A stretch of DNA of 34,077 bases, from IMG/VR virus record IMGVR_UViG_3300034022_000301, positions 1 through 34,077 of that record. One strand, written 5' to 3'. Positions 1 through 34,077 of this stretch are shown piece by piece. The notes under the pieces were generated by a model, which saw nothing but the letters and a program-made list of their open reading frames with translations, did no database searches and was not told the DNA's origin. This DNA comes from a virus. Position 1 is the stretch's first letter. Each line of letters opens with the position of its first letter. The position numbers and the translations under genes were made by a program.

Positions 1-573
1 CAAGGACTCTTTGAGATTTCTTTGCTGCACCAGGTTGTATTCCCATAATGTCTGAAAGTCTTCTGGAGACATAGTTAACAAGGGCATCAGCGGATCGATA
101 CCCAAGCCGGAGAAAAAATCTTTCGCACCTCCCTTGCTCAGTTGCTCGAATAACTCAAGCTTATAGTTGTGGATGTCGCTGTTCACGATGTTCGGGTCTT
201 CGTCATCGCGCACCAACCAAGTAGCCGCAATGTTAAGCAGGATGTCGCGATGTATCACCGTGTCCTGCCGCTCACGTATCACATGGATGTATGCGCCAAT
301 CAGTGCCGCGTTCTTTGGATTGCTTAGCCCTGCACCCAATGCCTTCTCCATTTCGCCAAGTATCAACTCCATCTCGCCGCCGCTGACTCCAGAGCTCAAC
401 CGCTCGAGCAAGGACATCGACATGCTGAAGCGTTCCAGTGGTAGATTGACTTCTTTCGGGAAGCGATAGTAGGTGTGCCCCTCGTGAGTGAATACCTCAA
501 CGAGGTTGTGCGTTGTCTTCTTACTGCCCGAGAAAGAACGCAGTAGTCCTTTTAATCCTTTGATGTACTTCAT
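1..573 (-). CDS. Tail assembly chaperone (gpG-like), 5' part; runs off the window start
   Basis: This is the N-terminal 191 codons of a gene that continues at the other end of the window (33835 down to 33782), giving 208 aa. The start is the ATG at 573 (MKYIKGLKGLL), which overlaps the preceding gene by 53 nt. It is a soluble, largely helical, acidic protein with no membrane segment. It lies one small ORF upstream of the tape measure gene, the usual position of the siphovirus chaperone that coats the tape measure protein during tail assembly. The identification rests on position, size and the overlapping -1 frame ORF at 33666-33881, not on a recognised sequence motif. Bases 1-242 are repeated near-identically at 33836-34077. 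Confidence 0.6.
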   Translation of the reverse strand, partial: MKYIKGLKGLLRSFSGSKKTTHNLVEVFTHEGHTYYRFPKEVNLPLERFSMSMSLLERLSSGVSGGEMELILGEMEKALGAGLSNPKNAALIGAYIHVIRERQDTVIHRDILLNIAATWLVRDDEDPNIVNSDIHNYKLELFEQLSKGGAKDFFSGLGIDPLMPLLTMSPEDFQTLWEYNLVQQRNLKESL

Positions 574-778
574 GTATTGATTCTTTTACAAATAGTTGGC
601 TGCCGTTCTGCATCATGATCACCGTGTCCAATTTATCATCAAACACATAGTTGATTTGATCGGTGTTGATAAGTAAATCTGTCCATCCAATCTCCTCCGC
701 TGTTAAGTCCTTGAGCTGCTCATCCTCTGTGTCCATAAACTGGATCAGCTTCGTTTGCACATGGATGAAGCCTGCCAT
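521..778 (-). CDS. Small FlbD-like protein, tail/connector region
   Basis: 85 aa. I chose the ATG at 778 because the preceding gene stops at 780-782 (TGA-C-ATG), although an open frame continues upstream to 850. Residues 37-75 (INTDQI, then TVIMMQNGSQLFVKESI) resemble the small FlbD family of flagellar regulators, which share an N-A/P-D-L-I...DTVI-x-L-x-NG-K-x-x-V-x-ES-V pattern. This is recognition by eye, and a shared short beta-rich fold does not imply a flagellar role. The gene sits in a tight run between large terminase and the tail chaperone, so a connector, neck or tail-completion job is possible but unproven. It overlaps the chaperone start by 53 nt. Confidence 0.6.
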   Translation of the reverse strand: MAGFIHVQTKLIQFMDTEDEQLKDLTAEEIGWTDLLINTDQINYVFDDKLDTVIMMQNGSQLFVKESIHEVHQRIKRTTAFFLGQ

Positions 779-779
779 G

Positions 780-980
780 TCACCAGTATCCGAATGGGCA
801 CTCTGCATCTTCGACTCTGGTCTTCGCAGGAAGGAAGCAGCCGCAAGCATTGCATGAGTTAAGCAGCTTGTCCTTGTGTTGGCACAGAGAGCAGATGGCA
901 GTACGTGGTTTGCTTAGCTCGTTGTTTCTACCCCTTAGCAGATACCACCAACCTTTGATGATTGCTCTAACCTTGCTCAT
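780..980 (-). CDS. Small six-cysteine zinc-ribbon protein
   Basis: 66 aa, with its ATG at 980 overlapping the preceding stop as ATGA. Cysteines occur at residues 30, 33, 43, 46, 48 and 61: a CxxC pair, a CNACGC cluster and a C-terminal CPFGYW. That arrangement looks like a compact metal-binding ribbon. Similar short proteins ending in CPxGxW recur in structural-gene regions of many phages, but I know of no firm function. The N-terminus is basic and aromatic (IIKGWWYLLRGR). It is co-transcribed with the terminase and tail genes. Confidence 0.65.
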   Translation of the reverse strand: MSKVRAIIKGWWYLLRGRNNELSKPRTAICSLCQHKDKLLNSCNACGCFLPAKTRVEDAECPFGYW

Positions 981-1312
981 GGAATAACCACAGGACTTAG
1001 CCCAACCGAAACAGCCGAGAATGATAAGCACTTGTAGATATCGCCATCGACTGTGATGTCTTGCTGCACGCTTGAGCCTGCGGAGTCGGTAACCCATATC
1101 GTATATCCTTGAAGTGGATCAATCTGAATGCCTTCAATGGTGATGTAGCCTTCGCCATCGCTAGTCGCTTCAAACTGCATTATCTTCTGCGTGGCATTGT
1201 GTTGCAGCCATACAGTGTAAAGTGTGTCCTCTTCGACAATGCCGAAGCTAAACTCTGTCAGGCAGGCGTTCACATAACTGCCTGCATCATAACATGGTGA
1301 ACATACGCTCAT
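977..1312 (-). CDS. Conserved beta-rich protein next to large terminase, function unknown
   Basis: 111 aa, ATG at 1312, ATGA overlap with the terminase stop at 1309. Three cysteines near the N-terminus (SVCSPCYDAGSYVNACL) are followed by alternating hydrophobic/polar stretches typical of a beta-sandwich (YTVWLQHN, GYITIEGIQI, GYTIWVTDSAG). There are no catalytic motifs. Short proteins with a Cys-rich start and an Ig-like body are common just after terminase genes in Bacteroidota phages. I would expect a structural or connector role, but the sequence does not prove it. Confidence 0.6.
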   Translation of the reverse strand: MSVCSPCYDAGSYVNACLTEFSFGIVEEDTLYTVWLQHNATQKIMQFEATSDGEGYITIEGIQIDPLQGYTIWVTDSAGSSVQQDITVDGDIYKCLSFSAVSVGLSPVVIP

Positions 1313-2627
1313 AGGTATCTCTTAAGTATTGCGTTTACAAAGTAACGAAAACAATCCAAGAAGTCGGCACGCTCGGATAAAATTCTTCTGTTGCTCTTGA
1401 TGATGCTGCCGTTGGCATCGCACTGGACCTGCTTAGCATCGAACACGAAGCCCTTGCACCTAACCGAGTTGGCTCTAATGTCAAGCTTTCGCAGTGCTGC
1501 ATTGCAATCGATGCGGCTGTTGTAGTGGGTTGGATTCGCCGGTATGATGATCTGCGAATCGCTGAGGTGCAGCCGCCGTTTGATCTGCGTGTAAGCACTG
1601 GAGTTGTCTCGCTGTTGCACTGTGCCACCTTTGCCCATCGCATCGCCAGTGATGCGCAGCAAGCCCATTGGGATGCCCATGCGCTCGATGTGATCACAGA
1701 ACGCATCAACGCTGCCCTTCTCAATCTTAATCTCGTCAACCACCACGCAGCCTCGAGGTAGCTGTTGGATGACCAGTGCGCAGAGTGGGTTGATGTTGAA
1801 ATCGACTGAGATGAAGATTGGTATATTGCGATTGAGCACAACGCTGTCATCGATGTGCCTATCATCTTGCCACTCGTACAGGAACGGGTTAGCAACGTCA
1901 TCGAGTATGTCCCAATCACCCTCCACGAATCTTTGGTACTGGACAGGCGGCAACTCCTTCAAGCTCTCAAGGTACTCAGCAGGGATGTGCGGATTGTCGG
2001 TGATCTTGCTTGGGATGTAGCTCCACCGCTCAGGTAGACTGTTGTCTCTATACCTATCGTAGATGATGGACTTCACCCAGTTGTTGGCAGGGTTGCAAGT
2101 AGCAAGGCAAACGATAGGCGGCTTGCCATGCGCCTTGTTCCAACTGCCGATGCGCTCCTGCACCTTGTAGAACGTAAGCTCTTGCAGCTCGTTAACCTCA
2201 TCGAGCCCTGCGCCGTTAATCTCCAATCCTCTGAAGCGGTTGAGGTCCTTGTCATCGTCAAAGCTTTCCGCCATGAAGATGAGCTCACTGCCGTTGTTGA
2301 ACGTCACAACATTGGTGTCTCTGTTCCAACTCTTGACATGTGCGTTCAACCCATCTCCGAGCAGTCCATTAAAGCTCGGGAAGGTTGTCCGCTTAAGGTC
2401 AGGTAAGCTCTTACGAATGATTGCCCAACGACTGCCGCCGTAGTGCAATGCGAGATGGCTGATCGTGAGCAGAAGCCAGTAGGTCTTGCCACCTCGATAA
2501 TCTTTCCCCCTTACATTTCTGCAAGGGGCGACCATCGTATAGCGCCCCCGAAAACAATGACTCGCTTGTCTCCGTTGGTCGCCATATCAAAGGCAATCGT
2601 CTGTGTCTTAGTTAGTGTAAATTGCAT
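1309..2627 (-). CDS. terL: Terminase large subunit, interrupted by a 41-nt gap in Walker A
   Basis: DNA-packaging motor ATPase and headful nuclease. The N-terminal part starts at ATG 2627 (MQFTLTKTQTIAFDMATNG, then IVFGGAIR) and reaches a TAA at 2513-2511. The rest of the protein is in another frame from GGT at 2493 (GGKTYWLLLTISHLALHY). Removing bases 2534-2494 joins GAIR to GGKT, a perfect Walker A (GxxxxGKT), and gives 425 aa, a normal length for the family. Other motifs are the Walker B-like GLEINGAGLDEVNE, coupling motif ATCNP, and nuclease acidic residues in ISVDFN, ITGDAMG and RADFLDCF. An ATG at 2535 could start a 408-aa version (MVAPCRN), but it lacks the adenine-binding N-terminus and the first Walker A glycine. 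The HNH gene's last 20 nt overlap the start. Confidence 0.92.
2494..2534 (-). other. Candidate translational-bypass gap in terL (41 nt, hairpin)
   Basis: Seen directly: the gap follows codon CGA (2537-2535) and ends with codon CGA (2496-2494). It is not a multiple of three and carries an in-frame TAA (2513-2511). Bases 2528-2507 form a 9-bp stem (one G-U) closed by a GAAA tetraloop at 2519-2516. An outer 8-bp stem (2537-2530 with 2502-2495, two G-U pairs) places both CGA codons at the helix base. A G-rich run (2510-2506) lies 9-13 nt before the landing codon. Known for comparison: T4 gene 60 skips 50 nt between matched GGA codons using a tetraloop hairpin. Whether ribosomes hop here is inference; a defective gene or assembly error is the alternative. 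Confidence 0.6.
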
Positions 2628-3135
2628 AGCTTCTATTTAATCTTTTAATCGATGAAATAGAACAATTAAACATTTCTGCAATTGTGATATTTTTTACTCC
2701 TTGTGATTTAAGCTTTGCAATTTGTTCAATGCCTTCCTTAGTTTGCTTGCATCTTGGACTTTCATGCAATCGCTTAGCTGTCATAAGTCCATTGTCAAAT
2801 GCGTGCTGAACATTTTCTGAATTGTTCACCCACTCTAAGTTGCTGACATGATTGTTAGTCTTAATGCCATCAATGTGATTTACTTGAGGCTTATCATTGA
2901 CATTGTCAATAAATGCCTTAGCAACTATCCTATGCACCTTAAGTGTGGTAAGTTTGCCATCAACCATAATTGCAACACGCTTATAGCCTTTCTTGTCAAT
3001 AGCAGGCTTAAGCATTCTACCTTTTAGATTGGATGCGTAGTTAAGTCTTTGAACAACTCTGTCAATGCTTCGTACGTTTCCATTATTGGACACTTCGTAT
3101 CCATTTGCAAACGCTATCCATGTTTCATTTTCCAT
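2608..3135 (-). CDS. Free-standing HNH homing endonuclease (NUMOD4-HNH-HTH)
   Basis: 175 aa from ATG 3135 (MENETWIAFANGYEVSNNGNVRS); an ATG at 3144 would add three residues. The order is an N-terminal NUMOD4-like segment (YEVSNNGNVRSID), the HNH core (LKVHRIVAKAFI, VNHIDG, NNHVSNLEWV) and a C-terminal helix-turn-helix (KNITIAEMFNCSISSIKRL), the classical layout of phage mobile HNH nucleases. It lies between small and large terminase, overlapping terS by 11 nt and terL by 20 nt. Its neighbour terL carries the 41-nt gap 70 bp into the gene. Such enzymes cut homologous loci lacking the element and spread by repair; a target in or near terL is likely from position only. Confidence 0.9.
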   Translation of the reverse strand: MENETWIAFANGYEVSNNGNVRSIDRVVQRLNYASNLKGRMLKPAIDKKGYKRVAIMVDGKLTTLKVHRIVAKAFIDNVNDKPQVNHIDGIKTNNHVSNLEWVNNSENVQHAFDNGLMTAKRLHESPRCKQTKEGIEQIAKLKSQGVKNITIAEMFNCSISSIKRLNRSYAIYTN

Positions 3136-3427
3136 CTGTTTCAATTGTTCTTATGATCACCAACGGCTCAGTACTTGTGATGTTGGTGTCGGTCGTTTGC
3201 TTCGGCTTGCCGTAGCCGCGATCAAGCAGCATCTCCGCAGCCTTGATGTCGCCCTTCAATGCCTTGGCTTCAATTGCCTTGAGGATGCGCTCCGCTGTTG
3301 TTAGGCCGTTCTTCTCATCACCCAAGATGTCAGCCATAAGCTTGCTCAGCTCGGGCAGCTTCTTAGGTCGGCCAACATTCTTGGTGTTGCCTGAATTCAA
3401 TTTGCCTCCGTTTCTACCTTCTCTCAT
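3125..3427 (-). CDS. terS: Putative terminase small subunit (DUF5681-like)
   Basis: 100 aa, ATG at 3427. The N-terminus is basic (NVGRPKKLPELSKLMADILGDEKNG), followed by helices (AERILKAIEAKALKGDIKAAEMLLDRGYGKPKQ). The GRPKKLP...GDxxAAExLLDRxYGKPKQ signature belongs to a family often found directly before large terminase in Bacteroidota phages and prophages and usually annotated as a small-terminase or DNA-binding protein. Position supports DNA recognition for packaging. The HNH gene starts inside its last codons, as expected for a later insertion between terS and terL. Confidence 0.65.
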   Translation of the reverse strand: MREGRNGGKLNSGNTKNVGRPKKLPELSKLMADILGDEKNGLTTAERILKAIEAKALKGDIKAAEMLLDRGYGKPKQTTDTNITSTEPLVIIRTIETDGK

Positions 3428-3447
3428 GTGACGAGATATTGACGAGT

Positions 3448-3579
3448 TTATCGCTTCTTAAATTTAGCCGCTTCTGCGTTAGCAATTGCCACCGCCTGCA
3501 TTGGTGCATAGCCTTCATCAATTAGCTTCTTGATGTTCATCTGGATGATTTGTGGCGAGTCGCCTTGGAATAGTGGCAT
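3448..3579 (-). CDS. 43-aa conserved phage protein (MPLFxG... KKLIDEGY type)
   Basis: A short gene starting MPLFQGDSPQIIQMNIKKL and ending AVAIANAEAAKFKKR. Many phages carry a similar 40-70 aa basic helical protein beginning MPLxxxxS and ending QAVAIAYxxxRK near terminase or head genes; its role is unknown. The start is the ATG at 3579, two nt after the stop of the preceding gene. A TATCTTTG box lies five nt upstream of the ATG, inside the end of the preceding gene. Twenty nt separate its stop from the terS start at 3427. Confidence 0.65.
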   Translation of the reverse strand: MPLFQGDSPQIIQMNIKKLIDEGYAPMQAVAIANAEAAKFKKR

Positions 3580-3581
3580 GA

Positions 3582-3881
3582 TTACAAAGATAGTGTTTTG
3601 CTGCGTTTGATATCGTCCTCAGTCAATTTCAATCTTACAACCTTGTTGTATATTATCACATCGGCAGTCTTGTAACCTGCATCGCTCTCACGCAATACTC
3701 CGATAAGATATTCATTGGGCACTTCCATCTGGATGCTTTCCGATGCTTCCATGATCTTCTGCATTGCCTTAAGCTTGAATGTCACCTCAACATCTTGCAC
3801 TGATCCTGTCGGTGTCAAGTAGCCAGTGAAGGTGTCATCTTGAATGCGCATGTATCCACTTCGCCATCTGTTAGCAGCCAT
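3582..3881 (-). CDS. Hypothetical protein (99 aa)
   Basis: I chose MAANRWRSGYMRIQDDTFTGY at 3881 as the start because it overlaps the preceding gene by 11 nt; an open frame extends to 3929. The protein alternates beta-like stretches (FTGYLTPTGSVQDVEVTFKL, YLIGVLRESDAG, DVIIYNKVVRLKL). I see no catalytic motif, membrane segment or signal peptide and do not recognise the family. It lies in the run of small genes between the VRR-NUC nuclease and small terminase. Confidence 0.6.
   Translation of the reverse strand: MAANRWRSGYMRIQDDTFTGYLTPTGSVQDVEVTFKLKAMQKIMEASESIQMEVPNEYLIGVLRESDAGYKTADVIIYNKVVRLKLTEDDIKRSKTLSL
3585..3592 (-). promoter_or_regulatory. TATCTTTG box (Bacteroidota -7 type) before the 43-aa gene
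   Basis: TATCTTTG matches the Bacteroidota -7 consensus TAnnTTTG and lies 5 nt from the ATG at 3579. A transcript from it would be leaderless or nearly so. I did not find a convincing -33 TTTG, so this is a weak promoter call supported mainly by recurrence of the same box before other starts. Confidence 0.35.
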
Positions 3882-4056
3882 AGTCTTCTGTTCGTTTTGA
3901 TTTGTACTGCTCAAGGTATGCGTAAACAAGTCGCTTGATATCTGCTTTCTTACTCTTCGGTATTCGCAGAGTCACGTTGCATGTCTCTTCGCCGTACTTA
4001 AATGGCGGACCTGCACCGGCTCTCTTGCCGCCTCTTCTTTCAATCTTCTGTTCCAT
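3871..4056 (-). CDS. Small DNA-binding-like protein (GGKRAGAGPP type)
   Basis: 61 aa from ATG 4056 (MEQKIERRGGKRAGAGPPFKYGE). The GGKRxGAGxPxKYGE motif followed by TLRIPKSKKADIKRLV is shared by many small phage and plasmid proteins with a basic arm and a ribbon-helix-helix-like core, so DNA binding is likely. A TATCTTTG box sits six nt before the ATG. It overlaps the upstream 86-aa gene by 17 nt. The target is unknown; a transcriptional switch is one possibility. Confidence 0.6.
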   Translation of the reverse strand: MEQKIERRGGKRAGAGPPFKYGEETCNVTLRIPKSKKADIKRLVYAYLEQYKSKRTEDYGC

Positions 4057-4300
4057 TGGCAGCAAAGATAGGAATTAACTTTTGATTATGCAATTTTAAT
4101 GTCTTAATCCATTTAGCGCATCGGCTTAGGTAGTAGGAGTAGACGATGCTTTCGGGATGGGCATTCATCAAGTGCATCCTAAAGCTCTCATGCGTGCGCT
4201 GAGTTGAATGATATGTCACGCAGCCATCGACAATCTTGCCTTCGATTGGATACCACTCGTTCATGGTCTTGATGATCTTCTGCTCAGTGGTCAGTTCCAT
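4040..4300 (-). CDS. Hypothetical protein (86 aa)
   Basis: MELTTEQKIIKTMNEWYPIEGKIVDG..., ATG at 4300, overlapping the VRR-NUC gene stop by 17 nt. It is mixed alpha/beta with a central histidine-containing stretch (YHSTQRTHESFRMHLMNAHPES). I do not recognise the family and see no clear motif. Position suggests a recombination or packaging accessory role, but nothing in the sequence demonstrates that. Confidence 0.55.
   Translation of the reverse strand: MELTTEQKIIKTMNEWYPIEGKIVDGCVTYHSTQRTHESFRMHLMNAHPESIVYSYYLSRCAKWIKTLKLHNQKLIPIFAANGTED
4063..4070 (-). promoter_or_regulatory. TATCTTTG box before the DNA-binding-like gene
   Basis: TATCTTTG, followed by six nt and the ATG at 4056, within the 3' end of the upstream gene. 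It matches TAnnTTTG; no strong -33 element was seen. It could drive a near-leaderless internal transcript. Confidence 0.35.
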
Positions 4301-4619
4301 AGTTGATAATCTCTAAAAATTCTGCTTCACTTCTTACAATGTGGTACTCGTGGCCGAGTGATCGGCAAAGCTTCTCGAATGTAACTTGTTGAGGTGACTG
4401 TCTGCCGGTGTCAGTCTTCCATTCAATCCAGCATGTCTTGCCTTCGGGCTTAAGGTAGCACATGTCAGCAACTCCTGCGATGACTCCCATGGCTTTATTC
4501 ATTGCACCCTTGATGCCGTTGATGGAGTTGTTGTTGATGGCGAAAATGCGGCCACGTAGGTCTGGGCGTGCGTTCCAAAGGTTTTGGAATGCTTTCGCTT
4601 GGGTTGCAACCTCACTCAT
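4284..4619 (-). CDS. VRR-NUC domain nuclease
   Basis: 111 aa, ATG at 4619, the first gene after the repeat-bearing non-coding segment. It has the compact VRR-NUC/Holliday-junction resolvase-like core: a helix with glutamine (TQAKAFQNLW), GVADM with the metal-binding Asp around residue 52, then IEWKTDTGRQSPQQ around residues 65-78, giving the D...ExK catalytic set, and a C-terminal helix. Phage VRR-NUC proteins act as structure-specific endonucleases in recombination or packaging. It heads the block leading into the terminase genes. Confidence 0.88.
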   Translation of the reverse strand: MSEVATQAKAFQNLWNARPDLRGRIFAINNNSINGIKGAMNKAMGVIAGVADMCYLKPEGKTCWIEWKTDTGRQSPQQVTFEKLCRSLGHEYHIVRSEAEFLEIINYGTDH

Positions 4620-4746
4620 AAGTGGACAGCTTGCATGCCTTGGACATGTCTAAAATAGGTACATGTCTCCTCTCAATCCTTAGAGCATCTAAGGTTGCAG
4701 ACGAAGTGGACAGCTTAGTGCAAAAAACAACCCACTTAGTACTAAC

Positions 4747-4787
4747 ATGTGTGTGTGTGTGTGTGTGTGTGTGCATGTGTGTGTGTA
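4747..4787. repeat. TG dinucleotide microsatellite
   Basis: An alternating purine-pyrimidine run of about 40 bp (TG repeats with one internal CA) in the non-coding segment. Such tracts are rare in small phage genomes, can slip in length and can adopt Z-DNA under negative supercoiling. Exact length may be affected by sequencing or assembly. Confidence 0.85.
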
Positions 4788-4863
4788 TATCTGTTATTTA
4801 ATAGTTTTTAAGATGTCTCCTGTCCATATCCTCTGCGCTTTTAGAGTACCAACGGTTTTGAGA

Positions 4864-4891
4864 GGACAGCTTCAAAAAAACAAAGCTGTCC
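4864..4891. repeat. Inverted repeat GGACAGCTT/AAGCTGTCC after the primase gene
   Basis: A perfect 9-bp inverted repeat with a 10-nt A-rich spacer, starting 13 nt past the primase-helicase stop. No T-run follows on the minus strand, so a canonical terminator is doubtful. The arms are the same 9-mer found elsewhere in this segment, which favours a protein-binding site. Confidence 0.6.
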
Positions 4892-4903
4892 AAGGCTGTC
4901 CAC

Positions 4904-7033
4904 TTACATAGGATTTCGAGTGACATAGTACATCATAACCTTCGATTTGTTAATTGTTCTGCGCTGTTTTTCAAATCCTAACGATGTGAGTATCGAGCCA
5001 ATACGTTGAGTGTTAAGGTAGTTAAACTTTGTATCACCCATCAAGTACTGTTGTATGTCGGTAAGTGTCATCCATTCGCCTAAGCCTGTTGATGATCCAG
5101 GTGTAAGCTTCTTGGATATCAAATCATCTTCAGGAGTTGAAAGCTTATACATCTCTGTTGCTGCGTTAAGCCTTTCGATATCTTCTTTAAGTATTGTGTA
5201 CTCTGCGCCTCTTTGGAACATGCAGAAGAGCTCACGCCAAAGAGCTTCTTTGTCGCACTGGTTATACAGCTCATGGTCAATGCCAAGGATGTGGATGGGC
5301 ATGATGCGTCTGTTGCCTGTTGGATCGCTAAGTATCTGCATCTCGTTAGATGTTCCGCAGAATACTGCAAGCCTTTTTAGATCCACTGAAACACGACCAT
5401 AAGGCTCGCGCACGTTTATAAATTCTTTCGATGTCAGCTCCTTCATTCGCTTCTCTTCGCGCTTGGACTTACCACCGTACTCATCATCATTGATTATCAA
5501 TCTGCCGCACATAAGAATCTCATCATCTTTGCCTGCATCCATTTTTGATTCAGCGTATAGGTATCGAATCTTTTTAGGAAGCAGGTAGCGAAACCAGTGA
5601 GTCTTTCCAGTGCCTTGCTTTTCTCCGCAGAATACAAGCACGAGCTCTGACTTATTACCATATGCAGATGCAACAACTGAAAGAAGCCATCTAAGAATAA
5701 AGAAGTCGGCATCTTGAGTGTCAGTTATTATGCTGCTAAGAAGTAGTTGAATGTTTGGCCATTGGTCATTGTTGTATTCATAGAGCTCTGATTCAAAAAA
5801 CTCATGAAGCGGATTATAGGATTGCACTCGATTCGAGAATATTATCGATGTGACCAGGTCTTTGCTTGACTCTTTGAATATTGCTTTGGAGTCAAGGAAT
5901 ATGGAGTTAATGTCACTATCATCAATCGCCTTGTAAGACAGTTCAATCTTACGAGTGATAATATTCCTTCGCAGATCGTAGGTGTTGACAAATGCTGCGA
6001 TGTCGGTACTTATGCTTTCCGATTTATACTTGATATCCTTGCTTACTATCTGCTCGACTATTTCTTTTGACTCTTCTGGAGTTATGCCAGACACCTCGAG
6101 AGACTTGACTATGCTATCAGCTGACAGCCCTGCGGCTCTTTGCGATGTGGCATGTCGCATGATGGCCTTGCTGTGCTCGGTGTATATGTCGATGCCGTTC
6201 TGCTTGGCGAGGTAGTATATTGATCCGATGCTTGACTTCTTACCTTTGGACTCGTTGTGGTTTTTAAGGCAAGCATCAAACTGGCTATCGCAGTCAATGG
6301 AGTTGTACTTGGATGATGTGGCAGATAGCGTATGGAAGTGCTCTCTTCCTTGTTCGCCAAACTCGGAAACAAGACCATAGCAGATGCGAATCCAATCGGA
6401 GTAATCCTCGCAAAGGTTGAGGCCTTTTTGATCCATCTGGGCAATCATGGAGTCGAAGTCTGTTTTTATTACTACTACCTTTTGCTGCTTGAACTCCTTC
6501 TTTTTGGGCAGGTACTTCTTGAATGTTGCTGCGTTTGGGTTTTGGATAAGTGCAGGATCGTAGGATATAAAGCGAGCTCTGGATACGTTCTTGCCGGACT
6601 GGTCCACGATAAGTTGGTACTCGTTGTAGAGGTATGCAGCGATGGCATTGAAAGCATCGAGGTGCCGAGTGCCGTCAATCTTTACTACTAAGCAGAGACC
6701 TTTGCCGCTGATAGATATGAAGGCAGCAAGTATATAGGGGTCAGCACCTATTCGATTCTTTGTGGCAACGGCATCATCGAGGTTGTCGATATCTATTGCG
6801 ATAAGGTTGGAGTGCTTTCGGATTGCATCATCCTTGCGAGCTGCAAATGAGCCGCTGACTGTGACCACTGGAGCGGTCTTCTTTTTAAGTTCTTTTATCT
6901 CCTTGTTAGGAGCGTTGCGCACTTCGAGTGCGATGTCTTGCCATCTGCCTGAGCGCACTCCTTCGAGGAAGTTATCAAATTCGATGTCGGTGTCTTGGGT
7001 GTCATGGATGTTCTTATAGTGAGAGATGAGCAT
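4904..7033 (-). CDS. VirE/BT4734-type primase-helicase
   Basis: 709 aa, ATG at 7033 overlapping the helicase gene by 20 nt. The N-terminal ~200 residues resemble the BT4734/BF3469 primase-like domain (VSGSFAARKD, LIAIDIDNLDD, ISISGKGLCLVVKI, SRARFISYDP). A PriCT-like helical middle follows (DYSDWIRICYGLVSEFGEQG). The C-terminal part is a VirE-type P-loop ATPase: Walker A GEKQGTGKTHW near residue 470, acidic LIINDDEYGG near 507, and FCGTSNE and NRRIMP motifs. The family combines priming and unwinding and is typical of Bacteroidota mobile elements and phages. It is the last gene of the early block and probably the main replication protein. Confidence 0.9.
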   Translation of the reverse strand: MLISHYKNIHDTQDTDIEFDNFLEGVRSGRWQDIALEVRNAPNKEIKELKKKTAPVVTVSGSFAARKDDAIRKHSNLIAIDIDNLDDAVATKNRIGADPYILAAFISISGKGLCLVVKIDGTRHLDAFNAIAAYLYNEYQLIVDQSGKNVSRARFISYDPALIQNPNAATFKKYLPKKKEFKQQKVVVIKTDFDSMIAQMDQKGLNLCEDYSDWIRICYGLVSEFGEQGREHFHTLSATSSKYNSIDCDSQFDACLKNHNESKGKKSSIGSIYYLAKQNGIDIYTEHSKAIMRHATSQRAAGLSADSIVKSLEVSGITPEESKEIVEQIVSKDIKYKSESISTDIAAFVNTYDLRRNIITRKIELSYKAIDDSDINSIFLDSKAIFKESSKDLVTSIIFSNRVQSYNPLHEFFESELYEYNNDQWPNIQLLLSSIITDTQDADFFILRWLLSVVASAYGNKSELVLVFCGEKQGTGKTHWFRYLLPKKIRYLYAESKMDAGKDDEILMCGRLIINDDEYGGKSKREEKRMKELTSKEFINVREPYGRVSVDLKRLAVFCGTSNEMQILSDPTGNRRIMPIHILGIDHELYNQCDKEALWRELFCMFQRGAEYTILKEDIERLNAATEMYKLSTPEDDLISKKLTPGSSTGLGEWMTLTDIQQYLMGDTKFNYLNTQRIGSILTSLGFEKQRRTINKSKVMMYYVTRNPM

Positions 7034-8516
7034 TGTATAATTGATTTAGCATTGTTTTTAGTTTCTCATCTACAAGCTTTTTGTTGAAGTGATTAAATCT
7101 TCTGTTTTTTTGCTTGCACCAGAGCCTGGCAATTTCGTGATTCTTTTTTTCAATTTCGATATAGTTCTCCTCATTAATTTCTTTTAATGTCTTTTTAGCA
7201 AGCAGGGCAACATGTTCGACTGCAACAAACAGGGATCTATATTCTTTATGGTGCATATTCATTGCAATGAGTTTCTTGATATCGATGGCATTGCCCATCT
7301 CGATAAACTCCTGAATGCCTTCATCAAGCACAACCACCTTTGGGAACTCGTAGCCGCAAGGGAAGAGCATGCCGAGATGTTGCGCATCGCATATCATCTT
7401 GGAGGTGTGCAAGAGAGCAGCGCACTTGGGGCATTCTTTTACTGGAGCAACTCCATTGCCTGGCTTCTTCGGGTTATGGAATATCTGCTCCCATTCACGA
7501 GGTGAAGACCAAAGGCCATGTGTTGTGCAGTTGCCACCAAGGTCGATGATGTTAAATGTGAGCTTGATTGGATGCGGCCTTGCACCTCTGCCGCACATCT
7601 GAAGCCAGAGCGGCATCGATGCTGTTGCCTTGTTAACTATTACTGTCTCGATGTCGGGTTGATCAAAGCCTGTTGTTGCGATGCCGATATTGTTAAGTAT
7701 AGCATTGGGAGTGTTGGCAAACCACTCCAGGACTTCGGCTCGGTCGGGTGAGTCAGCATCAAGATGCCGAGAGTTGAATCCCTCTGCAATGAATGCAGCA
7801 TTGACTGCTTTGGAGTGCTCGACATTGCAATTGAAGATGATTGTCTTTTGGTCAAGCGAGTGTTGCTTGTAGGCATTAATTGTTGTGTCGATGTACTTGG
7901 GGCTTTTATACATGGCTCCCATCTGCGCTTGGTCGAAGTCGCCTGCTTTCATCTTAAGCTTAGCGCGGTCGACAATCTGAGCCGCTGAGTAGGTCTGCTC
8001 AGGGCAGAGGAAGCCTTGCTCGATAAGCTCTGGTATGTCGATGCCGCACACTATGTCGGTGAAGTAGTTGCGCAGTGGGTTGGTCTTCTTGGCGGCAAGC
8101 GGTGTTGCGGTGAAGCCGATTATGAAAGGCTCTTTGAAGTGCTCAATCACCTTGGTGAAGTTCCCGATGTGACACTCGTCAACGATCACCATGCCGATGT
8201 TCTGGAAGAGGTGCAGCCGCTTGTGAGCTGACTCCACCATTGCGACATACACGCGAGCATGCGGTATGGTCTTCATTCCGGCAACCACTTTCTGCACTGG
8301 CAGGTTGATTGCTTTGCTTGCCTGTGTGAGCAGTTCTTCGCGGTGAACTAAGATAAGGACATCCTGTGTACTTCGAGCGCAGTAGCGGTCACATATCGCA
8401 GCGAAGCATACTGTCTTGCCTCCACCTGTTGCGAGCTGAGCAACCACCTTGCGATGGGTGCGCAGCTTCGCAGCAATGTTGTTGATGAATCGCTCTTGGT
8501 AAGGTCTCAGGATCAT
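7014..8516 (-). CDS. SF2 DEAH/DECH-box helicase
   Basis: 500 aa, ATG at 8516. Helicase motifs in order: a Q-like LRPYQERF, Walker A ATGGGKT (29-35), Ia ILVHREELL, DECH box VIVDECHIG (~115), motif III FTATPL (~135), and a C-terminal RecA domain with GIATTGFDQPD and motif VI QMCGRGARP (~331). The layout is like phage-encoded UvsW/RecG-type or Type III restriction-like helicases that remodel replication forks or recombination intermediates. A CxxC...C cluster (CPKCAALLHTSKMICD) follows the helicase core. It is translationally coupled to the primase gene. Confidence 0.92.
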   Translation of the reverse strand: MILRPYQERFINNIAAKLRTHRKVVAQLATGGGKTVCFAAICDRYCARSTQDVLILVHREELLTQASKAINLPVQKVVAGMKTIPHARVYVAMVESAHKRLHLFQNIGMVIVDECHIGNFTKVIEHFKEPFIIGFTATPLAAKKTNPLRNYFTDIVCGIDIPELIEQGFLCPEQTYSAAQIVDRAKLKMKAGDFDQAQMGAMYKSPKYIDTTINAYKQHSLDQKTIIFNCNVEHSKAVNAAFIAEGFNSRHLDADSPDRAEVLEWFANTPNAILNNIGIATTGFDQPDIETVIVNKATASMPLWLQMCGRGARPHPIKLTFNIIDLGGNCTTHGLWSSPREWEQIFHNPKKPGNGVAPVKECPKCAALLHTSKMICDAQHLGMLFPCGYEFPKVVVLDEGIQEFIEMGNAIDIKKLIAMNMHHKEYRSLFVAVEHVALLAKKTLKEINEENYIEIEKKNHEIARLWCKQKNRRFNHFNKKLVDEKLKTMLNQLYNAHLSL

Positions 8517-8761
8517 GAGCCGTAGGTTTCGTTGTAATATTGTTCTGCTTCATTCCACAACTTTAGTGCTTCTGAAATTTCAACTTTGCCTCTATTTTGT
8601 AAATAAGCATCAATAATCTGCTGCTTTTCTTTTGCTTTAAATTCTCTAATTTTTAAAAGTATATCTTGATACTCATAATGTTTTTTATGTTCTGGTCTGT
8701 ACCAATTATTATGATCCATATACCAGTCATATAATTCTTCGAATGCTGTGTCTTTTTTCAT
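8513..8761 (-). CDS. Hypothetical helical protein (82 aa)
   Basis: MKKDTAFEELYDWYMDHNNWYRPEHKK..., ATG at 8761, ATGA overlap with both neighbours. Highly charged and helical, rich in Tyr, Glu and Lys, without Cys. I do not recognise it. Base composition is more AT-rich than the surrounding genes, which may mark a recent acquisition. Confidence 0.6.
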   Translation of the reverse strand: MKKDTAFEELYDWYMDHNNWYRPEHKKHYEYQDILLKIREFKAKEKQQIIDAYLQNRGKVEISEALKLWNEAEQYYNETYGS

Positions 8762-9015
8762 GCGTACTTCCTTTTATAAAGTTGCTCACCTACGGGCTTT
8801 CCGAGGCCGATGTTTCCTCTGCTGATTTCCTGAGCGCACTCGTTGCAGATATCGATGATCATCTGCTTCTCGTTTTTCAGCTCTTCCTCGCAGTAGATTG
8901 CGATGTGCTCGAAGGCCATTGCAAGCACAAGTGCGTACTGGTCTTCTGATTCTCTGTACGAATCGGCTCTCTCATTGCAGAGCTTTTGGATTCTTTTCAA
9001 TGGTGTAGATGTCAT
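8758..9015 (-). CDS. Hypothetical helical protein (85 aa)
   Basis: I chose MTSTPLKRIQKLCNERADSY at 9015, which overlaps the previous gene by 44 nt; the frame is open to 9096. It is helical and acidic (YRESEDQYALVLAMAFEHIAIYCEEELKNEKQ). No motif gives a function. Its place between the nuclease and helicase suggests a replication accessory, by context only. Confidence 0.55.
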   Translation of the reverse strand: MTSTPLKRIQKLCNERADSYRESEDQYALVLAMAFEHIAIYCEEELKNEKQMIIDICNECAQEISRGNIGLGKPVGEQLYKRKYA

Positions 9016-9280
9016 AAGGTGTTGATGATTTATAATTGTTTTTAAATCTTCCAGGTGTGCTCCATACAAGCTCGACATACTTGGTATCTTCGGCAAGGCT
9101 TATGAATACCGTTGCATCATCGAAGTGGTTATACATCATTTTCAGATGCTTGAAGTTTGTCTCGAGATATATGAAGTCGCGATGCAGGAAGTAATACATC
9201 ACGTTGGTAAAGGAGTAATTCTCAAAGCCCTCTGTGGACCAGGTAGTTTCTGATAAGCGTTTCGGCAGTTCGTATTTCAT
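8972..9280 (-). CDS. Hypothetical protein (102 aa)
   Basis: MKYELPKRLSETTWSTEGFENYSFTNV..., ATG at 9280, overlapping the nuclease gene by 59 nt. It is rich in aromatic residues (MYYFLHRDFIYLETNFKHLKMMYNHF) with an acidic beta-like centre (DDATVFISLAEDTKYVELVW). I do not recognise the family. The long overlap with the 3' end of the nuclease gene is unusual but both frames look protein-like. Confidence 0.5.
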   Translation of the reverse strand: MKYELPKRLSETTWSTEGFENYSFTNVMYYFLHRDFIYLETNFKHLKMMYNHFDDATVFISLAEDTKYVELVWSTPGRFKNNYKSSTPYDIYTIEKNPKALQ

Positions 9281-9785
9281 CTGCGGTATGTCGGTGTATA
9301 AATAGTTCGCCTTTGAACTTATTGGGCACTCCTATGTAGTAGAAGTTTGCAGGATCGAATCCAGTGAGGTAGCTATACCAAACAGCTTGGATGTGGTTGT
9401 AGTGCTTGGTCATGTCGGCTGCAAAGGTTCGCAGGTTGGTGCAGGAAGTAGTCTTGATGTCGGCATTGATCGAGTACATTGGGCAGTGCAAGTCGAGGAT
9501 TCCTTTTGCTGCAACCTTGCGCCCATCAATCTCAACCTCCTTGATAAAGGTGATCTCCTTTGCTGACTTCTCGAATATCAAGCGGAGCATCTGATGCTTC
9601 ATGATGGCATCAAAAACTTGGCGAGCATTTGGCGGCATGTCCTTTGGCTCCGTCTCAAGCAGATTGCGATGGAACTCCGCGCCGCGCTCGAGAGCACCAG
9701 CAGCGTATTGGATGCTGCCAGTGTAGTGTCTCTTGATGCTTGATGCGTTGATGGCTTCGATGCTGTTGTAGATGTCGCGGCTCAT
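9222..9785 (-). CDS. PD-(D/E)XK exonuclease-like protein (DUF3799 type)
   Basis: 187 aa, ATG at 9785. The motif GAEFHRNLLE (35-44) followed by GILDLH with Asp98 and ADIKTT with Asp109-x-Lys111 matches the catalytic D...D/E-x-K core of phage RecE/lambda-exonuclease-like nucleases. The QAVWYSYLTG helix around residue 133 corresponds to the conserved glutamine/tyrosine motif. It probably degrades or resects DNA ends in phage recombination; partners in this operon would be the ssDNA-binding protein and helicase. Confidence 0.87.
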   Translation of the reverse strand: MSRDIYNSIEAINASSIKRHYTGSIQYAAGALERGAEFHRNLLETEPKDMPPNARQVFDAIMKHQMLRLIFEKSAKEITFIKEVEIDGRKVAAKGILDLHCPMYSINADIKTTSCTNLRTFAADMTKHYNHIQAVWYSYLTGFDPANFYYIGVPNKFKGELFIHRHTADEIRTAETLIRNYLVHRGL

Positions 9786-9997
9786 TGCTCCAGTGCTCTT
9801 TTGTCTAGCGGAATAAATCCACTGCCGTTACCATGTACAACCTTGATGAAGTCAACCTCAACTTTTGCTGAGTTGACAATCACCTGGGCGATGTCTGCGA
9901 TTGCTTTTGCTTTGTCGAGCTCCATGTCGTTTTCTTTGAGCATCTCGATTATCTCAAATAAGTGATCTCTTAGGTCTTCGATTTTATTGCGTGCCAT
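9782..9997 (-). CDS. Conserved 71-aa protein of Bacteroidota phages (MARNKIEDLRDH type)
   Basis: ATG at 9997, ATGA overlap with the nuclease gene. The pattern NKIEDLRDHLFEIIEML...ELDKAKAIADIAQVIVNSAKVEVDFIKVV is shared with small helical proteins in many Bacteroidota prophages beside recombination and replication genes. No enzymatic motif; a binding or regulatory role is likely but unproved. Confidence 0.65.
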   Translation of the reverse strand: MARNKIEDLRDHLFEIIEMLKENDMELDKAKAIADIAQVIVNSAKVEVDFIKVVHGNGSGFIPLDKRALEQ

Positions 9998-10575
9998 AAT
10001 TTATTTAGGGTTTTAACTGCTTGTTGAATTGGTTGAGGATATTTAGTGATGCGATTGCGCTGCATGTTCTCCACTTTGGTGATTGCTTCGAGGTTATCGA
10101 TGGAGAAGTTGCTGATGTTCTTGTCGATGAATGTCACTATCATGTGCGGCTCAAGAGTGCCATGCTCTTGTTCGTAGATGTAGCGATGCTTGAGTACCCA
10201 CTTGCGAGGATCGGCAATCTTTATGTAGGTGTAGCCATCTTCATCGATACGCTCTGATGCAACAGACTTGTGGTTATGCGGCACATGACCCTTCTTAAAT
10301 TGCGATTCTTTGCCTCCGATGTCAAGCCCTTTCATGCCTTTGTTCCAAGGTGTGTTGCCCTTTGGGAACTGCGTTCCAACATTGCCCCTCTTAAGCCTGC
10401 CGCTTGCTTCTGTTGCTAGGTACTCTGGAGTTTTATGCAATTGCAGTGCGAAGGCTTTGGCATAACACTGGGCGATTGATTTCCCAGTGATAAATGCCAC
10501 CTCTTTTGTCGACCGATGCGGATAGTATTCAATCAGCAACTCGGTCTCTTCGAGTGTCCAGTTACAGCGACTCAT
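9970..10575 (-). CDS. HNH-endonuclease-like protein with Myb-like N-terminus
   Basis: 201 aa from MSRCNWTLEETELLIEYYP at 10575, which overlaps the preceding gene by 14 nt; the frame is open to 10677. The N-terminal ~50 residues look like a Myb/SANT-type helix-turn-helix. A middle segment holds FPKGNTPWNKGMKG and FKKGHVPHNH, typical of these phage HNH proteins. The C-terminal part resembles an HNH module: LKHRYIYEQEHG, then HMIVTFIDKNISNFSIDNLEAIT. The usual central H/N pair is partly replaced (FIDKN instead of HxDGN), so catalysis is uncertain. It could be a mobile nuclease or a DNA-binding regulator. Confidence 0.8.
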   Translation of the reverse strand: MSRCNWTLEETELLIEYYPHRSTKEVAFITGKSIAQCYAKAFALQLHKTPEYLATEASGRLKRGNVGTQFPKGNTPWNKGMKGLDIGGKESQFKKGHVPHNHKSVASERIDEDGYTYIKIADPRKWVLKHRYIYEQEHGTLEPHMIVTFIDKNISNFSIDNLEAITKVENMQRNRITKYPQPIQQAVKTLNKLWHAIKSKT

Positions 10576-10789
10576 AATATGCGAGCCCTCCGCTGTCTCC
10601 TCCTGTGTCGGTTGGTATTGGTTGCCTTTCGTACATCGCTTGTTGGCCGTCATGGTAGCCATGTGAGTAGGCATCAATCATTGCATCTTTTACCTTATCC
10701 TTGAGCGGCTGCTCTTTTGGCGGCATGATTTCGTCTAGGTAGCGTGTGAGCTCATTGAACTCATCGCCCATGTTTTGCAGTGTGATCAT
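10562..10789 (-). CDS. Hypothetical protein (75 aa)
   Basis: MITLQNMGDEFNELTRYLDEIMPPKEQ..., ATG at 10789, ATGA-type overlap with the gene before it. Mostly helical, ending in a Gly-rich tail (TDTGGDSGGLAYY). There is a central DAMIDAYSHGYHDGQQ helix like those of small phage proteins near recombination genes. No function can be assigned. Confidence 0.6.
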   Translation of the reverse strand: MITLQNMGDEFNELTRYLDEIMPPKEQPLKDKVKDAMIDAYSHGYHDGQQAMYERQPIPTDTGGDSGGLAYYESL

Positions 10790-11442
10790 CGTATTGCTTG
10801 TGTTTTACGTTCAACTATTTCGATGCCGCGTATCTCTGCGATGTTGGTGATCTCCATCGCCTTTGGAAGCTTGCGAAGTAACTCTTGCACATCAAACATC
10901 TCTGCTTGCATCAGTGTCCAGAGCAGTGTCATCCAATCAACCTCGCCCACTATCTCCGCTTTTTTGGTGATGCGGATGTTCTTGGTGTGGTCGAGCTCGA
11001 GTGTGGTTGTTGTTGTTGCATCGGTGAATGTGGCGAAGATGTTACTCACATCGCTGCTGCTTGCCGACATCAGCGCATCGGCTGCTTCCTGTGCAATCTT
11101 CGCATCTGCTTCTGCCTTCTTGCGCTCGAGGTCGTTGGAGTAGTCAATCATCATCTGCTTGCGCTGCTCGATGTAAGCTTTAAGCGGAGCAGTGGCATCT
11201 CGCTCAACTTCCATGACTGACTTCTTGTAGGTGTCCAGTGGAAGAGTTACCATCTTGCGGTTGGTCTCGATGTGCTTGATGGCATCGTTTGCTGCTTTGA
11301 TTGACTCTGCGCTCATGTCGTATGAGAGCTTATCTTCGATGATGCTTGGCGCACCTTCAATCATGCTCTGAGCACGTAGCATCTCGGTCGAGTTTAAAGC
11401 CTTGTAGAACTCGGATAAGTTTTCTATATTTACTGCGTTCAT
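10786..11442 (-). CDS. Coiled-coil protein, possibly DUF1351-like recombination accessory
   Basis: 218 aa, ATG at 11442. A long charged helical stretch (DAIKHIETNRKMVTLPLDTYKKSV and following, to about residue 130) suggests a coiled coil, then a small C-terminal beta-alpha domain ending IRGIEIVERKTQAIR. This layout, and the position after an ssDNA-binding protein gene, resemble DUF1351-like proteins found beside phage annealing and recombination genes. I am fairly unsure of the family name. It starts 28 nt after the hairpin that follows the ssDNA-binding gene. Confidence 0.6.
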   Translation of the reverse strand: MNAVNIENLSEFYKALNSTEMLRAQSMIEGAPSIIEDKLSYDMSAESIKAANDAIKHIETNRKMVTLPLDTYKKSVMEVERDATAPLKAYIEQRKQMMIDYSNDLERKKAEADAKIAQEAADALMSASSSDVSNIFATFTDATTTTTLELDHTKNIRITKKAEIVGEVDWMTLLWTLMQAEMFDVQELLRKLPKAMEITNIAEIRGIEIVERKTQAIR

Positions 11443-11469
11443 AGTGTATTGATTTATTTGTTTTTAAAG

Positions 11470-11494
11470 AAGGGCCGTCTGATTAACGGCCCTT
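11470..11494. terminator. Intrinsic terminator-like hairpin after the ssDNA-binding gene
   Basis: A 9-bp stem (AAGGGCCGT/ACGGCCCTT) with a 7-nt loop, flanked by T-rich sequence on the plus side (TTTGTTTATTT) and TTCTTTAAA on the minus side. On the minus strand it lies 8 nt past the ssDNA-binding gene stop. The T-run is imperfect, so partial termination or attenuation is more likely than a full stop. Confidence 0.55.
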
Positions 11495-11501
11495 TGTTTA
11501 T

Positions 11502-12137
11502 TTAGAAAGGTGGGAAGCCGTCGTCTTCTGTCTCAACCTCCACCTCTGGAGCAAGTGATGCCACCCATGTAGCAGGCTTGGAGATTCTCGCAATCCACTC
11601 ATCGCTCATCTTGATTTTATCCTGGATAAACTCTGGCAGCTGATTGAATATAGCCTCATCATGCTCCTCGGTGTTATAGCAAATCGGAGTATTAAATGCA
11701 GGAGGGCAAACCATTCCTTTTGGCACTGGACTCATGCCGATGATGTTGGCATACTTGCTGTCTCCTTTTTCAACGTGTGTGATATTCACAAGGCAAGCTC
11801 TGCCAAGCAGCGTGAAGATATCGAAGTCTGATGCAATCTCGTTGGTCATCTTCTTGCCTGCCCAAGCTTCGATGTCTCTGCGAAGGACTGCCTTCTCATT
11901 CATCGAAAGGTTGTAAATGCTGCGAGCATAGAACGGCTTCTCGCCTTCGCCACGTTCAAACTCGTGGAGTTCTGTGGGCAGTTCAAAGATGAATTGCACT
12001 TTGCGTTTTTTGCCTGGAAATTGTCCTGTTTGCATCGTTGTTCCAAGGTCAACGATTTGGTAACATCTTGCAACAAATGCGCCTTCTGGTGCAATTGCTC
12101 GGGAGGTGTTATTCCCTGATGGGGCTTTTAGTGCCAT
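11502..12137 (-). CDS. Phage single-stranded DNA-binding protein
   Basis: 211 aa, ATG at 12137. The N-terminal half alternates beta strands suited to an OB fold (FVARCYQIVDLG, KRKVQFIFELPTE, YARSIYNLSMNEKAVLRRDIEAW, ACLVNITHVEKG). A FNTPICYNTEEHDEAIFNQLPEFIQDKI-like region and an acidic, aromatic C-terminal tail (ETEDDGFPPF) follow. The tail is the classic partner-binding feature of SSB proteins. It is the second gene of the early operon and followed by a hairpin, which would allow higher expression than the distal genes. Confidence 0.82.
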   Translation of the reverse strand: MALKAPSGNNTSRAIAPEGAFVARCYQIVDLGTTMQTGQFPGKKRKVQFIFELPTELHEFERGEGEKPFYARSIYNLSMNEKAVLRRDIEAWAGKKMTNEIASDFDIFTLLGRACLVNITHVEKGDSKYANIIGMSPVPKGMVCPPAFNTPICYNTEEHDEAIFNQLPEFIQDKIKMSDEWIARISKPATWVASLAPEVEVETEDDGFPPF

Positions 12138-12139
12138 AG

Positions 12140-12427
12140 TTAAAATTGAGTTATTAATTGATTAAAAGATACTTGTGTATTATGCAGTGTCTTCTGATAC
12201 ATTCTGAAAAACTCGTTAACATCAGATGGATGATAAGTGCGAATTGATTCATGTAGGCTTTGCTGCATCTCCTTGGAGTATTGGCGAACAAGAACAAGTG
12301 ATGTCTTGTCACATCTTTGGAAGAGTCCTTGATGGCAGCCATCTTGCACAATGGTTAACATGATTCCAGATAAATGATCGTAGTTAAAAAACTGCGTACT
12401 GTCGTGTGATTTGAAAAAAGTGTTCAT
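12140..12427 (-). CDS. Early leader gene, hypothetical (95 aa)
   Basis: I chose MNTFFKSHDSTQFFNYDHLSG at 12427 because a promoter lies just upstream; the frame is open to 12508 but would then overlap the promoter. The protein is rich in His, Gln and Ser with no known motif. As the first gene of the early operon it is a candidate host-takeover or regulatory protein, an inference from position only. Confidence 0.6.
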   Translation of the reverse strand: MNTFFKSHDSTQFFNYDHLSGIMLTIVQDGCHQGLFQRCDKTSLVLVRQYSKEMQQSLHESIRTYHPSDVNEFFRMYQKTLHNTQVSFNQLITQF

Positions 12428-12468
12428 GAGTGAAATAGTAAATGATTTATGAGTGAATGATTGTTTGA

Positions 12469-12500
12469 CAAATGTATATCTTATTTTGATTCCCACAATA
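12469..12500 (-). promoter_or_regulatory. Early promoter, Bacteroidota type (TTG-N19-TACATTTG)
   Basis: The -7 box TACATTTG (12476-12469) matches TAnnTTTG exactly, and TATTG (12500-12496) sits 19 nt upstream as a -33 element. This leaves a leader of about 35 nt before ATG 12427. The gap 12428-12553 holds no gene and is AT-rich. This is the best-supported promoter in the window and would drive the block 12427-4904. Confidence 0.65.
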
Positions 12501-12553
12501 TTAATCAAAACTATTTACACGCAATTATCCTAACTCGCTGAAAAACAAGCTAA

Positions 12554-13201
12554 TTATTTTACAGCACTAACTGCCGCCACTCCAATCAGCACCCCAACTC
12601 CCACCTTGAATGCAGTTGTTTGATGCCACTTTTTATCTTGCTTGATGTAGATATTCTCAAGGCCCACTACTTGCACATTGGGATTGTCGACTCTTAAGCG
12701 GACCACCGTGTCCTTCTTCTTAAGCAGCCTATTCACGAAGCCAGTGCGCATGGTGTCACCAACAGCATAGGTGAACTTTGCCGGGATGGAGATGCTGTCG
12801 AGTTGCAACCAACCTAAGCGGTTAATCATGCCGCCTATTGTGTACCAATCGGTTGTTTTAAGGAATGGCTTTGGCAGTTGGATGTAAGGCTTACCTTGCA
12901 CCATCACCGTATCACCTAGCTTAATCTGCGTTTTGATTATTGTCCTGGTCTCAATCTTTACAACCTCGCTTGCGTTCTTGACTTTGACTTCGAGCTCTGC
13001 GATTTGTTGTGCTTGTTTGGCTGCATCAGATGAGCCCTGTGCGATTACTTTGCGCTGCGAGGCTATAAGTACGCTATCCTCATATATCGTGTGCTTAAGG
13101 CGATAATCGGCTTGGACTCCATCGCTGCAAGTTTTAAGAAGTAGGAACAGGAGCACAATGATTGCGCCCAGGTATATCGTTTCAGATCGTACAGATGCCA
13201 T
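12554..13201 (-). CDS. Membrane-anchored spanin-like protein (DUF6808-like)
   Basis: 215 aa from MASVRSETIYLG at 13201, overlapping the preceding 60-aa gene by 20 nt; the frame extends to 13336 with an unlikely Cys-rich start. An N-terminal transmembrane segment (residues 8-24) is followed by a long helical, Gln/Ala/Lys-rich stretch, a beta-rich centre, and a second hydrophobic C-terminal segment (VGVGVLIGVAAVSAV). Similar two-anchor periplasmic proteins end the lysis block in Bacteroidota phages, so an inner-membrane spanin role is plausible. It is the last gene before the early promoter. Confidence 0.65.
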   Translation of the reverse strand: MASVRSETIYLGAIIVLLFLLLKTCSDGVQADYRLKHTIYEDSVLIASQRKVIAQGSSDAAKQAQQIAELEVKVKNASEVVKIETRTIIKTQIKLGDTVMVQGKPYIQLPKPFLKTTDWYTIGGMINRLGWLQLDSISIPAKFTYAVGDTMRTGFVNRLLKKKDTVVRLRVDNPNVQVVGLENIYIKQDKKWHQTTAFKVGVGVLIGVAAVSAVK

Positions 13202-13364
13202 CTTGAATAAGTTTAATAAGTTCTTTGGATGATTGCCAGAACTCACGCTTATCCTTGAGCTCTGCTTGCAAAATTTGCAGTGCCACGCATACCGGCATGC
13301 CTCTCTCGATGACATACAAAGCGGCCACTTGCACAAGTCTCTTGTCCGCTTCTTTGTCTGTCAT
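13182..13364 (-). CDS. Hypothetical protein (60 aa)
   Basis: MTDKEADKRLVQVAALYVIERGMPVCVALQ..., ATG at 13364, ATGA overlap with the PAS/DHp gene. Helical with an amphipathic start and two cysteines. No known family. It is translationally linked between the kinase-like and spanin-like genes. Confidence 0.6.
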   Translation of the reverse strand: MTDKEADKRLVQVAALYVIERGMPVCVALQILQAELKDKREFWQSSKELIKLIQDGICTI

Positions 13365-13927
13365 AACTCCCGAGCTGCTTTCTTAACAAGTGCCTTGATG
13401 GCATCATCAAGCTTGTGGACTGATGTGTTAATCATGGCAAGGAGGTCACGCTTCTCATTATCGTTTGCGCTTGGATGATCTCTAAGCATCTGGACCAACG
13501 AGGAGATGCTTGTAAGCGGTTGCCTTAACTCATGGCTAAGCATGAATCGAAACTCCTCAAGCAGCATCTTCTGCCTCTCATGCTCATGCGAGCTGATGGA
13601 GGTGACATCGATTATCTGAATGCCAACAAAGTGAAGAGTATCATCAATCGCAAAGCAGTTCCAAACATTATATCTATCGCTTGCGTTCTTCTGCTTTGTA
13701 CGAGCATAGACTCTTGAAGGCTCAGGCGAATACTTGCGAGCTCTTGCAATTGCATCAATAAAATCGTCTTTGTCTCCTGCAATGTTTATGATTTCGGTAA
13801 TCTTCTTTGGCTTGATGTGACTGACATAATTCTTAAACAGCTGATTGTTGGATACAATCACACCGTCTTGATCAGTCACCACATAGAAGAGGTCGATGGA
13901 ATTTTCTAGGATGAAGAGCGAAGACAT
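13361..13927 (-). CDS. PAS plus histidine-kinase DHp (HisKA) protein without ATPase domain
   Basis: 188 aa, ATG at 13927. Residues 1-112 look like a PAS sensor domain (DLFYVVTDQDGVIVSNNQLF... ending FVGIQIIDVTSI). Residues 115-185 form a dimerisation/phosphoacceptor helical pair with the H-box FMLSHELRQPLTSISSLVQM, His132 being the phospho-accepting residue. The N, G1, F and G2 boxes of the catalytic ATPase domain are absent and the protein stops after the second helix. It could accept or relay phosphate from host kinases, or block them by heterodimerising. It lies inside the lysis cassette. Confidence 0.85.
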   Translation of the reverse strand: MSSLFILENSIDLFYVVTDQDGVIVSNNQLFKNYVSHIKPKKITEIINIAGDKDDFIDAIARARKYSPEPSRVYARTKQKNASDRYNVWNCFAIDDTLHFVGIQIIDVTSISSHEHERQKMLLEEFRFMLSHELRQPLTSISSLVQMLRDHPSANDNEKRDLLAMINTSVHKLDDAIKALVKKAAREL

Positions 13928-14388
13928 GTAGTGAGTTCGCTGTAAAGGTTATTCCATGCACCCATTGAGCTCCATGCCCATTGCACTGTGAGGTATATTG
14001 TAAACGTCAAGAGCATCCCCATCACAGGCGCATCCATTGTCGGCTTGTACTCGGCATACTCAGTGCGCGGCTTGATGATTATCTTTGCCTCTGGCTTAGG
14101 AGCAAGCAAGAATGCAGATGTGCTTGGTTGAATTGTATCGCTTGCGTAGAATTGTTGCATCGGCTTTAGCTCTGGCACGGGCTCATCGGCAGCAATCTCG
14201 AAAGTTTGCCCCCATTGATTAGTGCAATATTGCTTGCCAAAGATAGTGAATTTCTCCATTGACTTATACACAACCTGCGGCTCTATGTGAATTGTGTGAT
14301 GATGTGTATGGACTTTGCAGCCAAGACCCACCACGCACCCATCATCGATTGTAGTATATGTTGAGTCTCTTCCGTCATCCATTGTCAT
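13906..14388 (-). CDS. Membrane protein of the lysis block (160 aa)
   Basis: ATG at 14388 (an ATG at 14382 is also possible), overlapping the holin-like gene by 14 nt. The N-terminal half is soluble with a His-rich stretch (HTHHHTIHIEP) and a Pro-rich middle. One transmembrane segment lies near residues 122-142 (MGMLLTFTIYLTVQWAW), and the protein ends in a short polar tail. This C-tail-anchored layout could suit a spanin partner or holin regulator. I do not recognise the family. Confidence 0.55.
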   Translation of the reverse strand: MTMDDGRDSTYTTIDDGCVVGLGCKVHTHHHTIHIEPQVVYKSMEKFTIFGKQYCTNQWGQTFEIAADEPVPELKPMQQFYASDTIQPSTSAFLLAPKPEAKIIIKPRTEYAEYKPTMDAPVMGMLLTFTIYLTVQWAWSSMGAWNNLYSELTTCLRSSS

Positions 14389-14572
14389 TGCTTTTAGGTA
14401 TGTATCCTGCGGCTACCATTGCGGCCACAATTGCTGCAAGTGTCTCTGTGGTTATCTGCTTAAAGATAAGTGCGAAGACCGAACTAAGAATCACCAAGCT
14501 GCCAATTGTTGGCCGCCAATGCTTGATTATAATATCAAGCACTTGCCTGGGCTTACCGACTCTTCTTGCCAT
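14375..14572 (-). CDS. Holin-like small membrane protein
   Basis: 65 aa, ATG at 14572. A basic N-terminus (MARRVGKPRQ) is followed by two hydrophobic helices (about 24-39 and 44-58: IGSLVILSSVFALIF, LAAIVAAMVAAGYI) and a short polar end. Size, topology and the position directly after the lysozyme gene fit a holin, which would permeabilise the inner membrane to release the lysozyme. Confidence 0.7.
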   Translation of the reverse strand: MARRVGKPRQVLDIIIKHWRPTIGSLVILSSVFALIFKQITTETLAAIVAAMVAAGYIPKSNDNG

Positions 14573-14577
14573 AATGC

Positions 14578-15033
14578 TTAAACGAGTTTTGTAAAGTATA
14601 GTTCCGCTTCTTTCTTGCGCCTTCTTACAAGCCCACGAGATACCTCACCGCCCGCCCTGTTCCACTTGGCAAACTCCAATGCAATCTTCGGGTCGTTTGG
14701 ATTCGCTTTTACAAACCTCAACAGCTGCGACTTAGCAAGGTTGCCTGCGCCCAGGTTGAAGCAGAAACTTACAAGCGCATCGAACTGGTTCTGGTTCACC
14801 TTGGTTGTATTAAGCAGACCAAGCACGCTGCCCTCAAACTCCTTGAGGTGATCCTTAAGCAGCTGATCAGCTTGGTCTCGGGTTATGGTCTGCCCGAGCT
14901 TCACCTTGCTGCCGTCTTGGTAGTAGGTTGCGCCGTATCCGATTGAGGCAACTCCTGCCGAACATAGGTAGGAGGTGAGGCGCAAGCCTTCAAACTCCTG
15001 TATCAGTCGGATGCCGCTATCAGATGATTTCAT
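14578..15033 (-). CDS. T4-type lysozyme endolysin (GH24)
   Basis: 151 aa, ATG at 15033. The GH24 signature is clear: catalytic Glu15 in FEGLRL, then YLCSAGVASIGYG with Cys24 and Ser30 in place of the T4 Asp20 and Thr26, and the C-terminal core NQFDALVSFCFNLG and GLVRRRKKEAELY. Cys at the second catalytic position occurs in other phage lysozymes of this family. There is no signal peptide, so release through the holin-like neighbour is expected. It cleaves the peptidoglycan glycan chain. Confidence 0.95.
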   Translation of the reverse strand: MKSSDSGIRLIQEFEGLRLTSYLCSAGVASIGYGATYYQDGSKVKLGQTITRDQADQLLKDHLKEFEGSVLGLLNTTKVNQNQFDALVSFCFNLGAGNLAKSQLLRFVKANPNDPKIALEFAKWNRAGGEVSRGLVRRRKKEAELYFTKLV

Positions 15034-15523
15034 ATTGTAATGCTATAACGCAAGATGTTAAATCAGCATTAGTAGTTGCAGTTGTGATAGTTACTGACAT
15101 ATTAGTGTTACCACTATTTGAAACAATATCTATTGCAGTTATTTCAGCTAATGATGTCCCATCTTTAGACCATTGAATCACTCCATTTAATTGCTTTGAA
15201 CTTGTAAATGTTGTAGCAACTGGAAGTGATAACTCAAATGAGCCAGTATCTTCTCCAACATCCAATGTTATGTTAATTAAAACAAATGCGTTAACAATAT
15301 TTCCAACTCTAATAAATGTACTTGGGAAAGATAAAGTTGTCAAATTAGTCTCAGCACTTGCAGTCGGCGTATAGCTTCCACTGCTAAACAAATTCCCAAC
15401 CTCAATCTGCTTGGATGTGCCTTCAGGTGATTGCGAGTTGTCGCTCACATCAACAATGTAAAGTAAGTCATCACTTGCCGCTGATGTGATTGGTGTTAAG
15501 TCGGTAATTTTTACTCCTGCCAT
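15020..15523 (-). CDS. Tail-fibre-associated structural protein
   Basis: 167 aa, ATG at 15523. It begins MAGVKITDLTPITSAASDDLLYIVDVSD, a motif shared by many phage tail-fibre and adhesin proteins (KITDLxxxTxxxxDDLLxIVD), followed by a beta-rich body with Thr/Ser/Asn-rich strands. It probably forms part of the receptor-binding apparatus. Co-transcribed with the fibre genes upstream and overlapping the lysozyme start by 14 nt. Confidence 0.7.
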   Translation of the reverse strand: MAGVKITDLTPITSAASDDLLYIVDVSDNSQSPEGTSKQIEVGNLFSSGSYTPTASAETNLTTLSFPSTFIRVGNIVNAFVLINITLDVGEDTGSFELSLPVATTFTSSKQLNGVIQWSKDGTSLAEITAIDIVSNSGNTNMSVTITTATTNADLTSCVIALQYEII

Positions 15524-15711
15524 GTCGTTATAGGTTTATAGGTTATCAAAGGTAAGGCTTTCACCCAATCAATTGAGCACTGCTCAACTTCTTCGATGCT
15601 GATGATGTGATTGCCGTCAGCATCCATGATAGGGTTGAAATAATTGTCGGGCATGAACTGAATGCCAATAAGGCTCTGAGCCTGTTCGTATGTGAGTAGG
15701 TGAACTTGCAT
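15511..15711 (-). CDS. Small tail-region protein with EF-hand-like loop
   Basis: 66 aa, ATG at 15711, sharing one base with the preceding stop. The segment DADGNHIISIEE (about residues 30-41) matches the canonical 12-residue EF-hand loop (Asp1, Asp3, Asn5, Ile8, Ser9, Glu12). Similar short proteins with a D-x-(D/N)-x-x-W/H-x-(I/V)-S-x-E-E core sit between fibre genes in Bacteroidota phages. Calcium binding would fit a fibre or adhesin accessory but is inferred from the motif. Confidence 0.6.
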   Translation of the reverse strand: MQVHLLTYEQAQSLIGIQFMPDNYFNPIMDADGNHIISIEEVEQCSIDWVKALPLITYKPITTWQE

Positions 15712-16538
15712 TACACTTGACGGGATAAGGTGGTGTTAAATGCTTGCACTGCCGTGTAGAGTGCTGCTGCTTCGGCATCAGTCAAGCCGCTGCCGATGGA
15801 TGCGAATGCGCATTCTCTATTTGAAAAAAATCCAGCTACATTATTGTTAGAAATTGCTCCGATAAATATTTTTTGAGGTGGCAAAGATTGAACACCAGTA
15901 GTTGTATTTGTTGCAATAGTTAAACCATTACGATAATACTTTCTGCTTGATGAATTTATTATAGAGCCCATAAATAATCCTGAACCATTCGCAACGGTTG
16001 TTAATGCTATCAAAGAAACTGTTGCAGTACTAGCATTAAAAAATGAATTATTTGAAGTTTGTCTTCTTACAACTATTGTTGTTACAGATGGAGCTAGAGC
16101 TGCGTTAGGTGCTGCTCCCATATCAGTTGCAAATGCTGTTGCACTTGCAGGTATTGTTCTTGAATAATAGCTTAAATGATTATTATTTGCAGTTAAAATA
16201 GTTGAAGGAGTTAAGAAAGAATCCGCATATGAATTAGTGCCATTAAAAGCAACACCATTAGATGAATGCGTAACTCCACCAAAAAAGCTAAGTCTGAATG
16301 CAGCGTTTGTATCAAGTGGATTCTTAAGGTTAAACTTGTGAGTTGTTGCTGTACCACCTACCATCGGATAAATCGCATTGCACTTTGCCCAAGTTCCATC
16401 GGCTTTCATGGTAGTAACCAATGTGCAGATAGCTGATGTGATTGTGGCATCGGTTATACCTGCCGCTGCAATGAATGCAACTGCATCAGCATCGGCGCAA
16501 CTTGGTGCATACAAATATGGGTTGACTAAGAAACTCAT
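15711..16538 (-). CDS. Receptor-binding/tail-fibre protein, LamG-like
   Basis: 275 aa, ATG at 16538. An N-terminal helical segment (AFIAAAGITDATITSAICTLVTTMKADG) leads into AIYPMVGGTATTHKFNLKNPLD and FGGVTHSSNGVAFNGTNSYADSF. These match phage adhesins with a concanavalin/LamG-like jelly-roll. The C-terminus ends LTDAEAAALYTAVQAFNTTL, also typical of them. It likely contacts host surface glycans. Confidence 0.75.
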   Translation of the reverse strand: MSFLVNPYLYAPSCADADAVAFIAAAGITDATITSAICTLVTTMKADGTWAKCNAIYPMVGGTATTHKFNLKNPLDTNAAFRLSFFGGVTHSSNGVAFNGTNSYADSFLTPSTILTANNNHLSYYSRTIPASATAFATDMGAAPNAALAPSVTTIVVRRQTSNNSFFNASTATVSLIALTTVANGSGLFMGSIINSSSRKYYRNGLTIATNTTTGVQSLPPQKIFIGAISNNNVAGFFSNRECAFASIGSGLTDAEAAALYTAVQAFNTTLSRQV

Positions 16539-18889
16539 GCGTAGTTACCTATTAACATAACCTTCAAACCTTTCGCAGTGCCATTGCCAATCTGGTCAAT
16601 GTCGATTGTAATCTCGGCATCATCAGCAAGTGCTGTGTCACTTATCACTGGAGGAGTGGCAGCCGTTGTGCTTGTTGTTTCCGTGTTATCGATTGTCAGC
16701 TTAGTGCTTAAGATACTTGCACCGCCTTCATTAATGTCAACGGTGAAGATGCTACCACTTGCTTGAGCCGTTGTGAGTGATGCCCTTACCGCTGTTAAGG
16801 TCACCGCTCTTGGCATCCTAAAAGTAATCTTTGCCGTTCCAGTTGCAAGTGCAGTAGTCTCATCCGATGCTGCAACAACAAGCTCGAATGGAGTGGCATA
16901 GTTGCCGCTTCCGAGTATCGATGTCGAGTTGATGGTCTTGATGTTTGTGCCACTAGCAAGTGCATCTTGTTTACCATTAAATGTTGACCAATCAGTTGTG
17001 CTCAATGCACCTCTGTTGGCAGCACTTGCTGTTGGTAGGTTAAAGGTATGAGTCGCACTTGCTGAACTAATGCCAAAGTCAGTGCCTCCCGTTCCAACTG
17101 CGAGCAGCTGAGTCTGAGCAGTGAGTCCATTAAGAGAGGTCAATCCAGTGGAGAAAGTGGTAATGACTTGGCATAGGTGACCATTCTCAGTATGTAGTTC
17201 AATTGTTCTACTTGATGTGTTTACAAAGACTCTAAGTGCTAATCTATCAGTTACTGCAAGGGTTGTAGCTGGTACTGCCAATGCAGTAAAATAAGCATCT
17301 AATGTAGTGCCGTTTGTAATACCCTCAGGTGTTGCTGAGTCATTTGCAATTGATGTGAATGTAAGTCCTATGGTATCATACTTAAGCAATTCAACATAAT
17401 ATGATGGACTACCACCGTTTGATGTTGCTCTAAAGAATAGTTCTAAATTCCAATTTCCTGCCGGTATTGATAATACGCTTGGGTCATTTGCATCTGTGAT
17501 AAATTGTGCAATCAATCCATTGCCTTGAGCATTAGTTCTTGTGAATGTAGTACCAAGTCCTAAAATTGCAGCCTTGCTCATTTGCTCGTAAGCAGAACCT
17601 GCAAATGTACCTTGAGGTACTGATCCGTTAAGGTAGTAGCTTACACTTGATCCGCCTCCACTTGATGTTGGAAAGTTTGCAAGTTGCCCATCTCCTCTGA
17701 TGTACTGCGTGCTCAGCCCTGCCGCTGCAACAGCCAATGTTCCGCTTGTTAGCACTGGGTTGCCAGTGACAGTGAATGCAACAGGCATAGTGAGGTCAAC
17801 CGATGAGACTGATCCTTTGTTATTGAATGTGTTCCAATCGGTTGAGGTTAGGTATCCATCAGTGCTGCCATCTGCTTGGCTGATGCTTATGTCGGGTGTT
17901 GCTCCGCCGCTTGATGCGATTGGTGCTGTGCCTCCAACTGATTCCACAATGGTCGCAGGAAGCACTGGAATAGTTGGCTTGTTTAATATCTGATTGTTGC
18001 CGGTTGTTGCATTCCAATCGGCAGGCCTTTCAATAGTTTGGAATCCTGCTCCAAGACTTGTCCAATAGGTAGTGTTGGTTGGTAGTAGTGAATCATTGTT
18101 TGCAATGCATCGGTAGATATTTCCAAGATACCAAACTACATTGCCAATCACGTAACCATTGCCCGTTGCACTTAAGTGATCAGTGGAAAATGCAATGGCA
18201 GTCATTATACCTCCGCCGCCGCCACCAACTGCTACTAATGGGTCAGCAGTTGTACCATTACCAGTTATTGTCACCCCATCAACAGCTACCTCCGTCAAGC
18301 ATGGTGTGCAAGGTTGGAAATCTGGAAGCGGAATGTCACCCGTTGCACAGATGTCATAGCATCCATCTTCAGTGCTTGTGATCACTTGTATATCGAAGTC
18401 AACGGTGACACATGCAAATTCATAGTTCGCTGTTAATGTTTTAATCTCGTTGATGTATCCACTTGGAATCACCTCGTAGTTAATAACACCTATGCTCTGC
18501 TTGAATAGTGGGTCAGTGCCACTCGTAAGCTTGTAGATTCTTGATGCAAGCCAATCCTGCGCATCATCTCCATCGCATGGCAGATGGCTCTTGCGCACAA
18601 CAGCATAAGCAGTCAGCGGAAAGCTTGTGACATACAACTGTTTGCAGCCGCTCATCTTGTAGGCATCGGTCTTGACAACAGTCACCTTGCCACGCTTAGC
18701 CCAAAACAATGTGCCTTGCTTTGCATCGAAGTTGGTAACTACCTCCGCTTGACCATTGCCGATGTAATGCACCCAAGCCTTATCGTTGCCGTTTGCGTTA
18801 AGCTCGCATAAGCCAAACTGCTTGTCGAATATATTCGCAACCTCAACACGTTGATTGAGCCGCTCGATAATGGTCTTAAGTAGATTCAT
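16535..18889 (-). CDS. Large tail fibre protein
   Basis: 784 aa, ATG at 18889. Residues 1-200 are a distinct head with cysteines (GCKQLYVTSFPL, CYDICATGDIPLPDFQPCTPCLTE). The remainder is repeat-rich, with TSTDWNTFNNKGSVSS and STTDWSTFNGKQDALAS, the spaced DWxTFNxK motifs common in phage fibre shafts. A glycine-rich hinge (VAVGGGGGGIM) lies near residue 220. The C-terminus (AITIDIDQIGNGTAKGLKVMLIGNY-like) is a beta domain seen at fibre tips. It probably forms a trimeric side or tip fibre. Confidence 0.8.
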   Translation of the reverse strand: MNLLKTIIERLNQRVEVANIFDKQFGLCELNANGNDKAWVHYIGNGQAEVVTNFDAKQGTLFWAKRGKVTVVKTDAYKMSGCKQLYVTSFPLTAYAVVRKSHLPCDGDDAQDWLASRIYKLTSGTDPLFKQSIGVINYEVIPSGYINEIKTLTANYEFACVTVDFDIQVITSTEDGCYDICATGDIPLPDFQPCTPCLTEVAVDGVTITGNGTTADPLVAVGGGGGGIMTAIAFSTDHLSATGNGYVIGNVVWYLGNIYRCIANNDSLLPTNTTYWTSLGAGFQTIERPADWNATTGNNQILNKPTIPVLPATIVESVGGTAPIASSGGATPDISISQADGSTDGYLTSTDWNTFNNKGSVSSVDLTMPVAFTVTGNPVLTSGTLAVAAAGLSTQYIRGDGQLANFPTSSGGGSSVSYYLNGSVPQGTFAGSAYEQMSKAAILGLGTTFTRTNAQGNGLIAQFITDANDPSVLSIPAGNWNLELFFRATSNGGSPSYYVELLKYDTIGLTFTSIANDSATPEGITNGTTLDAYFTALAVPATTLAVTDRLALRVFVNTSSRTIELHTENGHLCQVITTFSTGLTSLNGLTAQTQLLAVGTGGTDFGISSASATHTFNLPTASAANRGALSTTDWSTFNGKQDALASGTNIKTINSTSILGSGNYATPFELVVAASDETTALATGTAKITFRMPRAVTLTAVRASLTTAQASGSIFTVDINEGGASILSTKLTIDNTETTSTTAATPPVISDTALADDAEITIDIDQIGNGTAKGLKVMLIGNYA

Positions 18890-19347
18890 GGTTTGCTTAT
18901 CTGATTTGCGATTTGCTCAACTAACAAGTCTGCATGTAGTTGAAGCATTCTCGATTGCTCTTCTGCTGTTGGTTTAAATATAGTTCCGTAAAGTTTCTCA
19001 AGCCCTGCCACCTTGCCTGCTTCATCTGCAACTGTGTAGATTGCAGTATCAAATCCTTCAGTTATAACTGTGGTTTGGTCGGTTGCAAATGATCGCTTAA
19101 GAAAGCCTGTGAGCTCCAATGGAGGTTTGCCGTTCTTAGCTTTTATCTTTGCATAAGCTGCAGAATAGGGAACAGTTGGAAGGAAGTTCCCTGCTTGATT
19201 TCTTCCTCTTCCAGTATCAATTCCAAAGATTCTTATGTACATCTCACGCCTCATATCCTGCACTGCAAAAGATAGTGGAGTGAAGCCACTATTCCAATCA
19301 GAGAACAGAGCATTTATTCTATCACTTATCTCCTTCGGTGTAGCCAT
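18886..19347 (-). CDS. Head-tail completion protein, HK97 gp10-like
   Basis: 153 aa, ATG at 19347, overlapping the fibre gene by four nt. An N-terminal helix and basic region are followed by PPLELTGFLKRSFATDQ, the L-x-x-TGxLxxSF signature typical of HK97-gp10/phage virion morphogenesis proteins that complete the neck. Placement after the capsid gene fits. The family call rests on this short motif. Confidence 0.55.
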   Translation of the reverse strand: MATPKEISDRINALFSDWNSGFTPLSFAVQDMRREMYIRIFGIDTGRGRNQAGNFLPTVPYSAAYAKIKAKNGKPPLELTGFLKRSFATDQTTVITEGFDTAIYTVADEAGKVAGLEKLYGTIFKPTAEEQSRMLQLHADLLVEQIANQISKP

Positions 19348-20393
19348 TATGGAAGTGCTGTGACGTACTTCATATTTCTCCTACAATCAAAGCACGTATT
19401 GTCGCTTGGCAGTCGCATGTTCTGCAACATCGCCGTAAGCTCTTCGCTGTATCTCGTTGCTGCTATGTCGCGCCCTGCAATCATTCCATCGTTGGCATCG
19501 GCAGTTGCAAATGGCTTGCTTCCTACATTGATGCTTACTGTAGTGTTCACCCGTTGGTTCGGACTAACGCTCAAGCCGTAGTTATAAATCTCAACCGCTG
19601 TTGCATAAGCAAGCGGCATCGCCATCAATCCACCTATGCTGCACAGCCAAGCTTCTCTGTCGCAGTTGACATTATAAACTAAGCTCATGCCTTGCGTGTA
19701 CTTCTTTGCTTTCGATGAGATCACATCAGTGCCGCTCACCGTCAACTCAATCCCAACAGCATCCACAAATGGGCAGATGTGAGCACCTCTTACATTGCCT
19801 GAGCAATCGAAGCAGTGCCCCTTCTTAGGAACCATCTTAGTGGTATCATAAAGCGACTCATAGACAAATGCTAGATCTAACTTTCTGCGATTAGCCTTGA
19901 AGGTCTTGCCGATAAACTGCTCAACCGCTTCCGATTGGTAGAAGAAGGAATCAATCAGCTTCAAGGTGCTCATGTCGTAGACAAATATCTCGACAGGAGT
20001 ATTCATTGTATAAATGTCAATCTTAAAATTAGACAGATAGAAGTTCAGAAAGCTTTCCGTGTTCGGGTCGATCGTCACTCTGATGCCAGTGTATTTTCCT
20101 GCACCTACCAAAGTGTCGATGTTTGCAGCATTGCTTACCACTTGACCGATGCGCTTTGACTCAACAACTGTGTCCGCTTTCATCATCGGTGTTAGCCTTG
20201 ATAAGATATCAGTTGACATCTTGCGCCAAGCGAATGCTCGCTTTGCTTCAAACAATTCAACTCCGCTGTTGTATTGGTCAGTTATTAGCTGCCCGAGTAA
20301 AGTCTGATTGATGCCGAGATCATCGATGTAAAGCCCAGTTGTTGGCTCTGGTCTGTCGCACCCCTGAAGACCGAGAAGAGATTCGTAGCACAT
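19347..20393 (-). CDS. Virion structural protein downstream of the capsid gene (348 aa)
   Basis: ATG at 20393. Rich in paired cysteines: GHCFDCSGNVRGAHICPF around residue 195 and CFDCRRNMKY near the C-terminus, suggesting metal sites or disulphides. The rest is mixed alpha/beta without known enzymatic motifs. Located just behind a terminator and promoter box after the capsid gene, it is probably a head-tail adaptor or decoration-type protein, but I do not recognise the family. Confidence 0.6.
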   Translation of the reverse strand: MCYESLLGLQGCDRPEPTTGLYIDDLGINQTLLGQLITDQYNSGVELFEAKRAFAWRKMSTDILSRLTPMMKADTVVESKRIGQVVSNAANIDTLVGAGKYTGIRVTIDPNTESFLNFYLSNFKIDIYTMNTPVEIFVYDMSTLKLIDSFFYQSEAVEQFIGKTFKANRRKLDLAFVYESLYDTTKMVPKKGHCFDCSGNVRGAHICPFVDAVGIELTVSGTDVISSKAKKYTQGMSLVYNVNCDREAWLCSIGGLMAMPLAYATAVEIYNYGLSVSPNQRVNTTVSINVGSKPFATADANDGMIAGRDIAATRYSEELTAMLQNMRLPSDNTCFDCRRNMKYVTALP

Positions 20394-20411
20394 TGGCTGT
20401 TGATTTTTTTA

Positions 20412-20419
20412 CAAAGATA
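20412..20419 (-). promoter_or_regulatory. TATCTTTG promoter box after the capsid terminator
   Basis: TATCTTTG directly after the T-run of the capsid terminator and 18 nt before ATG 20393. It fits TAnnTTTG, and a start of transcription here would explain how genes beyond the terminator are expressed. No clear -33 element; the upstream 20 nt are the terminator itself. Confidence 0.5.
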
Positions 20420-20448
20420 AATAAAAAAGGAGAGGCTTGCACCTCTCC
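20419..20448 (-). terminator. Intrinsic terminator after the major capsid gene
   Basis: On the minus strand a perfect 7-bp stem GGAGAGG/CCTCTCC with a 6-nt loop is followed by TTTTTTATTT. It lies 7 nt past the TGA that ends the frameshifted capsid extension. Confidence 0.85.
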
Positions 20449-20454
20449 CTTAAT

Positions 20455-20541
20455 TCATTGTGTCAGCAAATTATCGCTGCCCTCGCTCAACAGATCATCC
20501 GAGTCTTGACTCAGTAGATTCTGCGAGCTCGTTATGGGTTT
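20455..20541 (-). other. Candidate -1 frameshift extension of the capsid protein
   Basis: The capsid stop TAA (20534-20532) is immediately preceded by AAACCCA (20541-20535), read A_AAC_CCA in frame, an exact X_XXY_YYZ slippery heptamer. Slipping back one base adds 26 residues to the TGA at 20455. These read as near-repeats: SSQNLLSQDS, DDLLSEGS, DNLLTQ. The -1 frame has no ATG, GTG or TTG start in the stretch after its own upstream stop, so an independent gene is unlikely. A small hairpin (GAGT/ACTC) follows. Frameshifting itself is inference. Confidence 0.5.
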
Positions 20542-21575
20542 ACAATTGACACGCAGTTTACGTAATTAACACCTGCATACTTGTCTGATGCCTCGTAGAT
20601 GTCAGTTGGCAATGTTGCGATGATACCAGTTGTAGTTAATACAATTGATAAGTTACCGCAATCATCCTTCATAGTCAAGTCAACTGGAACTCCTGCCGGT
20701 GTGAACACCAACGTCTTAGAGTAGTTGCTTCCTGCTGTTGGAGTGATGCCAGTGTTCCACTCTGCTAAGTTAAATGACAACCACTGGATTGCTCCTGCTG
20801 TTGTAACCAAAGCCTTAGTCTGTGCACCTTGAGCAGCTGCCAAACGTGAATCATAAGCAAAGCCGAAACCGTTCTGCTGAGTGATTGCAAGTAAGTCGAT
20901 GCCGTACTGAGTGCAGCAACCTGCTGCCATCGCGTTAGCATAACGCTGCATTGCAGCACCACCGAATGCAATTGGTGCACCTGGGTAGTTAGCCATGCGT
21001 GTTGCTTGCTGAATGTCAGCGATAGCGAATGCGTTAGGCTCGTTAGCAGCAACCATTGTAGGAACAACTAAGCAATCAGAAGTAACTGTGTAGAATCCTT
21101 CAACTTCAGTTCCCCAATTACCGATAGCAGCAACAGCTTGAACAGCAGCGGCAGATGCTACCTTACGATCAAGCACATCCATCAAGCGCATGATTGACTC
21201 AAGCACGTAACGGCTGTTTTCTTGGCAATGGCGAGCGATGTCCGCTGCATTGATCATTTGAGATGCAGTGTAAGTGTCAGTTGTTTCAACTGTGTAGGTT
21301 GTAGTTGAATCGCCGTAAGTGTTAGCAGAAGTACAAGTAAGGATGTCAGCACCTTCCTCAACTTCCGTCTCAGGCAAACGCTGAATCCAACGAGCTTGAA
21401 CGGTTTTCAATTTACCTTGACCAGGTGCAACCTCAGTGCGAATCAATTTCGCGTTCTCAGGAGACAAAAGAAATTCAAGGAATGGAAGTTGTTCACGCTG
21501 ACCAACCTCTAAAAATAATTCGCCCAGTGACATTTGCACGTTAGGGCATTCTGAAAGTATTCTTGAAATAGACAT
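20532..21575 (-). CDS. Major capsid protein
   Basis: 347 aa, ATG at 21575 with a long leader and its own terminator-promoter unit upstream. It follows portal, minor head and scaffold genes in the standard order. The N-terminus (LGELFLEVGQREQLPFLEFLL) is helical, the middle has the Ala-rich helices expected of an HK97-type P domain (DVLDRKVASAAAVQAVAAIGNWG), and the C-terminus is beta-rich. A separate promoter and terminators on both sides fit the highest-expressed virion gene. Its stop codon is preceded by a slippery heptamer. I call it from position and size rather than a diagnostic motif. Confidence 0.8.
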   Translation of the reverse strand: MSISRILSECPNVQMSLGELFLEVGQREQLPFLEFLLSPENAKLIRTEVAPGQGKLKTVQARWIQRLPETEVEEGADILTCTSANTYGDSTTTYTVETTDTYTASQMINAADIARHCQENSRYVLESIMRLMDVLDRKVASAAAVQAVAAIGNWGTEVEGFYTVTSDCLVVPTMVAANEPNAFAIADIQQATRMANYPGAPIAFGGAAMQRYANAMAAGCCTQYGIDLLAITQQNGFGFAYDSRLAAAQGAQTKALVTTAGAIQWLSFNLAEWNTGITPTAGSNYSKTLVFTPAGVPVDLTMKDDCGNLSIVLTTTGIIATLPTDIYEASDKYAGVNYVNCVSIVNP

Positions 21576-21682
21576 GATAGTCGTTTTTTATTGTAGAATT
21601 TTGAGCAACGTATTCTGAAGGCTGTTGCGTTGATGCCTACTTTTTTGCAGCTGAAAGTCCTGCCGACTACCATAGAGAAACA

Positions 21683-21690
21683 CAAAGGTA
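21683..21690 (-). promoter_or_regulatory. TACCTTTG promoter box of the capsid gene
   Basis: TACCTTTG fits TAnnTTTG. It lies just after the T-run of the scaffold terminator, with a CTTG in the terminator loop 22 nt upstream as a possible -33. The leader to ATG 21575 would be about 100 nt, A-rich near the start codon (ACAATAAAAAACGACTATC). Bases 21576-21682 contain no convincing gene. Confidence 0.55.
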
Positions 21691-21720
21691 AATAAAAAAA
21701 GCCGCACTCTTGCAAGTGCG
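21691..21720 (-). terminator. Intrinsic terminator after the scaffold gene
   Basis: On the minus strand CGCACT/AGTGCG forms a stem (extended by T-G) closed by a GCAA tetraloop, followed by GCTTTTTTTATTT. It starts 31 nt past the scaffold stop and separates the capsid transcript from the upstream head genes. Confidence 0.8.
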
Positions 21721-21750
21721 ACTCATTGAATTAACCCCAGTGCTAATATA

Positions 21751-22572
21751 CTACTTCGTGTAGAATCGTGGGTTGATGCCTTTCAACTTCTTCTCGCCTG
21801 CACTTTCCATCTGCGGAATCAGTGGGCTGCGCATTGGAATCTTAGCACCTGCATGCGGATTCTTTTGGATAATGCCTGCCTCTGTTGCTTCCTTGATTAG
21901 GATATCAGACATCGTTAGGAATGAGCCTGCCTTCTCCTTACTCTTCAATCTCTCGCCTGTTGCCTTATCCTTAACAACGAATGCTCCATCATCTTCCAAG
22001 TCGATTGCATACTTATCTGTGACAGCCGACTTAAAGCCGCGAATGGTGTACTCGTTCACACTTGGATCAAGCTTCAATGCGCCAAGCTCTTTCTCGAATG
22101 ATGAGTTGATCTTGCTTGTTTTAATGTCAGTCGCAACCTGTGTCTTATAAGACTCAAATTGCGACATCACATCTTGACGCGCTGAATCAAGTTCATTTGT
22201 CTTGCGCTCAAGTGTTTTATATTTCTTCTCCCACTCTTGCAGGAGTGCCTCATTGCCGTTGCCAGATGCACGCTTCTCCCACTCCTCACGTTGTGTTTCG
22301 AATGAGCTCTTTGCTTTCTCTGATGCGCTGCGAATAACCTCCTCAACCTTCTGCCCCTTGAAGTCCTCATCAGTGAGCACGATGCCAAACGGCTCAAATG
22401 CTTTGCGTGTTGCATTGGCGATTGTACCTGTAAGCTTGCCAATCTTGCCGCTTACTTCTTCCTGCTTAATCCAGTTTTCCTGGAACTTTTCTTTTGCGGC
22501 TTCGAGATCCGCTGCTTCTTCGAGGTTTAGGAACTTCAAGAGCTCCAGTGCTTCCTCCTGTTTGATTGCCAT
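21751..22572 (-). CDS. Putative capsid scaffold protein
   Basis: 273 aa, ATG at 22572. Long charged coiled-coil (about residues 15-165, rich in Glu, Lys and Gln: AKEKFQENWIKQEEVSGKIGK, EWEKKYKTLERKTNELDSARQD) followed by a compact C-terminal part ending KKLKGINPRFYTK. Scaffold proteins have this shape and sit directly before the major capsid gene. No protease motif is present, so it is probably not a fused protease-scaffold. Confidence 0.75.
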   Translation of the reverse strand: MAIKQEEALELLKFLNLEEAADLEAAKEKFQENWIKQEEVSGKIGKLTGTIANATRKAFEPFGIVLTDEDFKGQKVEEVIRSASEKAKSSFETQREEWEKRASGNGNEALLQEWEKKYKTLERKTNELDSARQDVMSQFESYKTQVATDIKTSKINSSFEKELGALKLDPSVNEYTIRGFKSAVTDKYAIDLEDDGAFVVKDKATGERLKSKEKAGSFLTMSDILIKEATEAGIIQKNPHAGAKIPMRSPLIPQMESAGEKKLKGINPRFYTK

Positions 22573-22687
22573 AGTCTATTGTTATTGGTTGTAGTTTCAA
22601 TTCTCTTGCACCTCGCTTAATCAATTCAGCTGCGAGTACATCAGAGGCACGCTTGATTGTGCCATCGCTCATGATGTAGTAAGTCAT
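22466..22687 (-). CDS. Small basic-tailed protein overlapping the scaffold gene (73 aa)
   Basis: ATG at 22687, four nt after a TATCTTTG box. The N-terminus reads as protein (MTYYIMSDGTIKRASDVLAAEL, IKRGARELKLQPI) and the C-terminus is a basic Ser/Arg-rich tail (PRRSSGSRSRKRKVPGKLD). The last 107 nt overlap the scaffold gene in another frame. The unique first 38 codons argue it is real; the extent of the tail is less certain. Function unknown, perhaps a capsid-associated nucleic-acid-binding protein. Confidence 0.55.
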   Translation of the reverse strand: MTYYIMSDGTIKRASDVLAAELIKRGARELKLQPITIDYGNQTGGSTGALEVPKPRRSSGSRSRKRKVPGKLD

Positions 22688-22691
22688 GAAG

Positions 22692-22699
22692 CAAAGATA
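22692..22699 (-). promoter_or_regulatory. TATCTTTG box before the 73-aa gene
   Basis: TATCTTTG, four nt (CTTC) from the ATG at 22687, in the 42-nt gap after the minor head gene. Matches TAnnTTTG; -33 is weak (ATTT 19 nt upstream). It would give a near-leaderless transcript for the scaffold pair. Confidence 0.45.
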
Positions 22700-22729
22700 G
22701 TAAAAGTTTGATTGCGTAAAATATTATTA

Positions 22730-23680
22730 TCAAGCCGTTAGTGCTTCAGCTCCTCCTCTTGGTCTTGGTGGTGTTGCATAACCTTCCGCTTCCGCTCTTG
22801 CAATAACACTTGCAGGAACTCTTTGCTTGATCACTGGAACAAGGAAGTGGCGGCAGTTCCAACCGCCAACAAAGGTGAAGATGCTGCGTGAGTCAGTGCC
22901 ATCAATGCGCCCATCCCAAGTGCCATTGCGAATGTCGTTGATGCCTGCGCTGTTCTCTCCATTGCCCCATGCCTCAATCTCTTTGCGATGATATATCTCG
23001 CCTTCGCGATGTTCGCAGAAGGGTCTTGTTGTAGGTATCTCGCCGCCCAGGTATTGGAAGTACTCAATGCCGAGCTCCTCATTGACCGCCGCCGCATAGC
23101 TTCTGTCGGCAATGGCTTGGGCTGTTCCGGCAGTTGTGCGCACGTTGGCAAGCAGCCTGCCGTCTGTGGTATCTGTTCCTTCAATCACTCCTTGCAATGC
23201 TTTAACCGCTTCGCGCAGTGGTGCTCTTGCCGCAACGTTTGCAGTGAGCTGCTCAAGGAATGGCTGTGTCACTCGCTCCCTAAGTCCTGAGCCAAAGAAG
23301 GCATTGATGGCATTCTGCTTGGAGATGGCAAGGAGTTGCCTCTGTACGTTGTTGGGCTCGAAGGTGCTGTCGATCTTCTTGGCGATGTCATCAGTCAGCT
23401 GAATGCCTTCATCGATTGAGCCAAGAAAGGACTGCACAGCATCTCGGTACTCGCCGCCTGCAAGTACCTTGTTGAGCTCCTCGGTGATCAGTCCAATCCT
23501 TCGTATGTTGTCTTCTGTTTGCGCAATGTTGCCATCGACATCGACATCCATCTCGGCAAGCAAAGGACTGAGCTTGCGCCAAGCATCTCGCTGCGCTCGC
23601 TCTGCCGCTGTTGCAAGTTCCTCGGGAACATTCTCAAGGAGTTTAATCTTATTCTTAACCAGTTCCTCAAACGATGCCAT
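22730..23680 (-). CDS. Minor head protein, Mu gpF-like
   Basis: 316 aa, ATG at 23680, overlapping portal by 14 nt. The helical N-terminus is followed by a C-terminal domain with the head-morphogenesis signature: RPFCEHREGEIYHRKEIEAWG, NDIRNGTWDGR and GGWNCRHFLVPV. The paired Cys/His residues are conserved in the Mu F/SPP1 gp7 superfamily. These proteins join portal and DNA inside the procapsid. The short proline-rich tail (YATPPRPRGG) is free of motifs. Confidence 0.88.
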   Translation of the reverse strand: MASFEELVKNKIKLLENVPEELATAAERAQRDAWRKLSPLLAEMDVDVDGNIAQTEDNIRRIGLITEELNKVLAGGEYRDAVQSFLGSIDEGIQLTDDIAKKIDSTFEPNNVQRQLLAISKQNAINAFFGSGLRERVTQPFLEQLTANVAARAPLREAVKALQGVIEGTDTTDGRLLANVRTTAGTAQAIADRSYAAAVNEELGIEYFQYLGGEIPTTRPFCEHREGEIYHRKEIEAWGNGENSAGINDIRNGTWDGRIDGTDSRSIFTFVGGWNCRHFLVPVIKQRVPASVIARAEAEGYATPPRPRGGAEALTA

Positions 23681-25574
23681 TCAATAGAGTTTGCTGCGCT
23701 TGTGCAATTGGATCCAATGTCACTGCAATCTTCTCAGCTGCCTTTGCTCTTAGCTGTGTAATCTGCTCAGACATTGGTAGGTCAAGGAATCGCTGTGCGC
23801 CTTCAGTTGGAATGAAGTCTCTGATAAGCTCCATGATTAGTTGCGGCCCAGAGTTATGCAATACATCTTGCCACTTCTCAACGCTTCCGCTTGCAAGTCT
23901 TGCAAGTATATCGGCATTGCTCATTAGAAGCAACTCATCTGCATTGATGATAAGGTCGTACACTGCACTGGTCTCTTCATCGGTGTAGTGGATTGCTCTG
24001 ATGTAGTTGTAAACATTGGAGAAGGTAATCGATGGCGGCACTCCTGCTTTCACTCCTTCGCTGATTACAGCAAGGTAGTCGCTTGGTGTGCTGATGTCGA
24101 AGCTAGTTGGATATACCAAGTTTACTCCGCCAAACAAATCCCCGTAGCGCATCTTCCCAATTGTTACCAAGCAGAACTCATAGATTGTGAATAGCTGATC
24201 GGAGATAGGCTTGATGAAAGCATAAAGGCTGCGCAGCTTGTTTAAGCTTCCTGTTGCAGTCGATGACTCTCCGATAGTTCCACTTTCATCACTTGAAGGC
24301 AAGTGCAGGATACGTCTTGATTTAGCCATCTGCTGCTCAATCTCTGCGCGCAAGAATGTTAGCGTGTCCATCGGAGGACTTACAAACTTCAAGTACTCGC
24401 CACTAAGTCCGCTGTCTCCTTCGCTTAGCGATGTCTTTGGCTTAATCAGTAGCATACCGGTTGGACTGAATCGGCTCTTTACTCCGCTGCCTGAACAGCT
24501 GCCGCATGTGCGATAGCCGCCGTTGACTGCATCGAATATCTGCCCGTCATTACACTTGTTTCCTTCGCGGTCGATGAACTCGCATATCTCACCAAGCGCA
24601 ACCATGAAAGGGAATGCGCTTGTTGCCTTGCTCATCTGCAAGTAGGACTCATCGAGAACTACCTGGTCAAGCAATGGCACTGCCGTAATAAATGGCGATT
24701 GGAATGCAATCTCATCATTGATAAGTTGAGGTGCTCCCATCAGCTTTATGCAGGGCACATAGCCAAGGTTGTGCTGAAAATAAAGCACAGGCTCGCTGAA
24801 TGTCATATCACTCTTCTTGCCTGTCTGCTCAATTTTGTAAATGGCCATCGAGTCATAGAGGTAAAGCACGATGCCAGTCTCTTCCGTCTTGCTGCCGTTC
24901 TTCACGTAGCTATGGTCATCGCTGATCACCAAGTAGTACTCACCGAACTTCTGCCCTACAATGTTCTTGCAGTTGTAGTATGTCGGCATTGGGCGAAGCA
25001 GCTCGTTGCCAATCACGGGTTCATTGAACTCATCATCATCCAAGTACTCGATGTCATCAGGATAGATGGCAATGATACCATTGGCATCAACAAGCTTCAA
25101 GGTTGGAAGCATGTTCTTGATAAACATCTCCAAGCTGCCAAACTTCTCAATCTCATTGTTGACGAATCGCTGAAAAGTCTCATCACCGAATCGCTCATCA
25201 AGTTCCTCGTTGTATCTGATGCTCCAGTTCTGATCGGCGAATGCTCTGCTAATGGTAGATCTAAAGTCCTCAAACACGCTCAAGGTTGTTGCCTTGTAGT
25301 TTGCCTTGATGTACAAAGCCTGCGCATCCGTTTGATTGGGAGCACGCACCGAAAGCAAGTGCTCAGGATAAACATCGGAGCGGCTATGCGGCAAGATGCT
25401 ATCATACATCTTCGCGGCATAATTATAGCCGCTCCAATATTCTGGATACTGGCTCGATGCTCGCTGCTTAGTGATAGGATTGAGCGGAGTAGATTGTGTC
25501 ATCTGCTCCCAACCCTTTCGCTTTGCCGCGAATCGGTTTACTATCTTTTGAATGTCCTCAGAGCTTAGTGCCAT
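23667..25574 (-). CDS. Portal protein, with a Cys-rich insertion
   Basis: 635 aa, ATG at 25574. The size, position before the minor head gene, and segments such as DFRSTISRAFADQNWSIRY, the long helical centre and SSDESGTIGESSTATGSLNKLRS fit phage portal proteins, which form the 12-subunit DNA gate. Around residues 330-365 is an insertion with CEFIDREGNKC and RTCGSCSGSG, a likely zinc ribbon not standard for portals. No frameshift. A 54-nt gap without signals separates it from the methyltransferase stop. Confidence 0.85.
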   Translation of the reverse strand: MALSSEDIQKIVNRFAAKRKGWEQMTQSTPLNPITKQRASSQYPEYWSGYNYAAKMYDSILPHSRSDVYPEHLLSVRAPNQTDAQALYIKANYKATTLSVFEDFRSTISRAFADQNWSIRYNEELDERFGDETFQRFVNNEIEKFGSLEMFIKNMLPTLKLVDANGIIAIYPDDIEYLDDDEFNEPVIGNELLRPMPTYYNCKNIVGQKFGEYYLVISDDHSYVKNGSKTEETGIVLYLYDSMAIYKIEQTGKKSDMTFSEPVLYFQHNLGYVPCIKLMGAPQLINDEIAFQSPFITAVPLLDQVVLDESYLQMSKATSAFPFMVALGEICEFIDREGNKCNDGQIFDAVNGGYRTCGSCSGSGVKSRFSPTGMLLIKPKTSLSEGDSGLSGEYLKFVSPPMDTLTFLRAEIEQQMAKSRRILHLPSSDESGTIGESSTATGSLNKLRSLYAFIKPISDQLFTIYEFCLVTIGKMRYGDLFGGVNLVYPTSFDISTPSDYLAVISEGVKAGVPPSITFSNVYNYIRAIHYTDEETSAVYDLIINADELLLMSNADILARLASGSVEKWQDVLHNSGPQLIMELIRDFIPTEGAQRFLDLPMSEQITQLRAKAAEKIAVTLDPIAQAQQTLLNGIV

Positions 25575-25628
25575 TTGGTCTTTCCATTATGTTAGAACCA
25601 CAAGATTTTGAACGACAGTAGTTTGGTT

Positions 25629-26201
25629 TCATCGGTGTAGGATTGATATGCCTCGCCCTTCGGTAGTGTTAAGCGTGACATTGTTATAGTTAAAATGCTT
25701 TGCGTATTCAACAAGCTTTCTTGGTCCATCCAAGTGGATGGTGTCATGGTAAACAATCACGCCGCCTCTTGCCACCAACTTCTCAACAAGCTTAAACTCT
25801 GGAAGCACATGCTCGAAGCTGTGATCGCCGTCAACAAAGATAAGGTCAAAATGATTTTTAGGCAAGTTGTTCAACTCCTCAAGTGAGTTGCCCAGGATGA
25901 AGTCAATCGACTTGCCACCTGTACTCATGGCCGCCTTAGTTAAGTCGGTGCGATAATCATTAATATCAATGCCGACATACTGCCCACCCTTTGGCAATGC
26001 CTTGATAAGATGCTGCGTTGTCTCGCCTTCAAAGACTCCAATCTCAAGCACCGTCATGTACTTGCTCATCTTGATGATGCTTGCCATAAATTCGCCGCAC
26101 TCATCCTCTGAGTTCCAGTCGTGACGAGCAACCTCTGTGAATGTCTCAGTGGTCACAATTGCTTTCTTTGGTCTGCCTCTATTTGGTTTATCGTTTGCCA
26201 T
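25629..26201 (-). CDS. SAM-dependent methyltransferase (class I, TylF/CmcI-like)
   Basis: 190 aa from MANDKPNRGRPKKAIVTTE at 26201; upstream in-frame ATGs at 26207 and 26222 are alternatives. Motif I VLEIGVFEGETT (51-62), a following acidic YVGIDIND, and DLIFVDGDHSFEHV with a downstream VYHDT form the Rossmann-type fold of small-molecule or sugar methyltransferases rather than DNA methylases, whose NPPY/DPPY is missing. The N-terminal GRPKK resembles an AT-hook. It overlaps the glycosyltransferase gene by 14 nt, so sugar methylation on the virion or host surface is plausible. Confidence 0.85.
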   Translation of the reverse strand: MANDKPNRGRPKKAIVTTETFTEVARHDWNSEDECGEFMASIIKMSKYMTVLEIGVFEGETTQHLIKALPKGGQYVGIDINDYRTDLTKAAMSTGGKSIDFILGNSLEELNNLPKNHFDLIFVDGDHSFEHVLPEFKLVEKLVARGGVIVYHDTIHLDGPRKLVEYAKHFNYNNVTLNTTEGRGISILHR

Positions 26202-27141
26202 CTGCATATTTGTTTTGTGCAATCCTGCTAATTAAATAGATATGTCTTTTGCCTATTGCCTTGAAGTCCGCATTGAGCATTCTATCAAGCCAGTTGATGT
26301 AGAATATTGGAGTGAATCCTGCGCCGCCGTAGTAGCTTTGCAAGTAGTAGTTCTCAGTAATCTTTTCAAAGCTTAATCCTCTTTGCATCGCGAAGTGAAT
26401 CATGCCACCTTCGCTGCCGTTGTTGGGAGTGTACTGCTTAAGCGCAGGATCAATGCCACGAATCGCAAGCGCAACATTCATGTACAACTCGTCTGGCTGC
26501 CCACCGCCCCACTTCATGCGAAGCTCTTTGATTGGAATCGGATTGTTGAAGTACAAGTCTTTGGCAGTGCGATAAATCGCCTCAGCCTCTGAGCCTTTTA
26601 CAATCCACTGCATCGAGCTGTTGATGGCAGGCATCACGTAGCTTGGTAGCAAGTTGAAGTGCGCCCACATCTTATCCGCCCACGCCCACTGCATCTCCTT
26701 GAAGTCGCGCCCCTTGTCAATAGTATGATAGCCAACTGTATGGCTTACGTAATGTTTGCCGGATTGAGCAAGCTCGTCAATCATTGGCTGAATGTCTTTG
26801 AGTGCAATCGCATCTACGTCAAGGTAGAGGTTGCAATCGTATGGCAAGTACTTGTATAAATTTACTTTGACCTTGCCTGGGTCAAGCTTCTTGTTGGTGT
26901 AGATATCATCAGAATCAATGCTGCCAATGTTGTTGATGTACTGCATGAAGTCTTGGCAATGTGATATGCCTTTTAACGGATCATCAAACAGCACTGTGAT
27001 GTTAACATTGGGGCTGTGCTTTCTGATGCTGAATGCAAGGTTATAAGCAGCCCAATAGTATTGCGGCTTTCCGAATGCAAGAAGCACCACTCCAGTTGTT
27101 GGAGTGATGCTCTGTGTGGTTTGTGTTGCTTCCTCAGTCAT
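26188..27141 (-). CDS. Glycosyltransferase, GT-A-like
   Basis: 317 aa, ATG at 27141 sharing one base with the preceding gene's stop. The N-terminus has a nucleotide-sugar fold (TGVVLLAFGKPQYYWAAYNL) and the metal-binding DxD is LYLDVDAIAL (Asp108, Asp110). A WGGGQPDELYMNVAL segment near residue 220 is typical of acceptor-side motifs. No signal peptide or membrane segment. Together with the adjacent methyltransferase and the tail protein before it, it may decorate virion proteins with a modified sugar; the acceptor is not known from sequence. Confidence 0.85.
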   Translation of the reverse strand: MTEEATQTTQSITPTTGVVLLAFGKPQYYWAAYNLAFSIRKHSPNVNITVLFDDPLKGISHCQDFMQYINNIGSIDSDDIYTNKKLDPGKVKVNLYKYLPYDCNLYLDVDAIALKDIQPMIDELAQSGKHYVSHTVGYHTIDKGRDFKEMQWAWADKMWAHFNLLPSYVMPAINSSMQWIVKGSEAEAIYRTAKDLYFNNPIPIKELRMKWGGGQPDELYMNVALAIRGIDPALKQYTPNNGSEGGMIHFAMQRGLSFEKITENYYLQSYYGGAGFTPIFYINWLDRMLNADFKAIGKRHIYLISRIAQNKYADGKR

Positions 27142-27680
27142 TATGCAAATACACCGGCAGGAGCATTGTATTGCTCAGGAATGTTTTTGTTTCTCCAAGA
27201 GAAGGTCACCTCATAACGCTGAAGCTCGTTGTTCTGCTCAGGTAAGATGAAGTTTGCAGATGTTGTGATTCCAACAGGAGCAGTGATGTAAATCACTTTT
27301 CCGCTGTCGCACATGTACGCAAGTATCCAAGAGATACGGCGGTTGTTTACATCGTTCCAGAATGTGTTGTTGCCATCAGTCACGTTAGCATCGTAAAGAG
27401 TCGCTGTGCGATCTTCGTTGATACGGATTGAAGTACCGCAACCAATTGGTGAATCAACAGTGATAGGTGAGCCAGCAGGAAGTGCAAAACGGATGTCACT
27501 GATTAGTCTTGCTTCTCCAGATACTAGCAAAGCATCAACCTCAACAGCATCGGAAGGATCGATAAGTTCAGTGCCACAAGCACCGACAATGATGGCGGAA
27601 ACTCCGCCCAGTTTGTATTCATTGCAGATCACCAAATCGTGCTCTAGCAAGGATGTGTCGCAATATGATACACAGGCCAT
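27141..27680 (-). CDS. Putative major tail tube protein
   Basis: 179 aa, ATG at 27680. Beta-rich with cysteines in the first 35 residues (MACVSYCDTSLLEHDLVIC) and a conserved end: NNELQRYEVTFSWRNKNIPEQY. Size and beta content fit a tail tube subunit. It has its own promoter box and leader, as expected for an abundant structural protein. It lies outside the usual place before the chaperone and tape measure, so another abundant virion protein is a real alternative. Confidence 0.5.
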   Translation of the reverse strand: MACVSYCDTSLLEHDLVICNEYKLGGVSAIIVGACGTELIDPSDAVEVDALLVSGEARLISDIRFALPAGSPITVDSPIGCGTSIRINEDRTATLYDANVTDGNNTFWNDVNNRRISWILAYMCDSGKVIYITAPVGITTSANFILPEQNNELQRYEVTFSWRNKNIPEQYNAPAGVFA

Positions 27681-27756
27681 TTGTAGTAAGAGTTTGTGTT
27701 GTTGTTTCGCTGTTGTATAGGTCGCGGCAATACACCTACTTGGTCTCTATGTTTGA

Positions 27757-27764
27757 CAAAGTTA
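27757..27764 (-). promoter_or_regulatory. TAACTTTG box overlapping a stop codon, with 70-nt leader
   Basis: TAACTTTG fits TAnnTTTG, and its TAA is the stop of the preceding 546-aa gene. The leader (about 27681-27750) contains a short stem (TAGGT/ACCTA, 11-nt loop). No strong -33 was seen. It would separate the tail-tip genes from the tail tube/sugar unit. Confidence 0.5.
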
Positions 27765-29402
27765 CAAATTATTTTCTTGATATAAGTTAACAGAATTTTC
27801 AGTTGTCAATCTTTGCTCATCCTGTGCCAACAAGAATGGCTCATCGGCATTGTCTAAGATACTCGGCAAGCAGTCAGCATCGGTGTTGCTGCAAATGGTC
27901 TTGCGCACCTTAGATGACTTCAATGCAAGGTCGATAGCAATTGCGCCAAGGTCATCAGCATCGTTGTATTCCACATCTGGGAACTCGCCATCGATGGCAT
28001 AGTAAAGATCGCCGTTCACATAGCAGTTGTCGTAGTAGAAGATGGTGCTCAAGAAGTCAAGCACGTACTCAGGCAATCTGCCAAAGGCAAATGTCCACTT
28101 CTTCTCGCGGTCAACGTAGGTGGTCTGATATCTGCCAGAAGCAAAGCGGAAGTTGTTGACTTCTGTTTGATACTGCGCTCTGAACTTGCGGCCTTCAAGT
28201 CTGATGGCAGGCAAGAATGATGAGCCGCCAAAGGCAAGGTTGAACTGGTCCTCTGCGTTGCAGCCTTCAATCTTGAAGTACTTGCACTCATCATTGAAGT
28301 CACCGATGTTGATCATGTCGCTGAACAAATTCCATTGGATGTCGGTATCTTCTATCTGAATCTCAACAAGCTTGATAACGGCAGATGCAGGAGCACCGCC
28401 AAACTCTTGCACCAATATCTCAAGTGGGCTATTGCCATCGGCAGTAATAAGCACCGTCTGATATCCAGTGCCAAAGAACTGCTCTTGATTTGCTCCAACT
28501 TTTGCATAGATGCGCACATTAGTTCTGCTCTCAATAAACACGCTAACATAATACTGCAAGCCATCGCATAGGTCGTTGCTTTGGTTCTGCGTGATTTTCG
28601 CTTCATCGCCTGCTATTGGAAGGTTGAATTCAGCTTGCCCTTCGCTTAATGTCACAAACGCATTGCTTGCTGTCCATCCACCTACTCCTGAGGCATCTCT
28701 GAACACACCATTGTAGACGTAATTCTGTCCACAAGTATTGGTGCAGAAGTCGGTCATCGCAAGTCGATAGCACCCTGCCCCAAGCTCCACATCCGTCAAG
28801 TCAAAGGCAGCTGTGATCTTATTGTCCTTAAGCGTGTAAAGCGGAGCAATCATATCAACCGTATCCAATGTCTCTGCATCCACAATACCCAGCTTCATCT
28901 GATTGCCAGATGCAAGGCCTTCAACTTTGATTCCGCTTGTGCTCAGGCAGCCAATCCAACTCTCGCTTGTAAAGCATAATGTAATGCTGTTTCCTGTGAT
29001 AGTTGGATTTGCAAAATACAAGGTGTAAGTGCCAGGTAAGGTCAGCTCATAACTGCTTGAGCCAATCATGCCAACAGTCAAGCTTCCCTGATCTAATGTC
29101 AAGATGGTAAACGTCACCTGGTATAGCTGATAGATGTAGTTAGCGCTTAGCAGTTGGCAGTATAAGCCATTAACATCTAATGTAGTCGAGCATACTTGAT
29201 TATCAACGGGAATACCCCATTCAATTTCAATAGTGTCGTACTTATACAGCATTGACAATGGGCAAGGTGTTGACTCCACTTGAAAGAAGATCTGATCATT
29301 GAAATCGACAAGCTGCTTGTAATCGCCGCCGCATCCCGGGCAGTCAACATCTGTGTTGCTTGTGAAGATAATAGGCTGATTCGGTATGGAAGTAAAGCTC
29401 AT
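27762..29402 (-). CDS. Tail tip/fibre structural protein (546 aa)
   Basis: ATG at 29402, four-nt overlap with the previous gene. The start MSFTSIPNQPIIFTSNTDVDCPGCGGDYKQL has a CxxC and is followed by beta-rich domains, with a jelly-roll-like middle (VYNGVFRDASGVGGWTASNAF, YYVSVFIESRTNVRIYAKVG). It ends with acidic, Asn-rich residues. Genes in this slot, second after the tape measure, form the distal tail and host-contact structure. I assign it by position and beta composition. Confidence 0.6.
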   Translation of the reverse strand: MSFTSIPNQPIIFTSNTDVDCPGCGGDYKQLVDFNDQIFFQVESTPCPLSMLYKYDTIEIEWGIPVDNQVCSTTLDVNGLYCQLLSANYIYQLYQVTFTILTLDQGSLTVGMIGSSSYELTLPGTYTLYFANPTITGNSITLCFTSESWIGCLSTSGIKVEGLASGNQMKLGIVDAETLDTVDMIAPLYTLKDNKITAAFDLTDVELGAGCYRLAMTDFCTNTCGQNYVYNGVFRDASGVGGWTASNAFVTLSEGQAEFNLPIAGDEAKITQNQSNDLCDGLQYYVSVFIESRTNVRIYAKVGANQEQFFGTGYQTVLITADGNSPLEILVQEFGGAPASAVIKLVEIQIEDTDIQWNLFSDMINIGDFNDECKYFKIEGCNAEDQFNLAFGGSSFLPAIRLEGRKFRAQYQTEVNNFRFASGRYQTTYVDREKKWTFAFGRLPEYVLDFLSTIFYYDNCYVNGDLYYAIDGEFPDVEYNDADDLGAIAIDLALKSSKVRKTICSNTDADCLPSILDNADEPFLLAQDEQRLTTENSVNLYQENNL

Positions 29403-31357
29403 CGAAGTATCTTGTTTGATTTAAGTTGTATAGAAGCATCCTGCTTGATGATGCTCTTAATGTCTACCTTGTTGATGTATCCTTCAATCACTCGCAGTGG
29501 ATCATCGAACTGCCCGAACTTAATCGGCCGTGAAGTGTTGTCGAGTATCGCCTCAATCTCCTCCATGCGAAGAGGTCGGTCGAAGGAGTAGACGAATCGC
29601 TTAATGCTGTTTGGATCAACAGGCTGCAATACATTTGGAAATGGTTGACCAATCGCATCGAACTGCGTGGTGTAAATGTCGTATGTGTTTTCAATGGTTG
29701 CCGTGTCAGGTGGAAAGGTGTCATCTACTCGGGCCCAAACATTGGCTGTCACCTGGTCACCTTCATTGCATACTACTTCCCAAGTGATATTACAAACTGC
29801 AATCATTGTGATTGGGTCTGCGAGTATTGCCAACTGACTGTATGATTGAATAAATACTCCTGCTCCATCTGATCTTACTAATTGTGCAAAAGCTTCATAT
29901 ACATTGCTTACAATAATAGTGGTACTGAAAGTATAAGTACCAGTGTATGGAACTGTGTACTTAAAGAAGTCAAAGTTGTTACTCGGGTCGATTATCTCAT
30001 TGCCAAACTTAACATAAGGGCGGAAGGTTGCAAGATAGTACGAAGTGAACACATCGCTGATGCCCCACGATTGCAATGGACTTGAATTGCTTGTCGCCTG
30101 CACTTGCGTGCTGCCAGGTACAAAGCCTTGGATGTATGAGTATATTCCGTTCGGATACCCTCCTACCCAATTAAGTGCAGTGTTGTCATTGGTAAAGCCG
30201 CCGTTATAAACAGTCTGGTCAATACCGTACGGATCGAACTGCCGAGCATTGCCTTGATTTGCGCTTACATCCCAAAAGCTTTCAATGACAAATGTATTGT
30301 TGTTGTAGTTCTCATTGCTGTGCACATAGGTATCTTCAATAACATTGGTGTCAAATACAACATCATCGCTCTTAAGATTAAGCACAGCTGTTGTATTGCA
30401 TTCTCCAATTAATCCAAATGTCTCATCTCGGAAACCTTTGAAAGAGTTCTGAAAGAAGGTACAAGCCGTCTCACCATTGTTGCACTCATGCTGCTCAAGA
30501 TATGGTGTTGATCCAAAGTTGATGGATGCGAACTGCTGAGCTGTGTCATACTTAAGCAAAATGTTTGGTTGATCGTAAAGATTAACATGAGCACCTTGCT
30601 GATTGAAATATGTTGCAGGCTCAATGCGAAGCAACGGACGACCATTGGCCTGAGTCTCAATTACCATCCCGAGTCTCAGCTTCTTGTTAAGTGCTGTGTA
30701 TAACTCCTCAAAAGAAACAATCGCAGGATCTCTTGTCTCGTTGATAATCGATAGCCCTGTGCTTACAAGTATGAAGTTGCCATCAGCACTAAAGTCAAAA
30801 GCAAAGTAGTTGCTATCAAAGTCGATGAGGTTGTCACTCATGCAACTAACGAGCTGTTTAAACGCATCATAGACTCCAACTCCATAGCAAGGATATTGAT
30901 AGGCTCCTGTTGCAGGATTAAACATTAACACCTTGCGCTGAACTGGAGGAACAACCGTCTGCAAGTTCTTTGTTATAGTACCATTCAATGGAAACGGAAT
31001 ACTCTTGTTGTTGTTAATCTTGCTGCTAAATGAATTGTCGTAAAGCTTTGTTTGCACTGAGCATCTATCTAATTGGAAGGCGCACTCACTTGCAATGATG
31101 TAGCCATTCACTAATCGCTTCCATGTTCCGGCACATAAGTACTGCACCTCAACATCTATCAATGAGCATCCACCTGTTTCAATTAAGTTGTTGTACAAGT
31201 ATTCGAACATGCCACCAACAAACTTTAAGTCATTGTCAAAGGATACGATACGAGTGTTGATGCTTGTGTCCTCGGTTATGTTAACGCTGAAGTCATCTGC
31301 ATTGGTCGGCTGACCTCGATCAGCTCCATCGATTATAAACTTTAACTCTACTGCCAT
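29399..31357 (-). CDS. Distal tail/baseplate-hub-like protein (652 aa)
   Basis: ATG at 31357, overlapping the tape measure gene by 10 nt. It opens MAVELKFIIDGADRGQPTNADDFSVNI, typical of baseplate-type proteins of Bacteroidota phages, continues with mixed alpha/beta (VQYLCAGTWKRLVNGYII), and has a large beta-rich region around residues 330-560. As the first gene after the tape measure it would be the distal tail or tail-hub protein. No enzyme motif is visible. Confidence 0.65.
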   Translation of the reverse strand: MAVELKFIIDGADRGQPTNADDFSVNITEDTSINTRIVSFDNDLKFVGGMFEYLYNNLIETGGCSLIDVEVQYLCAGTWKRLVNGYIIASECAFQLDRCSVQTKLYDNSFSSKINNNKSIPFPLNGTITKNLQTVVPPVQRKVLMFNPATGAYQYPCYGVGVYDAFKQLVSCMSDNLIDFDSNYFAFDFSADGNFILVSTGLSIINETRDPAIVSFEELYTALNKKLRLGMVIETQANGRPLLRIEPATYFNQQGAHVNLYDQPNILLKYDTAQQFASINFGSTPYLEQHECNNGETACTFFQNSFKGFRDETFGLIGECNTTAVLNLKSDDVVFDTNVIEDTYVHSNENYNNNTFVIESFWDVSANQGNARQFDPYGIDQTVYNGGFTNDNTALNWVGGYPNGIYSYIQGFVPGSTQVQATSNSSPLQSWGISDVFTSYYLATFRPYVKFGNEIIDPSNNFDFFKYTVPYTGTYTFSTTIIVSNVYEAFAQLVRSDGAGVFIQSYSQLAILADPITMIAVCNITWEVVCNEGDQVTANVWARVDDTFPPDTATIENTYDIYTTQFDAIGQPFPNVLQPVDPNSIKRFVYSFDRPLRMEEIEAILDNTSRPIKFGQFDDPLRVIEGYINKVDIKSIIKQDASIQLKSNKILR

Positions 31358-33666
31358 TGGTATCTCGAATCTTGTTGGTTAATGTTTACTATCACATTGC
31401 GATTCTTCAAGTCTTTGCGCATACCTCTCAACTCCTTTTCCATGCTCTTGCTGTTAAGCGATGCATTCACTGTCACACCCTCCTTGCCTCGTCTGCTTGC
31501 CGAGTAACCCATCAATGCAGGACGCACATATCGTTCGTCAATCATCTTGCGGAAAGCCTCAGTCGAGTGATTCATTGCATCAAGCTCGCGGCGATGCTTT
31601 GCGCTCTGCCGTCTGTTGACCATGTACTCGCCTTGCTCTGCCTCAATCAGCGTACCTCCTTGGCTGTGCAGCTTGCCGCCAATTAAACCACCCTTCTCAA
31701 ACTTAGGAATCGGCTTGGCAAGTACGGCAGCAATTTGTGCCGCACCTATTATTGCGGCAAATGCTGAGAATGGAAGACCGCCTGTAAGTGGTGATGCTGC
31801 CACTGCTTTGGATATTGCAACAGCTGTATTGATTCCGATGTCGAAAACTGCAAGAGCTCTATCTGCTATTGCTTGCTTTCTTTTTTCAGCTGCAATTGCA
31901 GCTGATGCTTTCTTGTTAGCATCAACTCTTGCTTTCTCTTTATCGCGTTCAAGTAGTGTGCTGTTTTCAATTGCTTCAAGCTCCTTTGATTGAGTTGCTT
32001 CAATATCTAAAATTCTGTTCTCTGATGCAATCTTGCTAAATTCATTAATGGCTGTAAATGCTTCAGATACTGCGTTTGCATATTGCTCAACAAGTGCAAT
32101 ACGCTTATCAAACTCGTCTTGAGTAGTTTTGGTGATTGCCGCCTGAGTCTCCGCATCTATAATCTTTGATCTATTTGCAAAGTCTTCATTCAATTCCAGT
32201 GCTGCCTTTCGTGCTTCGCCTTCTGCCCTAATTATGTTAAGTCTATTCTCGAGCGATTTATCTCCTGCCGCCTCCTCCGCTTGTAAGAAGAATACTCTTG
32301 ATTGAGCGAACTCCTCTGCTGTTTTTAAGTTGAGTTCTGAAAGGCCAACATCAATCTTAATAGCTGCTAATTGCTTTTTAGTGTACTCGTCCAGTGTCTC
32401 GCTTAGCTTGACATATTCGAGTCTGGTCTCCTTAATCTTATTCTTGTTAGCATCCTTCTCAGCCTTCGCTCTCTCGGTTGCTTTCTCCTCCTCAATCAAT
32501 GCCTTAACAGTTAGCTTAATCGCCGCTTCTCCTGCTGTTCTAATTCGATTGACTTCTGCTTCAACTGCCGTCAATTCCTTGAGCTTCTGCTCTGCTCTGT
32601 TGCTTGCCTTGATTCTTTCCTCAAATGAAGCGTTAACGTCTTTACTTGCTGCAACTTCTCTCTCGTATTCGATGCGCAATAACTCCTGAGCAAAGCGCAA
32701 ATCTTTTAAATCCTTATTGAGCTGTTTTGTTCCTTCAGTTCTTGCCTTATTAACATCAGCTTCAGTCTTGCTTGTTCTTCCAAGAGCAACATCGATACGT
32801 GACTGAGCATCGATGATGGCATCACGATATCCTTCAATCGCCGTCTTAGCATTGGCGAATGTATCCTTGAATCTACCGAACACCGTTTGTGTCTTTGCCG
32901 ATTCCGCTTGCAACTCATTGAAGTATCCAATGAGTTCAGTGATGGCAAGAACCAAGACTCCTATTCCTGTTCCTGCAAGTGCGAGCTTAAATAACCTCAA
33001 CGCTCCTGTCGATGCTCCGACAACCGCCGTGTATGCCGCCTGTGCTCCAGTGAGCACCGCCGTCTTAACCGCGCTCTCCTGTGTCACCAATGCTGCAATC
33101 TGCTGCACTCCATTGGCAACCGCCGTTGCTGCTTGCACCTTAAGCAATGCCCTCTGTAAGTCTTCCGACTCGCTGCCAAACAATGCCGCTGCACCTTGCG
33201 CAATCTCGAAGCCTGAAGCCAGTGCCTGTGTTGCACCTACCGCCGCATCGAACTTGAATGTGTCAGATGCGAGGATACGCACTCGGTCTCTTGTATCGCC
33301 AATCTGATCCTCGAGCTTTGCCGCTGTGATTAGCAACTCATTGAATGCCGCCGTTCCATCTTTGCCTGCCGTCTCAAGTGCCGCGAGCTCCTGCTTCAAT
33401 CCTCTTAGCTGACCAGTCAGACTCTTGCCCGACTTGCCCAGTGAATCGATGGCTGTCGTTTGCCCTCTGAGAACTTGCTCAACTGTCTTGCCGCTAAATG
33501 CCGCCGCAAAGGTTTGCGCAATGCTCGTGTATTGCTGCTTTACTTTCTTGGCCGTATCATTCGCCCCCTCTACTACCTTGTCGTTAATCTGATTGATCTC
33601 ATTGACGGTTGCCTTGAGACTGGATGTTTCCGCTTCATAAGCGACTTGAATAGTAGCTGTTGCCAT
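31348..33666 (-). CDS. Tape measure protein
   Basis: 772 aa, ATG at 33666 with TAATG overlap to the preceding ORF. Long alpha-helical protein with coiled-coil stretches (AEKDANKNKIKETRLEYVKL, and around 490-590). It has hydrophobic segments near residues 230-245 (IGVLVLAITELIGYF) and 630-660 (LPFSAFAAIIGAAQIAAVL), and the C-terminal GGLIGGKLHSQGGTLIEAEQGEYMV motif of tape measure proteins. At about 0.15 nm per residue it implies a tail of roughly 115 nm, an estimate. It is preceded by the chaperone pair. Confidence 0.93.
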   Translation of the reverse strand: MATATIQVAYEAETSSLKATVNEINQINDKVVEGANDTAKKVKQQYTSIAQTFAAAFSGKTVEQVLRGQTTAIDSLGKSGKSLTGQLRGLKQELAALETAGKDGTAAFNELLITAAKLEDQIGDTRDRVRILASDTFKFDAAVGATQALASGFEIAQGAAALFGSESEDLQRALLKVQAATAVANGVQQIAALVTQESAVKTAVLTGAQAAYTAVVGASTGALRLFKLALAGTGIGVLVLAITELIGYFNELQAESAKTQTVFGRFKDTFANAKTAIEGYRDAIIDAQSRIDVALGRTSKTEADVNKARTEGTKQLNKDLKDLRFAQELLRIEYEREVAASKDVNASFEERIKASNRAEQKLKELTAVEAEVNRIRTAGEAAIKLTVKALIEEEKATERAKAEKDANKNKIKETRLEYVKLSETLDEYTKKQLAAIKIDVGLSELNLKTAEEFAQSRVFFLQAEEAAGDKSLENRLNIIRAEGEARKAALELNEDFANRSKIIDAETQAAITKTTQDEFDKRIALVEQYANAVSEAFTAINEFSKIASENRILDIEATQSKELEAIENSTLLERDKEKARVDANKKASAAIAAEKRKQAIADRALAVFDIGINTAVAISKAVAASPLTGGLPFSAFAAIIGAAQIAAVLAKPIPKFEKGGLIGGKLHSQGGTLIEAEQGEYMVNRRQSAKHRRELDAMNHSTEAFRKMIDERYVRPALMGYSASRRGKEGVTVNASLNSKSMEKELRGMRKDLKNRNVIVNINQQDSRYQWQ

Positions 33667-33881
33667 TACTTCTGAGCTTTGATGTTGGCCTCAAATTTAC
33701 GTAAATAAAAGTCAACATCACCACTCATCATCTCATTATACTCAACAACGCTGCCGCCGCTCAATATCATCACCTGCTCCCTCATGTAGTCGCCTGCTTT
33801 TTGCGCCCTTGCTCGCGGTGAGAATTCAGACGGAACAAGGACTCTTTGAGATTTCTTTGCTGCACCAGGTTGTATTCCCAT
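33666..33881 (-). CDS. Tail chaperone frameshift domain (gpT-like)
   Basis: A 71-aa open frame, lying -1 to the upstream 208-aa gene and overlapping its last 100 nt. It could start at ATG 33881, but is better read as the C-terminal part of a fusion: at C_AAA_AAG (33803-33797) a -1 slip in the chaperone frame continues as AGDYMREQVMILSGG and SVVEYNEMMSGDVDFYLRKF. The fusion would be 247 aa (204+43). Siphoviruses make G and G-T chaperones this way just before the tape measure gene. The P-site re-pairing is imperfect (AAA to CAA), so efficiency may be low. Confidence 0.65.
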   Translation of the reverse strand: MGIQPGAAKKSQRVLVPSEFSPRARAQKAGDYMREQVMILSGGSVVEYNEMMSGDVDFYLRKFEANIKAQK

Positions 33882-34077
33882 AATGTCTGAAAGTCTTCTG
33901 GAGACATAGTTAACAAGGGCATCAGCGGATCGATACCCAAGCTTGAGAAAAAATCTTTCGCACCTCCCTTGCTCAGCTGCTCGAATAACTCAAGCTTATA
34001 GTTGTGGATGTCGCTGTTCACGATGTTCGGGTCTTCGTCATCGCGGACCAACCAAGTTGCTGCAATGTTCAGCAGGA
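33782..34077 (-). CDS. Tail assembly chaperone, 3' part plus redundant copy; runs off the window end
   Basis: Same gene as at 1-573. Bases 33836-34077 duplicate 1-242 with 7 mismatches (one amino-acid change, Gly to Ser in FFSGLG). The stop TGA is at 33784-33782. Genuine new sequence is the last 54 nt (FRLNSHREQGRKKQATT), which contains the candidate slippery site. In the closed genome the gene is 627 nt. Confidence 0.65.
   Translation of the reverse strand, partial: LLNIAATWLVRDDEDPNIVNSDIHNYKLELFEQLSKGGAKDFFSSLGIDPLMPLLTMSPEDFQTLWEYNLVQQRNLKESLFRLNSHREQGRKKQATT

Follow-up and report, generated by a model that had tools for sequence, protein, structure and literature searches.

The terminase large subunit gene (terL) of the viral genome analyzed here (IMG/VR record IMGVR_UViG_3300034022_000301; the window denotes this whole stretch of 34,077 nucleotides) is interrupted within its Walker A codons by a short insert, and a gene for an HNH homing endonuclease lies directly upstream. 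We propose, with a probability of roughly 85%, that the endonuclease gene and the insert form a mobile cassette in phages of probable Bacteroidota hosts, the insert being bypassed by the ribosome. The gap inside the Walker A codons is a confirmed observation: the coordinates, the TAA codon within the 41-nt gap and the different frames of the two terL parts, all given in an earlier note on this DNA, proved exact on re-reading of the reverse strand, and joining the parts at the two CGA codons yields, as claimed there, an uninterrupted TerL of 425 aa with an intact Walker A motif (GGAIRGGKT). The features of the locus are:

3125..3427, minus strand: packaging-type gene with DUF5681 (Pfam, 1.8e-7), which adjoins terL where relatives lack the HNH gene
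2608..3135, minus strand: NUMOD4-HNH_3 homing endonuclease gene (Pfam NUMOD4, 7.6e-11; HNH_3, 1.2e-8)
2535..2627, minus strand: N-terminal part of terL, 31 codons, MQFTLTK...VFGGAIR (MQFTLTKTQTIAFDMATNGDKRVIVFGGAIR)
2535..2537, minus strand: take-off codon CGA (Arg)
2494..2534, minus strand: 41-nt gap, putatively bypassed
2520..2528, minus strand: 5' arm of the hairpin, CCCCTTGCA
2516..2519, minus strand: GAAA tetraloop
2507..2515, minus strand: 3' arm of the hairpin, TGTAAGGGG
2511..2513, minus strand: TAA stop in the take-off frame
2494..2496, minus strand: landing codon CGA, the last triplet of the gap
1309..2493, minus strand: C-terminal part of terL, from GGKTYW to the stop, in a frame different from that of the N-terminal part (PHROG terminase large subunit, 6e-25; uninterrupted in almost all relatives)

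A comparison of the TerL profile with the PDB gave no match.

Relatives were collected from IMG/VR by searches with the C-terminal part of terL and by pattern scans, duplicates were removed, and the window was counted. Among the 181 distinct loci, 136 encode a contiguous GG[A/S/G]IR-GGK, and 45 carry an insert at exactly the site found in the window. The inserts are 41 nt (25 carriers), 39 nt (19) or 40 nt (1) long, so that all three frame relations between the two terL parts occur. All these sequences are metagenome assemblies, which would be compatible with an error of assembly or sequencing, a possibility raised in the earlier note; the 44 carriers other than the window, however, stem from about 40 metagenomes that were assembled separately and differ from one another in a covarying manner, and the recurrence of the insert at the same position in independent data refutes both such an error and chance, leaving it a negligible probability.

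Structure and stop codons were compared across 25 distinct elements. Each of the 25 contains a stop codon in the take-off frame, which is adjacent to the take-off codon or one codon later in the 39-nt and some of the 41-nt elements, and is the ninth codon in most of the 41-nt elements. Most 41-nt inserts have, in addition, a landing-frame TAA that immediately precedes the landing codon, and no start codon intervenes. The varying insert length (39, 40 or 41 nt) rules out the constant frame relation of a programmed frameshift, and the three frame relations together with the ubiquitous stop imply that neither frameshifting, readthrough nor reinitiation can explain the entire set. What is found instead are two open reading frames of one protein, separated by a gap that is missing from relatives, as in translational bypass. 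Synthesis of TerL as two polypeptides, a 31-aa N-terminal part and a reinitiated C-terminal part, would be consistent with ATG 2535 of the window, which is in the frame of the C-terminal part, and with the splitting of genes by endonuclease insertions in other phages (PMC2988022). We nevertheless consider this very unlikely: where TAA abuts the landing codon and no start precedes GGKT, reinitiation cannot rebuild the Walker A motif, the C-terminal part alone would lack the strand preceding the P-loop, and the short N-terminal part evolves under purifying selection.

Both parts of terL are in fact subject to purifying selection, with a median dN/dS of 0.115 for the N-terminal part among carriers, and the C-terminal part is open in nearly all carriers, the exceptions being L103 and L118. 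On well-supported branches of the terL tree, at least 23 gains or losses of the insert are required. This high turnover, the flanking triplets that could assist deletion and the other terL defects in L103 and L118 would fit genes that are dead or transient while they bear the insert and lose it by precise DNA deletion between the CGA/CGH repeats. Such an explanation is equally improbable, given the low dN/dS in both terL parts and the covariation and codon rules described below for the 25 elements and a second family, which require selection while the insert is present. The defects themselves are a single in-frame stop at codon 238 of the C-terminal part in L103/L016 and an internal deletion with a frame change in L118. 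Pattern scans of IMG/VR for copies at sites other than terL yielded, besides the terL site itself, only unrelated chance matches. Incomplete matches to TerL in Flavobacterium isolates were considered as potential split genes, but they are annotated as full-length and gave no sign of a split.

The earlier note predicted that the gap folds into a 9-bp stem with a tetraloop, enclosed by an 8-bp outer stem that joins the CGA codons. In the window, the 9-bp stem with its GAAA loop and the outer pairing form the minimum free energy structure (z = -4.6; 1 of 200 shuffled sequences was as stable). Over the 25 distinct elements, the inner stem is conserved: 98.7% of the cells are paired, four of the nine pairs have changed on both sides, covariation reaches 0.501 compared to 0.209 in shuffles and drops to near zero once the partner is slid, and the loop is invariably GNAA. 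The outer stem did not hold up, being paired in 69% of cells over the 25 elements, no better than in shuffles, with most pairs broken; it is a property of the subgroup that includes the window. A wider stem, GCNAT-GGTGG, was rejected as well, having no compensatory changes.

The codons flanking the gap follow a strict pattern. The take-off codon is CGA in all 45 carriers, and the landing codon is CGA (n=20), CGT (n=14) or CGC (n=11), never AGA, AGG or CGG, the Arg codons that occupy the site in 15 of the 136 insert-free relatives. Immediately ahead of the gap, ATA CGA is invariant, whereas the remaining upstream codons show synonymous variation, and in one clade the carriers have CGA where the nearest insert-free relatives have AGA or AGG. 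CGA, CGU and CGC are the three codons decoded by the tRNA-Arg that carries inosine 34 (ICG), CGA-inosine being the weakest of these pairings, and AGG is outside the reading range of this tRNA. Take-off and landing codons are thus matched for a single tRNA, from CGA to CGH in 45 of 45 carriers and, in the second family, from CGU to CGU/CGA, from CGC to CGU/CGA and from AUU to AUC, as expected if the peptidyl-tRNA releases one codon and re-pairs at the other; neither splicing nor DNA excision predicts such a rule. The constraint is due in part to the common ancestry of the cassette. Of the matched CGA codons emphasized in the earlier note, the take-off CGA is universal in this family, whereas identity of the two codons is dispensable and readability by one tRNA suffices. 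The possibility that the landing codon is the recipient's own Arg codon was rejected, since it matches the nearest insert-free relatives in only 9 of 43 cases (permutation p 0.998), so that the landing codon belongs to the cassette.

Further upstream, Asp-Met-Ala at terL codons -18 to -16 before the take-off is nearly fixed in carriers; the Met is present in 20 of the 21 distinct carrier N-terminal parts and is absent from the common residues of insert-free relatives. These residues might be hitchhiking or might reflect a requirement of the nascent peptide.

A second TerL family, about 41% identical to that of the window, was entered via locus L318, which was retrieved with a pattern that fixed neither the take-off nor the landing codon. 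L318 contains a 39-nt element one codon earlier than the site in the window, in the order ATT, gap with TAG, hairpin and GCAA loop, ATC, and then AGG GGC GGT AAG; here, Arg is encoded by AGG, and the matching codons are those of Ile, AUU and AUC. The insert is absent from 50 of the 61 distinct loci among the relatives of L318. Six loci of this family have a 39-nt element with a 10-bp stem, a GNAA loop, take-off CGT and landing CGT or CGA, whereas four have very short gaps that follow CGC, begin with UGA and lack a hairpin: UGA-CGU (6 nt, in two lineages), UGACAAA-CGA (10 nt) and UGACAAAC-CGU (11 nt). All 10 Arg landing codons in the second family are CGH, compared to 30 of 47 insert-free Arg codons (p = 0.025). 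L333, a carrier of this family, has a NUMOD4-HNH gene directly upstream. The element at the terminase P-loop in the second family could be either homologous to that of the first or convergent.

Gaps of 6, 10 or 11 nt near the TerL Walker A, in L364, L407, L334, L346 and L347, are candidates for natural stop-hops. In a third terminase type (L297:3680-3800; also L298 and L304-L306), a NUMOD4-HNH gene lies immediately upstream, and the frame is broken, with UGA, at the Walker A (ATA GGA GGT TGA GTG CAT...), but there is no hairpin insert; this may be a further recoding site linked to an endonuclease, or the gene may be broken. L307, a 57% relative, is contiguous at the Walker A. In L309, five group I introns (Rfam) are located within about 4.2 kb (2714-6873) around its L297-related terminase gene.

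The main rival to bypass is an RNA-level mini-intron, either self-splicing or cut by proteins and ligated. Introns, too, are precisely removed from a fixed site, have structured RNA and may be partnered by a homing endonuclease. However, 39-41 nt is far below the size of any self-splicing intron known to us, the Rfam search of the window gave no match and thus no catalytic core of a group I-type intron, and a mini-intron predicts neither the one-tRNA codon match, nor the switch to AUU/AUC in the element where AGG encodes Arg, nor the gaps of 6-11 nt without a hairpin. We regard a mini-intron as unlikely, albeit less so than the alternatives considered above. Bypass resembling that of T4 gene 60, the reading offered in the earlier note, is supported by the insert lengths, the stops, the covariation, the codon match and the second family; no other single mechanism accounts for all the variants.

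The HNH gene, which the earlier note overlooked, directly precedes terL with a 20-nt overlap; its frame is open from TTG 3144, with ATG 3135 as the likely start. Its relatives were found solely in loci with the terL insert. An HNH gene is present upstream in 21 of the 43 carriers with enough upstream sequence and in none of the 133 insert-free loci (Fisher 1.3e-15), and tree-independent pairs on the terL tree number about 13 for the association between the HNH gene and the insert and 0 against (median p 2.4e-4). The endonuclease gene is thus linked to the insert and never occurs without it, as in a cassette. In pairs matched for downstream divergence, carriers are more alike upstream of the insert (0.73 vs 0.47, 0.84 vs 0.74), the excess likeness being confined to the stretch between the endonuclease gene and the gap, with none after the insert. 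This upstream-only likeness is a co-conversion footprint, as left by a unit spreading by homing.

Elsewhere in the window, there is a second HNH_3 endonuclease gene (9970-10677, minus strand; Pfam 6.9e-14). Among the relatives, several insert-free clades (e.g., L026, L036 and L049) contain about 110 extra nt between terS and terL.

Shine-Dalgarno motifs are almost absent at the 36 gene starts of the window, and its primase is closest to those of phages of Flavobacteriia; together, these features suggest a Bacteroidota host, although no prophage or named host was close among the matches. Given that the phage and its probable hosts hardly use Shine-Dalgarno motifs, GGGGG before the landing codon may not help landing, and a Shine-Dalgarno role for it is doubtful. 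Two other products of the window gave Pfam matches, FlbD-like (521-850, minus strand; 5e-8) and HisKA-like (13361-13927, minus strand; 1.8e-10).

The site, the insert, its structure, the codon rule, the association with the HNH gene and the high turnover can be read from the sequences, and the following scenario is proposed to connect them. The cassette would comprise two insertions linked to each other: a free-standing HNH gene, located between terS and terL, and, about 90 nt beyond it, the insert of 39-41 nt within the Walker A codons of terL. The insert would be transcribed but skipped by the ribosome, which would pause at CGA with the hairpin at or near the A site. Aided by the GNRA hairpin and the stop in the gap, a peptidyl-tRNA, presumably tRNA-Arg(ICG), would leave the take-off CGA, slide over about 40 nt and re-pair at the landing CGH directly before GGKT, where translation would resume to produce a single full-length TerL. 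The endonuclease would cut insert-free terL and thereby spread the cassette, and the insert presumably shields its carriers, as in T4, because it interrupts the conserved DNA at the spot. No KKYK-like motif of the T4 nascent-peptide signal was seen in the N-terminal part of terL, which is itself conserved, and the stop is often non-adjacent to the take-off codon, so the trigger may differ from that of T4. More broadly, we lean towards the view that phages recurrently tolerate insertions at homing targets by means of bypass. Hairpin elements and minimal stop-hops (CGC-UGA-CGU) at the terminase P-loop would then be alleles that are protected or confer resistance, that originated in or were passed to two or more terminase families, and that obey the one-tRNA rule.

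T4 gene 60 with MobA was reportedly described as a mobile DNA cassette by Bonocora et al. in 2011. Bypassing in T4 depends on a nascent-peptide signal. In this phage, mobA, a free-standing HNH gene, precedes gene 60, in which the gap is 50 nt long (PMC3014915, PMC2988022, PMC5009743), and the bypass mechanism, namely, release, sliding and resumption at the landing codon, has been worked out (PMC11194080). The arrangement in the window is similar, with an HNH gene upstream of the gene with the gap, and this adjacency is the strongest parallel to T4. The two systems differ in the target (terminase P-loop vs topoisomerase), the codons (CGA/CGH with tRNA-Arg(ICG) vs GGA/GGA), the GNRA loop found here, the stop (often non-adjacent to the take-off codon vs adjacent), the take-off position (codon 31 vs codon 46), the lack of a known nascent-peptide signal here, and the distribution (dozens of phages and two terminase families vs T4 alone).

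The byp elements of Magnusiomyces capitatus are likewise short non-coding mRNA blocks that are skipped and thought to be mobile, with take-off and landing codons that are not always identical (PMC5009743), but they are mitochondrial, occupy 81 sites in many genes, are context-independent and have no endonuclease partner, in contrast to the one site per genome here. Bypass has also been proposed in the terminase gene of Streptomyces phage Hau3 (PMC5009743), so that the earlier note was wrong to state that none had been reported in a terminase, and its claim of novelty was too strong. The Hau3 gap, however, is much shorter, tied to codon UUA, possibly regulatory and not described as a mobile insert. 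Prevotella loescheii belongs to Bacteroidota. A 29-nt hop has been reported in its plaA gene (PMC5009743), but this is an adhesin gene, no mobile cassette was described, and the hop was never confirmed in E. coli. The CGC-UGA-CGU alleles of L364 and L407 resemble the synthetic stop-hops, with matched codons around a stop, but are natural and reside in an essential gene. Literature searches on phage bypass, largely confined to journals available without subscription, yielded no report of such elements.

Bypass as such and a cassette of endonuclease and bypass have precedents in T4, and bypass in a terminase has a candidate in Hau3; the new aspects are the scale, the location at the terminase P-loop in two families, a hairpin of the GNRA type, a codon rule based on one tRNA that includes a natural swap from Arg to Ile, and the natural stop-hop alleles. 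T4 gene 60 has been regarded as the sole case among phages (PMC3014915), which means that the rules of bypass derive from a single example. With more than 50 natural variants, which span two terminase families and three gap lengths and include covarying hairpins and natural codon exchanges (Arg to Ile), the requirements of bypass become readable from evolution. The variants also lend support to the view that inserts of this kind form the protective half of selfish DNA cassettes. Gene callers will call such essential genes broken, and the bypass reading would turn a trick known mainly from T4 into a widespread mobile element.
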